A stretch of DNA of 64,000 nucleotides from an uncultured Cohaesibacter sp. Its GTDB lineage: Bacteria; Pseudomonadota; Alphaproteobacteria; Rhizobiales; Cohaesibacteraceae. Below are positions 1-64,000 of the stretch, one piece after another. Where the stretch lies: NCBI RefSeq assembly GCF_963678225.1, contig NZ_OY782763.1, positions 248,001 to 312,000 on the forward strand. The letters run 5' to 3'. Both the position numbers and the translations under genes were made by a program. Position 1 is the first letter of the stretch; each line of letters starts with the position of its first letter. The notes beneath the pieces were generated by a model. The model saw only the letters and a program-made list of their open reading frames with translations, was not told where the DNA came from and did not search any database.

Positions 1-1
1 T

Positions 2-85
2 CGCCAGCGCATCTTGCGGCTGCGGTACGAGCTTCTCGATCTGACCGGCAGCCCACACGCCGCGGGCATAACACCTCACACTTAA
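2..85 (+). CDS. Possible 3' end of an upstream gene
   Basis: The first 27 codons of frame 2 are open and end at a TAA at 83-85. Codon choice (CGC, CAG, ATC, CTG, GAG, GGC) looks like coding sequence, so this may be the tail of a gene entering from outside the window. The peptide is too short to assign to a family. It lies just ahead of xthA on the same strand. Confidence 0.3.
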   Translation, partial: RQRILRLRYELLDLTGSPHAAGITPHT

Positions 86-116
86 CCATAAATGCCCATC
101 AGCAAAGAGGCCACCC

Positions 117-908
117 ATGCGCATCGCCACCTGGAACATCAACGGCATCAAGGCTCGTCATCCCAACCTGTTAAGGTGGCTGGAAGAAGAAAAGCCGGAC
201 ATTGCCTGCCTGCAAGAGATCAAGTCCGTCGATGAAGCCTTTCCGCGCGCAGACATCGAAGCACTGGGCTATAACGTGGAAACTCACGGCCAGAAGAGTT
301 TCAATGGCGTGGCGCTTCTATCCCGCCTGCCCTTTGAAGAGGTCAATCGCGGCCTGCCCGGCGACGATGAAGACGAGCAGGCCCGTTTTATCGAGGGCAT
401 TTTCTCAACCGACAAAGGGCCACTGCGCGTCGTGAGCCTCTATTTGCCGAACGGTAATCCGGTAGAGACAGAGAAATATCCCTACAAGCTGAACTGGATG
501 CGCAGGCTCATCGCCTGGTCAAAAGAACGCCTCACACTTGAGGAAGCTTTTGTTCTTTCCGGCGACTATAATGTCATCCCGACGGCGGATGATGTGCACG
601 ATCATGATGCCTGGTGGGGCGACGCCCTATATCGCACCGAAACGCTTGAGCTGTTCAGGGAGTTAAAGGCGCTTGGCCTTACCGAAGCCTTCCGCGCCTG
701 TAATGGCACACCGCACCAATATTCCTTTTGGGATTATCAGGCAGGCGCCTGGCCGCGCAATCGCGGCATTCGCATCGACCATCATCTGCTCTCGCCAGAG
801 GCGGCAGACATGCTCAAGGCGTGCGAAATCCAGAAAGATACCCGAGATTGGGAAAAACCATCAGATCATGTGCCGGTCATGATGACGCTGAATTGTTCCC
901 AGTCATAG
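117..908 (+). CDS. xthA: Exodeoxyribonuclease III
   Basis: This is a 263-residue AP endonuclease and 3'-5' exonuclease of the exonuclease III / endonuclease-exonuclease-phosphatase family, which cuts DNA at abasic sites in base excision repair. The visible family motifs are the N-terminal TWNINGIKAR, the metal ligand Glu34 in LQEIK, Asp150 and Asn152 in SGDYNV, a RIDHHL motif near residue 220, and the C-terminal SDHVPV with catalytic His251. The length is normal for the family and no domain is missing. It appears to be a single gene, converging with exoR. A TTAACCAT octamer lies at 82-89, just upstream of the start. Confidence 0.95.
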   Translation: MRIATWNINGIKARHPNLLRWLEEEKPDIACLQEIKSVDEAFPRADIEALGYNVETHGQKSFNGVALLSRLPFEEVNRGLPGDDEDEQARFIEGIFSTDKGPLRVVSLYLPNGNPVETEKYPYKLNWMRRLIAWSKERLTLEEAFVLSGDYNVIPTADDVHDHDAWWGDALYRTETLELFRELKALGLTEAFRACNGTPHQYSFWDYQAGAWPRNRGIRIDHHLLSPEAADMLKACEIQKDTRDWEKPSDHVPVMMTLNCSQS

Positions 909-944
909 GCGTTGCAAAAGAAGAAAGGCCAAAGCGGCGGACAA

Positions 945-1760
945 TCAGTTTCCGCCGCTATCCAGCCATTCATTGGCCAAAGACACGGCCTTTTTCCGCG
1001 TGGAATCATCAGCCAGTGCAAAAGCGGCTTCCTGACGATCCAGCACTTCCGGGTTCGTTGAATCCAGTATCCGAGCAATCGTCAGCCACTTGAGCCCGTT
1101 GACCGGCTGCTGCGGCAGAATACTCCCTTCAAGAAGCAATTCACCCAACTCTAGCTGAGCACCAATATGCCCCTTGCGGGCGGCCTTGCTCAACCAGCGC
1201 GCAGCCATTTTGGGCTCTATCTTGCCATCGGACTTATCCAGATAAGACATCGCCAAATGATATTGCGCATCCGGATCGCGAAAATAGGACGCGGCATATT
1301 GCAGAAAATCGCGTGCCTTTCCCGGATTGGGGGCCAGTTTGCCCTTAATGCCAGTGCGCACAAATGCGCTCAGCTTCACAATGGCATTTGAAACATAGCG
1401 CGCTTCAACAGAGCCCGGCTGCGCATCCCCATACCGTCGCACAATGCCATTGAACAGATCAAAAGCCTGGCTGGGATCCTTGACGACCCCATCCCCTTCT
1501 TCATACATCCGCCCCAGCTTCCACTGAGACGCCATATGGCCATTGTGCGCCGCATAGGTCAAAGCCTGCACAGCGGTGGACTTGTTGCCAAATTTGTAGG
1601 CTTGCGCGCCGAAGCGAAACGCTTCATCGGGACTGGCTTGCCCTTCTTCGATCGTGCGGGGATCAAAGGCATTGGCAGGCAAACTCCCCACGGCTCCAAA
1701 CAAACCGATAAGGGTCAAAGTCTGCAATAGATTTACCGCAAAACTTGTTTGACGCTTCAT
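945..1760 (-). CDS. exoR: ExoR-like periplasmic regulator with Sel1 repeats
   Basis: The 271-residue product has an N-terminal signal peptide (hydrophobic stretch of about residues 8-30 ending in ANAFD). It is followed by Sel1-like (TPR-type) helical repeats such as HMASQWKLGRMYEEGDGV, DAQYHLAMSYL and GAQLELGELLLEG. Length, signal peptide and repeat layout match rhizobial ExoR, the periplasmic protein that binds and holds back the ExoS sensor kinase and so controls ChvI-dependent exopolysaccharide, motility and acid response. The ExoS/ChvI genes are not in the window. The assignment is from remembered family sequence. A generic Sel1-repeat protein is the alternative, but the match along the full length favours ExoR. 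Confidence 0.8.
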   Translation of the reverse strand: MKRQTSFAVNLLQTLTLIGLFGAVGSLPANAFDPRTIEEGQASPDEAFRFGAQAYKFGNKSTAVQALTYAAHNGHMASQWKLGRMYEEGDGVVKDPSQAFDLFNGIVRRYGDAQPGSVEARYVSNAIVKLSAFVRTGIKGKLAPNPGKARDFLQYAASYFRDPDAQYHLAMSYLDKSDGKIEPKMAARWLSKAARKGHIGAQLELGELLLEGSILPQQPVNGLKWLTIARILDSTNPEVLDRQEAAFALADDSTRKKAVSLANEWLDSGGN

Positions 1761-2222
1761 GACATACCACTTGCCTGCTCAGCACAAAGACCCTTAAGTC
1801 TCATCGCCTCACAGACCCAGTCTCCTGTTTACCCGGCCGCATCGCTCCCAATCGCCGGGCACTGTTTTAATATCGCTCTTCCCTGAGTGACTTATTTAAA
1901 TGAGATTTCTTGAAACCTATCAAAACCTCAAAAATGTCACTTCTGTGACGGGTTTTCATTAACTTTTATCTCTGCCCCGTTCAAGCTCATTCAAGCTGAC
2001 TCCATAATGTGGCTGAACACGGGCATAAGGCGTTAAGCGTTATGGTTAACGAATCCTTTTTCATACAGGCGTGTCTTTTCTGCAACGCCCTTAGCCCCGG
2101 ATTCCTGCGCAAGCCAGAAGCATAAGTAATTTTAACCATATTCCGATTTTCTATTCTGGCAGCTCATTTGAGGTTAATCTAATTGGCATAGTTTGAAATA
2201 AAGCCAACCAAGGGAGGGAAAA
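1761..2222. other. Divergent intergenic region between exoR and ppk2
   Basis: This 462-bp gap carries the promoters of two divergent genes and no convincing coding sequence. It contains two TTAACCAT-type octamers (reverse orientation at 2042-2049, forward at 2132-2139), the half-site used by the cell-cycle regulator CtrA in alphaproteobacteria. The first is embedded in a CGTTAA...TTAACG inverted repeat (2031-2051). The spacing is not that of a classic full CtrA site, so binding is only a possibility. Confidence 0.4.
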
Positions 2223-3266
2223 ATGCCTAAACCAGCCATAAAAGCCAAGGATGCCTCTCTCGACGAGACAGACGGCAAAACCGAAGATCTGGCAAAGCTG
2301 GAAGAAGTTCTTGTGCAAAGCCAGCCGGATGAACGCCTAGCTACAGCAACATCAGCAGCACCATTGTCCTCCGACGTCCAGCAAGAAGAACAAAAGCAGC
2401 GCCCTTCCATCTATGAATTACGCCACGATCCGAGCGAAATCCGCCGTGTCTTCGAGCATGGCGTCTATCCCTACAAGACCAAGATGAAACGCCAGACCTA
2501 CGAAAAGCAAAAAAGCCGCTTGCAAGTGGAGCTTCTCAAGGCACAGAAATGGGTCGAGGAATCCGGAGAGAAGGTCATTCTTCTGTTTGAAGGACGGGAC
2601 GCTGCTGGCAAGGGCGGTACCATCAAACGCTTCATGGAGCATCTCAACCCACGCACAGCAAGTGTTGTGGCACTCAACAAGCCAACAGACCGCGAGCGGA
2701 CCCAGTGGTATTATCAGCGCTATGTGGAGCATCTACCCGCTGCTGGCGAAATGGTCCTGTTTGACCGCTCCTGGTATAACCGCGCGGGCGTTGAGCGCGT
2801 CATGGGCTTTTGCTCACCGAGCGAGTATCTTGAATTCATGCGCCAGACACCAGAATTCGAACGTATGATCCGCCGCTCGGGTATTCGTCTGTTCAAATAC
2901 TGGTTCTCGGTAACGCAAGAAGAACAGCGCCGCAGATTTGCATCGAGGGAAACCGACCCACTCAAACAGTGGAAGCTCTCCCCGGTCGACAAGGCTTCTC
3001 TGGACAAATGGGATCAGTATACTGAGGCCAAGGAAGCCATGTTGTTCTATACCGATACGGCAGACGCTCCCTGGACAATCATCAAGTCCGATGACAAGAA
3101 GCGCGCACGCCTCAACTGCATGCAGCATTTTCTGGCGTCTCTGCCCTACCCCAACAAGGACCGCCATATCGTCCATGGCCCAGACCCGTTGATTGTGGGC
3201 AGTTCGGGGCAAGTGATCGGCAACGACGATCATATTCTGGGCAAAAGCCTCAGCCCCACAGACTGA
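2223..3266 (+). CDS. ppk2: Polyphosphate kinase 2 (PPK2 family)
   Basis: This 347-residue kinase moves phosphate between polyphosphate and nucleotides (usually polyP-driven GDP or ADP phosphorylation). The Walker A motif GRDAAGKGG is at about residues 124-132. The Walker B/lid-type segment LFDRSWYNRAGVE begins at about 179. TDPLKQWKLSP and the DDKKRARLNCMQHFL region near residue 300 complete the class I single-domain PPK2 pattern. The first 60 or so residues are acidic, Gln- and Ala-rich and likely disordered, making the protein slightly longer than the roughly 300-residue norm. The start follows AAGGGAGGGAAAA, a strong ribosome binding site. It is probably transcribed alone and ends at the bidirectional terminator at 3329-3354. 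Confidence 0.93.
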   Translation: MPKPAIKAKDASLDETDGKTEDLAKLEEVLVQSQPDERLATATSAAPLSSDVQQEEQKQRPSIYELRHDPSEIRRVFEHGVYPYKTKMKRQTYEKQKSRLQVELLKAQKWVEESGEKVILLFEGRDAAGKGGTIKRFMEHLNPRTASVVALNKPTDRERTQWYYQRYVEHLPAAGEMVLFDRSWYNRAGVERVMGFCSPSEYLEFMRQTPEFERMIRRSGIRLFKYWFSVTQEEQRRRFASRETDPLKQWKLSPVDKASLDKWDQYTEAKEAMLFYTDTADAPWTIIKSDDKKRARLNCMQHFLASLPYPNKDRHIVHGPDPLIVGSSGQVIGNDDHILGKSLSPTD

Positions 3267-3328
3267 GTTCTGCTGGCACGCACATGCCAAGCTGATAGCT
3301 GATGGCTGATGGCTGACACCAAACACAC

Positions 3329-3354
3329 AAAAGGCCGCATCATGCGGCCTTTTT
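3329..3354. terminator. Bidirectional intrinsic terminator
   Basis: An AAAGGCCGCAT / ATGCGGCCTTT hairpin is flanked by T-runs on both strands. It serves convergent ppk2 (plus) and the lipA-coq10 end of the minus-strand cluster. Confidence 0.85.
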
Positions 3355-3371
3355 CATATTCACCCGATACT

Positions 3372-3833
3372 CTAGGCAGCTGATCCGTAGATAAGATCGG
3401 CGCGCTGCTCAAAGGCGGACGTGAATTTCTTGAATGCCTTGTCAAACATCGTTCCCATCAAACCAGAGAGCATCCGGCTGCGGAATTCATAATCGATGTA
3501 AAACACCACATGACACGCCCCGGGCTCTCCTTCGATGGGCTCGAAGGTCCAACGGTTTTCCATATGCTTGAAAGGCCCGTCCAGATATTCGGCAACAATC
3601 TGGTTCTGATCCGGCAAGAGTGTCACCTTTGAGGTAAAACTCTCGCTGATCATCTTGTAAGCCACAACCATGTCCGCAACAAGGATGGCTCCTTGAGGCG
3701 TTTCCTTGCAACCACGGATATGGAGCGATTTGCAAAGCGGCACAAACTCGGGATAACGCTCGACATCGGCCACCAGCTTGAACATCGCTTCGGCAGAATG
3801 CTTCACTTTATGACGGGTCTGGAATTTTGGCAT
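3372..3833 (-). CDS. Coq10/RatA-type START-domain ubiquinone-binding protein
   Basis: The 153-residue product is a single polyketide-cyclase/START domain of the Coq10/RatA family. It begins PKFQTRHKVKHSAEAMFKLVAD and contains the family's VERYPEFVPLCK motif and a C-terminal amphipathic segment with SRMLSGLMGTMFDKAFKKF. Members bind coenzyme Q and support respiration. The E. coli relative was named RatA as a toxin, but that role is unlikely to apply here. I chose the ATG at 3833, which has GGAGA ten bases upstream. A TTG at 3851 in the same frame is possible. It follows lipA directly and is presumably cotranscribed with it, a common alphaproteobacterial arrangement. Confidence 0.88.
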   Translation of the reverse strand: MPKFQTRHKVKHSAEAMFKLVADVERYPEFVPLCKSLHIRGCKETPQGAILVADMVVAYKMISESFTSKVTLLPDQNQIVAEYLDGPFKHMENRWTFEPIEGEPGACHVVFYIDYEFRSRMLSGLMGTMFDKAFKKFTSAFEQRADLIYGSAA

Positions 3834-3851
3834 ATGGGCAAGGGTCTCCAA

Positions 3852-4835
3852 TCACTGACCAAGCTTGGTGCGACGAGCAGCTTTCAGCTTTTCGAAATCT
3901 TCCCCCGCATGATGGGAAGACCGCGTGAGTGGATTGGCCGAAACCATCAGGAAGCCTTTAGTGTAGGCAATGGTTTCATAGCCTTTGAATTCCTGCGGCG
4001 TCACGAATTTGATCACCGGGTGATGCTTCTTGCTCGGCTGCAAATACTGCCCGATGGTCAGGAAGTCCACATCGGCAACGCGCAGGTCATCCATCAACTG
4101 GAGCACTTCGTTACGCTCTTCACCAAGGCCAACCATAATGCCCGATTTGGTAAACATGGTCGGGTCCAGTTCCTTCACGCGCTGAAGCAGGCGAATGGAA
4201 TGGAAGTAGCGTGCACCTGGACGCACCTTGAGATAATTGGATGGAACCGTTTCAAGATTGTGGTTGAACACATCAGGCTTCGCCGCCACAACGGTTTCCA
4301 GTGCGCCTTCCTTGCGCAGGAAGTCCGGCGTCAGAACCTCGATGGTCGTTTCCGGTGAAGCATCGCGGATAGCGAGGATCACGTCAGCAAAATGTTGTGC
4401 ACCGCCATCTTCCAGATCGTCCCTGTCAACAGACGTGATCACCACATGCTTGAGGCCCATCTGAGCCACAGCACGGCCGGTATTTTCCGGCTCGTTTGGA
4501 TCAAGGGCATTGGGCATGCCGGTAGAAACATTGCAGAACGCGCAGGCACGGGTACAGATCTCACCCATGATCATGAAGCTGGCATGCTTGTGCGACCAGC
4601 ATTCACCCATATTCGGGCAACCGGCTTCTTCGCAGACCGTTACAAGCTTGTTCCCGCGAACAATGTCGAGGGTTTCCTTGTAAGCCTTGGAGCCCGGTGC
4701 TTTGACGCGGATCCAGTCCGGCTTTCTCTGGATCGGATTATCAGGCCGATGGGCCTTTTCGGGATGGCGGGGTCTGGCAGCCACCTTGCTCACGGTGTCT
4801 GCCTTGTTTGAAACGGTATCAATGATCGTAACCAT
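3852..4835 (-). CDS. lipA: Lipoyl synthase
   Basis: This 327-residue radical SAM enzyme inserts two sulfurs into octanoyl groups on lipoyl domains, here most obviously those of the pyruvate dehydrogenase subunits encoded upstream on the same strand. The auxiliary cluster cysteines are C68, C73 and C79 ([12 protein letters not shown]). The radical SAM cluster cysteines are C94, C98 and C101 (CTRACAFC). The C-terminal RSSHHAGED carries the serine that ligates the auxiliary cluster. The length is normal. The start ATG follows AGGAACC. Its position between lpd and the coq10-like gene suggests it belongs to the pyruvate dehydrogenase gene group. Confidence 0.97.
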
Positions 4836-4907
4836 TCAGGTTCCTCGTCATCCCTATAAAGTCTGGTTGATCAGCAATATCCAACCTTTAGAAGGCGGTC
4901 AAGCCGA

Positions 4908-5150
4908 TCAGGATCGAACTTTCTGATAGACAAACAGCACCAGAATTGCGCCGAGTGTCGCAATGATCGTGGTATCCAGAAACGCGTTATTGACGAAATG
5001 GATACCAAACTTTCCAGCAATAAAACCGCCGACAAATGCCCCGATCAGCCCCACAACAAGGTTTGTGAGCAAGCCATGATTGGAATCTGTCACTTTTTCA
5101 GCAATGAATCCGGCGATAATGCCGACAATAATCCAACCGATAAAACCCAT
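4908..5150 (-). CDS. GlsB/YeaQ/YmgE family small membrane protein
   Basis: The 80-residue, very hydrophobic protein has three membrane-spanning stretches rich in glycine (MGFIGWIIVGIIAGFIAEKV, LLTNLVVGLIGAFVGGFIAG and IIATLGAILVLFVYQ). This is the pattern of the transglycosylase-associated / GlsB stress-response membrane family. The molecular function of these proteins is not established, and several are induced by general stress. It sits alone between lpd and lipA on the same strand, with AGGTAG a few bases ahead of the ATG. Confidence 0.85.
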   Translation of the reverse strand: MGFIGWIIVGIIAGFIAEKVTDSNHGLLTNLVVGLIGAFVGGFIAGKFGIHFVNNAFLDTTIIATLGAILVLFVYQKVRS

Positions 5151-5241
5151 GTTCCTACCTCTTGATTAAAATATGCAAGCGGACCCCATATCCGTCCTCT
5201 TACATACATAGCATCTGTGAGAGGGCAATCAAGTTCCCTAA

Positions 5242-5271
5242 GCGGGGCAGACGATGATACGCCTGCCCCGC
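5242..5271 (-). terminator. Hairpin downstream of lpd
   Basis: GCGGGGCAG and CTGCCCCGC form a perfect 9-bp stem with a 12-base loop, just past the lpd stop on the minus strand. It lacks a strong T-run, so it may terminate weakly or protect the 3' end. Confidence 0.5.
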
Positions 5272-5325
5272 AACGCTCACCACGTAGCTTCAAATTGGAG
5301 GATCATTGGCCTATACGGCCCATAA

Positions 5326-6720
5326 TCACGTCTGGATCACACGACCATAAGCGTCGCGAACCGATTCCGGCATCATTTCCGAAAGGGTCGGATGCGGGAA
5401 GATGGTTTCCATCAGTTCTTCTTCAGTGGTCTCAAGCCCCATGGCAACACAGAAGCCCTGAATAAGCTCGGTCACTTCAGCACCAATCATGTGGGCGCCG
5501 AGCAACTGGCCAGTCTTCTTGTCAAAGATGGTCTTGATCATGCCTTCCGGTTCACCAAGCGCAATGGCCTTGCCGTTGGCGATGAATGGGAAGCGACCAA
5601 CGCGAACGTCGAGCCCTTTTTCCTTGCAGGCCTGTTCGGTGAGACCAACAGAGGAAACCTGCGGATGGCAATAGGTGCAACCCGGGATCGTGCTCTTGTT
5701 CATTGGATGAGGTTTGAGGCCTGCGATTTTCTCAACGCAAATGGTGCCTTCATGCTCGGCTTTGTGAGCCAGCATCGGAGGACCGGCCACGTCGCCAATC
5801 GCATAGACACCTTCAACATTGGTGCGACCATATTCGTCAATCACGATGCAGCCACGATCGGTTTTGATGCCAAGCTTTTCAAGGCCGAGATTCTCGATAT
5901 TGCCCTGAACGCCGACAGCAGAGATGATACGGTCAGCCTTGATGACTTCGGTCTTGCCACCTTTCTTCTCGATGGTAGCCTCGACATTGTTGCCGCCCTT
6001 CTTGACGCCCGTCACCTTGGCTTCGGTCAGGATCTTGATACCCTGCTTTTCAAGGGACTTGCGCGCCATACCGGAGATTTCGTCATCTTCGACCGGCAGG
6101 ATCTTCGGCATCATTTCAACGACCGTTACATCAGCACCCATGGTGTTGAAGAAGCTGGCAAATTCGATACCAATCGCGCCGGAGCCAACAACCAACAGGC
6201 TTTTCGGCATGATGTCCGGCTTGAGAGCGTTGAAATAGGTCCAGATCAGTTTCTGGTCTGGCTCAAGCCCCGGCAGAACGCGCGGACGAGCGCCGGTCGC
6301 CAGAATGATGTGCTTGGCCTTGTAGGTTCCAGCGTCATCACCGGAAACAGTGATCGAGCCTTTGCCTTCAAGAACAGCTTCACCCTTGATCACGGTGACC
6401 TTGTTCTTCTTCATCAGGAAGCCAACGCCTGTGTTCAGCTGCTTGGAAACGCCACGGGAGCGCTCGACAACCTTCTGCAGGTCAAAGCTTACGCCTTCAG
6501 CAGAAAGGCCATAATCCTTGGCATTCTGCATGAAGTGATAGATTTCTGCGGAACGAAGCAGAGCCTTGGTCGGGATGCAGCCCCAGTTAAGGCAGATGCC
6601 GCCCAGTTCGTTCTTTTCAACGATTGCCGTTTTGAGACCAAGCTGCGCCGAGCGAATGGCAGTCACATAACCACCGGGTCCAGAACCGACTATAATTACG
6701 TCAAATTCAGTCTGTGCCAT
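5326..6720 (-). CDS. lpdA: Dihydrolipoamide dehydrogenase (E3)
   Basis: This 464-residue FAD-dependent disulfide oxidoreductase reoxidises dihydrolipoamide on E2 and passes electrons to NAD. The FAD-binding GSGPGG is at residues 12-17. The redox-active pair is C43 and C48 (GGICLNWGCIPTK). A second nucleotide motif (VVGSGAIGIEFASF) lies near residue 207. The catalytic His443-Glu448 pair is in HPTLSEMMPES. It is the last structural gene of the pdhABC-lpd series, separated from pdhC by 149 bases containing a small hairpin, so its level may be set separately from E1/E2. Confidence 0.97.
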   Translation of the reverse strand: MAQTEFDVIIVGSGPGGYVTAIRSAQLGLKTAIVEKNELGGICLNWGCIPTKALLRSAEIYHFMQNAKDYGLSAEGVSFDLQKVVERSRGVSKQLNTGVGFLMKKNKVTVIKGEAVLEGKGSITVSGDDAGTYKAKHIILATGARPRVLPGLEPDQKLIWTYFNALKPDIMPKSLLVVGSGAIGIEFASFFNTMGADVTVVEMMPKILPVEDDEISGMARKSLEKQGIKILTEAKVTGVKKGGNNVEATIEKKGGKTEVIKADRIISAVGVQGNIENLGLEKLGIKTDRGCIVIDEYGRTNVEGVYAIGDVAGPPMLAHKAEHEGTICVEKIAGLKPHPMNKSTIPGCTYCHPQVSSVGLTEQACKEKGLDVRVGRFPFIANGKAIALGEPEGMIKTIFDKKTGQLLGAHMIGAEVTELIQGFCVAMGLETTEEELMETIFPHPTLSEMMPESVRDAYGRVIQT

Positions 6721-6826
6721 TTTGAAAATTCCTCTAAATCACCTCAGACCCCTCACCGAACTTGCAGGGCATCCCTCTCTTCCTTGAAAAAAGAAAAGCC
6801 GGAAAAACCGATTGTCCGGGAGCCGA

Positions 6827-6843
6827 TCGCGCCATCGGCGCGA
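6827..6843 (-). other. Intercistronic hairpin between pdhC and lpd
   Basis: TCGCGCC-ATC-GGCGCGA makes a 7-bp stem with a 3-base loop. On the minus strand a T-rich stretch follows only after a gap, so partial termination or mRNA processing is possible. Confidence 0.35.
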
Positions 6844-6869
6844 CCGGAAAAGTCAGGAGGCCGTCGGGA

Positions 6870-8219
<1,350 letters not shown>

Positions 8220-8231
8220 AATCTCTCTCCT

Positions 8232-9617
8232 TTAAGCGGTGTAGGTGACAGCTTTAACAGCACCAATCACCTCGGCAACGGTTGGCAGAGCCAGCTTTTC
8301 GAGGTTTGACGCGTAAGGCATCGGAACATCCTTGCCGCAAACGCGAGCAACCGGTGCGTCCAGATAATCGAACGCCTGATCCATCACGCGGAAAGCAACT
8401 TCCGAAGATGTAGAAGCCTGTGGCCAGCCTTCTTCAACAACGACACAGCGACCGGTCTTGATAACCGAGCGGATGATTGTTTCGGTATCCAGAGGACGGA
8501 TCGTACGCAGGTCGATGACCTCGGCTTCGATACCTTCTTTGGCCAATTCTTCAGCTGCATTGAGAGAATGCTGCATGCCCATGCCGAAGGAAACGATTGT
8601 TACATCCTTACCCTTACGAGCAATCTTGGCCTTGCCGAGAGGAACGATAAAATCATCAACATCAGGCACATCGAAGCTGTGACCATAGAGGATTTCGTTC
8701 TCAAGGAAGACAACAGGGTTGTCAGACCGGATTGCAGACTTGATGAGACCCTTATAGTCAGCAGCGCTGTAAGGATGCACAACAACAAGGCCAGGAACCT
8801 GGCTGTACCATGCGGTATAATCCTGAGAGTGCTGGGCAGCCACGCGGGCAGCAGCGCCGTTCGGACCACGGAACACGATCGGGTTGTGAATCTGGCCACC
8901 AGACATATAAAGTGTCTTGGCGGACGAGTTGATGATGTGGTCGATTGCCTGCATGGCGAAGTTGAAGGTCATGAATTCGACGATAGGACGCAGACCAGCC
9001 ATCGCAGCACCGGCAGCAAGACCGGTAAAGCCATGCTCGGTGATTGGCGTATCGATCACGCGGCGCTCACCGAATTCGTCCAGCATGCCCTGAGAAATCT
9101 TGTAGGCACCCTGATACTGGGCCACTTCTTCACCCATTAGGAAAACGTCGTCATCGCGGCGCATTTCCTCGACCATACCATCACGCAAAGCTTCACGAAC
9201 GGTCTGGGTTTTCATCGGCGTGCCTTCCGGCACTTCCGGCTCGTCTTCAACATCGGGCAACGTTACCGGTGCTTCGGATTTTGGCTCGGCCGGAACCGAA
9301 GCCGGTGCAGCAGGCGCTTCTTCAGCAGCCGGAGCAGCATCCGTGGAAACATTGTCCAGAGCAGAAGCATCTTCGCCTTCTTCGAGGATCAGGGCGATCA
9401 GTTCGTTGACTTTGACACCCTGGGTGCCTTCAGCAACGACGATCTTGCCAAGAGTGCCCTCTTCGACAGACTCAACTTCCATGGTGGCTTTGTCGGTTTC
9501 GATTTCTGCGATCACGTCGCCGATTTCGACCTTGTCACCTTCTTGCTTGACCCACTTGGCCAGATTGCCTTCTTCCATGGTTGGGGAGAGGGCCGGCATA
9601 AGTACTTTAATTGGCAT
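8232..9617 (-). CDS. pdhB: Pyruvate dehydrogenase E1 beta subunit with lipoyl domain
   Basis: The 461-residue protein fuses an N-terminal lipoyl domain (Lys43 in [10 protein letters not shown]) and an Ala/Pro/Glu linker to a normal E1-beta transketolase-like domain beginning around residue 135 ([19 protein letters not shown]). The beta domain contains the [12 protein letters not shown] and [16 protein letters not shown] motifs. The lipoylated E1-beta architecture is typical of alphaproteobacteria and gives the complex extra lipoyl arms. The lipoyl part is nearly the same sequence as that of the E2 encoded next door, which suggests shared ancestry or gene conversion between the two. It lies 17 bases after pdhA. 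Confidence 0.96.
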
Positions 9618-9634
9618 AATTCAATCCCTTCACC

Positions 9635-10678
9635 TTACAGAGGCATATAAATATCGGTCCAGAGTTCGGATTCATCCGGCTCAGGATTGGACTGTGCAAA
9701 GTCGGCAGCGTTGGAGACGACTGCGCGAATATCCTTATCGATGGACTTCAGCTCGTCTTCGGAAGCAAAACCACCATCAATCAGACGCTGACGCACCTGC
9801 TCGATCGGATCATGCTCATTACGCATTTTCTGCACTTCTTCCTTGGAACGATATTTCGCCGGGTCGGACATGGAGTGCCCGCGGTAGCGATAGGTGATCA
9901 TTTCGAGGATATAAGGCCCCTTGCCTTCGCGTGCCCATTCAATGGCGCGTTCAGCGGCAGCCATAACAGCGCGCACGTCCATGCCATCAACCTGCTCACC
10001 AGGGATGCCGAATGAAATACCGCGCTGGGAAAGATCTGTGTTGGATGAAGAACGCTCAACCGAGGTTCCCATGCCATATTTGTTGTTTTCGATCACGTAG
10101 ATCGCAGGCAGGTTCCACAGCTTCGCCATGTTGAAGCTTTCATAAACCTGACCCTGGTTGGATGCGCCGTCGCCCATATAAATAAAGGAGACATTGTCAT
10201 TGCCACGATACTGGTTGGCAAAAGCAAGGCCGGTGCCGATGGAGACCTGAGCCCCTACGATGCCGTGACCGCCGAAGAAATTCTTCTCGCGGCTGAACAT
10301 ATGCATCGAGCCGCCTTTACCCTTGGAGTAACCGTCTTTGCGGCCGGTCAATTCGGCCATCACCCCTTTGGGGTCCATATCACAGGCCAACATATGCCCG
10401 TGGTCACGATAAGAGGTTACCACCTGATCGCCGTCTTTGGATGCCATCTGCATGCCAACGACCACTGCTTCCTGTCCAATATAAAGGTGACAGAAGCCGC
10501 CGATCATGCCCATGCCATAAAGCTGGCCGGCTTTCTCTTCGAAACGGCGGATCAAAAGCATTTCACGATATGCGTGAAGTTCCTGATCCTTATCAAATTC
10601 TACAATTGTGCGATTAACCGGGGTGCGGGATGCCCCCTTCGCCGCCTTCTTGGCGGCGCTAGACGCGGATGCTGCCAT
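9635..10678 (-). CDS. pdhA: Pyruvate dehydrogenase E1 alpha subunit
   Basis: The 347-residue thiamine-diphosphate-binding subunit decarboxylates pyruvate together with E1 beta. The ThDP/Mg motif GDGASNQGQVYESFN is visible near residue 170. So are the FLxRRFEEKAGQLYG-type N-terminal motif and the YRYRGHSMSDPAKYR phosphorylation-loop segment. The first 25 residues are basic and Ala-rich and probably disordered. It is the first gene of pdhABC. The 170 bases upstream, between it and ftsB, would hold the operon promoter if the operon is separate. Confidence 0.96.
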   Translation of the reverse strand: MAASASSAAKKAAKGASRTPVNRTIVEFDKDQELHAYREMLLIRRFEEKAGQLYGMGMIGGFCHLYIGQEAVVVGMQMASKDGDQVVTSYRDHGHMLACDMDPKGVMAELTGRKDGYSKGKGGSMHMFSREKNFFGGHGIVGAQVSIGTGLAFANQYRGNDNVSFIYMGDGASNQGQVYESFNMAKLWNLPAIYVIENNKYGMGTSVERSSSNTDLSQRGISFGIPGEQVDGMDVRAVMAAAERAIEWAREGKGPYILEMITYRYRGHSMSDPAKYRSKEEVQKMRNEHDPIEQVRQRLIDGGFASEDELKSIDKDIRAVVSNAADFAQSNPEPDESELWTDIYMPL

Positions 10679-10852
10679 GTTGCTGCTCCCTAAAGCGTTT
10701 CCATGTATGTAAGATAATTTAGGGAGCTCTAATCTGCAATTGAAGATCGCGCGAGTAATCCACCGAAAAATAATTGTTAAAGTGTTGATTTTTATAACAG
10801 AAATCGACTTAACTTGATTTTGGTTAAAATAAATCTGTCACCCATATTTCAG

Positions 10853-11164
10853 TTAATTATTGAAAATGACGATCTCATTCGGATCTGCAAGATCAAGATA
10901 GGCGCGCGCCCGTTCGTCCATCATGTCAGGATCAAGAGTATCCTTACGGAACAAGGCGATACGATGTTCGGCGGCTTCACGCTGATACCGCAAGGAGAGC
11001 AAATCAGCCTCCAAAGCGTCAGCCTGCACCTTCATACCCGCAAGAGCATATACGCCATAGCTGCCATGCAGCGTATGATACACGAAATAAGCGATAACGA
11101 ACATAAAAAAGAAGGGAAGCACCAACTGGCGCAATACAGAATTTTTTCGTTGGCGTGTTGCCAT
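10853..11164 (-). CDS. ftsB: Septum formation initiator, FtsB/DivIC type
   Basis: This short bitopic cell-division protein (103 residues from the chosen start) has a basic N-terminus, one membrane span (LVLPFFFMFVIAYFVYHTL) and a periplasmic coiled-coil segment (MKVQADALEADLLSLRYQREAAEHRI). It ends in LDPDMMDERARAYLDLADPNEIVI, the family's C-terminal pattern. It links FtsL and FtsQ in the divisome. I place the start at the ATG at 11164 (MATRQRKN). An upstream start at 11224 would only add a poorly conserved extension. Location between eno and pdhA is the usual alphaproteobacterial context. Confidence 0.9.
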   Translation of the reverse strand: MATRQRKNSVLRQLVLPFFFMFVIAYFVYHTLHGSYGVYALAGMKVQADALEADLLSLRYQREAAEHRIALFRKDTLDPDMMDERARAYLDLADPNEIVIFNN

Positions 11165-11562
11165 ACCGTACACCCTACACAAATCGGTTATCAGGCAGTA
11201 CGCAAAACCTTTTCTGCCTGACACGGTTTCTATTTAGCCCCCTTAGCGTTAACAAACGCTTTCCAAAAACACATCAGACAGGAAATTTGCATATTTTTTT
11301 GGTATATAAAAAGTTAATTGATTCAATGGGTTAATAAATTACTTACAAAGACATTCAAACCATCCCTCTCGATTCTTCAAGTGTGTCAAAATGAAGCCAC
11401 ACGCCTTTTTAGGACAGGAATAACAAGCATTTGATCTTGATCATGGGAGAGGATCAGCCCACAAGTAACAACAGCCTATGCCACAAGAAGAATGACTGAG
11501 AGTTTATCTTCTCAAGTGCTTTCAAACTTGCTGACAACCAAGCCAACGATCGGGGCCAACAC
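11165..11562. other. Divergent intergenic region between ftsB and ubiD
   Basis: This 398-bp, AT-rich stretch has no convincing gene. It should carry the ftsB promoter leftwards and the ubiD promoter rightwards. An FNR-like near-palindrome TTGATCTTGATCAT lies at 11431-11444, one base from the TTGAY-N4-RTCAA consensus and about 120 bases ahead of ubiD. Confidence 0.5.
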
Positions 11563-13065
11563 ATGCATATCCATAGCAGACGCCTTCCTGTTTTTACGGA
11601 CCTGCGCGATTTCATTAAATTCTGCGAGGAGCAGGGTGAGCTGATCCGCATTTCAGAGCCGATCAGCATGAAGCTTCAGGCAACGGAATTGCAGCGTCGC
11701 GTCATGACAAAGAACGGCCCTGCCCTGCTGATAGAAAACCCGATCAAATCGGATGGTACACTCAGCGCCATGCCGGCATTGATCAATCTGTTTGGTACGG
11801 TCAAGCGAGTCGCCTGGTCTCTCGGCTGCAACGAAGAGGAACTCATCGCCTTTGGTGAATTCCTGGCCTATTTGCGCCAGCCTCAACCGCCCGAACGCTC
11901 AGAGATTCTTCCTGCCATTGGCCCTCTACTCAAGGCAGCCACCAGCCTTAGAGGCAAAGTACAAAGCCGGGCGCAATGTCAGCAAGTGATCCATACCGGT
12001 GAGGATATAGATCTGGACACCCTCCCCATCCAGACCTGCTGGCCTGAAGAGCCTGCGCCGCTTATTACATGGCCCATTGTCATCACAAAGCCTGCCGCAA
12101 GTGACGAAATCAAGAGCTATAACTGGGGTGTCTACCGCATTCAGCAGGCCAGCAAGAACACGCTTATCATGCGTTGGCTGGAAAACCGCGGCGGAGCGGC
12201 ACACTTCCGGCAATGGAAAGCGCAAGGGCAAGACATGCCCATCGCCATCGCTATCGGCAGCGACCCGGCAACGATCATGGGGGCAGTCACCCCCATTCCG
12301 GAAACCCTGAGCGAAGCACAATTCTCAGGCCTGTTCCGGGGCAAACCGACTCAGCTGGTCAAAACCAAGACCCAGCCGCTGCTCGTGCCAGCCAATGCCG
12401 AAATCGTCATCGAGGGCACGGTATCCGCCACAGAAACTCTACCCGAAGGCCCATACGGCGATCACACCGGCTACTATAATGCCGTGGAGCAGTTCCCAAA
12501 GGTGACCGTCACCGGCATCACCCATCGCAAGGATCCGATCTACCTGTCGACCTACACAGGCCGCGCACCCGATGAACCCTCGGTTATTTCCGAAGCCCTC
12601 AACGATGTCTTCATGCCGCTGGTGCGACAGGCCTTCCCTGAAGTCGTCGATTGCTGGCTGCCACCAGAAACGGCCTCCTACCGCGTCGCCGTCATTTCCA
12701 TTGACAAACGCTACGCCGGACAGGCCCGCCGTGTCATGATGGGCATGTGGTCGATGCTGCCGCAATTCAACATGACCAAGCTGATCATCATCGTTGATTC
12801 TCATATCAATGCCCGTAGCTGGGAAGATGTCATGTGGGCCGTTGCCACCAAGGCAGACCCTGCACGTGATCTCTTGCGTGTGGACAACACACCCATCGAC
12901 TATCTCGACTTTGCCTCCCCCCTAGAAGGGCTCGGCGGCAAGCTGGGAATTGATGCGACTGACAAGATCGGGTCGGAAACGAGCCGTGAATGGGGTCGCG
13001 AATTGAAAATGGACCCGAAAACCATTCACGAGGTCGACGATCTGGTCGCCAAGCTCAAACTCTAA
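11563..13065 (+). CDS. ubiD: UbiD family (de)carboxylase
   Basis: The 500-residue protein is a UbiD-type prenylated-FMN-dependent decarboxylase, expected to decarboxylate 3-polyprenyl-4-hydroxybenzoate in ubiquinone synthesis. Visible hallmarks are FTDLRDFIKFCEEQGELIRI at the start, the YNWGVYRIQ and cofactor-binding RWLENRGGAAHFRQW segments, and PEGPYGDHTGYY with the active-site Glu region. The C-terminal DATDKIGSETSREWGRE is also family-typical. The paired ubiX encoded 26 bases downstream supplies the prenylated flavin. The length matches classical UbiD. Homologues acting on other aromatic acids exist, so substrate is inferred from context and overall similarity. Confidence 0.93.
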   Translation: MHIHSRRLPVFTDLRDFIKFCEEQGELIRISEPISMKLQATELQRRVMTKNGPALLIENPIKSDGTLSAMPALINLFGTVKRVAWSLGCNEEELIAFGEFLAYLRQPQPPERSEILPAIGPLLKAATSLRGKVQSRAQCQQVIHTGEDIDLDTLPIQTCWPEEPAPLITWPIVITKPAASDEIKSYNWGVYRIQQASKNTLIMRWLENRGGAAHFRQWKAQGQDMPIAIAIGSDPATIMGAVTPIPETLSEAQFSGLFRGKPTQLVKTKTQPLLVPANAEIVIEGTVSATETLPEGPYGDHTGYYNAVEQFPKVTVTGITHRKDPIYLSTYTGRAPDEPSVISEALNDVFMPLVRQAFPEVVDCWLPPETASYRVAVISIDKRYAGQARRVMMGMWSMLPQFNMTKLIIIVDSHINARSWEDVMWAVATKADPARDLLRVDNTPIDYLDFASPLEGLGGKLGIDATDKIGSETSREWGRELKMDPKTIHEVDDLVAKLKL

Positions 13066-13091
13066 AGCCAGAGGGCAGGACACGCTTCACC

Positions 13092-13676
13092 ATGCAGGAC
13101 AGAAAAAAGATCGGCCTTGTTGTCACCGGCGCATCCGGCTCGCTTCTGGGCTTTCACGCCATGAAACTGATGAAAGCACTGAAAGAAAGCGGCCAGCTAC
13201 TAGAGCTTCATCTGCTTATAACCTCTGGCGGAGAGACTACGGCGAAGCTCGAACTGACCGAAGGGCAAATCGAAGAGCTCAAGGAATGCGCCGACCATTG
13301 CCATGATGATCACAATCTGGCCGCGTCCATCGCTTCCGGCTCCAATCCCCTTGATGGCCTGCTTTTTGCGCCCTGCTCCATTCGCAGCCTTGCCGCCATT
13401 GCCTATTGCCAGACCGACAGGCTATCGATACGAGCGGCAGACGTGATGTTGAAGGAGCGCCGCAAACTTGTGCTGGCCGTTCGGGAAGCCCCGCTGCATC
13501 TGGGACACATTCAGGCCATGGAGCAAGTAACCCGCATGGGCGGGATCATAGCTCCGCCGGTTCCGGCCTTCTATCTCAAACCAGAAAGCATTGACGCCAT
13601 GCTTGAACAAAGCGCCGCGCGCCTGCTCTCCCAGCTTGATATCGACGCCTCCTCCATTTTGCAGCGCTGGAGCTAG
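13092..13676 (+). CDS. ubiX: UbiX flavin prenyltransferase
   Basis: The 194-residue flavoprotein attaches a dimethylallyl group to FMN, making the cofactor used by UbiD. It starts at ATG 13092 (MQDRKKIGLVVTGASGS), giving the Rossmann-like VVTGASGSLLG motif right at the N-terminus. A longer in-frame start at 12990 would overlap ubiD and is unlikely. Other family signatures are the APCSIRSLAAIAY segment and RRKLVLAVREAPLHLGHI. The protein is somewhat divergent from E. coli UbiX, but all core motifs are present. It is surely cotranscribed with ubiD. Confidence 0.92.
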   Translation: MQDRKKIGLVVTGASGSLLGFHAMKLMKALKESGQLLELHLLITSGGETTAKLELTEGQIEELKECADHCHDDHNLAASIASGSNPLDGLLFAPCSIRSLAAIAYCQTDRLSIRAADVMLKERRKLVLAVREAPLHLGHIQAMEQVTRMGGIIAPPVPAFYLKPESIDAMLEQSAARLLSQLDIDASSILQRWS

Positions 13677-13808
13677 AGAAACAAATCGCAACCGGCACCC
13701 GCGATTGCCTCTTCAGGATAAAAACGGAACAAACGCAGCAAGAGACCTGACAGACGACACCCCATTGGCTAAAGTCCCATGAGGCAAACGCAATCACAGG
13801 GGGATAAA

Positions 13809-14123
13809 ATGCTGCTTTTGCGTTTATTCGGGGTCACACTGGTCGGCTTCTGGCGACTTATCATCGGCATCATTCTTGGTACGATCCTCTATATCTACTG
13901 CTTCCTCTATCAGGAGCAGATTTATACGAGCGTGCATGCCGCATCCCGCATTGTTATCGATTGGATCGACCACCAACCCTATATCCTTGCCTATGCCAAA
14001 TGGTTCGAGCTTCTCAAAATAGACGACAAGCTCGCCTTTGCGCTCTATGTGCTATTCGGACGCCTCGCCTGGATGCTTATTGAAAGCAGCTGGCATTTCC
14101 TCCTTCGCAACAGCACGCGATAA
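13809..14123 (+). CDS. Small membrane protein of unknown function
   Basis: I do not recognise a family. From the ATG at 13809, which follows a CAGGGGGATAAA ribosome binding site, the product has 104 residues. It has an N-terminal membrane span (FWRLIIGIILGTILYIYCFLY), a middle segment with several aromatic residues, and a second amphipathic or hydrophobic stretch near the end (LAFALYVLFGRLAWMLIESS). An in-frame ATG at 13779 would add ten polar residues. It may be cotranscribed with ubiDX, 130 bases upstream. Confidence 0.65.
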   Translation: MLLLRLFGVTLVGFWRLIIGIILGTILYIYCFLYQEQIYTSVHAASRIVIDWIDHQPYILAYAKWFELLKIDDKLAFALYVLFGRLAWMLIESSWHFLLRNSTR

Positions 14124-14537
14124 TCGCAAAACATCACCTATCGGCGAAACCTGCCGCCCTTGAGTCGCCGATCTCGTTCACGAACACACCGTCGGGCGCT
14201 TTCATTGTCTCTCGCCAAGGACTGAAACAAATGGAGGCACGTGATCGCCACGAGCCATTATCCTCTTTAAAACAGTACTTTCTTTTGATTATATTTCATA
14301 CCCAATGAAATTATATCATTTCACTTCCAATGCAATATATTCCAAGAAACAACGTGAGATTGCTCTTGAAATAATCACGCTTTTGAGATAAATACACCCA
14401 CGGTCGGCAGTTCACCAAGGCGTCACTGCTTCTTTGAAGAGCTAAACCTGCCACCAGAATGACCCGACACTTATCCCCGTGCCGCGTCGCAAGAGTGACC
14501 ACGACTGACAATGATCGGCACAAGTCGAGGATAAGTC
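14124..14537. other. AT-rich intergenic region, no gene seen
   Basis: These 414 bases are low in GC between 14270 and 14400 and show no convincing open frame, tRNA-like fold or strong hairpin. The only likely content is the promoter of the DUF2087 gene. Confidence 0.5.
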
Positions 14538-15104
14538 ATGTCTAAACAAACGCTTCCCTTTCAGGTCGACGACATTTCTGCGCTTGCCAAATCCCTTAAA
14601 AAGGCAGCCGGACAAGCCAACATTGCACCCAGTCATGTTGAATGGCTCAATATTTTGGCGCGGGCGGCCGGTTATAAGAATTTCCAACATTTCAAAGCCA
14701 ATCACGCAGCAGAGCAGCGGCTGGCAACACCCTCAAGGCCGCCGGAGACAATTGATCATCACTTAATAGAACAAACCTTGCGCCATATAAGCCCTGAAGC
14801 AACTTTACTCCGTTGGCCAAGCAGGAAGACGCAAAGAGGCTTGTGCCTCTGGTGGCTCTGGTCTCTGTTCCCTGCTCACGCCTCGCTCACAGAAGGTGAG
14901 GTCAACACCTTGTTGAAGAGCAGGAATAGCTTTGAGGATCACGCGATCCTGCGCCGTGCTTTGGTGGACCTACAATATCTCACACGCACAGCAAACGGCG
15001 CCGAGTATCGACGCAAGGAAATGCCGCCGCCAGCAACGGCCCGCACCTTCATACAGCTGATGAAGGCCCGTAAGGAACAGACAGGCACACCATCCAGAAC
15101 CTGA
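14538..15104 (+). CDS. DUF2087 domain protein
   Basis: The 188-residue protein appears to have two parts. Residues 5-60 resemble the small helical N-terminal domain often found in glyoxalase-related and DUF2087 proteins (ISALAKSLKKA, then PSHVEWLNILARAAGYKNFQHFKA). Residues about 105-165 match DUF2087 (LWSLFPAHASLTEGEVNTLL, then DHAILRRALVDLQYLTRTANGAEYRR). This domain looks like a winged-helix DNA-binding unit and is often attached to regulators. No DNA target or ligand can be named. It is preceded by AGGATAAGTC and stands in a plus-strand group of accessory genes. Confidence 0.75.
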   Translation: MSKQTLPFQVDDISALAKSLKKAAGQANIAPSHVEWLNILARAAGYKNFQHFKANHAAEQRLATPSRPPETIDHHLIEQTLRHISPEATLLRWPSRKTQRGLCLWWLWSLFPAHASLTEGEVNTLLKSRNSFEDHAILRRALVDLQYLTRTANGAEYRRKEMPPPATARTFIQLMKARKEQTGTPSRT

Positions 15105-15225
15105 TTGCCCGCCGCCAGTCTGAACGACCGTTCGAATTCCCTTTGAAATCCATCGTGGCACATGCAGAGAAATGCCCTGACTTGAAAAAGCTTGGCAAAA
15201 CTGCCCCACGGGAAAGCGAGATAGT

Positions 15226-16137
15226 ATGCCCGCTTCACTGCACAAAATCATGGCCAGGAGCCAGACCATTCATACCAGCAAAGGCCCCATCGAATATGCA
15301 AGCAATGGAAGCAGCCAAGCTCCAGCCTGCCTTCTCATTCACGGAGGCATGGGCGGCATCGACCAAAGCGCCTTACTTGGCATCGCCACGCTTGTTTCGT
15401 GCCCCGCAATCAGAACAATCCCCCTATCCCGACCGGGCTATCTTGGCTCACCCCTCTCTGGCCGGAAATCTCCAAAAGAACAGGCCGACCTCTTTGCCGG
15501 CCTGCTGGATGAATTGCAGATAGACCGTGCGGCGATCATGGCCATATCAGCAGGAGGCCCATCAGCGATCGAATTTGCGGCGCGATATCAAGACAGATGC
15601 GCAGCACTCATACTTGTTTCATGCTGCACCACGCTTTTACCAGTCAAACGAGCCATTCGTATGAGGCTTGGCCTGATGAGTTTGCTATCGAAGTCCGAGA
15701 GAGCGATCGCATGGCTACAAAAGCGCGCCAGACAGGATCCGGCCAAAACGGCAAGCCGATCCATCTCAGATCCGGCATTGCTAAAGCAGGTAAAAGCCGA
15801 CACGGAGGCATGGCCCCTAGTGCAAGCCCTACAAGACAGTCTCTTTGACAGGATGCCGCAACGGCTCCCTGGCACCATCAATGACACTCAGCAGTTTAGC
15901 AAAGAAAGAGATATTCCCTTTGCTTGCATCCAGTGCCCAACCCTGATCATTCACGGAGAGAAAGATCCCGTCGTGCCGTTCGACCACGCCTTGATCGCAC
16001 AACAGGCGATCAAGACTGCCGAACTTCATCCCCTAAAGAATGCAGAGCATGTTGCATTATTTACGCATCTCGACGAGATACGCAGCTTGGTCGGCTCTTT
16101 TCTTAAAGCTCATCAAGCAGACACAGCAAAGACATAG
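15226..16137 (+). CDS. Alpha/beta hydrolase
   Basis: The 303-residue protein has the alpha/beta-hydrolase fold: an oxyanion-hole HGGMGG near residue 40, a nucleophile elbow with Ser in AISAGGPSA near residue 107, the acid in HGEKDPVVPF near 247, and the general base in NAEHVALF near 280. A helical cap segment lies between about 130 and 215. The substrate cannot be predicted; esterase or lipase-like activity is typical. An alternative in-frame start at 15250 (MARSQ) is possible. It has no obvious functional partner among its neighbours. Confidence 0.85.
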   Translation: MPASLHKIMARSQTIHTSKGPIEYASNGSSQAPACLLIHGGMGGIDQSALLGIATLVSCPAIRTIPLSRPGYLGSPLSGRKSPKEQADLFAGLLDELQIDRAAIMAISAGGPSAIEFAARYQDRCAALILVSCCTTLLPVKRAIRMRLGLMSLLSKSERAIAWLQKRARQDPAKTASRSISDPALLKQVKADTEAWPLVQALQDSLFDRMPQRLPGTINDTQQFSKERDIPFACIQCPTLIIHGEKDPVVPFDHALIAQQAIKTAELHPLKNAEHVALFTHLDEIRSLVGSFLKAHQADTAKT

Positions 16138-16189
16138 AGTCTCCCGGCTTCAACGAGGCGGGCCGGCCCCCCTATTTCTGCCCTGCCCG

Positions 16190-16540
16190 TTATTCCGCCG
16201 GTACAGAACTCGTGTTGACTGGCAAGAAGACCGAAGAATTGATCAACTTGCGGACCACTGCGAACCAATAGAAGATATAGGCAATGCCGCAGGTGAAAAT
16301 GCTCAGAATGAACCAGATCACGGCATGGCCTATAATCTGCCCCAGATTAAAGTCGACATGCAGGCGCGCCAGTTTGCCACCATGCTGGTCAACGAGGAAT
16401 GTCTGGTTCAGCGGCGCTTTTGCCAGATAATAAGGTGCGATCACAGCACCAAACCCAAAAGTAATTAAGCTGAGAAAAAACCAGAGAATAATCAGTCCCA
16501 GAGCTTCCAGCAATTGAAACTCGCATTTGAAACCACTCAT
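16190..16540 (-). CDS. Small DUF898/DUF6693-like membrane protein
   Basis: The 116-residue protein has two hydrophobic regions (about 13-40 and 72-96), each with the LITFGFG / IFTCGIAYIFYWF pattern of DUF898-type membrane proteins. Between them is a polar segment with HGGKLARLHVDF. The family has no established function. It lies just downstream of enolase on the same strand, beyond the eno terminator, so it is probably expressed from its own promoter. Confidence 0.7.
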   Translation of the reverse strand: MSGFKCEFQLLEALGLIILWFFLSLITFGFGAVIAPYYLAKAPLNQTFLVDQHGGKLARLHVDFNLGQIIGHAVIWFILSIFTCGIAYIFYWFAVVRKLINSSVFLPVNTSSVPAE

Positions 16541-16704
16541 TTATCAAAGTCCTTATATTTAAAATCATGCCTCCAAAGGCTTGCCAACCCTTGAAGAATG
16601 CTGCCCCACAACGGACACTCCATGGAATTAATCACACATACCGATAATTGCACAACTTATAGTAAAGGCCAATTTTACTCAATCAAGTCTCTGCTAATAC
16701 AAAC

Positions 16705-16740
16705 AAAAACCGGCGCGCCCAATGGACGCGCCGGTCAAAA
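16705..16740 (-). terminator. Terminator of eno
   Basis: The hairpin CCGGCGCGCC / (GG)ACGCGCCGG is preceded by AAAAA on the plus strand, giving a T-run after the stem on the minus strand, about 45 bases beyond the eno stop. Confidence 0.85.
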
Positions 16741-16783
16741 ATTCAAGTTTCAAGCTCGAACCGAAGGTTCGTACAACCTGATA

Positions 16784-18519
<1,736 letters not shown>

Positions 18520-19503
18520 GTGACTGAACTGATTATCACCAACGGCGATCAGGCCGCAGATCTTCTCACACAGGCGGGCATTGGCGATACTGTATTGCCA
18601 TGGCGGGATGTTTTGCATGAAGGCCCTGTGCCGGATGCAGATGACACGATCTTTGCAACCCTTCGCTCTCAGACACTTGCTGATGGCCATGTTGTAACTC
18701 GAGAAAAGGTACAGGAAGATTTCAGGGCGCGCCTTGAGCTATTACGCAATCATCAGAAATATGAGAAGATCGAACTCTGGTTCGAGCATGATCTCTATGA
18801 CCAGCTTCAGATCTTGCAGATCCTCGACATGTTGAGCCGTTTTGGCCGGATAAACAATGTTACGATCGTTCAGTCTCCTGCTTATCTGGGCATGCAAACC
18901 GCCGACAGGATTGGAAGGCTGCAAGAATTGTCTCTGCCGGTACTTGATCGCATGTTTGCCTTCGCCTCACGCACATGGAAAGCCTATGTATCTGACGGGC
19001 CGGAAACCATTGATAAAATCAGGCGCGATGCGATTCCCGGTTTTCCTTTCATGGGGCAGGCCTTGCTGCGCCTGTTACAGGAATTGCCCGGACCGGACGG
19101 TCTTTCGCGTACCGAGCGGCAGATCCTTTATCGCCTCAATCGCGGCGTCAATCGCCCCGGCATGTTGTTTGCGCAAGTGCTCAACATGGAAGAAGCGGCC
19201 TTTCTGGGAGACTGGAGTTTCTTCCGGATTCTCTCGGCCTTGCAATTCTGCGCACGCCCGACCCTGACCGGCCTGCCACAGGAATTCCAGCCGCGCATTT
19301 TTGAAGATGGCGCCCAGCGCAAGGAATTCATCACCGCTCAACTTCACATTACAGAATTTGGCAAAAGCCTGCTTGATGGCAAGGCCGACTTCATTTCTGA
19401 AAATGCACTGCATCGCTGGTGGGGTGGCACGGAACTCACAACCGCCGACCATTGGCGCTGGCAGGATGAAGGAGAGATCCTTAGCCACCACCGCGCCTCT
19501 TAA
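18520..19503 (+). CDS. DUF1835 domain protein
   Basis: The protein of about 327 residues starts at a GTG that follows GAGG by seven bases and opens directly into the conserved VTELIITNGDQAADLL motif. Longer in-frame starts (ATG 18367, 18433) lack a ribosome binding site. Further conserved parts are LPWRDVLHEGPVP, the WFEHDLYDQLQILQIL segment typical of DUF1835, and a C-terminal DUF3658-like helical half with LSRTERQIL and HRWWGGTEL. The function is unknown. HEGPVP and WFEHDLYDQLQ are the sites most likely to matter because they are the family's invariant parts. It converges with the small membrane gene at 19592. Confidence 0.8.
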   Translation: MTELIITNGDQAADLLTQAGIGDTVLPWRDVLHEGPVPDADDTIFATLRSQTLADGHVVTREKVQEDFRARLELLRNHQKYEKIELWFEHDLYDQLQILQILDMLSRFGRINNVTIVQSPAYLGMQTADRIGRLQELSLPVLDRMFAFASRTWKAYVSDGPETIDKIRRDAIPGFPFMGQALLRLLQELPGPDGLSRTERQILYRLNRGVNRPGMLFAQVLNMEEAAFLGDWSFFRILSALQFCARPTLTGLPQEFQPRIFEDGAQRKEFITAQLHITEFGKSLLDGKADFISENALHRWWGGTELTTADHWRWQDEGEILSHHRAS

Positions 19504-19532
19504 AGCCCCTTTGACTTCAGGCCACAGATAAG

Positions 19533-19568
19533 AAAAAAGGTGCCAAGACCTGCTCCCGACACCTTTTC
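19533..19568. terminator. Bidirectional terminator-like hairpin
   Basis: AAAAGGTG pairs with CACCTTTT across a loop of about 17 bases, between the convergent DUF1835 gene and the 59-residue membrane protein gene. A/T tracts lie on both sides of the stem. Confidence 0.65.
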
Positions 19569-19591
19569 TCACCACCGTTTATTCTGAAAAG

Positions 19592-19771
19592 TCAGCCTCT
19601 GGTCACGAAGACCAGGGTGACAAGGGATGCAAAGGTCAGGAAAAGCGCAGGCATAATAATCGCGGCATATCCCCATGAAGAGATCGCAAAGCCCCAGGCA
19701 ACAAGTAGCACAATGATACCCAACAGCAGGATTGTGCTCAGCTTGGTATCTGACATTTTTACTTCGCTCAT
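19592..19771 (-). CDS. 59-residue two-span membrane protein, probably oxygen-regulated
   Basis: From the ATG at 19771, which follows TTGGAGACGATTT, the product is a polar dodecapeptide followed by two membrane spans (about 14-32 and 36-56: LLGIIVLLVAWGFAIS and IIMPALFLTFASLVTLVFV). I do not recognise a family. Upstream is a FixK/FnrL-type box at 19898-19911 and a 16-bp palindrome at 19855-19870. This suggests a role under low oxygen. Alternative upstream starts at 19795 lack a ribosome binding site. Confidence 0.7.
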   Translation of the reverse strand: MSEVKMSDTKLSTILLLGIIVLLVAWGFAISSWGYAAIIMPALFLTFASLVTLVFVTRG

Positions 19772-19854
19772 AAATCGTCTCCAAAACATTGCCAAGACGC
19801 GTTCGCCACGCTCTTTCTAACTCACAGTTGGTCTCTTGCAGTGCGTATATATGA

Positions 19855-19870
19855 ACTAATACGTATTAGT
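19855..19870. promoter_or_regulatory. 16-bp perfect palindrome upstream of the small membrane gene
   Basis: ACTAATACGTATTAGT is a perfect inverted repeat, flanked by two CGTATAT copies. It sits about 85 bases ahead of the start at 19771, where promoter elements or an operator would be expected. Confidence 0.5.
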
Positions 19871-19897
19871 CCAGATCCGTATATTGCATGAGGCAAT

Positions 19898-19911
19898 TTG
19901 ACGCAGATCAA
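19898..19911 (-). promoter_or_regulatory. FixK/FnrL-type binding site
   Basis: TTGACGCAGATCAA matches the alphaproteobacterial FNR-family consensus TTGAY-N4-RTCAA at every fixed position. The only genes it can serve are on the minus strand downstream of kdsA, so the target is the small membrane gene starting at 19771. The distance of 127 bases fits an activator site with a leader of about 90 bases. Confidence 0.7.
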
Positions 19912-19969
19912 ATCACAGGACGAGACGGTCTCTTGCTTTTGCAAGCTCTTGCCCCTGCCCTTAAACACA

Positions 19970-19996
19970 AAAAGCCGGAGCACATGCTCCGGCCTT
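19970..19996 (-). terminator. Terminator of kdsA
   Basis: GGCCGGAGCA-TG-TGCTCCGGC is followed on the minus strand by TTTTT, about 40 bases after the kdsA stop. Confidence 0.88.
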
Positions 19997-20036
19997 GTAC
20001 ATTCTGATGACGATAGTGCCAGAAGTGAAAAGGCGA

Positions 20037-20867
20037 TCAGGCCTTTGCAATTGCATCAAATTTTTGCAGCTGCGCCAATAGCTTCTCCAGTTCCTTGATC
20101 GGAACCATGTTGGGGCCATCGCTCGGTGCGCTGTCTGGATCTTCATGTGTTTCGATAAAGAGGCCAGCAACGCCCACCGCAACCGCTGCTCTGGCAAGAA
20201 CCGGCACAAATTCACGTTGACCACCAGATGTCTCGCCCTGCCCGCCCGGCTGCTGCACCGAGTGGGTCGCATCGAAAATCACCGGAGCACCGGTCTGAGC
20301 CATGATAGGCAGACCACGCATGTCAGTAACCAGAGTGTTATAGCCAAAGGACGTGCCACGATCGGTCAGCATGACGTTGGCATTGCCACTATCCACGATC
20401 TTTGCTGCAACATTGCGCATGTCCCAAGGTGCCAAAAACTGCCCCTTCTTGACATTGATCACGGCACCGGTTTTGGCTGCCGCTACCAAAAGATCCGTCT
20501 GACGGCAAAGAAACGCTGGAATCTGAAGTATATCCGCCACTTCAGCCACGGCCGCGCATTGCTCCGCCTCGTGAATATCCGTCACGATTGGCAGGCCATA
20601 TTTTTCCTTGATCTCGGCAAAGATCGGCAGAGCCTTCTCAAGCCCGATCCCTCTTTGGGATTTGAGGCTCGTACGGTTGGCTTTATCGAAAGACGATTTG
20701 TAGACAATACCAATATTGAGATTGTCAGAAATCTCCTTTAGCGCAGCAGCCATTTCCAGCGCGTGATCGCGGCTTTCCATCTGGCAGGGCCCCGCCATAA
20801 CAGCCAGTGGCAGATGGTTGCCAAATTGCACGGCACCAGCAGACACAACACTATTGGGTATAGTCAT
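20037..20867 (-). CDS. kdsA: 3-deoxy-D-manno-octulosonate 8-phosphate synthase
   Basis: The 276-residue enzyme condenses phosphoenolpyruvate with arabinose 5-phosphate to make KDO-8-phosphate for lipopolysaccharide. Motifs seen are [32 protein letters not shown], the [26 protein letters not shown] region and [34 protein letters not shown], with several active-site residues, is also present. The length is normal. It lies 28 bases downstream of the VOC gene and is probably cotranscribed with it and perhaps pyrG. Confidence 0.97.
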
Positions 20868-20895
20868 CGATTTATCTCACTCTCATTAAGGGCGA

Positions 20896-21771
20896 TCAGT
20901 CAGACGCTTCGCATAGCACAAGTCCAACGCCATTCGTTGCTTCTGCTTGCAGAATATACTGACCATTATGGATAGAATAGGGAATTTGCGCTTCATCGAG
21001 CACAGCTTTGGCCCGCGGCATGTCGACAGCAATCTTCAATCCAAGAATACCGCCTTCCTCTGGCATGTCATGCGGCACGTCAAGATCGTAAAAGCCCTTG
21101 CATGCCGATGGCGTTAGCACCTGCAAGTCGCCGCCATCCAAATCCATCACGACCCCGGCGCTGGACGAACGCATGACACGTTGACCAGAAAAGCCCCCTA
21201 GAAATTCATGATGATCGGACGGATTATGCGAAACGAACAGAACGGAGGCAAGGGAGCCCGCACCATTGCGATGGGTCTGGAATTCCTCTTTCCAAAACAG
21301 CTCGGGCGGATGTTTATGCTGACAGACAAAAAAGCCGATTTCCTTCATCAGCGGATTCTCGACGAAGCCGAGAGCAAACCCAACTTCTGCCGCGCTACCG
21401 TCCGGCAATGTGGCCTTGCGGCCAAAGTCAAACGGAGGAAAGGTGCGCAGCCCTAGCGCCTTGAAAGCGTCCAGATCCGCAGCCCTGTCACGAGAGCGCA
21501 TCACGAGCATGGAAGCCCCTTGCCGCTTTTCCAAAAAGGCCAGATTAAAACGCGCAAAGGAAAAGTTGCCCTCGCCTTGCGGCTGCATAAGGCTTTCATC
21601 TTCAATAGCCAGCAGCTCCAGAAAGCTCCTGTCTAGCTGAACATGAGCACTCATGGTTCCGAAGGGATGATGAAAGGTCGGGGTAACCGTAAAGCCAAGC
21701 GCAGTATAGAGCGCGCGTGCCACTTCAAGATCTTTGACCGCCACTACGATGTGATCCACGCCGCGCAACAT
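20896..21771 (-). CDS. VOC (glyoxalase-like) family protein
   Basis: The 291-residue protein starts at ATG 21771 after GGGAGGACTGGCC and opens with MLRGVDHIVVAVKDLEVARALYT-type sequence, the first half of a vicinal-oxygen-chelate fold. A second module begins near residue 145 (ASVLFVSHNPSDHHEFL), so it is a two-module member like Glyoxalase_3-type proteins. Metal ligands would be the first-strand His and a Glu in each half. The reaction is unknown, and dioxygenase or lyase chemistry is typical. Its place between pyrG and kdsA is one I associate with alphaproteobacteria, but no role in CTP or KDO synthesis is evident. Confidence 0.82.
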   Translation of the reverse strand: MLRGVDHIVVAVKDLEVARALYTALGFTVTPTFHHPFGTMSAHVQLDRSFLELLAIEDESLMQPQGEGNFSFARFNLAFLEKRQGASMLVMRSRDRAADLDAFKALGLRTFPPFDFGRKATLPDGSAAEVGFALGFVENPLMKEIGFFVCQHKHPPELFWKEEFQTHRNGAGSLASVLFVSHNPSDHHEFLGGFSGQRVMRSSSAGVVMDLDGGDLQVLTPSACKGFYDLDVPHDMPEEGGILGLKIAVDMPRAKAVLDEAQIPYSIHNGQYILQAEATNGVGLVLCEASD

Positions 21772-21854
21772 GGCCAGTCCTCCCGGAAACGTCGTCTGTG
21801 TCTGCCTCAACAGGAACGAGGCGCAATCGTCTTCGATCACGCCTCGCAATTTCT

Positions 21855-23486
21855 TTAAACCAGTCGGCTCTGCTCAACGGCTGCTTCGATAAAGGACTTG
21901 AACAGCGGGTGCGGAGCAAATGGGCGGGATTTCAGCTCTGGATGATACTGAACCGCGATGAACCATGGATGATCTGCGATCTCCACCGTTTCGGGCAACA
22001 CCCCATCAGGAGAAAGGCCGGCAAAATTGAGCCCGCAGGCTTCCAGCTTCTCTTTATAGTCGATGTTGACCTCGTAACGGTGACGATGCCGTTCATGGAT
22101 GATCCGATCGCCATAGATCTCGGCAATCTTGGAGCCTTCTGCCAAATGCGCCTCGTAGGAACCAAGACGCATGGTGCCGCCCAGATCGCCGTCCTGTGAA
22201 CGGACTTCCTTGGCGTTGCCCTTGCTCCATTCGGTCATCAGACCAACGACATGATGGCCTTCCGGCGTGAACTCCGAAGAGGTAGCATCCTCGATGCCTG
22301 CCAGATTGCGTGCCGCTTCGATAACAGCCATCTGCATGCCAAAACAAATACCGAAATAAGGGATCTTGTTTTCACGTGCATATTTGGCCGCTGCGATCTT
22401 GCCTTCAGACCCGCGTTCACCAAAGCCGCCGGGCACCAGAATGCCATGCACGCCTTCCAGCCGCGAGGTTGGGTCGCTGCCTTCTTCGAAGATGTCGGAT
22501 TCGATCCAGTCGATTTTGACCTTGACCTTGTTGGCAATGCCGCCATGGGTCAGAGCTTCCATCAGGGACTTATAAGCATCCAGAAGCGATGTATATTTGC
22601 CCACGACCGCAATCGTGACTTCGCCTTCGGGGTTGTGAACCCGATCAAGGATATTCTTCCAGACTTCGAAATTCGGTTTTGGTGCACCATCGATGCCGAA
22701 GGCTGCCAGAACTTCGCGATCCAGCCCCTGTTCATGGTAGGACAGTGGCACTTCATAGATATTCTTGACGTCAAGGGCCTGAATAACAGCCTCAGGCCGC
22801 ACGTTACAGAAGAGCGACAGTTTGCGACGCTCTGATTCTGGAACCGGACGATCACAGCGCACCATCAGAATGTTGGGCTGTATACCGATAGACCGCAGTT
22901 CCTTGACCGAATGCTGGGTTGGCTTGGTCTTAAGCTCACCAGCGCTAGGAATATAGGGAAGAAGGGTCAGATGGATGTATATGGCCTGCCCGCGAGGCAA
23001 TTCGTTGCCCAACTGACGAATACCCTCGAAGAAAGGCGTCGCCTCGATGTCACCCACCGTGCCGCCGATTTCGCACAAAACGAAATCATAGTCTTCGTTT
23101 CCATCCAGAATGAAAGCCTTGATCTCATCGGTCACATGCGGAATGACCTGCACGGTCCCGCCAAGGTAGTCGCCGCGGCGTTCCTTTGTGATGATATTCT
23201 GATAGATCTGACCAGTCGTAATGTTGTCCTTCTTGTTGGAAGGACGGCCGGTAAACCGTTCATAATGCCCCAGATCCAGGTCCGTTTCCGCACCATCATC
23301 GGTAACGAAGCATTCCCCATGCTGGTAGGGAGACATCGTGCCGGGATCGACATTGAGATAAGGATCGAGTTTGCGTAGTCTAACTGAATAACCACGCGCT
23401 TGTAGAGCCGCCCCAAGAGCCGCAGACGCAAGCCCTTTGCCGAGCGAGGACACCACACCGCCAGTAATGAAAATATATCGCGCCAT
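21855..23486 (-). CDS. pyrG: CTP synthase
   Basis: The 543-residue enzyme aminates UTP to CTP using glutamine. The N-terminal synthase domain starts [25 protein letters not shown] and includes the [13 protein letters not shown] motif. The C-terminal class I glutamine amidotransferase domain shows [13 protein letters not shown] and the nucleophile Cys in [12 protein letters not shown]. The His/Glu of the triad are in [11 protein letters not shown]. The length is exactly as expected. It precedes the VOC and kdsA genes, and kdsA also needs CTP-linked chemistry downstream (CMP-KDO). Confidence 0.98.
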
Positions 23487-23704
23487 GGAACTTTAAGTTA
23501 CTTCCCTTTGTACCGATTCGCCAAGCAAATCGTCTCGGTTCCAACAACTAAAGCGCCGCTCACCGTTAAGCAAAGGTGAGCATCGCTCATCCATTTTTCA
23601 GAACAGCCCTGTCCATTAAGTTGAACTTTTTCTTGTGCCATTCTTTTGGTTTAGGTTCCGCCCCTAATATTTCATGATTGGCGCATAGACGCCACACATA
23701 AAAG

Positions 23705-23739
23705 AAACCGGCCCTCGCATAATCGGCAAGGGCCGGTTG
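23705..23739 (-). terminator. Terminator downstream of secG
   Basis: AACCGGCCCT / AGGGCCGGTT forms a 10-bp stem with a loop of about 13 bases. On the minus strand it is followed by TTTCTTTTA, about 45 bases after the secG stop. Confidence 0.85.
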
Positions 23740-23783
23740 GAATTGATCTCTTGTGTCGACGCAACGACAATCCCGTTTCGCAC

Positions 23784-24182
23784 TTACTGCGAGGTCGGCA
23801 CTTGCGGCCCACTTGGCTGATTGCCCGTGGTGCTTTCCTGAATCTTGTTCAGTTCATCAAGGACACCGCCCTGCGGCGCGCCATCAGCATTGGAAGCCGG
23901 ATCGGGCTGATTCTGCTCAACGACAGGCACCTGATCGAGAACGTCAGATGGCTTGCTTTTCATACCCGCCAGAATGGTGAGACCCAAAGAGGTCAGAAAG
24001 AACCCGGTTGCCAGAATCGCTGTGGTTCTGGTCAGAAGGTTCGCTGCGCTGCGACCGGACATAAAACCGCCGCCGCCACCGCCGCCAATTCCGAGTGCGC
24101 CGCCTTCAGAGCGCTGCAACAGCACCACAACAACAAGCGCGCCAACTAGCAGCAGGTGAATGACAATTAATACTGATTCCAT
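23784..24182 (-). CDS. secG: Preprotein translocase subunit SecG
   Basis: The 132-residue inner-membrane protein belongs to the SecYEG channel. From the ATG at 24182 it shows the first span (VLIVIHLLLVGALVVVVLLQ), the family's RSEGGALGIGGGGGGGF loop, and a second span (TAILATGFFLTSLGLTIL). A long Pro/Gln/Asn-rich C-terminal tail follows, typical of alphaproteobacterial SecG and absent from E. coli SecG. A longer start at 24224 would put 14 extra residues before the first span and is less likely. It is followed by a strong terminator. Confidence 0.95.
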   Translation of the reverse strand: MESVLIVIHLLLVGALVVVVLLQRSEGGALGIGGGGGGGFMSGRSAANLLTRTTAILATGFFLTSLGLTILAGMKSKPSDVLDQVPVVEQNQPDPASNADGAPQGGVLDELNKIQESTTGNQPSGPQVPTSQ

Positions 24183-24352
24183 CGTCTGGGCCGTCTCTAA
24201 AACAGTCAATCGGGCCAGCAGCAAGTGCGGCCCGACGCATAAGGTTCACATAATCTGGGTGGTCTTCTACAACAAGACTTGCCGCAATTCCAGTGCCAAC
24301 GACATTTTTTCCTTGGCTCTGCCTTCATTTGGGCACAAGAGGCGCAAGAAAC

Positions 24353-24390
24353 AAGCCCCGAGATGCCAAGCAGTGGTCACATCGGGGCTT
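24353..24390 (-). terminator. Terminator of tpiA
   Basis: AAGCCCCGA...TCGGGGCTT forms a stem about 30 bases past the tpiA stop. The T-run on the minus strand is short (TTGTTTCTT). Confidence 0.7.
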
Positions 24391-24419
24391 ATTGAAACGC
24401 AAGCTCGAGGCTATGAAGC

Positions 24420-25172
24420 TTATTTGTAAGCGGCCAGAATGCCTAGGAAGTCAGCGGCTTTCAGGCTGGCACCACCAACCAGAGCGCCATCCACATTGGC
24501 CACAGCCATCAATTCGTCGGCATTGGCAGCCTTGACGGACCCACCATAAAGCAGACGCATGTTGGCCCCTTCAGCACCAAAGGCCTTGACCAGTTCGTCT
24601 CGCATGAATTTGTGCACTTCTGCAACATCTTCTGCGGTTGGCGTCAGGCCGGTACCGATTGCCCATACAGGTTCGTAAGCAATAACGGTGTTGGCAGCCG
24701 TTGCACCTTCAGGAATGGAGCCTTCCAGCTGGAAACCGACAACATTGAGGGTTTCGCCGGATTTGCGTTCGGCTTCGGTTTCACCAACGCAAATAATGGC
24801 AACCAGACCCTGATCCCAAGCAGCTTTAGCCTTGGCATTGACGATTTCGTTGGATTCAGCATGATCTGCGCGGCGTTCGGAATGGCCAACGATAACGGCA
24901 GAAGCCCCGGCATCCTTGAGCATTTCTGCAGAGGTATCACCGGTATGAGCGCCAGATACGTTGAAATGGCAATCCTGTGCCCCGATGGCTACAGCGCTGT
25001 CAGCAGCTTTTTCGGCAAAAGAAGCAACAAGCGTGAATGGAGGACAGATCATCGTATCTGCCTTTGCAGCCAGATCGGCATCATAGCCTTCGATCAGCGC
25101 GTCCAGTTCCGCAGCGGAGGCTTTCAGCCCGTTCATCTTCCAGTTACCGGCTACAAGCGGTTTGATGCTCAT
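24420..25172 (-). CDS. tpiA: Triosephosphate isomerase
   Basis: The 250-residue TIM-barrel enzyme interconverts dihydroxyacetone phosphate and glyceraldehyde 3-phosphate. AGNWKMNG carries the catalytic Lys, VGHSERR the catalytic His, and [11 protein letters not shown] the catalytic Glu and the flexible loop. [14 protein letters not shown] is the phosphate-binding motif, and [10 protein letters not shown] closes the barrel. The length is normal. It heads the long minus-strand housekeeping cluster and faces the divergent ppiD. Confidence 0.98.
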
Positions 25173-25574
25173 TAATCTGCTCCTTCCAATATTTCAGATA
25201 TCGGCAATAGAATGGGTTCCGTTGAATAAGTCAATGTTTGACGACATCATCGCCCCACCATGCATTCAACTTTAGCACTATAGTTTCTACCCTGCCCGAA
25301 ACCAAAATGCACGGCACGCAAGCCAAGAGTTGATCAGTTACCCCCTATTTTTCAGCCAATCGAAAAGCCAATCGCCCCTGAAGACAATCTTTTTGCGAAC
25401 AAATACCCTCCCATCCCCATTTCTGCCTCCTTTTCTAGACTGATTGGGTTGCAGCGATGGATCGAGCTTTCTATGATCCGGCAAACATTTTGAAAAGGCA
25501 GAACAGAATGCTTACGGCGTTGTAACGGCGCACCCCGAACATTCGTTCTGTATGAAAGAAGGACACACCATCCC
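25173..25574. other. Divergent promoter region between tpiA and ppiD
   Basis: These 402 bases contain no convincing gene, tRNA or strong hairpin. They must hold the tpiA promoter leftwards and the ppiD promoter rightwards. Confidence 0.45.
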
Positions 25575-27455
25575 ATGATGGAATTTATGCGTTCGATGGC
25601 TTCAGGAATCGTCGCGAAGCTCCTGATGCTTCTTTTGGTTTTGAGTTTTGCAGTCTGGGGCATCGCCGATGTGTTCGGCCGCTTCGGACAAAGCACCGTT
25701 GCCACGGTCGGCGATACCGAGATTGACGCCCGCGACTATCAGAGCGAATTGCTGCTCGAGGTCAACAGCCTGTCGAGTCGCCTCGGACAGCGCCTGACAG
25801 CAGCCCAGACGCAAGCATTCGGGCTGCCCAACCAGGTTCTCGGACGCATGATCAATGAAGCAACCCTGAATGATCTGGCCAGCAACTTCAACATGGGGCT
25901 CTCTTCTGAAGAGCTTGCAAAGGGCATCGCAGAAGAACCTGCGTTCCAGACAGCCGGCAAGTTCAACCGCAATCAGATGGCTCTGGTGTTGCGCAATGCG
26001 GGCACCACGGAAGACCGGTATGTGACGAACCGTGAAAAACTGGAAGTCCGCCGCCAGCTGGCACAGGGCCTCACCGGCAATTCCACCCTGCCCGAAGCAA
26101 CTCTGAAGGTTTTCAACGATTTCAGCTTTGAAAAACGCGACGTGGATTACATCACGCTCAAGGAAGCCGATCTGGACGCGATTGAAGAGCCAAGCGAAGA
26201 CGTGCTCAACAGCTATTATGAGCAAAACAAGATTGCCTTTCGTGCTCCGGAATATCGCTCCTTCGTGGTTCTGAAGCTGGAACCTGGCGACATCATGGAT
26301 CCGTCTGCGGTTTCCGACGAAGATGCCCAGACCTATTATGAAAGCGTCTCCAGCCGCTTCCAGCTGCCGGAAAAACGCCAGATGCAGCAGATTCTCTTTG
26401 GCTCCAAAGAAGATGCAGAAGCAGCCCTTGCTAAGATCAAAGGTGGCGCAACCTTCGAAGACATCATGGCAGAACGCAATCTGACCGAATCCGACGTTGA
26501 CTTCGGACTGCTTGCCAAGAGTGAAATCACCGATCCGGCGGCAGCAGAGGCGATTTATTCGCTTGATGAAGGCGCTGTATCAGATGTGGTGGAAGGCCAG
26601 TTTGGCTTCCTGCTTCTGCGCAACGCCAAAACCGAACCGCCGCATGCTACGCCGTTTGAAGACGTCAAGGATCAGATGAAGGCCGAGATCGCAGCTGAGC
26701 GCGCCAATGGCGAAGTGCTCGACATGTTCGACAATGTTGAGGATATGCGCGCAGGCGGCTCCACGCTTGAGGAAGTGTCCCAAAAGCTCAATCTGCCACT
26801 GCGCACCGTCACGACAATTTCCAAGGCTGGCGAACTCGAACAGGGTGGCGAGGTAACGGACCTGCCAGAACAGGAAGCCCTGTTGACCTCGGTGTTTGAT
26901 ACGGACATCGACTATGAAGCTGATCCGATCGACATCGGAAACACCGGTTTTGCATGGTTCCGTGTCACCGATATCGAAGAAGCCCGCGATCGGGCTCTGG
27001 ATGAAGTACATGATGATGTTGTCGCAGCCTGGAAGGAAGACGAACGCCAGAGCCGCAATGCGGAACTGGCCGGAGAGATCCTCAAGGAAATCGAAGGCGG
27101 CAAAAGCCTTGCAGCCGTGGCTGAAGAACGGGGCCTGAGCGTTGCAACCGCAACCGACATCACCCGTCAGGTTCATGGCGATCTGCCTGCCGCTGCTGTT
27201 GAGCAGGCCTTTGGAGGCCCGCTTCACCACAAGGCAACAGCCGTGGATGGTGAAACACAATATGTGTTGGAAGTTGCCAAGGTAACAGATCCTGAATTCG
27301 ATCCGGATGCCCTGCAGCTTGAATCGGTCAAGGCGCGCCTGAACCAGAATGCGAGCACAGACCTGCTGTCGCAGCTGAGCGCAACCATTCTGGGCAATCT
27401 TGGCTACACCGTCAATGAAGCCATGATGAATCAGGTCGTCAGCGGCACGCGCTAA
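25575..27455 (+). CDS. ppiD: Peptidyl-prolyl cis-trans isomerase D-like periplasmic chaperone
   Basis: The 626-residue protein has one N-terminal membrane anchor (LLMLLLVLSFAVWGIADVF, about residues 15-33), a SurA/PpiD N-terminal chaperone domain, and a parvulin-like domain in the middle (EKRQMQQILFGSKEDAEAALAKIKGG, about 265-360). A long C-terminal helical part follows. It faces the periplasm and helps fold outer-membrane and secreted proteins. The parvulin domain is recognisable, but catalytic activity is not guaranteed because many PpiD proteins have lost it. The start has AGAAAGGACACACC upstream. As I remember it, ppiD followed by trp genes is a common alphaproteobacterial order. Confidence 0.92.
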   Translation: MMEFMRSMASGIVAKLLMLLLVLSFAVWGIADVFGRFGQSTVATVGDTEIDARDYQSELLLEVNSLSSRLGQRLTAAQTQAFGLPNQVLGRMINEATLNDLASNFNMGLSSEELAKGIAEEPAFQTAGKFNRNQMALVLRNAGTTEDRYVTNREKLEVRRQLAQGLTGNSTLPEATLKVFNDFSFEKRDVDYITLKEADLDAIEEPSEDVLNSYYEQNKIAFRAPEYRSFVVLKLEPGDIMDPSAVSDEDAQTYYESVSSRFQLPEKRQMQQILFGSKEDAEAALAKIKGGATFEDIMAERNLTESDVDFGLLAKSEITDPAAAEAIYSLDEGAVSDVVEGQFGFLLLRNAKTEPPHATPFEDVKDQMKAEIAAERANGEVLDMFDNVEDMRAGGSTLEEVSQKLNLPLRTVTTISKAGELEQGGEVTDLPEQEALLTSVFDTDIDYEADPIDIGNTGFAWFRVTDIEEARDRALDEVHDDVVAAWKEDERQSRNAELAGEILKEIEGGKSLAAVAEERGLSVATATDITRQVHGDLPAAAVEQAFGGPLHHKATAVDGETQYVLEVAKVTDPEFDPDALQLESVKARLNQNASTDLLSQLSATILGNLGYTVNEAMMNQVVSGTR

Positions 27456-27474
27456 TAACAATTGAAGACCTTAT

Positions 27475-27525
27475 CCGGGGCGTTTTCGCAAAGAAGCAGG
27501 CAAACTGCTCGATGCGGCGCCCCGG
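27475..27525 (+). other. Branched hairpin between ppiD and trpD
   Basis: CCGGGGCG (27475-27482) pairs with CGCCCCGG (27518-27525). Inside the loop AGCAG-GCAAA-CTGCT (27495-27509) forms a second stem. There is only TTT afterwards, so it could be a weak ppiD terminator or a structured trpD leader. Confidence 0.45.
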
Positions 27526-27595
27526 TTTCATAATCACATACCATCGACCCAGCCGTTCTCCGACCGGGCCGAAGTAGACAGTCGGGAGCAATAGA

Positions 27596-28618
27596 ATGGA
27601 AGAGATGAAACCTTTTCTCGCAAAGGTCGCCGAGGGCAAGACCCTCAGTCAGCCGGAAGCCGTAGAAGCGTTTGACCTGCTTATGAGCGGTCGCGCCACG
27701 CCAACCCAGATTGGCGCCTTCCTCATGGCCTTGCGCATGCGCGGAGAAACAGTCGACGAAATTACCGGCGCGGTTTCCCAGATGCGAGACAAGATGACTC
27801 CGGTCTCGGCACCGGTTGACGCCGTCGATATCGTGGGCACAGGCGGCACAGGCACCAAAAAATACAATATCTCAACCTGTGCGGCCATGGTCATGGCAGC
27901 GGGCGGCGTGCCTGTAGCCAAACATGGCAACAAGGCGTTGACCTCCCAGTCCGGTTCCGGCGATGTGCTCACCAGCCTCGGGGTCAATCTGGCGCAAGAT
28001 CCAGAGGGTGTGGCCCGCTGCATCAGGGAAGCAGGAATCGGCTTCATGTTTGCGCCCAATCATCATTCTTCCATGCGCTTTGTCGGCCCATCTCGGGTGG
28101 AGATGGGCACGCGCACCATGTTCAACATGCTTGGCCCTCTTACCAACCCGGCTGGCGCCAAACGTCAGCTCATCGGTGTATTTGCGCCCGAATGGCTGCG
28201 CCCCTTTGCTGAAGTGCTCAGGAATCTTGGCGCCGAGCATATCTGGGTTGTTTATGGTGCAGGCGGCCTCGACGAAATCTCGACGCTTGGCGAAACGCAG
28301 GTCGTCGAACTGAAAGACGGCGCCATTACCGAATTCACGCTGGTTCCTGAAGCCTATGGCATCAAGCGGGTAACCATTGAGGACGTGCGAGGCGGCACCG
28401 GCGATGAAAATGCCCAGGCCCTTACTGCGCTTCTGGAAGGCGAAAAAGGCCCTTATCGCGACATCGTTCTGATGAATGCTGCCGCAGGCCTGCTGCTGGG
28501 TGAAAAAGTAGCCAACTATAAAGAAGGCATCGAGCTGGCTGCCGAACTGATCGATAGTGGCAAGGCACTGGCTACCCTCAAGAAGCTGATAGATGTTTCC
28601 AACCAAACCGCAGAGTAA
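27596..28618 (+). CDS. trpD: Anthranilate phosphoribosyltransferase
   Basis: The 340-residue enzyme joins anthranilate to PRPP in tryptophan synthesis. The pyrophosphate-binding [18 protein letters not shown]-type loop near residue 80, [38 protein letters not shown] and [14 protein letters not shown] are all present. The length is normal. trpE and trpG, which often stand just before trpD in related bacteria, are not here, so anthranilate synthase is encoded elsewhere. It lies 15 bases ahead of trpC. Confidence 0.97.
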
Positions 28619-28633
28619 GGCTCCGACAGGACA

Positions 28634-29431
28634 ATGGCAGACATTCTCAAAAAGATTGAAGCGTACAAGCGCGAGGAAATTGCGGCGGCCAAGCTTCACA
28701 CCACGGTTGCCGATCTGAAAGCCCGCATTGGCGAACAGGCCCCCGTGCGCGGCTTCTACAATGCCCTCAAGGCCAAGGTTGATCACGGCCATTATGGCCT
28801 TATTGCGGAAGTAAAGAAAGCCAGCCCCTCGAAGGGCCTTATCCGGGAGGATTTCGATCCTCCCAAACTTTCCAAAGCCTATGAAGAGGGCGGAGCTGCC
28901 TGTCTCTCCGTACTCACCGATAGCCCGTCTTTTCAGGGACATCCGGAATTCCTGATCGCTGCGCGCGACGCGGTTTCCCTGCCTGTTTTGCGCAAGGATT
29001 TTCTGTTTGAACCCTATCAGGTTTACGAAGCCCGCGCATGGGGGGCCGACTGCATCCTGATCATCATGGCGGCGGTCTCTGACGACGAAGCCAAGACGCT
29101 TGAGGAAACGGCTCTTGAGTTAGGCCTTGATGTGCTCGTCGAAGTGCATAATAAAGAAGAGCTGGAACGGGGCCTCACCCACCTCACCTCGCCGCTACTG
29201 GGCATCAACAACCGCAATCTCAAAACCTTCGAAACCACGTTGCAAACCTCCATTGATCTGGCTCCCATGGTGCCGGATGACAAATTGCTGGTCGGCGAAA
29301 GCGGATTGTTCACACCACAGGATCTGGCTCTTCTTGCAACCAAAGCCAACATTCATACATTCCTGATAGGCGAAAGCCTGATGCGTCAGGATGATGTTGC
29401 CGCTGCAACGCGGGATTTGCTGGCGCGCTAA
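28634..29431 (+). CDS. trpC: Indole-3-glycerol phosphate synthase
   Basis: The 265-residue TIM-barrel enzyme closes the indole ring by decarboxylating CdRP. Visible active-site motifs are [76 protein letters not shown] and LVGESGLF. It is not fused to TrpF, unlike the E. coli enzyme. It is cotranscribed with trpD and probably with the molybdenum-cofactor genes that follow. Confidence 0.97.
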
Positions 29432-29487
29432 CCGCAGCCGGTTGAAAGCCTGAACGGATCTGGGCGCTTCTTGGGAGGGAAATTCAC

Positions 29488-29982
29488 ATGAGTGACGCGA
29501 AACTGACCCATCTTGACGATACCGGCGCCGCGAATATGGTCGATGTCTCCGCCAAGGCGCCAACCGTGCGCATTGCCGTAGCATCCGCCCATGTGCGCAT
29601 GAAGCGTGAAACGCTCGACCTGATCCTTTCAGGCGACACCAAGAAGGGCGACGTTCTGGCGACGGCCCGCATCGCCGGCATTATGGCTGCAAAGCGCACC
29701 CATGAGCTGATACCGCTGTGCCATCCGCTGGCCCTCTCCAAGGTCGCTGTGGACATCGAGGCAGACGAAACCCTGCCCGGGCTTGTGATAACCGCAACGG
29801 CCAAGCTGACCGGTCAGACCGGCGTTGAAATGGAAGCCTTAACTGCGGCCTCTATTGCCAGCCTTACGATCTACGATATGGCCAAGGCTGTCGACAAAGG
29901 CATGGTCATTTCCGATGTCCGCCTTTTGGAAAAACAGGGTGGCAAATCCGGCCATTGGCAAGCCGATAGCAACAAGAAATAG
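29488..29982 (+). CDS. moaC: Cyclic pyranopterin monophosphate synthase
   Basis: The 164-residue enzyme converts 3',8-cyclo-GTP (the MoaA product) to cPMP in molybdenum cofactor synthesis. [23 protein letters not shown]-type N-terminus, [22 protein letters not shown] with conserved His, [29 protein letters not shown] and [12 protein letters not shown] at the end all match. The start follows TTGGGAGGGAAATTCAC. moaA, moaD and moaE are outside the window. moeA starts 11 bases after its stop. Confidence 0.97.
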
Positions 29983-29993
29983 GAGCGACTGGA

Positions 29994-31196
29994 ATGGCCC
30001 TTTTGAATGTCGATGACGCATTGGAGCAGCTGCTTTCCGATATTTCCGTTTCGGAAGTCGAGAATATTTCCCTCCACAACGCGACCGCACGCGTGCTGGC
30101 AGCAGATCTGGTTGCAAACCGCGATCAGCCTCCCTTCAGGGCGTCTGCGATGGATGGCTATGCCATCAGGGCTGACAATGTAAAAGAGCTCCCCACCAAG
30201 CTGCAAATCATCGGCGAGGTGCCTGCCGGCTACCATTTCCCTGATGCCGTTCACAATTGGGAAGCGGTACGCATCTTTACAGGCGCCCCAGTTCCCGAGG
30301 GAGCAGACACCGTCGTCATGCAGGAAAAAACCGAGCGCGACGGGGCTTTTGTGACAATCCAGCAGGAGATAACAAAGGGCTCCAACATTCGCGAGGCCGG
30401 GCAGGATTTCGCCAAAGGCGAAACATTGCTCAAGAAGGGCACCGAACTCACCTATCGCCATCTGGCCCTTGCCGCAGCCATGAACCATGCCGTGCTTCCT
30501 GTCTACAAGCGTCCCGTTATTGCCATTCTGGCGACGGGTGACGAACTGGTCTTGCCCGGGGAAACGCCGACAGAAAGCCAGATCATCGCCGCCAACAATT
30601 TCGCCATTGCTTCCTTTGCCCAAACCATCGGTGCCGACATCATGGATCTGGGAATCGCTCGCGACGACATGACAGAGATTTCGACCACGATTGAAAAGGC
30701 CGTTGCCGCCGAAGTCGACTGCCTCATTACCATTGGTGGTGTTTCGGTCGGAGATCACGATCTGGTGCAGGAGGCGCTGAAAAACGCAGGCATGGATCTT
30801 AAATTCTGGCGCATCGCGATGCGGCCAGGCAAGCCCCTGCTGGCTGGCAAACTCGGCAAGACACAGGTGCTGGGCCTGCCGGGCAATCCAGTTTCATCCA
30901 TGACATGCGCCCTGCTCTTCCTACAGCCCATCATCCGCAAGATGCTCGGCAAAAAGGGCCCTTATAAAATCACAGATGCCGTGTTGGGCAGTGCCTTGCC
31001 CGAGAATGACTATCGCCAAAGCTACATGCGGGCTCGCATGCATATAGATAAAGATGGCCGTACCGTCGCTTCGACTTTCTCAGATCAAGATAGCTCCAAG
31101 CTATCCAGCTTTGCAGAAGCCGATTGCGTGATCATTCGTCCTCCGAACTCCCCCGCCAGCGAGGCCGGAGCCCCCTGCCAAATCATCACGCTATAA
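29994..31196 (+). CDS. moeA: Molybdopterin molybdenumtransferase
   Basis: The 400-residue enzyme inserts molybdate into adenylylated molybdopterin. Domain marks are QPPFRASAMDGYAI near residue 45, IFTGAPVPEGADTVVMQE near 100 and ILATGDELVLPGETP near 180. ITIGGVSVGDHDLVQEAL near 245 and LPGNPVSSM near 300 follow, with a short C-terminal MoeA-C domain. All are normal. It ends the trp/mo gene series, with a clear terminator shared with convergent fpr. In related bacteria lexA often follows, but it is missing here. Confidence 0.96.
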   Translation: MALLNVDDALEQLLSDISVSEVENISLHNATARVLAADLVANRDQPPFRASAMDGYAIRADNVKELPTKLQIIGEVPAGYHFPDAVHNWEAVRIFTGAPVPEGADTVVMQEKTERDGAFVTIQQEITKGSNIREAGQDFAKGETLLKKGTELTYRHLALAAAMNHAVLPVYKRPVIAILATGDELVLPGETPTESQIIAANNFAIASFAQTIGADIMDLGIARDDMTEISTTIEKAVAAEVDCLITIGGVSVGDHDLVQEALKNAGMDLKFWRIAMRPGKPLLAGKLGKTQVLGLPGNPVSSMTCALLFLQPIIRKMLGKKGPYKITDAVLGSALPENDYRQSYMRARMHIDKDGRTVASTFSDQDSSKLSSFAEADCVIIRPPNSPASEAGAPCQIITL

Positions 31197-31200
31197 AAAC

Positions 31201-31233
31201 AAAAGCCGGTTCCCTTTAGGAAACCGGCTTTTT
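31201..31233. terminator. Bidirectional terminator between moeA and fpr
   Basis: AAAAGCCGGTTCC...GGAAACCGGCTTTTT is a strong hairpin flanked by A- and T-runs, between convergent genes. Confidence 0.88.
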
Positions 31234-31275
31234 AAATCTGCCTGTCAGTGATCTTACGCTTGATCGCACAATCTA

Positions 31276-32112
31276 TCAGTCCACAAAGGCCCGTTCGACG
31301 ACAAAGCTGGCAGGGCGTGCATTGGACCCTTCAACCAGATTGAATTTTTCCAGCATATCCTTGGTATCGTTGAGCATCGCCATGGAGCCGCAAATCATCG
31401 CACGGTCTTCTTCGGGATTGATCGGAGGGACACCCAGATCCTCGAACAGCTTGCCCGATTCCATAAGATCGGTAATGCGTCCCATGCGGGGAAAGTCTTC
31501 GCGTGTCACCGAAGTATAATGAATGAGCCGTCCCTTCGCGAATTCGCCGACCAGAGGGTCATTATTGCAGAGCTCGACCAGCTCCTCACCATATTTCAAC
31601 TCGTCAACCTCGCGACAGGTATGTGTCAGGATCACCTGATCAAACTTTTCATAAGTTTCAGGGTCACGAATGAGCGAGGCGAAAGGCGCAATGCCGGTAC
31701 CGGTAGAGAACATATAGACACGCTTGCCTGGAATAAGTGCATCATTGACCAGTGTACCGGTCGGCTTTTTGCGCATGAGAATCGTGTCGCCGACTTTAAT
31801 CTTCTGCAGATGCTCGGTCAGCGGACCATCTGGCACCTTGATCGAGTAAAACTCGACCTCTTCATCCCATGAAGGGCTGGCAACCGAATAGGCGCGAAAG
31901 ACCGGCCGCTCTGCATTGGGCAGGCCGATCATCACAAATTCACCAGAACGAAAACGGAAACTCGCCGGGCGCGTGATTCTAAACTTGAACAGCCGATCCG
32001 TATAATGCTTCACTTCTGTTACGGTTTCTGCAAACACATTTGCCGGAATCGGAAAGGCCGATTTACTGGCGGCACTGGCGCTAGCTTGAGAAGTCTCATC
32101 TGGCTGCGTCAT
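31276..32112 (-). CDS. fpr: Ferredoxin/flavodoxin-NADP reductase
   Basis: The 278-residue flavoprotein exchanges electrons between NADPH and ferredoxin or flavodoxin, useful for Fe-S assembly, oxidative stress and radical SAM enzymes. The FAD site is FRAYSVASPSWDEEVEFYSIKVP near residue 75. The NADP site includes MFSTGTGIAPFASLIRD near 135 and MICGSMAMLNDTKDML near 240. The C-terminus FVVERAFVD is the bacterial subclass I type (as in Rhodobacter and Azotobacter enzymes). The first 20 residues are Ala/Ser-rich and poorly conserved. It could feed electrons to the glycyl radical activase of region 4, but that is only speculation. Confidence 0.93.
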   Translation of the reverse strand: MTQPDETSQASASAASKSAFPIPANVFAETVTEVKHYTDRLFKFRITRPASFRFRSGEFVMIGLPNAERPVFRAYSVASPSWDEEVEFYSIKVPDGPLTEHLQKIKVGDTILMRKKPTGTLVNDALIPGKRVYMFSTGTGIAPFASLIRDPETYEKFDQVILTHTCREVDELKYGEELVELCNNDPLVGEFAKGRLIHYTSVTREDFPRMGRITDLMESGKLFEDLGVPPINPEEDRAMICGSMAMLNDTKDMLEKFNLVEGSNARPASFVVERAFVD

Positions 32113-33053
32113 TGCTTACTCCTTCAAGTTATTCAGGCCACATCCGCACATATATCTGGACGCGCCTTGCCCTGCTCAGCCGCACGAGCCGGTCTGTTTG
32201 AGAACCGGTTCGAGACGAAATCAGGCCGTTATATCATGTCGATCTGAAAACAAAAGACCATTCAGGGGCTATCTATTGCAATTAGGTTCATTCTAACGAC
32301 TATTCGTCTGCCCCGTCACTAAGCCTGTTGCGGAATTGTTGTTACATTACCTATTTTTCACGTATCGCTCCGAGCAAGAGCAACAATCCGAGATTTTGTA
32401 TCTATTCGCACCCTTGACGGCGCAATCGACCCTTTGAGACCGATTATTAACTATAAGTAGTTTTAACAATGATGATATCCACTGATTTTTATCACATTTT
32501 GAACACAATTTGATTTTGTTGCAGAATAGTCACACCCTTTAAAGCCAAAATTCTCTAGTGATTGTCATGAGATAGGCCAAACCAAAATAGCCATTTCATA
32601 TTCCCATTATATTTCAATATTTTATAACAATATATCTGAATAACATATCTCACTATACAACCGAAATCTTTCTGCGAACCGGCTGCGTTTGATAAAAAAT
32701 CGCCTTCGTCAAGAGAATATATGCGCAAAATTGACATAGCCTTCAGCGGTAAGCATGTAACTTAGAACCACTATATCTGTAGTCATCCAGATAGCGCCAT
32801 CCCGGAAAAGTATGATATTTCAGGCCTGTATTACTACAACCCGTGATAGAACCTTGTTCGATCTAAGGCACGTGCAATATTACAGCCAAAACACAACCTG
32901 TAGTTATTGCATTGACTAATACAATCATTTTGACTACTAAACACTGAGTTGCATTTATTATATCTGCAATCATTATAAATTAATTGATGGCGGACTGCTG
33001 TTTGGAAGGTCACGACGATTGGGAAGCCAGGCCTTGGCTCAGGAGACATTGAA
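32113..33053. other. Long AT-rich region upstream of the curli-like operon
   Basis: These 941 bases have no convincing gene. Two short minus-strand frames (32555-32737 and 32834-33049) lack a ribosome binding site and family resemblance. From about 32280 to 33000 the sequence is strikingly AT-rich compared with its neighbours, with many A/T tracts, like a large regulated promoter with room for nucleoid-associated or several other regulators. A TTGACA-type -35 candidate lies at 32731-32736, but no clear -10 was found at a standard distance. The left end carries the fpr promoter. Confidence 0.55.
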
Positions 33054-33500
33054 TTGAGAATAGCGATTACATTGGCCAGCCTGATGCTCGTTGCAAGTGC
33101 TGCCCACGCATCAGAACTTGTCTACACGCCGGTAAACCCCACGTTTGGTGGTAGCCCGTATAATTCATCTCACCTTTTGTCCATTGCGAGCGCGCAGAGG
33201 TCCGCCACTGCGTCAGACGCCAATGTCAGCAGCGCATCAGGGAGCGGCAGCGGCACAACAAATGACAACACAACGGCCGATCTATTTGTAAGCCAGTTGC
33301 AAAGCCGGTTGCTCTCAGCGCTGGCAAGTCAGGTTACGGAAGCGATCTTCGGGGACGATCCGCAAGATAGCGGCACCATCACTTTTGGTGATACCGAAAT
33401 CACGTTTGATCAGACTGGCGGGTCCATTGCGCTGACTATCACAGATTTCACCGACGGAACCGTCACGAATATTGAAGTTCCTCAATTAGTAACCGACTGA
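33054..33500 (+). CDS. csgF: CsgF-like curli assembly protein
   Basis: The 148-residue secreted protein has a signal peptide (LASLMLVASAAHA). The mature N-terminus contains VYTPVNPTFGGSPYNSSHLLSIA, the segment by which CsgF plugs the CsgG channel. A flexible Ser/Gly/Asn linker (about residues 48-70) and a helix plus a beta-rich C-terminal domain (DTEITFDQTGGSIALTITD) follow. CsgF couples fibre nucleation to secretion at the cell surface. The start is a TTG seven bases after AGGAGA. The csgG gene follows after 15 bases. Confidence 0.93.
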   Translation: MRIAITLASLMLVASAAHASELVYTPVNPTFGGSPYNSSHLLSIASAQRSATASDANVSSASGSGSGTTNDNTTADLFVSQLQSRLLSALASQVTEAIFGDDPQDSGTITFGDTEITFDQTGGSIALTITDFTDGTVTNIEVPQLVTD

Positions 33501-33515
33501 TTTCCGGCGATCATA

Positions 33516-34580
33516 ATGAATAATTTTATCCAATTTCGTTCCAAATCAAAAAAGGCTTCCCGGCGCGTGCTGGCTGCCCCTCTGTTGATCTCGCTGGTTG
33601 CGCTTACAGGATGCGCCACCAACAAGACTTTGATGACAGAAGCTCCACGCGTTGCCGAAGTCAGCGAAGTCAATTTGCGTCTCAGAAACATCCCGGCACC
33701 GAAACATCGCATTCCGGTCGCAGTCTATGACTTCCGGGATGAAACCGGACAATATCGCGAAGCCCAGAACTATCAGCAACTGTCTCGTGCAGTAACCCAA
33801 GGTGGTGTATCGATCCTCATCAAGGCGTTGCAGGATGCAGGCAACCGGCGATGGTTTACCGTTATGGAACGCAACAAGCTGGCAAACTTGCTCAAGGAGC
33901 GCCAGATCATTACGGAAATGCGCCGGCTTTATCGTGGCGAAGAGAAAATCAACGCCAAGGCCCTGCCCCCGCTTAAACATGCAGCCATCATCATCGAAGG
34001 CGGCATCATCGGCTATAACCACAATGTACAGACTGGCGGCATAGGTGCTTCCTATCTGGGCATCACGGGTGACAGCGATTATTCCAAGGACGAGATCACG
34101 GTTTCCTTGCGGGCCATCTCGACCAAGACTGGCGAAGTGCTCACCACGGTCACAGCCAGAAAAACGGTGGTATCGGTTGGCCTCCAGGCTTCGGTCTTCC
34201 GTTACGTGAAACTGGATGAGTTGCTGCAGGCCGAAGGCGGCTTCACCAACAACGAGCCTAGCCAGATTGCTCTGGAATCCGCAGTCGAAAAAGCGGTTGA
34301 AGCGTTGATTGTCGAAGGCGTCGAATTGGATATCTGGCAATTCAAGGATCCGCAATATGGCTCCTCCTACGTGCAGACCCTGCAATCGGAACAATATAAA
34401 GAGACCGATAGCGCAGAGCCAGTGCCCATGGCGGAACCGGAAACAAAAAACGCAACCACGATTTCAGCCACGGTGCCCAAACTGGTTGTAAGCAGAGCTG
34501 TGCGCCCCCAGCCGGAAGTAAGACAGACAACAAGAAGATTACCTCCGCCATACTCAAGCAATGAAGATCCTTTAGGTTAA
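33516..34580 (+). CDS. csgG: CsgG-like outer-membrane curli secretion lipoprotein
   Basis: The 354-residue protein has a lipoprotein signal ending LLISLVALTGC with the lipid-attachment Cys33. The CsgG core follows: VAVYDFRDETGQY, a QNYQQLSRAVTQGG segment that corresponds by eye to the channel constriction, RRWFTVMERNKLANLLKERQII and AAIIIEGGIIGYNH. It continues with EITVSLRAISTKTGEVL and the C-terminal IALESAVEKAVEALI. It forms the nonameric pore for curlin export. The protein is longer than E. coli CsgG by about 75 residues, mostly a Pro/Thr-rich C-terminal tail after residue 290. Confidence 0.95.
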   Translation: MNNFIQFRSKSKKASRRVLAAPLLISLVALTGCATNKTLMTEAPRVAEVSEVNLRLRNIPAPKHRIPVAVYDFRDETGQYREAQNYQQLSRAVTQGGVSILIKALQDAGNRRWFTVMERNKLANLLKERQIITEMRRLYRGEEKINAKALPPLKHAAIIIEGGIIGYNHNVQTGGIGASYLGITGDSDYSKDEITVSLRAISTKTGEVLTTVTARKTVVSVGLQASVFRYVKLDELLQAEGGFTNNEPSQIALESAVEKAVEALIVEGVELDIWQFKDPQYGSSYVQTLQSEQYKETDSAEPVPMAEPETKNATTISATVPKLVVSRAVRPQPEVRQTTRRLPPPYSSNEDPLG

Positions 34581-34886
34581 AAATACACAAAATATCCGAC
34601 AACAGTTGTATTAAGTTGTATAGGGCGGAGACTGTCATAGTTTCCAGCCCTATTTTTATTTAGATTCGGCAGTTAACCATCTGAATTAAACTTAAAAATA
34701 CAAACCTATTACAATTTTAATTAAATTTATTATTTCATATTGACTTATAAAGTTAAGAAGAGGTAAATGATTGTACTGCCGCCAATATATTTTCGATGGT
34801 TGCATTTTGACCATGTCTGAAGGCGAGCATCAGCTGCTCAGGTGGGTGGCAAGTTTGAGAAACGTTATTCATATTGGAGACATCAA
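34581..34886. other. AT-rich intergenic region between csgG and the first curlin gene
   Basis: These 306 bases are AT-rich and may hold a separate promoter for the curlin genes. A TTAACCAT octamer is at 34673-34680. No gene was seen; the in-frame extension to 34842 is discarded because the true start at 34887 has GGAGA and a signal peptide behind it. Confidence 0.5.
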
Positions 34887-36428
34887 ATGACCAAAATTCG
34901 TTTGGCACTTCTAGCCGCAGTAGCATCGGGAGTTATCGGAGGAGGATACGCATTCGCTGCTGGCGGCAACGACGCCGCTATCCGCCAGAATGGTGACGGC
35001 AACGTGGCCTCGATCAACCAGAGTGCAGGCACCGACAACCAGTTCAACAACACCGGCCCAAGCGACGCAAGCGCAGCATTTCAGGATGGTAACAACAACT
35101 CCATCACCGCAGTGCAAAGCGGCTCATCGAACGCAGTCGGCTTGACCGGCAACCAGTTCAATACAATTGAGGCCGTTACCGGCAAAATCGGACATACAAG
35201 CGTTAATCGCCCAGGCTGGGGAGTCCCTGCCCAAAATTACGATGCAGACGCTACAACCGGTGTCGCTCAGATCGGTGACGATAACAGCCTAGACGTAACT
35301 CAGGAAATCGGTGGCAACATCGTTGGCGGCGTGGTTCAGTTCAGTTCTTCAGCCAGGAGTGTCGCAGGCCAGAAAAACGAACTCGAAATCAATCAGCTTG
35401 GTGGGTCCGGCAACAGAATCAATCAAGTCTTGCAGGCTGTGGCTCAGGGGTCTCAAAACACGGCAACCATCACGCAGGATGGCTCAGGCAACGTGATCAA
35501 TGCTGTCAACCAGATCGGCCTTAATGTCTCAGGCTCCAATTCCGACGTGAATAGCATCACAGCCACGATTATTGGCGACAGCAACGGCACCGCCGCACTG
35601 TCTCGCAAAGCTTCGGCCTCTGGCGCTGCAACCAGCGAATTGAATCAGATGGGTGAAGACAACAGCATCACCCTGAATATCGACGGTAGCTTAAACGCCT
35701 TCGGTGTAACTCAGAACAACTATGGCGGTGGACGCAACACCCTTTCCGCTCTCAAGATCACCGGCGACAGCAACCAGTTGGGTGTCTTGCAGGACGCCAA
35801 CAAAGCCTCTGGCAACCACAATACTCTCACGATCAGCGAAATTGATGGCAACAACAACAATATCGGCGTGAAGCAGATTGGCAACAACTCAGGCACCATT
35901 GATCTGCAGTCGGCTAGCAACAGCAACCTGATCGGTCTTTCCCAGACCGGTACCAACAGCGCCACGATTACCATCACATCAGGTGACAGTAACGACTTTG
36001 ACGCTCTGCAGGAAGACTACAACCAGCTGACCATCACGGCAAACGGTAGCTCCAACATCCTGAAAACCATGCAGACCGCATCAGTCTCAGGTACTGACAA
36101 CGAGTTGACCGTCGATATCCTTGGTTCAAGCAACAACACGACAGGCTTCAGCACGGCGAACGCAGCCGATGCTATTGGCCTGGCAGCAGGCGAGCTCGTC
36201 CAGACCGGTTATGGCAACGAAGCAACCATTACCGTTGGCGACTCTCTCGCTTCCACTAATAGCAACAACAACTCCTTCGCTCTGAGCCAGTTGGGCAACC
36301 TGAACGAAGCGACCATCTCTATCTCCGGCGGCGATTCTAACCAGGTAGCCGTACTGCAGAGTGGTAATTCCAACAACTCGGTCGTAACCCAGACAGGGTC
36401 TTCCAACGTGGTTGGCATCGCTCAGTAA
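34887..36428 (+). CDS. Large curlin-repeat secreted protein 1
   Basis: The 513-residue protein has a signal peptide (MTKIRLALLAAVASGVIGGG, ending about AFA). The rest is built of curlin-type repeats with Gln/Asn ladders (for example IRQNGDGNVASINQ, GSSNAVGL, IGNNSGTIDLQ and ITITSGDSNDFDALQ). Units of about 20-24 residues alternate between a classic Q-x-G-x-x-N strand pair and an I-x-I-x-G-D-x-N strand without the second Gln. E. coli CsgA has five units; this protein has about twenty. The last 75 residues (from AAGELVQTGYGN to SSNVVGIAQ) are strongly shared with the next paralogue. It should form a functional amyloid exported through CsgG. Confidence 0.88.
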   Translation: MTKIRLALLAAVASGVIGGGYAFAAGGNDAAIRQNGDGNVASINQSAGTDNQFNNTGPSDASAAFQDGNNNSITAVQSGSSNAVGLTGNQFNTIEAVTGKIGHTSVNRPGWGVPAQNYDADATTGVAQIGDDNSLDVTQEIGGNIVGGVVQFSSSARSVAGQKNELEINQLGGSGNRINQVLQAVAQGSQNTATITQDGSGNVINAVNQIGLNVSGSNSDVNSITATIIGDSNGTAALSRKASASGAATSELNQMGEDNSITLNIDGSLNAFGVTQNNYGGGRNTLSALKITGDSNQLGVLQDANKASGNHNTLTISEIDGNNNNIGVKQIGNNSGTIDLQSASNSNLIGLSQTGTNSATITITSGDSNDFDALQEDYNQLTITANGSSNILKTMQTASVSGTDNELTVDILGSSNNTTGFSTANAADAIGLAAGELVQTGYGNEATITVGDSLASTNSNNNSFALSQLGNLNEATISISGGDSNQVAVLQSGNSNNSVVTQTGSSNVVGIAQ

Positions 36429-36451
36429 GAGCTATTCGAAATGGATAAAGA

Positions 36452-36479
36452 CCGGAGGGACGCACTCACGCCCCTCCGG
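36452..36479 (+). other. Hairpin between curlin genes 1 and 2
   Basis: CCGGAGGG / CCCTCCGG forms a perfect 8-bp stem with a 12-base loop and no T-run after it. It is more likely an mRNA-stabilising or attenuating element than a full terminator. Confidence 0.5.
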
Positions 36480-36584
36480 CCACATGTGGCAAGAGCCGCG
36501 AAATCATTTTTAAGTTCATCGTGAGGGCCAACAAAGGCTTTCCGGTGGCTCAATTTTTAAGAAGTAATTTTTTGGAGAGAATAA

Positions 36585-38435
36585 ATGAACAAGGTTCGTT
36601 TGGCTTTGCTGGCAACCGCTGCAACAGGTGTTATTTCCGCCGCAGGTCTGGCTTTCGCAGCAAATAATGACGCATTCGTGGAGCAAAATGGCAGCAGCAA
36701 CACCGCGTCCATCAACCAGACCAACGCCGGAGCGGAAACGCAGGACAACAAAGTAGGCAGCAGCACTAATGTCGTCCTTCAGGATGGAGACCAGAACACG
36801 CTGGATATCATCCAGAGTGGGGACAGCAACCAGATCGGGCTTCAGGGCAACGGCGTGGATCAACTGGGCGATGGCAACAATTTCGACGCCCTGCAATCCT
36901 CGAACAGCAACGTCATCGGCTCCGTGCAGCAAGTGGAAAGCACCGCAACCGGGGCAACGGGAACAAACGAACTGACAATCACCCAAAAGGGTGGAGCCTC
37001 GAACCTCGTGACCGCCGTGTCTCAGGAAACCACGGCCAACGGCACCAACTCAGCCGAAGTCACACAAAATGGCGCGGGCAACAGGCTTAAAACGCTAGGC
37101 CAGTTCAATAATGGTGCCGGCACCAACTCGGTCACCGTTTCGATCACCGGCGACAATAATGGCACTGCCGATAGTCTTACCAACTATGCCTCATTGGCAA
37201 ATGTGAATGGCAGTGAAATCACCCAGTCCGGCACAGACAACAGCATTGAACTGATCATCTCTGGTAACAGCAACCAGTTCGGAGCAGCCCAGACAAACGA
37301 TGCCGGCGGGACCAATATCCTGCAAACGTTGGACGTGGTTGGAGACCAGAACGAAATCGGCGTTTCCCAAACGGCTCATTCTGCCACCGACACCAACAGC
37401 TTGACCATCAACAAGATTATCGGAAACAACAACAATGTTGGGGCCAACCAACAGGGTTACGGTTCGAATACCGGTACGATTACCCTCGGAGCCAACAGCA
37501 ACAACAACTGGGCCAAGCTAATCCAAAGCAACGGTGCAAAAGGAACAATCACCGTGCATGCTGGGGATTTCAACCGGCTATCTGTCGAACAGTATCAAGC
37601 CTCCACGGTTGATAATGACGCTGAAATGGAAGTTACGTCTACCAACAAGACACGGGGCAACAACCATCTCTACATTCGTCAGTGGGGCAATGCGGAAGTT
37701 GCCAAAACCTCGGTAGTTGGCGACTACAACTTTTCTGATATGCAACAAACAGCAAGCGACAATTATGCAAAGCTGACCATCACAGGCGACAGCAACAAGA
37801 ACTTCACCTATCAGAACAAGTATAGCACGGACAATACTGCCACCATAACGATTGATGGAGACAGCAACAAGGCAAGAACCAATCAACAGGATTACGGGTC
37901 TGACAATAATGTCGCCATCGACATAACTGGTAACAACAACTCGGTAGAAGACCACCAGTTGGCCAGCACAAAAGCTGATCTGGATGTCGACATCAATGGA
38001 TCTGACAACGCAATCCTGTCTACTCAGCAGACAGCTTCACTAAGCTCTGTGTCCTTCGACATCACTGGCAATAGCAACAACTTCGACGCCACACAAAGTC
38101 TCAGCACGGGCGACGCCATGTCGGTAACGATTTATGGCGACAACAACGGCAAGGGCACCTGGACCCTTAACGGTGCCGCCGAGGCAGTCAACCTGATAAG
38201 TGGTGAGCTGAGCCAGTCCGGGTCCAACAACGTGATGGACATCGCTATCGGCTCATCATTGCTCGGCAGCTCCAATAACCTTGTTGCAGCCCAGCAGAAT
38301 GGGGACAGCAACTCCATCGACGTTAGCATTTCTGACGGCAGCTTCAACGAAGTGGCCATCAGCCAGCAAGGCAACGGCAACATCTCCGTTGTCAATCAGG
38401 TGGGCTCTTCCAACATCGTTGGCATCAGCCAGTAA
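36585..38435 (+). CDS. Large curlin-repeat secreted protein 2
   Basis: The 616-residue paralogue of protein 1 begins MNKVRLALLATAATGVISAAG (signal peptide to about AFA). The body is more than twenty Asn/Gln/Gly-rich units such as IIQSGDSNQIGLQ, ITQSGTDNSIELI, ITGDSNKNFTYQ and IDGDSNKARTNQ. The middle (about 320-480) is less regular, with charged and aromatic positions (YIRQWGNAEVAKTSV). The C-terminal 75 residues match protein 1 and end SSNIVGISQ. The start follows TTTGGAGAGAATAA. It is probably cotranscribed with protein 1. Which of the large proteins is the main fibre subunit cannot be told. Confidence 0.88.
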   Translation: MNKVRLALLATAATGVISAAGLAFAANNDAFVEQNGSSNTASINQTNAGAETQDNKVGSSTNVVLQDGDQNTLDIIQSGDSNQIGLQGNGVDQLGDGNNFDALQSSNSNVIGSVQQVESTATGATGTNELTITQKGGASNLVTAVSQETTANGTNSAEVTQNGAGNRLKTLGQFNNGAGTNSVTVSITGDNNGTADSLTNYASLANVNGSEITQSGTDNSIELIISGNSNQFGAAQTNDAGGTNILQTLDVVGDQNEIGVSQTAHSATDTNSLTINKIIGNNNNVGANQQGYGSNTGTITLGANSNNNWAKLIQSNGAKGTITVHAGDFNRLSVEQYQASTVDNDAEMEVTSTNKTRGNNHLYIRQWGNAEVAKTSVVGDYNFSDMQQTASDNYAKLTITGDSNKNFTYQNKYSTDNTATITIDGDSNKARTNQQDYGSDNNVAIDITGNNNSVEDHQLASTKADLDVDINGSDNAILSTQQTASLSSVSFDITGNSNNFDATQSLSTGDAMSVTIYGDNNGKGTWTLNGAAEAVNLISGELSQSGSNNVMDIAIGSSLLGSSNNLVAAQQNGDSNSIDVSISDGSFNEVAISQQGNGNISVVNQVGSSNIVGISQ

Positions 38436-38472
38436 ACGCCTTGAGTGAAGTTGCATGCAAAGCAAGCATATA

Positions 38473-38496
38473 GAATGGGCGACCCCTCGCCTATTC
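38473..38496 (+). other. Hairpin between curlin genes 2 and 3
   Basis: GAATGGGCGA-CCCC-TCGCCTATTC forms a 10-bp stem (one G-U pair in RNA) with a CCCC loop and no long T-run. Confidence 0.5.
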
Positions 38497-38539
38497 GTCA
38501 TCGGTTCAAAAGTAAAGTGAAAGCCACAAAGGCAGTCTT

Positions 38540-40093
38540 ATGAAACATTTCAGTTCTTATTCGTTAGCGCCAGTTCTGACACTGATTATGGTTGCTTATG
38601 GACCGGCGACGCTGGCTGATGAAAATGAGGTCTATCTCGGGCAAACCGGTGTAACCAACGTCATCGATATCGATCAGGTTGGCAATTCGAACAAGGTTGG
38701 CGCGAACGAGACTGCAATATTCATTTCTCAGCAAGGCACCAGCAATGGCATAACCATTTCACAATCAGGATATGCCAACGAAGCTGGCGCCAGCGCCGCA
38801 ACAGGCCGTTTGGGCCTGCAGGGTCTTTACCAGACGGGTAGCCAGAACGCGCTTGATATCAAGCAGGAAAATGACAACGCCCTTGGCATGAACCGCATCG
38901 GCGCAATCTCGCAGGACTCGCCTGCCACCTATGCCTCCAGTGTGAGCAACAGCCTTACGATCATCCAGTCTCACAATGCGATCGATGGAACTGCAGGATC
39001 AGAAGATGGACAAGGCAACCATAGCATCGGCGAAATCCAGCAAATCCAGACAAGTACAAACGGAGCCAGCAACACCGCGGTCATCAGACAGTTTGATGGC
39101 GCAGAAGATGCCTATGATGGAAACCGGATTGGATGGTTCGTTCAGAATGGTAGCGGCAACATTGCCAGTGTGACACAACAATATCGCGGCAACATCCTCA
39201 ATACCTTCCGCCAATATGGCCAATCGAATGAAGCCACCATCTTCCAGCATTCGGGAACAGAAAACCGCATAGCCCAGTATGATCAGGTCGGCAGCTTCAA
39301 CAGGGCTTCCGTTGCCATGATTGGCTCGCGCAACATGCTTTGGTCTCTGATCCAGAATAACGACCTTGTCAGCATCACTGGCAATCTGGCCACCATTACG
39401 CTTGAAGGCGACGACAATGGCGGCGATGGGTTTGGCGGCTTGGGACAGTTCACCAAGGAGAACACCAAGCAGCTGCAGGTATCTCAAGGTGAGGTCAAGC
39501 AGTTGGGAGACCACAACACGCTCAACATGGTAACCACCGATGCCTCGACCATGACAGCCTATGGCTTTGTGCAGGATGGCGACGGCAACTGGCTGAGCGG
39601 CACCGTAGACGGGATCGAAAACGAGGTAGCCTCCTCCCAGATCGGGGATGGCAACCGGCTCAACTTCGTGCAGACGGGTGACAAAAACAGCGTGGCCGTC
39701 ACTTATAAGGGCAAAGACAACGAGCTGGATGCAAAACAGACCGGGGATGAGAATAGCATGACTGTTTCGTTTGATGGCGCGGTCACCCCCCTCTCCCGCA
39801 GCGACCAAACCAACGATGCTGCGCTCGGAGGTTTCACAGATCTTGTGCTCGCCTCATCCGGCACGCTTACACCCGGGCAAGCGATGCAAACCGGCGACCT
39901 CAATGTTGCATCTATTCAAGTCAATGGCGGCAGCTTTAACAAATTCGCTTTTTCGCAGACAGGTGATCAAAACATGATTGATGGCGCGATAACCGGTTTA
40001 TCGAACCAATCCGCGGTGATACAATCCAACAACGATAACTATGCCTATTACCGCCAAACGGGCAATTACAACCAACTTATCATCCTGCAGTAG
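38540..40093 (+). CDS. Large curlin-repeat secreted protein 3
   Basis: The 517-residue secreted protein has a signal peptide (HFSSYSLAPVLTLIMVAYGPATLA). Its curlin repeats are more varied than in proteins 1 and 2: YLGQTGVTNVIDIDQVGNSN, ISQQGTSNGITISQSGYAN, VQNGSGNIASVTQQYRGN, IFQHSGTENRIAQYDQVGS and FVQTGDKNSVAVTYKGKDN. It is richer in Tyr and Asp. The C-terminal module (PGQAMQTGDLNVASIQVNGG to YNQLIILQ) is again the shared end module. It may be a nucleator or a second fibre component. The start has AAAGGCAGTCTT upstream. Confidence 0.87.
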   Translation: MKHFSSYSLAPVLTLIMVAYGPATLADENEVYLGQTGVTNVIDIDQVGNSNKVGANETAIFISQQGTSNGITISQSGYANEAGASAATGRLGLQGLYQTGSQNALDIKQENDNALGMNRIGAISQDSPATYASSVSNSLTIIQSHNAIDGTAGSEDGQGNHSIGEIQQIQTSTNGASNTAVIRQFDGAEDAYDGNRIGWFVQNGSGNIASVTQQYRGNILNTFRQYGQSNEATIFQHSGTENRIAQYDQVGSFNRASVAMIGSRNMLWSLIQNNDLVSITGNLATITLEGDDNGGDGFGGLGQFTKENTKQLQVSQGEVKQLGDHNTLNMVTTDASTMTAYGFVQDGDGNWLSGTVDGIENEVASSQIGDGNRLNFVQTGDKNSVAVTYKGKDNELDAKQTGDENSMTVSFDGAVTPLSRSDQTNDAALGGFTDLVLASSGTLTPGQAMQTGDLNVASIQVNGGSFNKFAFSQTGDQNMIDGAITGLSNQSAVIQSNNDNYAYYRQTGNYNQLIILQ

Positions 40094-40254
40094 AGGCTAT
40101 TGGTGTTTTTCAATCACTCTACCACAGGCTTTAACGCAAGATTCACTTCAATCTCAAGAAAAGGCTCCGATCAGCCATTCGATAGGACGCCATAAAATCT
40201 GATTAAAGAAATACCTGTTCTAATCGCTTCAAACAAAAGCAAAGGAACAGGGAC

Positions 40255-40764
40255 ATGCAAAAACAACTTACAGCTATCGCTGCGATCCTTTTGATGAGCG
40301 CAGCATCGCAGGCAAAAGCAGACACCAACGTCATCGAACTACTGGATGACGCGAATACAGAAGGAAATGTTATCGAGTTAAACATTATGGGCAATGGCAA
40401 CAGCCTCAACCTATCCCAAAGCTTCGCCTTTGGAGGCTATGGCCAGAACCTGATGGATATCACAATCGATGGCAACAACAATGGTGGACCGGCTGGGGCA
40501 AGCTTTACAGGCGTAGCTCTTGCGAGCGGTCTACAACCGGGAAATTTGGTTCAGGAAGGCTTCAATAACAGTATGATTGTCGATGTTAGCGGCACAAGCA
40601 ATCTATTCTCCTTCCTGCAAAACGGGAGCCAAAACACGCTCCAAGCCTCAATTGAGGGCACAGGTAATCAGGCCGCTGTGCAGCAATATGGACAGAATAA
40701 TCACGTCAGCTTCAGCCAGATGGGAAGCAACAACAGCATCAGCATCTCGCAAAGATCTTTCTAG
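40255..40764 (+). CDS. Small curlin-repeat protein (CsgA/CsgB-size)
   Basis: The 169-residue protein has a signal peptide (LTAIAAILLMSAASQAKA) and about five curlin-type units, including GNGNSLNLSQ, VDVSGTSNLFSFLQNGSQN, IEGTGNQAAVQQYGQNN and a final MGSNNSISISQRSF. Its size and repeat number match classical CsgA or CsgB, unlike the three giants upstream. A conserved LQPGNLVQEGFNN motif near residue 90 opens the end module shared with the large proteins. The start is preceded by AAAGGAACAGGGAC. Confidence 0.88.
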   Translation: MQKQLTAIAAILLMSAASQAKADTNVIELLDDANTEGNVIELNIMGNGNSLNLSQSFAFGGYGQNLMDITIDGNNNGGPAGASFTGVALASGLQPGNLVQEGFNNSMIVDVSGTSNLFSFLQNGSQNTLQASIEGTGNQAAVQQYGQNNHVSFSQMGSNNSISISQRSF

Positions 40765-40799
40765 GATTATTCTGTGCCAATGAATGAGGAAACTGGCAC

Positions 40800-41528
40800 A
40801 TGAACAAAGCTCTAACCTTGGGACTTCTCGCTACGGCATTGGCGGGATTTTCTCTCTCACCAGCACTGGCGGGAGATCAGAATATACTGGTGTTGCAGCA
40901 GGACGGTGCGGCAAATACGATTTCAATCGACCAGCAAAAGGCAACGGGCAGTCAGGTCGGTGGCGTCAACTTCATCGAGGCTACGCCACTTGAGTCATCC
41001 GAATTCGAAGTGATGGACATGTCCAACCCCTTGCAAATCACCGAAGGGCTTCAAAACCCGATTGTGCAACAGGGAGATGGCAACAGCGCCACCATCACCG
41101 TTGAGGGCGACGAGGATGTCGTCTATCTCAACCAGAATAGTCAGGGACAGCCAACCGGCAATAATGCCGATATCTATGTCAATTCGGGCACTGCTGATCC
41201 ATCCTTTGCGGCAGTCGTGCAAAATGGCGCGGGCAACAATGCGTCCGTTAGCATCAATGGCAGCCTTTCCAATGGCACAATCTTGCAGAACGGGTCTAAC
41301 AATCAGGGGGCTATCGACGTAGACGGCAACAATGTCACAGCATCCCTGACGCAGGTCGGCTCGGACAATGACAGCCAACTGGTCGCGCAAGGCGCATCGA
41401 CGTCTGCCACCGGTGTTGATGGCGCCAATGTGAGCTATACGCTCTATGCCAATGGAGTGACCACGACACAGCCTGTCACGGTGACGACCAATGGCGCTTC
41501 GGTAAGCATCACGCAAACTCAATTCTAG
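40800..41528 (+). CDS. Curlin-repeat protein, possible minor subunit
   Basis: The 242-residue protein has a signal peptide (LTLGLLATALAGFSLSPALA). It starts ILVLQQDGAANTISIDQQ and has irregular repeats (VQQGDGNSATITVEGDEDVVYLNQ, VQNGAGNNASVSINGS and ILQNGSNNQGAIDVDGNN). The last 60 residues depart from the repeat and are Thr/Val-rich with beta-strand character (VTTTQPVTVTTNGASVSITQTQF). The less regular repeats suggest a nucleator, adaptor or surface-anchoring role. It lies 35 bases after the previous gene, with TGAGGAAACTGGCAC ahead of the ATG. Confidence 0.82.
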   Translation: MNKALTLGLLATALAGFSLSPALAGDQNILVLQQDGAANTISIDQQKATGSQVGGVNFIEATPLESSEFEVMDMSNPLQITEGLQNPIVQQGDGNSATITVEGDEDVVYLNQNSQGQPTGNNADIYVNSGTADPSFAAVVQNGAGNNASVSINGSLSNGTILQNGSNNQGAIDVDGNNVTASLTQVGSDNDSQLVAQGASTSATGVDGANVSYTLYANGVTTTQPVTVTTNGASVSITQTQF

Positions 41529-41580
41529 TTCACTAGCCTTTGGTGGCTTACTGGCAAAGCGACTGCCTCGGAGACGGCCC

Positions 41581-41994
41581 ATGCCGCACCTGATTGCCTC
41601 AATAAAACGTCTGGTGGCATTTGGCCTGCCACTCTTGATGGGAGCCCCATCCATGGCCCTTGCCCAGCCACCGAAGGCAGACATCATCATGCATCTAGCG
41701 GGCAATCAGCTCTCGATTGAAGACGCGATACGCGTGACTGAGGCTGGAGCCTACGAGGTCCAGCTTGAAGTGCGTAAAACAGGCAAAAGCGGCACCGCCA
41801 CAACCCGGCAAGGCAAACGCATCAAGGCCGAGGCAGATCGCGTGTATCAAACCAGCCAATTGCATTTTATTCTAGGCGCCCAGGATCACATCGAGGCCAA
41901 ACTAAGTCTCTTTTTCGATGATACTCTGTTGGTGACAAAAACCCGTAGCTACACCTTCGGCGCACCCGCGCCGGATACGAATAAACAATTATGA
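41581..41994 (+). CDS. csgH: CsgH-like curli assembly inhibitor chaperone
   Basis: The 137-residue secreted protein has a signal peptide (LVAFGLPLLMGAPSMALA). The mature domain has the immunoglobulin-like CsgC/CsgH pattern: NQLSIEDAIRVTEAGAYEVQLEVRKTGKSGTATTRQ, then HIEAKLSLFFDDTLLVTKTRSY. CsgH is the alphaproteobacterial counterpart of CsgC and blocks early amyloid formation in the periplasm. The CXC motif of enterobacterial CsgC is absent, as expected for CsgH. It is next to the curlin genes it would guard. Confidence 0.87.
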   Translation: MPHLIASIKRLVAFGLPLLMGAPSMALAQPPKADIIMHLAGNQLSIEDAIRVTEAGAYEVQLEVRKTGKSGTATTRQGKRIKAEADRVYQTSQLHFILGAQDHIEAKLSLFFDDTLLVTKTRSYTFGAPAPDTNKQL

Positions 41995-42019
41995 TCAATA
42001 TCTTATACCGGTGACTTCA

Positions 42020-42745
42020 ATGATCAGGTTATTTTCTGCATTTTTATCAGGTCTCTTTTGTCTGGGCGTTCTTGCCCCAGAAACCGCCCAAGCCCAGTCT
42101 GCTGAAGCGGTGGCCAAAGCCTTCGCGGGTAATTGGATTACCTATGACAGACATTTCGCAGAGCAGAAAAGCTGCGAGCTGACCTTCTCCGCACAGAAAT
42201 CCGGCGACCTATATCCTATAACGAAAAAAGGCTGTAGCGGCGATCTGGCGGATATCGCTGGCTGGCGGATTCAAAATAACCAACTGGTGTTCATGTCCAG
42301 CGCCAATACGGCTATCGCATTGGTTGGGGGCAATCAGGAACGGTTGAGCGGAACGATGCTGCAGAACAAACTGCCGATCATCATCGAGAGGCTGGAAGTT
42401 GCCCAGAAGATAGAGAAAGCACGTAAATCGATCCAGTGTTCCTACATTGGCTACAGCCAGACATGTGCCTCTCCACGAGATTTCGCGCCTCCGGCAGCCA
42501 GCATCGGTTCACCGTCACCGGTGCAGATTCTGGTCAATCTCAACGCCAGAATTGAACCGCGCAACAACGCAACGATAAAGACTGTCTTGAAGCCCAACGC
42601 CTGTGTCAGCGCTGAAGTTTGCACGGTAGCGTCCGATGGCCTGTGGTGCAAAGTCAAAATCGAAAATGGCGACGCATGGATCAAGAAGCAAACGGTTCGC
42701 CAGCAGCGCTGGCCTGTTATCACCTTCAAGAATGGTTGCTCTTAA
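42020..42745 (+). CDS. Secreted protein with AprI/Inh-like and SH3-like domains
   Basis: The product of about 241 residues has a signal peptide (FSAFLSGLFCLGVLAPETAQA). Residues about 30-125 resemble the AprI/Inh metalloprotease-inhibitor beta-barrel family: FAGNWITYDRH, KSCELTFSAQK, KKGCSGDLADIAGWRI and LSGTMLQNK. The C-terminal half (from about 168) has a bacterial SH3-like pattern: LVNLNARIEPRNNATIKTVLKP, VASDGLWCKVKIENGDAWIKK. This pairing in a curli operon is unexpected. It may bind cell wall through SH3 and either inhibit a protease or act as a fibre-associated barrel. An in-frame GTG at 42011 is an alternative start. It is the last gene before the LysR gene. Confidence 0.7.
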   Translation: MIRLFSAFLSGLFCLGVLAPETAQAQSAEAVAKAFAGNWITYDRHFAEQKSCELTFSAQKSGDLYPITKKGCSGDLADIAGWRIQNNQLVFMSSANTAIALVGGNQERLSGTMLQNKLPIIIERLEVAQKIEKARKSIQCSYIGYSQTCASPRDFAPPAASIGSPSPVQILVNLNARIEPRNNATIKTVLKPNACVSAEVCTVASDGLWCKVKIENGDAWIKKQTVRQQRWPVITFKNGCS

Positions 42746-42795
42746 CCGCCTTCTGCCCCATCCACCCAGTTGGATGATATCAGCTCTCAAAGCAG

Positions 42796-42831
42796 ATCCC
42801 GCCACCTGCGCTTCGTGCTGCGTGGCGGGAT
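42796..42831. terminator. Hairpin terminating the curli-like operon
   Basis: ATCCCGCCAC / GTGGCGGGAT forms a 10-bp stem with a loop of about 16 bases between the last curli-locus gene and the LysR gene (convergent). A short ATCTTTAT follows on the plus strand. Confidence 0.65.
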
Positions 42832-42862
42832 ATCTTTATACAGGTGCCGGGTTCCTTCCCGA

Positions 42863-43774
42863 CTAGTATGACTGCGTCCGGCTTTTGATCTGATATGGCT
42901 CTAGGCTCTTGATGAACCGATCAATGAATTCCATCGTGATGACAGATCTGGGCGTGTGAGTTGGAAAGAGAATGCTGAGCCTGTGAGGCACCACTGGCTT
43001 GAATGGCTTGATGATCAGGCCGTCTTTTTCATATTCCAGAGCATCGATGATACTTACCACGCTGACGCCAACTCCACCGGCCACAATTCGGCACGCTAAG
43101 CCGAATTGACGCGATTCTATGATCGGGTTAAGCCGTGCTCCACTTGCCTCAAAGGCCGCATTCACCAAATTGAAATAATCACTGCCACGTCTGGCATGAA
43201 TAAAGGGCTCATTGTCCAGATCCTGTGGCGTGATATGCTCCTTGTCCTTGAGCCTATGCCCCTGCGGCAAAATGCACACACTGCGCATCATGATTGGGAT
43301 AATCTCCAGCGCAGGGTGCGGTTCATGATGGGAAGAGATACCCACATCATACTGATGCGAGATAATCCAATCCAGAATGCGCTCCGGCCTATCCGGCTCA
43401 ATGGCCATTGTCACGCCAGGGCGTTCCTTCAGGAAATCGGCAACAACCCGCGGCAAATGGGTGGTCGCAAAGCCCGGCAGACAGGTGATGCGCAAATGCC
43501 CGACTTGCAAATCATGAATTTCTTCAACCAGCTTCTCGATATTGCCAAGCCCGGCCAGCACCCTGTCGACTTCGCCCAATAGAAACCGCGCTTCCTGTGT
43601 TGGAACCAGCCGCCCGCCATCACGCATGAAGACCTCAAAGCCCACCCGCTGGGTGAGGCTCGATATCAGGCGCGAAACCGCCGGCTGTGAAATATCCAAC
43701 TGCTTGGCTGCCGCCGTCACATTCCCTGTGGTCGCCACCGCCCGAAAGGCTTCCAACTGTCTCAACTGTATCAT
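42863..43774 (-). CDS. LysR-family transcriptional regulator
   Basis: The 303-residue regulator has an N-terminal winged helix (LRQLEAFRAVATTGNVTAAAKQLDISQPAVSRLISSL, residues 4-40). A substrate-binding-type effector domain follows, with GHLRITCLPGFATTHLP at 92, IIPIMMRSVCILPQGHRL near 158 and a core SRQFGLACRIVAGGVGVSVVS near 220. It is divergent from ugpB, with a 19-bp perfect palindrome of the T-N11-A type between them, so it probably controls the ugp operon and itself. The effector could be glycerol-3-phosphate or a related compound, but this is inferred from context only. Confidence 0.9.
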   Translation of the reverse strand: MIQLRQLEAFRAVATTGNVTAAAKQLDISQPAVSRLISSLTQRVGFEVFMRDGGRLVPTQEARFLLGEVDRVLAGLGNIEKLVEEIHDLQVGHLRITCLPGFATTHLPRVVADFLKERPGVTMAIEPDRPERILDWIISHQYDVGISSHHEPHPALEIIPIMMRSVCILPQGHRLKDKEHITPQDLDNEPFIHARRGSDYFNLVNAAFEASGARLNPIIESRQFGLACRIVAGGVGVSVVSIIDALEYEKDGLIIKPFKPVVPHRLSILFPTHTPRSVITMEFIDRFIKSLEPYQIKSRTQSY

Positions 43775-44078
43775 GTGCGTCTTCGTTCTTTTTCGTGCCC
43801 GCGATCTGATACGCTTTGCCTATCGCTAAAATTCATAACATGATGTTATGACATTTAAGAAAAAACTTCATTTGAATTATTCACCCGCTCACCTCATTTT
43901 GCCCTTGTCCAAACGGGCCGGTCATCTCGCACAACGCAACGATGTTAGATGCGCCTTTAAACGACCGGGCGGCTTCCCTCCTCCATAAGAGAAGAAGAAG
44001 CCACTTCCTTTAAGAGGAAGCTGAGGACTTGGAGGAACGAATTCATATTGTCTCTGTTTTGAGCAAGGGAAAACTCAA
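43775..44078. other. Divergent region between the LysR gene and ugpB
   Basis: These 304 bases have no gene. The region holds the palindrome at 43833-43851 and, at 43985-44035, purine-rich direct repeats (GAGAAGAAG- and GAGGAAG-like) just ahead of ugpB. No convincing Pho box was found, although ugp operons elsewhere are often PhoB-controlled. Confidence 0.5.
43833..43851. promoter_or_regulatory. LysR-type operator candidate
   Basis: TCATAACATGATGTTATGA is a perfect inverted repeat around a central G. It contains the LysR signature T-N11-A as TAACATGATGTTA. It lies about 60 bases upstream of the LysR start and about 230 bases upstream of ugpB, in the position of a recognition site for autoregulation and divergent control. 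Confidence 0.72.
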
Positions 44079-45383
44079 ATGAAACTGTCACGCAAAGCCC
44101 TTTTGGCTGCAACGATCATTGCTGGGCTGACCGCACCGGCAATGGCTGCAACGGAAATTCAGTGGTGGCACGCCATGGGTGGTGTCAACGGTGAACTCGT
44201 CAACGAAATGGCCGAGAAATTCAACGCTTCTCAGTCCGACTATAAAGTCGTTCCTGTCTATAAGGGCGGTTATGCAGACACCATGACGGCCGCTATCGCA
44301 GCATTCCGCGCGAAAGAGCAGCCAGCCATCGTTCAGGTTTTTGAAGTTGGTACCGCAACCATGATGGCCGCCAAGGGCGCTATCTATCCGGTCAGCCAGC
44401 TGATGAAAGACACTGGCGAAGAATTCGACCAGTCAGCCTACCTGCCAGCTGTTGTCTCCTACTATCAGAGCCCGGAAGGCGATCTGCTTTCCTTGCCATT
44501 CAACAGCTCCACCCCTGTCATGTGGTACAACAAGGACGCTCTGGACAAAGCAGGCGCCAAAGTGCCAACCACGTGGGATGAAGTGGAAGAAGCAGCCCAG
44601 AAGCTGGTCGATAGCGGCATGGACTGCGGCTATTCCTTCGGTTGGCAATCCTGGGTCATGATGGAGAACTACTCCGCATGGCACAACATGCCATCAGGAA
44701 CCAAAGAAAACGGCTTTGCCGGTTTCGACACAGAATTCACCTTCAACAATGACGCTGTCATCAACCGTCTGCAGAAGATCGCTGAGGATGGCAAAAAAGG
44801 CCTGTTCAAATATGGCGGCCGCACCGGAGAATCCCGTCCGCTCTTCGTCAATGGCGAATGTGGCCTTTGGATGAACTCCTCCGCTTACTATGGCGGCTTT
44901 GTAAAGGACATCAAGTTCAACTTCGGCCAAACCATGCTGCCGCTGGATACCGCCGTTGCTGACAAGCCTCAGAACTCCATCATCGGTGGTGCAACCCTTT
45001 GGGTGCTGCAAGGCCGCGAGAGCGAAGAATATAAAGGCGTTGCCAAATTCCTGAAATTCATCTCCACTCCGGAAATTCAGGCCAAATGGCATCAGACCAC
45101 CGGCTATGTGCCAATCACCACGGCCGCTTACGAACTCTCCAAAGAGCAGGGTTACTACAAGGAAAACCCGGGCACCGACACGGCCATCAAACAGCTCAGC
45201 CTGAATACCCCGACCCCGAACTCCCGCGGCATTCGCTACGGCAACATGGTTCAGGTTCGTGACGTGATCAACGAAGAGATGGAAGCTCTGTGGGCTGGCA
45301 AAAAAGACGCCAAGACCGCTATGGACGACGCTGTGAAACGCGGCAACGCCCTTCTGCGCAAGTTCGAACGCAGCGCCAAATAA
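44079..45383 (+). CDS. ugpB: sn-glycerol-3-phosphate ABC transporter, substrate-binding protein
   Basis: The 434-residue periplasmic protein has a signal peptide (ALLAATIIAGLTAPAMA). The mature start TEIQWWHAMGGVNGELVNEMAEKFNASQSDYKV is typical of UgpB. Other matches include VQVFEVGTATMMAAKGAIYPV, LPFNSSTPVMWYNKDALDKAG and FGWQSWVMMENYSAWHN. GECGLWMNSSAYYGGF is close to that of the glycerol-3-phosphate and glycerophosphocholine binders. It heads ugpBAECQ. A strong hairpin follows its stop, probably so that the binding protein is made in excess of the permease. Confidence 0.95.
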   Translation: MKLSRKALLAATIIAGLTAPAMAATEIQWWHAMGGVNGELVNEMAEKFNASQSDYKVVPVYKGGYADTMTAAIAAFRAKEQPAIVQVFEVGTATMMAAKGAIYPVSQLMKDTGEEFDQSAYLPAVVSYYQSPEGDLLSLPFNSSTPVMWYNKDALDKAGAKVPTTWDEVEEAAQKLVDSGMDCGYSFGWQSWVMMENYSAWHNMPSGTKENGFAGFDTEFTFNNDAVINRLQKIAEDGKKGLFKYGGRTGESRPLFVNGECGLWMNSSAYYGGFVKDIKFNFGQTMLPLDTAVADKPQNSIIGGATLWVLQGRESEEYKGVAKFLKFISTPEIQAKWHQTTGYVPITTAAYELSKEQGYYKENPGTDTAIKQLSLNTPTPNSRGIRYGNMVQVRDVINEEMEALWAGKKDAKTAMDDAVKRGNALLRKFERSAK

Positions 45384-45408
45384 TCCATTGGCTTAAAGCG
45401 AACAATTT

Positions 45409-45437
45409 CCATGCCGCCCACCGGGCGGCATGGTTTT
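45409..45437 (+). terminator. Terminator-like hairpin between ugpB and ugpA
   Basis: CCATGCCGCCC-ACC-GGGCGGCATGG is an 11-bp stem with a 3-base loop followed by TTTT. It probably causes partial termination, so that ugpB exceeds ugpAEC. Confidence 0.82.
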
Positions 45438-45465
45438 ACGGCAAGCCCCCAAGGACCCCGATGAC

Positions 45466-46347
45466 ATGATCAAGCGTGTTCATTTTCCTTCTTCCCCCCT
45501 GCCATACCTTCTGGTAGCGCCCCAGATTGCTATTACGATCGTCTTCTTCATCTGGCCTGCCGGACAGGCGATGTATCAGTCATTCCTGATTGAAGACGCC
45601 TTTGGCTTTGGCCGTGAGTTTGTCTGGTTCGAGAATTTTGAAACCCTGTTTGAAGATCCGCTCTATGTCGATGTCTTCATCCGAACCATCTTCTTTTCGG
45701 TCATGGTTGCTGCGCTGTCCATGTTCCTCTCTCTGATCCTTGCGGGCTTTGCTGATCGGGTGGTCAAAGGCGCCACACTCTATAGAACATTGTTGATTTG
45801 GCCCTATGCCGTTGCGCCCGTTCTGGCAGGTGCTCTTTGGGTTTTCATGTTCAACCCGTCCGTCGGCATCATCGCCTATTGGCTGGATCTGATCGGGATC
45901 GACTGGAACCATTTCCTCAATGGCGGCCAGGCCATGGCTCTGATCGTCTTTGCAGCCAGCTGGAAGCAGATTGCCTATAACTTCCTGTTCTATCTGGCAG
46001 CGATGCAAGCCATTCCGAAATCCATGATCGAGGCCGCAGCCATAGATGGCGCAGGCCCGGCCAAGCGCTTTTGGACTATCATTTTCCCGCTGGTCTCCCC
46101 GACCACATTTTTCCTGCTCGTCATTAACATCGTCTATGCCTTCTTTGACACATTCGGCATCATTCACGCCGTAACCGAAGGCGGCCCGGCAGGCTCCACC
46201 GTAACGCTCGTCTACAAGGTCTATAGCGATGGCTTCATCGGACTTGATCTGGGCGGCTCGGCAGCGCAGTCCGTGATCCTGATGGCTATGGTTATCGGCC
46301 TCACGGTCATCCAGTTCCGTTATGTCGAGAGAAGGGTTGATTACTAA
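45466..46347 (+). CDS. ugpA: sn-glycerol-3-phosphate ABC transporter, permease UgpA
   Basis: The 293-residue inner-membrane permease has six predicted spans ([53 protein letters not shown], and others) and the coupling [24 protein letters not shown] motif near residue 195, which contacts UgpC. I chose the ATG at 45466, which gives the usual UgpA length. The longer in-frame start at 45430 lies within the 45409-45437 hairpin. Its stop overlaps the ugpE start by one base (TAATG). Confidence 0.95.
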
Positions 46348-47198
46348 TGGTTGAGAACCGTCCCTTTTTCGATACGCTCACGCATATCATTCTGATCCTT
46401 GGCGTTATTCTTATCGCTTTCCCGATCTGGATAACCTTTGTTGCCGCGACGCACGATCTGGCCCGCATGTCACAGGCGCCTATCCCTATTTGGCCGGGCT
46501 CGCACTTTTTCGAAAATCTCAAGCTGGCCCTTGAAGGCAAGGTTGTCTCGGGTGTCGACATGCTCCCCGTCTGGAAAATGATGTTCAACTCGCTCATCAT
46601 GGCCCTGATGATCGCTATCGGCAAAATCATCATTTCCATCCTGTCGGCCTATGCCATCGTCTATTTCGACTTTCCTTTCCGCATGGGCTTCTTCTGGATG
46701 ATTTTCATTACGCTGATGCTTCCCGTCGAGGTGCGTATCTTGCCAACTTTCGAGGTGGTTGCGTCTCTGGGCATGCTCAACAGTTATCTGGGCCTCACCG
46801 TGCCTCTCATCGCCTCGGCAACTGCGACCTTCATGTTCAGGCAGGTATTCCTGACCATTCCGGACGAAATGCTAGAGAGCGCCCGCATAGATGGCGCTGG
46901 CCCTGTGCGCTTCTTCTTTGACATGCTGTTGCCGCTCTCGCGCACCAACATTGCAGCCCTGTTCGTCATTCTCTTCATCTATGGCTGGAACCAATATATG
47001 TGGCCGCTTCTGATCACAACGGATTCCTCGCTCTCAACGGTCGTTGTCAGCATCAAGGAAATGCTCGACTCCGCCGAACGCACGCCGGAATGGAACACCA
47101 TCATGATGACAGCACTGCTGGCCATGCTGCCCCCCATTCTGGTGATCGTCAGCATGCAGAAGCTCTTCGTCAAAGGCTTGACGGAAACGGATAAATAA
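46347..47198 (+). CDS. ugpE: sn-glycerol-3-phosphate ABC transporter, permease UgpE
   Basis: The 283-residue partner permease has six spans (HIILILGVILIAFPIWITFV, LIMALMIAIGKIIISILSAYAIVYF, and others) and the coupling motif LESARIDGAGPVRFFFDMLLPLSR near residue 175. VSIKEMLDSAERTPEWNTIMM near 235 is a typical UgpE segment. It overlaps ugpA by one base, so translation is likely coupled. It is followed by ugpC after 20 bases. Confidence 0.95.
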   Translation: MVENRPFFDTLTHIILILGVILIAFPIWITFVAATHDLARMSQAPIPIWPGSHFFENLKLALEGKVVSGVDMLPVWKMMFNSLIMALMIAIGKIIISILSAYAIVYFDFPFRMGFFWMIFITLMLPVEVRILPTFEVVASLGMLNSYLGLTVPLIASATATFMFRQVFLTIPDEMLESARIDGAGPVRFFFDMLLPLSRTNIAALFVILFIYGWNQYMWPLLITTDSSLSTVVVSIKEMLDSAERTPEWNTIMMTALLAMLPPILVIVSMQKLFVKGLTETDK

Positions 47199-47218
47199 CG
47201 GGATCTACAGGTTAAATC

Positions 47219-48295
47219 ATGTCCAATATTTCTCTTGATTATGTACGCAAATCCTACGGTCCCAGCGAAGTCATCCACGGGATCAGCGGCTCCATCCAAC
47301 AGGGCGAATTCGTCGTCATTGTTGGCCCTTCTGGCTGTGGCAAATCCACCCTGCTGCGCATGATTGCGGGGCTGGAGAGCATTACCGGCGGCGAGATCCA
47401 GATTGGCAAACGCGTCGTCAACAAGCTCGAACCGGCACAACGCAATATCGCCATGGTTTTTCAGAACTATGCGCTCTATCCCCATATGAGCGTGTTCGAC
47501 AACATGTCCTACGGGCTGAAGATCAGGAAAGTGCCAAAAGAGGAAATTCGCCGTCGCGTGGAAGAAACAGCCGAAATTCTCGAGCTAACGCCATATCTCA
47601 AGCGCTCCCCCCGCCAGCTTTCCGGCGGTCAGCGCCAGCGCGTTGCCATGGGACGCGCCATCGTACGCGAGCCGGATGTCTTCCTGTTTGACGAACCGCT
47701 TTCCAACCTCGATGCCAAATTGCGTGTCCAAATGCGGCTGGAAATCAAGAAACTGCAAGAGCGGCTCGGTATCACATCGGTCTATGTCACCCATGATCAG
47801 GTGGAAGCCATGACGCTGGGCCATCGGCTGATGGTGCTCAATGCAGGGTCTGTTGAGCAGTTCGGCACACCGATCGATCTTTATGACAAACCGGCAACCC
47901 TGTTTGTGGCCACCTTCATCGGCTCACCGGCTATGAATATTCTCAATGGCACCGTTAGCGAGGACGCCTCCTCTATCACACTGCCAGAGGGGGAAATCAT
48001 TCCGCTGGGCATGCGCCTCAACGCGCAGGCAGGAGCATCGGTCAAGCTTGGCATGCGACCGGAGCATATTCGTCTGGCCACCAACGGCAACGCCCTTTTC
48101 TCTCTTAAATCCGATGTGATCGAGGAGCTGGGAGCCGACACGATCATTCATGCTGACTTTGGCAAAGCCACCAACAGTATGGCCGTTCGGCTGGATGGCA
48201 TCCACCGCGTGAGCAGCGGAACGCAATTCAGCTTTGCAATCGACCCGGAAAACCTGCATGTTTTCGATCCGGAAAGCGGAAAGCGCATCAACTAG
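47219..48295 (+). CDS. ugpC: sn-glycerol-3-phosphate ABC transporter, ATPase UgpC
   Basis: The 358-residue ATPase has Walker [10 protein letters not shown] near residue 38, the Q-loop [10 protein letters not shown] near 80, the ABC signature [19 protein letters not shown] near 134, Walker [17 protein letters not shown] and the switch VTHDQVEA. Its C-terminal regulatory MalK-type OB domain starts near 240. It powers import of glycerol-3-phosphate or glycerophosphodiesters through UgpAE. It stands 15 bases ahead of the phosphodiesterase gene. Confidence 0.96.
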
Positions 48296-48310
48296 ATCTA
48301 GAGGAATTCA

Positions 48311-49261
48311 ATGCCAACTACACAGTCGCGCTTGCAAGGCCGCGTAATCGACATTCATGGTCATCGCGGAGCAAGGGGCCTTTTCCCCGAAAATACGCTT
48401 GAAGGCTATGCCTACGCCCTTTCCACGGGCATCCGGACGCTGGAGCTGGATATACAACTGACCGCCGACGACATTCTGGTCGCAACCCATGACTTTACGC
48501 TTTCGACCGCGCAGACCAGAGACAGCGAGGGCCAATGGCTGACCGGCACCGGACCGGAATCCATTACGCTGACGGCGGCAGAGCTGAAAAGCTATGACAT
48601 CGGCGGCTTGAAGGCAGGCAGCACCTATGGCGCAAAATTCCCCGATCAGGCTTTCCTTGACGGGGTAACAATCCCGACTCTTGAAGAGATCATGGTCTTT
48701 TGCCGCGATTATGAAACCAGCTCGGGCGCAGGCAGCATCACGCTCAACATCGAAGTCAAATCGGACCCGACCCGTCCGGGCCACACCGACAGAGCGGAAA
48801 AGACCGTCGACATTCTTCTGGCCCTCATCGAGAAACACGCCTACGCCGACAAGGTGATCATCCAGTCCTTTGATTGGGCCATTCTCGATTTCGTACAAGA
48901 CAAGGCGCCTCACTTTAAGCGCTCTTATCTGACCATCGCCGCCCACAATGGCGAGCATGCCACCATCTACAAGGGCTCCCCATGGCTTGGCAAAACCCAC
49001 TGCCTTTCAGATGATGAAACGATCCCTGCTCTGATCAAGAAAGCTGGCGGCAACAATTGGTCGAGCCTATATAAGGATCTCAATGAGCAAGCCGTGTCCG
49101 AAGCCAGAGCCCTCGGCATCGGCCTTTATGTCTGGACGGTCAATGAGACAGAAGACATCGACAGGATGATCAATCTGGGCGTCGACGCCATCATCTCGGA
49201 CTATCCGTCCAGAGTACAGCGGCGCCTTCTGGCCCACCAGATGCATTGGCTAGGCGATTGA
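48311..49261 (+). CDS. ugpQ: Glycerophosphodiester phosphodiesterase
   Basis: The 316-residue enzyme hydrolyses glycerophosphodiesters to glycerol-3-phosphate and an alcohol, supplying substrate linked to the Ugp transporter. The GDPD-family catalytic motif HGHRGARGLFPENT is at about residues 17-30. ELDIQLTADDILVATHDFTL is near 51, and NIEVKSDPTRPGHTDR is near 152. The C-terminal YVWTVNETEDIDRMINLGVDAIISDYPSRV completes the barrel. There is no signal peptide, so it is cytoplasmic and probably acts on imported diesters. It is the last gene of the operon, converging with the response regulator at 49314. Confidence 0.93.
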   Translation: MPTTQSRLQGRVIDIHGHRGARGLFPENTLEGYAYALSTGIRTLELDIQLTADDILVATHDFTLSTAQTRDSEGQWLTGTGPESITLTAAELKSYDIGGLKAGSTYGAKFPDQAFLDGVTIPTLEEIMVFCRDYETSSGAGSITLNIEVKSDPTRPGHTDRAEKTVDILLALIEKHAYADKVIIQSFDWAILDFVQDKAPHFKRSYLTIAAHNGEHATIYKGSPWLGKTHCLSDDETIPALIKKAGGNNWSSLYKDLNEQAVSEARALGIGLYVWTVNETEDIDRMINLGVDAIISDYPSRVQRRLLAHQMHWLGD

Positions 49262-49313
49262 TAGATCACAAAATTCAGGAGCGTAGACAGTTTTGGCCGA
49301 CTTGCGCTTCCTG

Positions 49314-50339
49314 TCAAGCGCGGCATTGACGCCTGAATTCACTCGGCGTCACGCCCACTTCCTTCTTGAACACCTTGGCAAAATAGTTGATGTCGTTGAA
49401 GGACAAGTCCAGCGCGATATTCATGATCGGCAAATCGCTCCCCTCAAGCAACTCTTTCGCGTGCTGAATGCGCCGTTGCTTGACATAGGCAACGAAGGTA
49501 TCCCCCATCGTCTTTTTAAACAGGCGCGAAAAATAGCACGGACTGACGCTGGCGCAGTTGGCGGCATCTTCCAGCGTAATCTCCTTGTTCAGATTGCGTT
49601 CGATATAATTCAACACATTCTGCATGCGCTCCGGTGACCGGCCGAAATGTTCTTCCGTCATCTGGAACAGGGCATCAACGATCTGACAGAATAGTCCATG
49701 TATCCTGTTACGACTGCGCGCGTCCAACCGCTCTTTTCGCAAATTGGCAATTTGCCCCAGAAGATCGTCCGGCATCTCGACCTTGCGCTTATCGGAAAGG
49801 GCCAGAAGCTCATCGGAAAAGTCCAGAATAGCCTGGCGCGGGGCTTCGCCCTTGCGTGCATAAATACCTTCAAGATGCTTGCGCACCAGTGAGAGACAAT
49901 CCCTATAGGCGCGCTGCTCCAGCAGTGTCCAGATCTGATCGGCAATCTCGTTGTGCGTGCGACTTGCTCCCAAATCTCCCAGACACGCATTAACAACACC
50001 CAGCAACTCATCTGTTTTTACTGGCTTTAGCAGAAAGCTATCCGCCTTGAGATGGATCGCTTTCTGCATGATTTCGAAATAGTCATAGGCAGTGAGAATA
50101 ACGACCTTGGTCTTCATATTCTTCTGCCGCAGTGACTGGATGATTTCCAGACCATTTGGCTTGGGGATGTTGATGTCGACAAGGATGAGGTCAATCGCGT
50201 TGTTGTTGATGAGCTCCATGGCTTCAACACCATTGCGCGCCTCACCAACGATATTGATGCCATCAATCTTGTTGCTCAGAATTGTACGCAGCGCGCGCCG
50301 CTCCAATTCCTCGTCTTCCACGATAGCAACATCATACAT
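49314..50339 (-). CDS. AraC-type response regulator of the microcompartment locus
   Basis: The 341-residue protein joins an N-terminal receiver domain (VAIVEDEELERRALR; phospho-acceptor Asp55 in LILVDINIPKPNG; conserved Lys in LLKPVKTDE) to a C-terminal AraC/XylS double helix-turn-helix (about 240-340: LEDAANCASVSPCYFSRLFKKTMG, then LDLSFNDINYFAKVFKKEVGVTPSEFRR). This is the YesN-type layout. It is encoded immediately downstream of the PocR-domain kinase, its likely partner. It probably activates the microcompartment operon. The target site cannot be seen because the promoter is outside the window. Confidence 0.92.
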   Translation of the reverse strand: MYDVAIVEDEELERRALRTILSNKIDGINIVGEARNGVEAMELINNNAIDLILVDINIPKPNGLEIIQSLRQKNMKTKVVILTAYDYFEIMQKAIHLKADSFLLKPVKTDELLGVVNACLGDLGASRTHNEIADQIWTLLEQRAYRDCLSLVRKHLEGIYARKGEAPRQAILDFSDELLALSDKRKVEMPDDLLGQIANLRKERLDARSRNRIHGLFCQIVDALFQMTEEHFGRSPERMQNVLNYIERNLNKEITLEDAANCASVSPCYFSRLFKKTMGDTFVAYVKQRRIQHAKELLEGSDLPIMNIALDLSFNDINYFAKVFKKEVGVTPSEFRRQCRA

Positions 50340-50378
50340 GTTTTATTCTCCTCAACCGCCCCTCGGAAAGCCGCAAGC

Positions 50379-51788
50379 CTATTTCATCTGAAACGCACAC
50401 GGATCGAATTCAAGCGGTAGCCTGATACGCACAAGCGTTCCTTTTCCTTGTCGATAGGGGCTGACAATCTCAAGAGCATATTCTTCACCGAAGAAATGCT
50501 GCAAGCGACTGCCGACATTGAAAATGCCGATGCTCTTGCGGTTCCCGTGTTCGGATTCTCCTTTGAGCACCGATTGCTTGCGCTTCTGAGAGATGCCTTC
50601 GCCATTATCCTCGACATCGACAATCAGATCCTGCCCATCCGAATAGGCATTGATCTTGATGAAACCGCCACTCTCGCGCGGCTCGACGGCATAGTTGATG
50701 CAGTTCTCGACGATTGGCTGCAGGATCATGAAGGGGCACAGCACTTCATTGAATTCCTCAGGCACGTCCAGAGACACGTCAAACCGGTCACCCAACCGCA
50801 GCTTTTGAAGATAGAGATAGTTCTTCACATGCTCCACTTCAGTACCCAGAGGTGCAAACTGGTTCCCGCTCTTCTTCAGAATATAACGCATCATGTCGGC
50901 AAAGGCGTGGACGGTCTTTTCCGTCTCGCCCGCATCTTCAATGAGCGCCAACCGCGAAATCGTATTGAGGACATTGAACAGGAAATGCGGATTGACCTGA
51001 TAGGACAAGGCCTGCAGCTCCGCCTCGCGCAATGAGCGCTCCAGCTCGGCCCGCTTCTTGGATTCCTCCATCAACCGCATATTCTTGACATAAAGCTCCT
51101 GAGAAACCGTATTGGAGTAACTCTCTTCAGCCAGATGCGACGCGATGTTGAGCAACGAATAGGCCGCACTCTTCAGTCGGTCATAGGGCAACTGCCAAGC
51201 CCCTTCATGCAGCTCGACCAATTGCTTGTCCACGTCCCAGGAATCCCCGGATGCAAACAGGTTGGACATGTCTTCCAGATCCGAGCCTTCATGCAGATCC
51301 GTCAGATGCACCTGTCCACCGACAACAGCACCAAGATACTGATCTTTCATGATAATAGGCGCGGCGAAATCCACCAGCCCGCAATGACATTTATAGATGG
51401 ATGGCTCGCCGGTTGAGAGCGCAATGCGCCCGCCGACGGCATCACAATGAAAACACCGTTCGCGCAATTTGTCCATTTTGCGAACTGTCTTGCAAAAAGG
51501 AGTAAAGCCACTTGGCTGAGTAACGGGAACTCCGTCGGGATCAACAATAACAATTGCAACACCAACAGCTGCGCTAAAATCGTCCTGAACCTTCTGCAGT
51601 ACCTCCACACTGATCAGATCGGACAATTTCTTGCGAGCTATATGCGCGCCTTTACCATTCTTCCCTGCAGGGTTTTCCTGTTTTCCTCCCCAGCCGATTA
51701 TCTCCTCATTGGCAGAACCTTCGTAAGATTGCTGCACGTTCCATTCCCTCCCATGGAAACACACCTGTTTCCCTGCCAAAATGGCCAT
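50379..51788 (-). CDS. PocR-domain sensor histidine kinase
   Basis: The sensor has a PocR domain at about residues 57-220, with Cys-rich points FCKTVR, RCFHC, YKCHCGLVDFAAPI and GGQVHLTD. A coiled coil (about 228-258) and a LytS-type kinase core follow, with phospho-acceptor His268 in QVNPHFLFNVLN and an ATP-binding domain with DVEDNGEGIS. PocR domains sense 1,2-propanediol or related ligands in pdu regulation. No membrane span is seen, so the sensor is probably cytoplasmic. The drawn start (ATG 51788, 469 residues) overlaps metK by 83 bases. The conserved part begins near residue 55, so the true start could be later, and a TTG at 51626 is one option. Confidence 0.86.
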   Translation of the reverse strand: MAILAGKQVCFHGREWNVQQSYEGSANEEIIGWGGKQENPAGKNGKGAHIARKKLSDLISVEVLQKVQDDFSAAVGVAIVIVDPDGVPVTQPSGFTPFCKTVRKMDKLRERCFHCDAVGGRIALSTGEPSIYKCHCGLVDFAAPIIMKDQYLGAVVGGQVHLTDLHEGSDLEDMSNLFASGDSWDVDKQLVELHEGAWQLPYDRLKSAAYSLLNIASHLAEESYSNTVSQELYVKNMRLMEESKKRAELERSLREAELQALSYQVNPHFLFNVLNTISRLALIEDAGETEKTVHAFADMMRYILKKSGNQFAPLGTEVEHVKNYLYLQKLRLGDRFDVSLDVPEEFNEVLCPFMILQPIVENCINYAVEPRESGGFIKINAYSDGQDLIVDVEDNGEGISQKRKQSVLKGESEHGNRKSIGIFNVGSRLQHFFGEEYALEIVSPYRQGKGTLVRIRLPLEFDPCAFQMK

Positions 51789-52854
51789 AGGCAGCAGTTT
51801 GCTTGTAAATTGGTCGACGCAAATTCAGCGTTTCGATTATCCCAGATACCGTCAGTGGGAAGAGTTCCTTCACGGCATAGACCAATTTGTCCGGATCGAC
51901 GACTGATGTGCCGAATGCATTCACATCAACCATCTCAGGCTCTGTCTGCCCAATAGCAAAAGCTAGAGAAACTTCGCATTTCTTTGCTAGGCCAGCAGCC
52001 ACGATATTCTTCGCGATATAACGGGCATAATAGGCGGCGGACCTATCAACTTTCGTCGGATCTTTGCCAGAGAATGCACCGCCTCCGTGCCTGGCAATTC
52101 CGCCGTAAGTATCAACCATCAGCTTGCGTCCGGTCAACCCTGTATCCGCTTTTGGACCGCCTTCCACAAACCGTCCAGTGGGATTTATGTGCACGCGTGT
52201 ATCTGATTGGATCCACTGCTGCAAATATGGACAAATCACTTGCTCCAACACCCCCCGAACCAGCATTTTCTGGTCCACTTCAGGGGCGTGCTGAGTCGAA
52301 ACGACAATGCTGCTGATATGTGTTGGCAAACCCTTTTCGTCATAAACGAAGGTCACTTGCGCCTTGCCATCCGGCCGCAGCCACCCCAGCACGCCATTGT
52401 GGCGGGCATCGGCCAAAGCCTTGGTGAGCTTATGAGCAAAATGGATGGGCGCCGGCATGTAGCTAGGCGTTTCATCTGTGGCGAAGCCGTAAAATACCCC
52501 CTGATCCCCCGCCCCCAATTCACCGGCGCGAGAGACCCCTTGCGCGATATCTGGCGACTGCTCGCGAAGATCAGTAATCAGAAAGCAATGATCGGCATCA
52601 AAGCCAAGGGCCGGGTCGGTATAGCCAATCTGGCGAATGGTATCGCGCACGACGGGTTCGACATTCAGGCGCTGTCGTGAGGTAATCTCTCCAGCCAGAA
52701 ACACAGTGTCTCCGGCAGCAACGGTCTCGGCAGCAACACGGGCTTCACTGTCGACAGTCAGATAGGCATCCAGAATGGCATCCGAAATCTGGTCACATAC
52801 TTTGTCCGGATGTCCTTCGGTTACCGATTCCGCGCTAACGAGGCTAGTACGCAT
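51706..52854 (-). CDS. metK: S-adenosylmethionine synthetase within the microcompartment operon
   Basis: The 382-residue enzyme makes S-adenosylmethionine from ATP and methionine. SAESVTEGHPDKVCDQISDAILDAYL at the N-terminus, GAGDQGVFYGFATDETPSYMPAP near 110-135, GRFVEGGPKADTGLTGRKLMVDTYGG near 228 and GGGAFSGKDPTKVDRSAAYYAR near 258 show all family motifs. The length is normal. Its place between the activase and the sensor kinase suggests a dedicated SAM supply for the glycyl radical activase, which uses SAM. From memory, SAM synthetase genes occur in some glycyl-radical microcompartment loci. A housekeeping copy elsewhere is likely. Confidence 0.95.
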   Translation of the reverse strand: MRTSLVSAESVTEGHPDKVCDQISDAILDAYLTVDSEARVAAETVAAGDTVFLAGEITSRQRLNVEPVVRDTIRQIGYTDPALGFDADHCFLITDLREQSPDIAQGVSRAGELGAGDQGVFYGFATDETPSYMPAPIHFAHKLTKALADARHNGVLGWLRPDGKAQVTFVYDEKGLPTHISSIVVSTQHAPEVDQKMLVRGVLEQVICPYLQQWIQSDTRVHINPTGRFVEGGPKADTGLTGRKLMVDTYGGIARHGGGAFSGKDPTKVDRSAAYYARYIAKNIVAAGLAKKCEVSLAFAIGQTEPEMVDVNAFGTSVVDPDKLVYAVKELFPLTVSGIIETLNLRRPIYKQTAAYGHFGRETGVFPWEGMERAAILRRFCQ

Positions 52855-52893
52855 GGGGTTCTCCTACCCTTTCTTCTTCCCGATAGTCCTGAC

Positions 52894-53814
52894 TCAACCA
52901 CCGATCATGCATTTCAGTCCAAGAGACTCGATGACCTTTTTGAGCGGAGGCAAGGCATCCTTGGGAAGATCGGGGGTATCGCCCATTGGGTAGGCCCTGT
53001 TAAGCAAACCATACTTATTTTCCCCATAGGAGTGATAGCCCAACAAATGGACTGTCTCCACACCAGGCAACATCTTGGCGAAGTTACCGATATCCGAAAT
53101 TGCCTGCTCGCTGTCATTGACGCCGGGTACCACTGGAACACGGACAACAACCGATTTGCTGGTCATGGCAGTGCGGATGGCATTTTCAAGAATAATGCGA
53201 TTATCAACACCGGTGTTGGCCATATGAACCGCCGGATCAATAGCCTTGATATCAAGCAGCGCATGATCGACATGCGGCATGACATCAGCAATGATCTCGG
53301 GCGTTGTGAATCCGGTGGTCTCCATCGCAGTATTCCAGCCCTGCTCATGGCAGGCCTTGAGCAGCTCGCGAGCAAAATCGCTCTGCATCAGCGGCTCGCC
53401 ACCGGAAAGCGTGATCCCGCCACCAGACCGGCGATAATGGGTCGCATCCTTGCGCACTTCCTGCAAAACCTGATTGACCGTCATCACTTTGCCCGAACGG
53501 GTCAGGGCATCGGTTGGACACACCTCGGCGCAGGCTCCACAGCGAATGCATTTGTCGCGATCAACAAAGCCCGGATTATCGCGCGACAAGGCAGAAACGG
53601 GACAAACCGGAAGACATTTGCCACAATGAATACAGCTCGAATCCTTGTAAAAAAGCTCCGGCTTCGGATCCTGGGATTCAGGGTTGCTGCACCAACGACA
53701 CCGCAACGGACAGCCCTTGAGAAAGACGATTGTCCGTACGCCGGGACCATCATGAATTGAGTAGCGCTGGATGTCGAAGACGACACCTTCCTGATCGTAG
53801 TTAATTGGGGCCAT
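52894..53814 (-). CDS. Glycyl radical enzyme activating enzyme
   Basis: The 306-residue radical SAM protein installs the glycyl radical on the dehydratase encoded upstream. The SAM-binding cluster cysteines are C35, C39 and C42 (GCPLRCRWC). An inserted two-cluster ferredoxin domain has C61-C64-C67-C71 and C89-C92-C95-C99 (CIHCGKCLPVC and CIRCGACAEVC). GGITLSGGEPLMQ near residue 135 matches the SAM-binding GGE motif. The inserted ferredoxin is typical of activases for dehydratase-type glycyl radical enzymes. It is encoded between the GrpU-like shell gene and metK. Confidence 0.95.
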   Translation of the reverse strand: MAPINYDQEGVVFDIQRYSIHDGPGVRTIVFLKGCPLRCRWCSNPESQDPKPELFYKDSSCIHCGKCLPVCPVSALSRDNPGFVDRDKCIRCGACAEVCPTDALTRSGKVMTVNQVLQEVRKDATHYRRSGGGITLSGGEPLMQSDFARELLKACHEQGWNTAMETTGFTTPEIIADVMPHVDHALLDIKAIDPAVHMANTGVDNRIILENAIRTAMTSKSVVVRVPVVPGVNDSEQAISDIGNFAKMLPGVETVHLLGYHSYGENKYGLLNRAYPMGDTPDLPKDALPPLKKVIESLGLKCMIGG

Positions 53815-53853
53815 TTTTCTTTCCCGCTTAGTCCTTTTATGCCTCGATCCCGG

Positions 53854-54156
53854 TCAGAAGCTGGTTTGTCCTGCAATCTCGATTGACTCCATCGCCGCCT
53901 TCACTGCGGAGGTTTCGCCCAGAATTGCCAGTGTCGTTACATGCTGAGGGCATGTGCCATAGATCTCGACGGTGAACACGTCAGCAGCCTTCAAGGCAAG
54001 ATCGGAGAAGAAAAACAGATCCGTCACACTTGCCTGAATAAGACCGATGGACCCGACACTGTGTTCCTTGACCCACGTGCGGCCATGCGGAGGCATGCGT
54101 CTCTGGAGCATCAGCAGCACGTCCGGTTGCGGAGCATTGATGATCCTTGCATTCAT
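53854..54156 (-). CDS. GrpU-like BMC-H shell protein
   Basis: The 100-residue shell protein has a single, apparently permuted BMC domain: VGSIGLIQASVTDLFFFSDLALKAADV, then TVEIYGTCPQHVTTLAILGETSAVKAAM. The YGTCPQH segment recalls the G-x-C-P-Q motif reported for GrpU, a microcompartment shell protein that binds an Fe-S cluster at the hexamer pore. That role here is inferred from the motif. It is encoded between pduP and the activase, and a hairpin lies just upstream of its start. Confidence 0.82.
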   Translation of the reverse strand: MNARIINAPQPDVLLMLQRRMPPHGRTWVKEHSVGSIGLIQASVTDLFFFSDLALKAADVFTVEIYGTCPQHVTTLAILGETSAVKAAMESIEIAGQTSF

Positions 54157-54233
54157 TACGCGGTCCCTCCCTCAGATTTCATTCTGATATTCGCCCTGTT
54201 GTTGGGGGCAACAGAGTTTTTGTTTGGGGCGGC

Positions 54234-54249
54234 CAGGCGCAAGCGCCTG
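54234..54249 (-). other. Intercistronic hairpin between pduP and the GrpU-like gene
   Basis: CAGGCGC-AA-GCGCCTG (plus strand) is a perfect 7-bp stem. A second weaker hairpin (TGTTGCCCCCAACA on the minus strand) follows towards the GrpU-like start. Either could adjust the relative output of the two genes. Confidence 0.5.
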
Positions 54250-54280
54250 ACCCTTGGAGAGCAGCAAAGGGGATGCCGCT

Positions 54281-55984
54281 CTATCTCACATTCAACGATT
54301 CCACCATCACGCATCTGCGTTTGCGGGCAAAAGCTTTCGGGCCGGTCAGCCCTTCACCGGTCGGTCCAGCAATCGTGAAGGTTGTATAGCCTTCACCGCC
54401 GACGCCGATGCCTGCATAGGATGGGCCATTCTTGACAAAAATGGTGGTCTGGATGAGCTTGGCCATCTTGGTCAGCTTGCGCACATTGGTCGAATGCATC
54501 ATCGCCGTGTGACGGTTGCCATGTTCGACTTCAACGGCGAAATCGATGGCTTCATCAACATCTGGCACGCGCACCAGCGGCAGAATCGGCATCATCAGCT
54601 CTTCCTGAACGAAGACATGCTCCTTGGGCAGATCAATCAGAATGACCTTGATGTCATCACCAACCTTGATGCCGACCTTGTCGAGCAGATAGACAGCGCT
54701 CTTGCCAACACATGAGGTCTGCGGCCCCCCCTTTTCGTTGATCACCAGCGCTTCGAGCTTCTTGACCACAGCTGGGTCTTCCACCAGATAGGCGCCACAT
54801 TTGGTCATGCAGGAGATGAGATAGTCCGCGATCTGGTTGACTGCGACGATTTCCTTCTCGGCGATGCAAGGCAAATTGTTATCGAAACTGCAGCCATTGA
54901 CGATATCAACGGCAGCCTTTTCAATGTCTGCGGTTTCATCGACGACAACCGGCGGATTGCCAGCCCCTGCCCCGATGGCCTTCTTGCCGGTTGACATGAC
55001 CGTCTTCACGATACCCGGGCCACCGGTGGCGACCAGCATGCGGATCTTGGGATGCTGCATCATGGCATTGGTGTTATCGATGGAAGGCTCTTGTACCGTC
55101 GTGATCAGGTTGGCTGGAGCGCCAAGCGTTGCCAGCTTGCGGTTGATCAGCTTGATGGTCAAAAGGGAAACAACCCGCGCACGCGGATGCGGGCTATAGA
55201 CCACCGAGTTTCCTGCAGCCAGCATGCCGATGGAATTGCAGATGATGGTCTCAGTCGGGTTGGTGGTCGGTGTGATGGACCCAATAACGCCATAGGCGGA
55301 ATATTCCACCAGCGTCAAACCGCCATCGCCACTGCATGCTTCCGTCGTCAGGTCTTCGGTACCCGGCGTCTTTTCAGCGGCCAGTCGGTTCTTGATGATC
55401 TTGTGTTCATATTTGCCCATACCCGTCTGCTCGGCGCCCATATGGGAAATCCGGTCCAGAGTTTCGGGCTCCAGGATCACATCGCGAATGCCATCGATGA
55501 AAGACTGGCGCTCTTCCATGGAGCAAAAGAGATATTGCTTCTGGGCAAGCGCGGCAGCTTCAACCGCTTCGTCCATGGTAGCAAAGAGACCATCACCCAA
55601 TTCGGTTGCTTCCGCATCGGAAACAGCAATCGATACACCCGAGGCGGCAGGCTTTGCAGTTGATGCCGGGGCTTTACCCATCGATTCCGAGAGCACCTTG
55701 GCAATAACGTCCGAGACCATGGCATCATCAGATGCAGAGCCCTTGTCCGCACGTTCCCAGCCACACTTGGTCGGGCTTGGAACATAGTCTGGCTTTGCCT
55801 TGGCGCCACCGGATTTGCTTTCACCAAGGATTTGGGACACGAGACTGGCCACTTGATCCTCGGCAGGGGTGCTTTTTGCCACCGCTTTATTATTGACCGG
55901 AGCAGGAACCACAGGTGCGGCGTTAGCTCCGCCAAAGCTGCTGAGGACTCTCGTCACAGCTTCGGAGATCTGTTGATCGTTCAC
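54281..55984 (-). CDS. pduP: CoA-acylating aldehyde dehydrogenase (PduP-like) with triple N-terminal targeting helices
   Basis: The 567-residue enzyme oxidises an aldehyde (probably propionaldehyde) to the acyl-CoA with NAD. The catalytic Cys373 is in FDNNLPCIAEKE. Other matches are YGVIGSITPTTNPTETI near 230 and GGPGIVKTVMSTGKKAIGAGAGNPP near 321-345. PduP is normally about 465 residues. The extra N-terminus of about 100 residues holds three short amphipathic helices resembling encapsulation peptides: residues 2-17 (NDQQISEAVTRVLSSF), 42-55 and 87-102. They are separated by Ala/Pro-rich linkers. It lies 31 bases after the PduO-like gene. Confidence 0.93.
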   Translation of the reverse strand: MNDQQISEAVTRVLSSFGGANAAPVVPAPVNNKAVAKSTPAEDQVASLVSQILGESKSGGAKAKPDYVPSPTKCGWERADKGSASDDAMVSDVIAKVLSESMGKAPASTAKPAASGVSIAVSDAEATELGDGLFATMDEAVEAAALAQKQYLFCSMEERQSFIDGIRDVILEPETLDRISHMGAEQTGMGKYEHKIIKNRLAAEKTPGTEDLTTEACSGDGGLTLVEYSAYGVIGSITPTTNPTETIICNSIGMLAAGNSVVYSPHPRARVVSLLTIKLINRKLATLGAPANLITTVQEPSIDNTNAMMQHPKIRMLVATGGPGIVKTVMSTGKKAIGAGAGNPPVVVDETADIEKAAVDIVNGCSFDNNLPCIAEKEIVAVNQIADYLISCMTKCGAYLVEDPAVVKKLEALVINEKGGPQTSCVGKSAVYLLDKVGIKVGDDIKVILIDLPKEHVFVQEELMMPILPLVRVPDVDEAIDFAVEVEHGNRHTAMMHSTNVRKLTKMAKLIQTTIFVKNGPSYAGIGVGGEGYTTFTIAGPTGEGLTGPKAFARKRRCVMVESLNVR

Positions 55985-56015
55985 GGTTTCATCCTTCCTC
56001 AGAGACAGGCTCTGG

Positions 56016-56501
56016 TTAATTCGAAAAAAGGTCTAGAGCGCGTTCGGCGATCTGCACATCCTGATAGGCAGTGCCTCCACTCACTCCAATGGCGCCGATA
56101 ACCGCGCCATCGCGACAGCATGGAATGCCGCCGCCGAAAATCACGACGCGTCCACCAATATTGGCCTGCACGCCAAAAAGCATTTCACCGGGCTGGGCCA
56201 GCTTGCCCAATTCCTCAGTCGTCATGCGAAAAGTCGCTGCTGTGTGCGCCTTGTCGGTCGCCAGTTGGGCGCTCACCGGCAGCGCGTTCTCCATCCGGTG
56301 AAACAGGATCTGCTGTCCATGTGGATCGGCAATCGAAACAGCAATTGGCACACCAATCTCCAAAGCCTTCTTCTGCGCAAGGTCCGCCAACGTCTTGGCT
56401 TCCTTCAAGGTCAGGGTCTGGCTCGGGAGACCAGGGTTCAAGCGCGAGATCTCGCGATTGATCAGTTCCGAAATCTGCTCCCTGTTTTCTGCTGTCAGCA
56501 T
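56016..56501 (-). CDS. PduO C-terminal / HbpS (GlcG) family protein
   Basis: The 161-residue protein matches the DUF336/GlcG family: TLTLKEAKTLADLAQKKALEIGVPIAVSIADPHGQQILFHRMENA, then DKAHTAATFRMTTEEL, PGEMLFGVQANIGGRVVIFGGGIPC, and a C-terminal GAIGVSGGTAYQDVQIAERAL. In PduO this domain follows the cobalamin adenosyltransferase, and in HbpS it binds haem. This locus uses no B12, so the protein here is either a haem/redox-binding accessory or a leftover of Pdu organisation. The role is unknown. It is encoded between the vertex protein and pduP. Confidence 0.85.
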   Translation of the reverse strand: MLTAENREQISELINREISRLNPGLPSQTLTLKEAKTLADLAQKKALEIGVPIAVSIADPHGQQILFHRMENALPVSAQLATDKAHTAATFRMTTEELGKLAQPGEMLFGVQANIGGRVVIFGGGIPCCRDGAVIGAIGVSGGTAYQDVQIAERALDLFSN

Positions 56502-56512
56502 CGACCATGTCC

Positions 56513-56788
56513 TTACCAGTTATGCTTGGTTTCAACGGTATCCACGATGCCAACAATCGCGGCATCGGTAACCGAATTCTCCAGGGTTGCGGCTTTGCGC
56601 GCCGAGCTGTTCTGGGTAACGATCACAATCTCATCGTTACCAGCCCCAACCGTATCGACGGCGATTTCCGTCTCTCCAGTCGGCTCCTGCTTTTCGTTGA
56701 GCTTTGCCACAATCAGCAGCTTGGATCCGGACAGGGACATATCCTTGCTGGTGGAAACAACAGTTCCGATGACTTTAGCCAAATACAT
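56513..56788 (-). CDS. BMC-P vertex protein (EutN/PduN family)
   Basis: The 91-residue protein has the pentameric shell fold: YLAKVIGTVVSTSKDMSLSGSKLLIVAKL at the N-terminus, then AVDTVGAGNDEIVIVTQNSSARKA and AAIVGIVDTVE. Five copies close each vertex of the icosahedral shell. It lies 12 bases after the flavoprotein-like gene and is the only BMC-P in the visible part of the locus. Confidence 0.93.
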   Translation of the reverse strand: MYLAKVIGTVVSTSKDMSLSGSKLLIVAKLNEKQEPTGETEIAVDTVGAGNDEIVIVTQNSSARKAATLENSVTDAAIVGIVDTVETKHNW

Positions 56789-56800
56789 GATCCTGACCTT

Positions 56801-57634
56801 TCAATGCCTGACGACGCTAATATTGCGCGCCCTCAGTTCCTCAAGAGCGAGTGGCGTGACCACAACACCCTCAGCGATGTTAATTGTTGAGCCGCTCGCA
56901 AGCTTGGCGTCACGCCATCCGAACACCCGCTTGCTATCGGCGGGGATGAGGGCCGGAGCTTGAGGCGTTATGAGCGCTGCTTTTTGTTCTGCTGTGAAAG
57001 CGCGTGTATCCGAAACGAACGGTGTCACGGCTCCAGCAACAACCCTCGAAAGCTGGGGCGCACGGCACAGCCTGACCCCATAGCGGTCCAACGCTTCCAG
57101 ATTGGCGATCATCATGGCCCGATAGGCATCATTGGCCACAAACAACCGATCATCACGATCACGACAGGCCGGACAACAGGCGTCTTTTGCCGCCACAATC
57201 ACTTTGCCCGTCTCCAGAGCCGTTGCCATCAGCCTTGAAGGCGCATCATCGCCAATGCCATGAACTACCTTGGCGGCCAGTGCCATGCTCATATTGGGAA
57301 CGATGAGCATGGTTTTATCGGCCAGTAGTGAAGACATACCGGTCATTGGAGATACCGCATCAAGAACGGTCCATGCTGTCTGGGGTATCGCAAGTGTTTG
57401 AGCAGGGAAGGTGGAGGGTATGGCTTCAAACACTTCGCGTGTGGCTGCGACATCAAGTGACCAACTGTCGCGATACAGCTTGTTCAGCTCCTGAACGGCA
57501 TCTCCAATTCCGGCATCCGACATATCCAGCAAAACCAGCGCCTTGCGCTTCATCACTGAAAGTCGCTCGATGATCTTCTCTGAAATGATTTCTACGAGAA
57601 CCGTTTGAATGATACGGGAGAGGTCTGGCATCAT
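56801..57634 (-). CDS. Flavoprotein-like protein of the microcompartment locus
   Basis: The 277-residue protein has no strong classical motif that I recognise. The N-terminal half (about 30-150) has alternating beta-strand/helix segments (KALVLLDMSDAGIGDAVQEL, TMLIVPNMSMALAAKVVHGIGD) resembling the UbiX/CoaC flavoprotein fold. The middle has an AAKDACCPACRDRDD cluster with three Cys, which could be a metal or Fe-S site. The end, INIAEGVVVTPLALEELRARNISVV, resembles tails seen in other microcompartment proteins. From memory, such flavoproteins accompany some glycyl-radical microcompartments. Its start overlaps the eutJ stop by four bases. Confidence 0.7.
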   Translation of the reverse strand: MMPDLSRIIQTVLVEIISEKIIERLSVMKRKALVLLDMSDAGIGDAVQELNKLYRDSWSLDVAATREVFEAIPSTFPAQTLAIPQTAWTVLDAVSPMTGMSSLLADKTMLIVPNMSMALAAKVVHGIGDDAPSRLMATALETGKVIVAAKDACCPACRDRDDRLFVANDAYRAMMIANLEALDRYGVRLCRAPQLSRVVAGAVTPFVSDTRAFTAEQKAALITPQAPALIPADSKRVFGWRDAKLASGSTINIAEGVVVTPLALEELRARNISVVRH

Positions 57635-58491
57635 TGCACTCCCCCTGCCTGCCCGGTCTGGCTGGCATTCTGCTCATACATCGCAATGCCGAGCGGTGTG
57701 ACCAGAAGCGGCTCTGCCGGTTTGATCACGGTCTTGCCAGTCTGTTGCGCGAAGGCTTTTTCAAAGCCGGAAAAGGTGCAGGCACCGCCGACCACATAGA
57801 TGTCGTCAACATCTTTGCCATCCAGAAATCTGGAAACGATGCTGGCCATCTTGTCGACCACAGGCCGCACGACAGGAAACACATCCCGATCGTTCGCAAC
57901 ATCAAGCTTGTGTTCCTCGGCCTCATCAAAGCTCATGCCATAGGCACCAGCAAGCACAAGGGTCATGTGCGTTCCGCCGGTTGCTTCATCGAAGGAGCCC
58001 AGCACCTTGCCATTTTTCAGAATGCTGATGCCTGTGGTGCCGCCGCCCACGTCAACGACGGCACCATCGCTCACCATCAATACGCGCGATGCAGCTGTCG
58101 GTTCATCGACAATCTCAACAAGTTCCATGTCGGCCGCTTCCACCACATTGCCAATGGCCTTGGCATTGCCGGCATGAATACCGGGAGGAATGGCCGTTGC
58201 AGCCCGAACAAGCTGTTGGCCCAGGCGATCCTCGATAATCGCCTTGAGAGACCGAACAGCCTGAACAGCCCCCACATAATCAACCACAATGCCATCACGC
58301 ACGACAGTCGAGCGATAGCTTGCCCCGGTAACAGGCCGGTTTTGCGCATCAACCACCGACAGCACGATATTGGCCGTTCCAAGGTCGACGCCGACCTTCA
58401 ACGGGCCTTCAGCCCACTCAGATTTCGGCAATATTGCCTCCTCTCTGATCAGGTCTGCAAAGTCGTGCAAGATATCATCGGAACTGCGCAT
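57631..58491 (-). CDS. eutJ: EutJ-like ATPase-fold chaperone
   Basis: The 286-residue protein has the actin/Hsp70 ATPase fold: KVGVDLGTANIVLSVVDAQNRPVTG near residue 31, AVVDVGGGTTGISILKNGK near 144, VDEPTAAS near 128, and YVVGGACTFSGFEKAF near 234. It lacks a peptide-binding domain. EutJ proteins are thought to be reactivating or chaperone factors in ethanolamine and glycyl-radical microcompartments. Its role here is unproven, since the dehydratase is not B12-dependent. It overlaps the flavoprotein-like gene by four bases, so the two are translationally coupled. Confidence 0.88.
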   Translation of the reverse strand: MRSSDDILHDFADLIREEAILPKSEWAEGPLKVGVDLGTANIVLSVVDAQNRPVTGASYRSTVVRDGIVVDYVGAVQAVRSLKAIIEDRLGQQLVRAATAIPPGIHAGNAKAIGNVVEAADMELVEIVDEPTAASRVLMVSDGAVVDVGGGTTGISILKNGKVLGSFDEATGGTHMTLVLAGAYGMSFDEAEEHKLDVANDRDVFPVVRPVVDKMASIVSRFLDGKDVDDIYVVGGACTFSGFEKAFAQQTGKTVIKPAEPLLVTPLGIAMYEQNASQTGQAGGVQ

Positions 58492-58546
58492 GGTGACTTT
58501 TCTTCAGTTGGCTTTTGACTTTTGGGTTCGATAGGAATTTGCAAAA

Positions 58547-59203
58547 TCAGGATTTGCAAATCCGCACCTGATCGTTGTTTTTGAGGCCAAGCGCGTTGGC
58601 TTCTTCAACATCGATATGAATTTCCAGAGCAGAGGCTTCGGATACACGCACTGCAACATTCTTGAGAATGCCACCGCGCGGCCCCTGCGCTTCCACGCTC
58701 ACAATCTCGCCATTGCAGACACCGGCCTTTTTTGCGTCGTCGGGATGCATATGGATGTGGCGTTGCGCCACAATGACGCCCTGCTCCAGCTTGACCGACC
58801 CGAGCGGGCCAACAATTTCCAAGCCGGCGCTCTCATCCAGATCACCTGACATGCGCATCGGAGCCTTGATGCCCAGCGCAAAGCCGTCTGATACGGAAAT
58901 CTCGATCTGTGTTTCCTTGCGAAATGGCCCGAGAACCCGAACGCGCCGTAGCTCGCCTTTGGGGCCTTTCAGAGTAACTGTTTCTTCGGCCGCATATTGT
59001 CCTGGCTGTTTCATGGCCTTCATGCGGGTCAGGTTTTGCCCCGGACCAAACAGCATTTCCATGTCTTCTCTGGACAGGTGAACATGGCGGTTCGACACCC
59101 CGACCGGTACCAAGGCAGGATCGCTCTTTGACGCCGCGCTGCTCGTTGCCTTTGCCAGAATATCGGCGACAACCTTATCGATCATTTGCTCAGTCAGTTG
59201 CAT
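58547..59203 (-). CDS. pduL: Phosphotransacylase PduL
   Basis: The 218-residue enzyme converts propionyl-CoA and phosphate to propionyl-phosphate, recycling CoA inside the compartment. It shows duplicated metal-binding repeats: VGVSNRHVHLS (His40 and His42) and VIVAQRHIHMHPDDAKKAG near 143. GPFRKETQIEISVSDGFALGI is near 93. Residues 3-18 (LTEQMIDKVVADILAK) form an encapsulation-peptide-like helix. The order pduL, eutJ, flavoprotein, BMC-P, PduO-like, pduP is compact and one operon. Confidence 0.94.
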   Translation of the reverse strand: MQLTEQMIDKVVADILAKATSSAASKSDPALVPVGVSNRHVHLSREDMEMLFGPGQNLTRMKAMKQPGQYAAEETVTLKGPKGELRRVRVLGPFRKETQIEISVSDGFALGIKAPMRMSGDLDESAGLEIVGPLGSVKLEQGVIVAQRHIHMHPDDAKKAGVCNGEIVSVEAQGPRGGILKNVAVRVSEASALEIHIDVEEANALGLKNNDQVRICKS

Positions 59204-59288
59204 GGCTCTTTCTTTGCTCTCTCTTTGTCATCCCGCAGCCCAAAGGAACCGCGGGATGAAAGTCTTTCAGGGTCGGAAGACAAACCAC

Positions 59289-59957
59289 TCAGGCGCGTCT
59301 GCGTCTGCCGCGGCCAGTCTTGCGTGTCGTAGCCGGTTTGGCGCTAGATGATGCGGGCTTTGCAGCCTCGATCGGCTTGACTTCAGCAACCGGCTTAAGA
59401 TCCAGCTCTTCCGTTTTTGCCACTTCCGGAGCTGCTTGCTCTGCCTTCTCCACGTCTGCCTTGCTCTTGGCACTCGCGCTTTCAGCAGCCTCAGCCTTGC
59501 CTTCGGTCTGCTCAGGGGCCGGAGCCTCCGCTCCAGCGTCCTCGCCAGTGGCTTCAGAGCCCTTGTCCGAGCCGCCTTCACCGGAATCGTCAGGACCAGA
59601 TTTCGGCCCTTCCCCCCCACCTGTCGGCGGAGTCGGTTCAGGAGGCTCAAGTGGCTTTGGGAGGTCAGCACCAACCGTTTCTTCGGAGATGACCATGCAC
59701 TCCATGCCATCAGCAGGTCTTGCGATCACTTTCGTGGACACGACCGTGTTGATTTTGGCAGCAGCGGCGGTTGCCGCTGCCACGGCAGCATTGACTGCAC
59801 CGACTTCGCCATAGAGCTTGACAACCGTCATGCCACCTCCCTTGGCCAATTCGTAGCCGACAAGCTCGACATTTGCAGATTTCACGGCAGCGTCTGCCGC
59901 TTCAATGGCAGCAGTCAGGCCCGTCGTTTCAATCAAACCGAGGCTTTTCTGCGACAT
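59289..59957 (-). CDS. BMC-H shell protein with long acidic tail and arginine-rich end
   Basis: The 222-residue protein starts with a normal BMC-H domain (residues 2-90: KSLGLIETTGLTAAIEAADAAVKSANVELVGYELAKGGGMTVVKLYGEVGAV). The remaining 130 residues are low-complexity: Gly/Pro-rich at first, then Ala/Glu/Ser-rich and acidic. It ends with a basic cluster, RKTGRGRRRRA. It resembles PduK/EutK in having a C-terminal extension, but not in sequence. The tail could tether cargo or neighbouring shells, or bind RNA or DNA. The pore loop is KGGG, less open than in the smaller BMC-H at 60829. Confidence 0.88.
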   Translation of the reverse strand: MSQKSLGLIETTGLTAAIEAADAAVKSANVELVGYELAKGGGMTVVKLYGEVGAVNAAVAAATAAAAKINTVVSTKVIARPADGMECMVISEETVGADLPKPLEPPEPTPPTGGGEGPKSGPDDSGEGGSDKGSEATGEDAGAEAPAPEQTEGKAEAAESASAKSKADVEKAEQAAPEVAKTEELDLKPVAEVKPIEAAKPASSSAKPATTRKTGRGRRRRA

Positions 59958-59978
59958 GACGATCCTCCTTTCCTACGA

Positions 59979-60803
59979 TCAAATGTAAGGGGTTGTGCTG
60001 GAAGGAAGATCCTCATCAGGTTCCATGGCTTTGAGAACCTGCTTGCCCACTTCACGAGCCGCAACGATAGCCTGACGCACAGCGCCAGAGTCACCGCTGA
60101 AGGTGAAGATGACTTCGTTCGAGAAGCTGGTTCCACCATTGCCTGGTGAAGAATAGCCAACCGCATCCACAGTTGCCGCTTTGGCAGCCGTATCAGCCAG
60201 CAGAACACCAATGGCAGCCGGGCCACCGACGGTGATACCGAAGGACTGGCCAAGCGGTGCACCGAAAGCTTTGTTCAGGGCTGTGCTTGCACGTGCGGTA
60301 TACTGGAATTCCAGATGACCGGCAGAGTTGCCATAAACATCACCAAAGGTGCGTTCCACTTCACTCAGAGCCACTTCAACGGCACGACGGGCATCGGAAA
60401 CATCCTCTGCACCAAACAGGATCAAAGAACCATGACCAGCACCGCCTTCAGTATCGCGAGGCAGTTCGATCAGGATGATTTCACTGTTGGTTGCCTTGAC
60501 GGCTTCGTCAGCTGCAAAGATGTGCGGGCCAGCACCGGTACGGGCACCAAGAATACCGATTGAACGGTATTTCTTGTCGATCTTCATCTGCTCATGCAGG
60601 GAAGAGTCAACATTGGCGATAACAAGACCAATGGTGTGGCCAATTGCGGTGCCGACAAATTCGGTCAGACCGCAGGCTGCCGGCAGTTTGGCTGCGCAGC
60701 TTTTCGCTTCAGGGGCTGCAGGTTGTGCGGGAGCGGAAGCAGCTTCCGAGCCCATTTTGCGCATAACCTCGCCCATGATCTGTTCGACAAGATCGTTATT
60801 CAT
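59979..60803 (-). CDS. pduB: BMC-T trimeric shell protein, PduB type
   Basis: The 274-residue protein is very close to PduB: two tandem BMC domains making a pseudo-hexameric trimer with a gated pore. Visible segments are VGTAIGHTIGLVIANVDSSLHEQMK, RSIGILGARTGAGPHIFAADEAVKATN, ELPRDTEGGAGHGSLILFGAEDVSDARR, FGDVYGNSAGHLEFQYTARAS and SFSNEVIFTFSGDSGAVRQAI. The N-terminal segment LVEQIMGEVMRKMG corresponds to the PduB extension that anchors the enzyme core. This gene strongly supports a propanediol-type compartment. Confidence 0.95.
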   Translation of the reverse strand: MNNDLVEQIMGEVMRKMGSEAASAPAQPAAPEAKSCAAKLPAACGLTEFVGTAIGHTIGLVIANVDSSLHEQMKIDKKYRSIGILGARTGAGPHIFAADEAVKATNSEIILIELPRDTEGGAGHGSLILFGAEDVSDARRAVEVALSEVERTFGDVYGNSAGHLEFQYTARASTALNKAFGAPLGQSFGITVGGPAAIGVLLADTAAKAATVDAVGYSSPGNGGTSFSNEVIFTFSGDSGAVRQAIVAAREVGKQVLKAMEPDEDLPSSTTPYI

Positions 60804-60828
60804 TGTCGATACTCCTTCTGATCAGGGG

Positions 60829-61110
60829 TTATTCCGCGCTTTTCGGCAGGATTTTTTCAACTTCGGTATGTGGGCGTGGGATGACATGGACGGAAACCAC
60901 GGTGCCAACTTTTTCAGCAGCCACTGCGCCAGCGTCGGTAGCAGCTTTAACTGCGCCAACATCGCCACGAACCATAACGGTCACAAAACCAGACCCGATT
61001 TTTTCATAGCCGATCAGGCCGACATTTGCGGATTTGACCATCGCATCAGCAGCTTCGATTGCGCCTACGAGGCCTTTGGTTTCAACCATACCCAATGCTT
61101 CTTGTTGCAT
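60829..61110 (-). CDS. BMC-H shell protein (PduA/PduJ/EutM type)
   Basis: The 93-residue main shell hexamer has [57 protein letters not shown], the full canonical BMC-H core with pore loop [21 protein letters not shown] is the usual C-terminal helix. It probably makes most facets of the shell. It precedes pduB by 25 bases on the minus strand and is followed by the other shell and enzyme genes. Confidence 0.95.
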
Positions 61111-61198
61111 TTTTCTCTCCAGTTTTCTTGTTGTTCAGAATGTGCCCTTTTGAGGCGTCAAGTTTTTAAGTAGTTTGATTGGTGTCCTCCCTCATCTC

Positions 61199-62338
61199 CT
61201 ATCCACCAAGGCGCCGCAGCAACCGCACCAGGTCTTGAGCAACCGGCTTTCTGGGATTGGTGGCCGTGCACGCATCCGCGAAAGTCGCTTTAACAAGGGT
61301 TTGTTCGCTGTGGGCATATGCGTTCATGTCGATCCCCTGCCCCCGAAGCGTTGCGGGAATGTTGAACTGCGCATTCAGGCGTTCGATCGCGTGAATGAGA
61401 GCCCAGACACCCATCTTGATGCTCGGGAAACGCAGGCCCAGGCTGGTCGCAGCCTTGGCATAGACGTCCGCCGTCTTTTCGCAGAAGGCTGAGCCTTCGC
61501 TAAGGCCGGCGTTATATTCAATGACCAGAGGCAGAAGCATGGCATTGAGACGACCGTGGGCGACATGAAACTGTCCGCCGATGGCATGAGCCAGTCCGTG
61601 GTTCAGGCCAAGGCCTGCCGAATTGAACGCCATGCCCGCCATGCAGGAAGCCTGATGCATCTCTGCGCGGGCTTCCAGATCATCGCCATTCTTGAATGCA
61701 ACCGGCAGGCTTTCAAATGCCAGCGACAAGGCCTTGGCAGCCAAAGCGTCGGAGCAATAGGAAGAGCGGGAAGATGCAAGAGCCTCGATGGCATGGGTTA
61801 TGACGTCCATCCCGGTGTCCGCAGTCACATTGGCAGGAGCCGTGCGGACAAATTCGGGGTCCAGGATCGCAACATCCGGTATCAGTGAGTTGGATACCAA
61901 TGGAAATTTGCGATTGTTGGCCGGGTCGGAAATCACGGCATAAGACGTCACCTCTGATCCGGTTCCCGATGTGGTGGGAATGGCTACAAACTGGATAGTG
62001 AGTTGGGGTTTGACTTCTCGAACGACAGCCAGAATGGCTTTCGCAGCATCAATGGCGGATCCGCCACCCAGAGCAACGATCGCGTCCGGCTCGAAGTCGG
62101 CAAGAAGGCCAGCTCCCTTGGACACTGTTTCGATAGGCGGCTCAGGGATCGCTTCATCATAGACGAAACACTCAGATCCGGTGAGATGCGCCCGTACCCT
62201 GTCCAGAGCACCGGATTTTGCCATGAAGGCATCCGTGACGATCGCAACCTTCTGACCGCGATAAGCGTTCAGTCGATCCAGCATCCCGGCTCCAAAAACA
62301 ACTTCCGTTTTTGAAAAGAAGCTCTGATAACGAGACAT
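61199..62338 (-). CDS. Iron-containing alcohol dehydrogenase (PduQ-like)
   Basis: The 379-residue enzyme reduces an aldehyde (probably propionaldehyde) to the alcohol with NADH, regenerating NAD for PduP inside the shell. The NAD-binding GGGSAIDAAKAI is near residue 96. SGTGSEVTSYAVI is near 141. The Fe-binding His pattern is in GLNHGLAHAIGGQFHVAHG near 258-276. The length is normal. It lies between the glycyl radical enzyme and the BMC-H gene. Confidence 0.9.
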   Translation of the reverse strand: MSRYQSFFSKTEVVFGAGMLDRLNAYRGQKVAIVTDAFMAKSGALDRVRAHLTGSECFVYDEAIPEPPIETVSKGAGLLADFEPDAIVALGGGSAIDAAKAILAVVREVKPQLTIQFVAIPTTSGTGSEVTSYAVISDPANNRKFPLVSNSLIPDVAILDPEFVRTAPANVTADTGMDVITHAIEALASSRSSYCSDALAAKALSLAFESLPVAFKNGDDLEARAEMHQASCMAGMAFNSAGLGLNHGLAHAIGGQFHVAHGRLNAMLLPLVIEYNAGLSEGSAFCEKTADVYAKAATSLGLRFPSIKMGVWALIHAIERLNAQFNIPATLRGQGIDMNAYAHSEQTLVKATFADACTATNPRKPVAQDLVRLLRRLGG

Positions 62339-62466
62339 AAAACAGAAATCCTTGACACTTTGAGCAATTGTGAGCTGCCGGAGAGAGAAACCTCAAAAGA
62401 CCCCGACAGCCTGTCGCGCCATACTGACCTGCCAGAGCCAAAGGCCTTGGCAGGTCGGCCAATCTC

Positions 62467-64000
62467 CTAGAGATTTTGCTCGGTACGGCTGATGATGTCG
62501 TCCTGCACTTCCTTGGCGAGCACGACCCACTGGGCGCTATAACCAGCCACGCGGACCACAAGGTCTCTGTGTTTTTCAGGTTCACGCTGAGCTTCGAGCA
62601 AGACGTTTCTGTCCACCACGTTGAACTGGACATGCATGCCCTTGTGATCGAAGTAGGAGCGTACAACCGAAGTGAAGTTCAGGATGCCATTGTCGCCAGC
62701 AAGGGCGGATGGCAGGAACTTCTGGTTATAGAGGGTACCGTTGGAGGCAATGAAGTGGTTGAGCTTGGCAACCGAGTTTGCCGCAGCGGTCGGACCATTG
62801 ACGTCCTTACCCTGACGAGGAGATACACCGTCAGCAAGAGGTGCCTTGGCCAGACGTCCGTCAGGCAGTGCAGCAACATCTTTACCGAACAGCACGTTGG
62901 CAGACACAGGATAGATACCAGCCTGGAACTGACCGCCGCGCGGGTTGGTGTATTTTTCGACTTCTTTACAGTAGATCTCAGCGCACTTGCGGGCAATCAG
63001 ATCGACTTCATCGATGTCGTTACCGAAGCATTCGGCACTATCGAGCATGCGATGAATATCGGCATATTTGCCGCTAGGCGCAGCGCTGGAAGAACCAAGG
63101 GTCTGGTAGACCTGATCTTTCAGAGCGGAGACATCCATGGAGTTGTTGTTGGCAAGAACCTTGCGAACAGCGGCATAGACCTGATCTTCAGACAGTTCCG
63201 CAGCTGCAGGAGCAGCACCGCCAACCGGCTGACCGAAGTTGTTGACCAGAGCTTCCTTGAGTTCTGCCGGGCTGATTTTCTTTTCGTCAAAGACGAATTT
63301 CTTCATTGCGTAGACAGAGTCACCGGTGTCAGCAACACCAAAGGCCTGCGGGCCGGTGAAGTTGTACAAGGCGCCGCCTTCCTGCACGGACATGCCGCGA
63401 CCAAGGCAATCATCAACCATTGCAGACTGGAACGGCAGAGGAGCCATTTCGGCGTGCGCAATGTCAACGCAGTTGTCAGCTTCAACCAGATGGTAGACGA
63501 AGTAGGCCATCTGTTTTTCAAAAGCATCGTAGAAGTCATCAAGGCACTTCCACTGCGATACGTCCGGTGTAACCGGACCAAGCTGCTTGTTGCCGATGGT
63601 GCCTGGCGTTTCGCCAACTTTACCACCGTGCAGGGTGATTTCGAGGATCTTGGCTACGTTGAAGAATGCAGCGTCGTGCCAGCCTTCTGCCTTATGGATT
63701 GGCTGCGGTTCAACGCAACCGACAATGCCGTAATCGCGGGCATCGGCAAGAGAAACACCACGGTTCTGAAGAGCCGGAATGATCACTTCGTCGTTATACA
63801 TGGCCGGAACACCAAGACCCAGACGAACAACTTCCGTAGCGCGGAAGAGGAATTCATCAGGCGTGCCCTGCCAAACGCGAATGGAGAAGGAAGGAGCTGG
63901 CAAACGAACGTGAGAAACAGCTTCCATGCACATGTAGGAAACATCGTTTGTAGCATCCAGCCCGTCAGAAGTCTGACCACCAACGCACAGATTCTGGAAC
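62467..64000 (-). CDS. Glycyl radical enzyme, probable 1,2-propanediol (or glycerol) dehydratase, 5' end outside the window
   Basis: The gene runs off the window end; about 511 C-terminal residues are visible and the frame is open to base 64000. The active-site segment is GCVEPQPIHKAEGWHDAAFF, with the thiyl Cys and nearby Glu. The glycyl loop RVAGYSAQW has its radical Gly at about 62542-62544. The EGWHDAAFF stretch with Asp 14 residues after the Cys fits glycerol/propanediol dehydratases. As I remember it, choline lyase CutC has Trp-Thr-Ser and a Tyr here. Between FGQ and YADIHRM lies an inserted segment of about 54 residues (63067-63228) with two amphipathic helices resembling encapsulation peptides. 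Confidence 0.92.
   Translation of the reverse strand, partial: FQNLCVGGQTSDGLDATNDVSYMCMEAVSHVRLPAPSFSIRVWQGTPDEFLFRATEVVRLGLGVPAMYNDEVIIPALQNRGVSLADARDYGIVGCVEPQPIHKAEGWHDAAFFNVAKILEITLHGGKVGETPGTIGNKQLGPVTPDVSQWKCLDDFYDAFEKQMAYFVYHLVEADNCVDIAHAEMAPLPFQSAMVDDCLGRGMSVQEGGALYNFTGPQAFGVADTGDSVYAMKKFVFDEKKISPAELKEALVNNFGQPVGGAAPAAAELSEDQVYAAVRKVLANNNSMDVSALKDQVYQTLGSSSAAPSGKYADIHRMLDSAECFGNDIDEVDLIARKCAEIYCKEVEKYTNPRGGQFQAGIYPVSANVLFGKDVAALPDGRLAKAPLADGVSPRQGKDVNGPTAAANSVAKLNHFIASNGTLYNQKFLPSALAGDNGILNFTSVVRSYFDHKGMHVQFNVVDRNVLLEAQREPEKHRDLVVRVAGYSAQWVVLAKEVQDDIISRTEQNL

Follow-up and report, generated by a model that had tools for sequence, protein, structure and literature searches.

The window, a 64,000-nt stretch of DNA from an uncultured Cohaesibacter sp., ends inside a glycyl radical 1,2-propanediol dehydratase gene that heads a set of compartment genes on the minus strand (Table 1). 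The gene runs past the window edge; its full ORF (L002:3468-6071:-) encodes 867 aa, and comparison with relatives suggests that the start likely lies about 19 codons further in, giving an 848-aa form. As in other GRM loci, genes for the glycyl radical enzyme (GRE), its activating enzyme, an acylating aldehyde dehydrogenase, PduL, BMC-H, a two-domain BMC protein and BMC-P were found together. The alcohol dehydrogenase-like ORF presumably encodes a propanol dehydrogenase, and the ATPase-fold protein is taken by us to be EutJ-like.

The best solved relatives of the dehydratase are 9rco, 1r8w and 5i2a. In one collection, 536 relatives were confirmed and the best 80 kept; among these, the closest named genome is that of Cohaesibacter marisflavi (99% identical). 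In another collection, a 398-genome sample of the phylum searched at an E-value of 1e-150, only the window's own genome matched. The dehydratase groups with that of Rhodobacter capsulatus and other alphaproteobacteria, in a set without the R. palustris GRM3 reference. The GRM subtype names of the compared loci other than R. palustris are presumed ones.

Table 1. Coordinates of the dehydratase, its insert and the neighboring operon genes in the window.
Feature	Position	Strand	Basis
Glycyl radical 1,2-propanediol dehydratase, C-terminal 510 residues	62467..63999	-	ORF; solved relatives
55-residue insert, residues 595-649 of the 848-aa form	63067..63231	-	alignment, model, PMC5311937
Helix 1, EDQVYAAVRKVLAN, encapsulation-peptide-like	63148..63189	-	pattern in 32/32 nearest sequences; PduP likeness; model residues 609-622
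Helix 2, VSALKDQVYQTLGS, conserved, without encapsulation-peptide signature	63091..63132	-	pattern in 0/32; model residues 628-641
Iron-type alcohol dehydrogenase-like ORF	61199..62338	-	ORF
BMC-H shell protein	60829..61110	-	PF00936, E 1.1e-28
Two-BMC-domain PduB-like shell protein, N-terminal amphipathic-looking segment	59979..60803	-	PF00936, 2 stretches
BMC-H shell protein, long Pro/Ala/acidic tail ending GRGRRRRA	59289..59957	-	PF00936
PduL phosphate propanoyltransferase, N-terminal encapsulation-peptide-like segment	58547..59203	-	PF06130, E 3e-78
ATPase-fold protein	57631..58491	-	PilM/MreB/HSP70-type matches
277-residue operon protein	56801-57634	-	no Pfam match at E 0.001
BMC-P vertex shell protein	56513..56788	-	PF03319, E 1.6e-30
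HbpS-like protein	56016..56501	-	PF03928
PduP-type CoA-acylating aldehyde dehydrogenase	54281..55984	-	PF00171
Divergent BMC-domain protein	53854..54156	-	PF00936 over cut-off, G000:C1:301869-302051
Radical-SAM activating enzyme, ferredoxin-type insertion	52894..53814	-	PF04055, PF00037

Three further observations concern the locus and its genome. In all 11 of the alphaproteobacterial loci L004-L014, one BMC-H protein carries a tail of 82-163 residues, mostly basic-tipped. A gene pair (L117:3030-5001; G000:C1 about 789.5-791.5 kb), one member of which has two BMC domains, is separated from the main shell locus by about 480 kb; the pair, presumably PduS-like and PduT-like, is an apparent satellite of that locus. 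Finally, three ORFs rich in N/Q repeats, which we take to be curli-like, are located at 38540-41528 on the plus strand.

The Insert and Its Predicted Structure

An earlier note on this DNA had read an insertion of about 54 residues between FGQ and YADIHRM of the dehydratase. The insertion is present and comprises 55 residues, the minus-strand frame 62467-63999 reading ...NNFG-QPVGGAAPAAAELSEDQVYAAVRKVLANNNSMDVSALKDQVYQTLGSSSAAPSGK-YADIHRM.... The insert was counted from the conserved NFG to YADIHRM, a span into which the short linkers of insert-less relatives also fall. The alignment to solved dehydratases that the note had proposed revealed that these 55 residues are extra relative to both the C. 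butyricum glycerol dehydratase (1r8w) and 9rco; absence from the former, a non-compartment enzyme, is a mark of GRM3-type insertions. At this alignment site, an insert is also present in the dehydratase of R. inulinivorans (5i2a). In the 81 loci of the first set, 78 have 50-88 residues at this site and three have 20-31. The helix positions of the insert are conserved across the family and the linkers are variable. A chance or misassembled extension was ruled out by this family-wide conservation.

The single chain of 848 aa was modeled by AlphaFold2 on 63 aligned sequences, with a mean pLDDT of 87.9, a pTM of 0.88 and a pLDDT of at least 90 for 496 of the 848 residues. In ten-residue blocks, residues 601-650 have pLDDT values of 47-67, compared with 93 for 581-590, 77 for 591-600 and 91 for 651-660. 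As in GRM3-type insertions, the predicted insert consists of two helices of about 15 residues, a short loop and disordered linkers (pLDDT below 50 at residues 602-607 and 642-646). The model aligns to 9rco over 792 of 793 residues at 1.0 Å and to 1r8w over 786 residues at 1.0 Å; neither structure has the insert, and the enzyme therefore folds without the loop. Structure comparison listed solely glycyl radical enzymes and class III ribonucleotide reductases. Modeling, another check named in the earlier note, predicts the insert to project, as helices of low confidence, from a core modeled with confidence. Burial, which the note had raised as an objection to its own reading, is not indicated: the low pLDDT and the insert-less structures suggest a mobile excursion, and a buried structural element was rejected on the same grounds.

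The Raoultella GRE (L024) and the structure 9rco are near-identical in sequence, but the 61-residue segment of L024 corresponds to 7 residues in 9rco, with RSG at the junction. The gap in 9rco is probably an engineered deletion, and its use as a natural insert-less control was dropped, since the near-identity and the RSG junction point to engineering.

Encapsulation-Peptide-Like Segments in PduP and the Insert

The N-terminus of PduP contains three encapsulation-peptide-like segments, DQQISEAVTRVL, EDQVASLVSQIL and DAMVSDVIAKVL, located ahead of the enzyme domain, and the near-identical PduP of L004 has the same three. For comparison, a GRM3 aldehyde dehydrogenase is described in PMC5311937 with two helices. 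Based on a rough pattern that misses some segments, three segments were counted in 3 of the 59 loci with a PduP match (L004, L009 and L012) and four in one (L034). The PduP gene of the latter, from an uncultured Neisseriaceae, harbors a 75-bp tandem repeat in 3.0 copies (L034:6427-6648), from which three of its four peptide-like segments stem.

According to the earlier note, two amphipathic stretches of the insert share the pattern E/D-Q-V/I-x3-V-x2-V-L with the N-terminal peptides of PduP, PduL and PduB. Written as [ED]-x2-[VI]-x3-[VI]-x2-[VI]-L, the pattern is present in helix 1 (EDQVYAAVRKVL), PduL (EQMIDKVVADIL) and all three PduP segments. The PduB segment (NDLVEQIMGEVM) fits it loosely at most, and helix 2 (KDQVYQTLG), with neither the acidic residue nor the V-L at the end, does not fit it. 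The shorter form E-x2-[VIL]-x3-[VIL] occurs in helix 1 of all 32 nearest sequences and in 56 of 78 overall. The same signature on helix 2, as expected of a tandem encapsulation peptide, is present in none of the 32 nearest sequences and in 2 of 78 overall, and the acidic position of helix 2 is occupied by Lys in 28 of the 32.

As for the amphipathic character of the two stretches, both form helices in the model, but neither is more amphipathic than its shuffles in this sequence (p = 0.20 for helix 1, p = 0.27 for helix 2); likewise, PduL and PduP segment 3 do not exceed theirs. Over the nearest 32 sequences, the hydrophobic moment averages 0.51 in helix 1 versus 0.34 in helix 2, and the moment of helix 1 against shuffles has a median p of 0.05, compared with 0.20 in this sequence.

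In this sequence both helices contain DQVY, and when helix 2 is shuffled, just 23 of 2000 trials equal their best match; for the 32 nearest sequences, shuffling of columns does as well in 31 of 500 trials. Compared with the peptides of its own operon, helix 1 best resembles PduP segment 2 (0 of 500 shuffles as good), followed by segment 1 (6/500), and has no clear match to segment 3 (48/500), PduB (70/500) or PduL (117/500). For helix 2, the match to PduP and PduL is poor (39 to 426 of 500 shuffles) but that to PduB is good (2/500), and the latter counts against a clean split between the helices. The duplication claimed in the earlier note is unsupported, because the encapsulation-peptide signature is found on helix 1 and not on helix 2; the lower moment of helix 2 and the weak match of the helices across relatives point the same way, and a duplication of the two helices appears weakly supported at best.

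Distribution of the Insert and Association with Shell Genes

A second search added to the first set. It gave 35 matches, 30 of which were taken as loci; the other five include L078 (already in the set), L114, L115 and L116, while the fifth, which matched partially and sat at the end of a contig, was left out. L114 and L115 were included because their match broke at the insert site. After removal of duplicates, namely L001 and L003 (the L002 gene) as well as L084, L085, L087 and L088 (the same sequences as L039, L058, L067 and L072), 110 distinct homologues remained.

An insert of at least 40 aa was found in 105 of the 110 homologues, while the insert-less sample consists of 5 genes from four genomes. 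A shell gene is present in the fetched locus of 87 of the 105 genes with the insert versus 0 of 5 without it (Fisher p = 0.00027; this and the following p-values are rough, because the loci differ in length, the species are related and two of the five were chosen by a broken match). When both flanks reach at least 5 kb, the counts are 58 of 64 versus 0 of 5 (p = 4e-5). At the first cut-off of 45 residues they were 86 of 104 versus 1 of 6 (p = 0.0014), the one being L112; the cut-off was lowered to 40 because L112, with 41 residues, plainly carries the insert. The earlier note had held that presence of the segment in non-compartment homologues would speak against targeting; what was found instead is that the five insert-less relatives all lack a local shell gene.

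The fetched locus contains no shell gene for 18 of the insert-bearing genes, ten of them in the first set (n = 78) and eight in the second. The flanks of the latter eight extend just about 1.5 kb or less, and for nine of the former ten, shell genes are found elsewhere in the genome. A whole-genome search for shell genes, run for the 13 first-set loci without an adjacent BMC-H gene, found them elsewhere for all but L052 (insert-less) and L067 (insert-bearing, a metagenome assembly). For the insert-bearing L075, L076, L077, L082, L054 and L057, roughly 7.5-10 kb to each side are free of shell genes, although their genomes carry such genes elsewhere. In the genome shared by L114 and L115, shell genes occur on the contig of L115, at a distance of about 100 kb from it, as well as on another contig; insert-less genes therefore also occur in shell-bearing genomes, away from the shell loci.

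Insert-Less Genes and Apparent Losses

All five insert-less genes retain the Cys and Gly motifs and adjoin an activating enzyme gene, and an alcohol-dehydrogenase-like gene is located near L078 and L114. In the loci of the five, no PduP, PduL or shell gene was found. These features are consistent with a targeting loop having been lost outside the compartment.

On a dehydratase tree built without the insert, by a quick method and with 2 of the 110 rows left out (fewer than 700 residues), two insert-less genes, L047 of Erwinia mallotivora and L052 of Commensalibacter intestini, are placed within the clade that bears the insert. The starred branches require the insert label to change at least three times. 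Long branches were flagged for L052, L078, L114 and L115, and not for L047. The remaining three insert-less genes fall in a 12-row group, the inner order of which is unsettled. Judged from this tree, L047 and L052 look like secondary losses of the insert. In PMC5311937, the targeting prediction is presented as resting on sequence, deletion and solubility data, and the apparent losses in Erwinia and Commensalibacter constitute an evolutionary control for it.

Proposed Role of the Insert

The insert is best read as an internal targeting signal. Taken as a whole, the segment is very probably a known GRM3-type module that targets the dehydratase to the compartment, with helix 1 as the tag and helix 2 as its companion. 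The internal duplicated targeting signal of the earlier note stands as an internal signal, already published as such, and falls as a duplicated one.

Mechanistically, the insert would form two helices that project from the enzyme on flexible Ala/Ser/Gly/Pro linkers without disturbing the catalytic fold. Helix 1 would act as an encapsulation peptide, most likely docking onto other encapsulation peptides, into the hydrophobic groove formed between shell tiles, or both, by which the dehydratase would join the compartment core and bring its activating enzyme along. Helix 2 would be a conserved companion helix and no second copy. Binding to shell or core and separate roles of the two helices are what we infer from the comparisons above. 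According to the evidence in PMC11157265, the binding sites of encapsulation peptides are grooves that form where shell tiles tessellate and that AMVKSA and AATDAGAAAA line; the same paper cites the loss of packaging when PduP residues E7, I10 and L14 are mutated. The BMC-H protein at 60829-61110 has AMVKSA and a second 10-residue motif, like the PduA groove motifs of that paper, and the E-x2-V-x3-V of helix 1 has the spacing of E7, I10 and L14 given there. By analogy, helix 1 may dock in the BMC-H groove. Since encapsulation peptides are reported also to drive condensation (PMC12339742), core assembly may be an equal or added role.

It is possible, if somewhat doubtful, that the insert mainly clusters dehydratases by core condensation or oligomerization, with shell contact being secondary or made via other enzymes. 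The reported condensates (PMC12339742) agree with this, as do two statements of PMC5311937, namely that the full-length R. palustris enzyme precipitates, and does so more slowly without the helices, and that the R. inulinivorans GRM5 insert takes part in an oligomer interface. However, helix 1 has the spacing of the packaging-critical PduP residues, and clustering is compatible with targeting, as one helix may do both.

A further, rather unlikely variant assigns split roles to the helices: helix 1 would be the shell or core tag, helix 2 would make a distinct selected contact, e.g., with the next dehydratase dimer, both would be shed when the enzyme leaves the compartment, and some aldehyde dehydrogenase partners in proteobacteria would have gained valency, up to three or four peptides per chain. 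If true, core valency would be an evolvable setting that is legible in sequence.

That the loop consists of a single targeting peptide duplicated in tandem, so that each chain would present two equal signals, is improbable: the DQVY common to both helices, the match equalled by so few shuffles and the likeness of helix 2 to the PduB segment speak for it, against which stand the weak match over the nearest sequences, the Lys in place of Glu, the missing pattern and lower moment of helix 2, and the amphipathicity reported for just one of the two helices in PMC5311937. Recruitment of the activating enzyme instead of the shell is highly improbable, as its gene in 5 of 6 insert-bearing loci inspected lends little support, all five insert-less genes still adjoin such a gene, and co-purification of the activating enzyme with the helix-deleted dehydratase, reported in PMC5311937, nearly refutes docking through the insert.

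With targeting of the dehydratase as the preferred reading, the internal loop shows that compartment tags can sit between the domains of a large radical enzyme, and internal tags of this kind would be useful for loading cargo with buried ends. The value added here beyond what is in print, i.e., the apparent losses and the helix comparison, is modest.

Comparison with Known Systems

An earlier bioinformatic paper by Zarzycki and colleagues (2015) is cited for the proposal of an internal peptide in the papers discussed here. An internal shell-targeting loop of this kind is already in print (PMC5311937, PMC6325248), and the present find is largely ordinary. In PMC5311937, an intramolecular encapsulation peptide is described for the GRM3 1,2-propanediol dehydratase of Rhodopseudomonas palustris BisB18: two helices of about 15 residues, a loop of about 5 residues and linkers of about 15 residues, absent in C. 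butyricum glycerol dehydratase. The R. palustris enzyme deprived of the helices is reported to be more soluble and still active. Compared by description, the window insert belongs to the same enzyme type and has the same two-helix architecture; it comes from another organism, and no difference in kind was seen.

The review PMC6325248 states that an insertion of about 60 residues, a predicted encapsulation peptide, is present in all GRM3, GRM4 and GRM5 dehydratases; the window insert is of the same size class, and no difference from that description was found. Encapsulation peptides within flexible surface loops are also mentioned in PMC6971018. The GRM5 insert of R. inulinivorans (5i2a, 5i2g) occupies the same alignment site as the window insert, but its sequence is not strongly conserved and a place in an oligomer interface is reported for it, as related in PMC5311937. 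With the N-terminal peptides of PduP and PduL, helix 1 shares the acidic-x2-[VI]-x3-[VI] spacing, whereas those peptides are terminal and helix 1 is internal; shuffling links helix 1 to PduP segments 1 and 2, and not to PduL.
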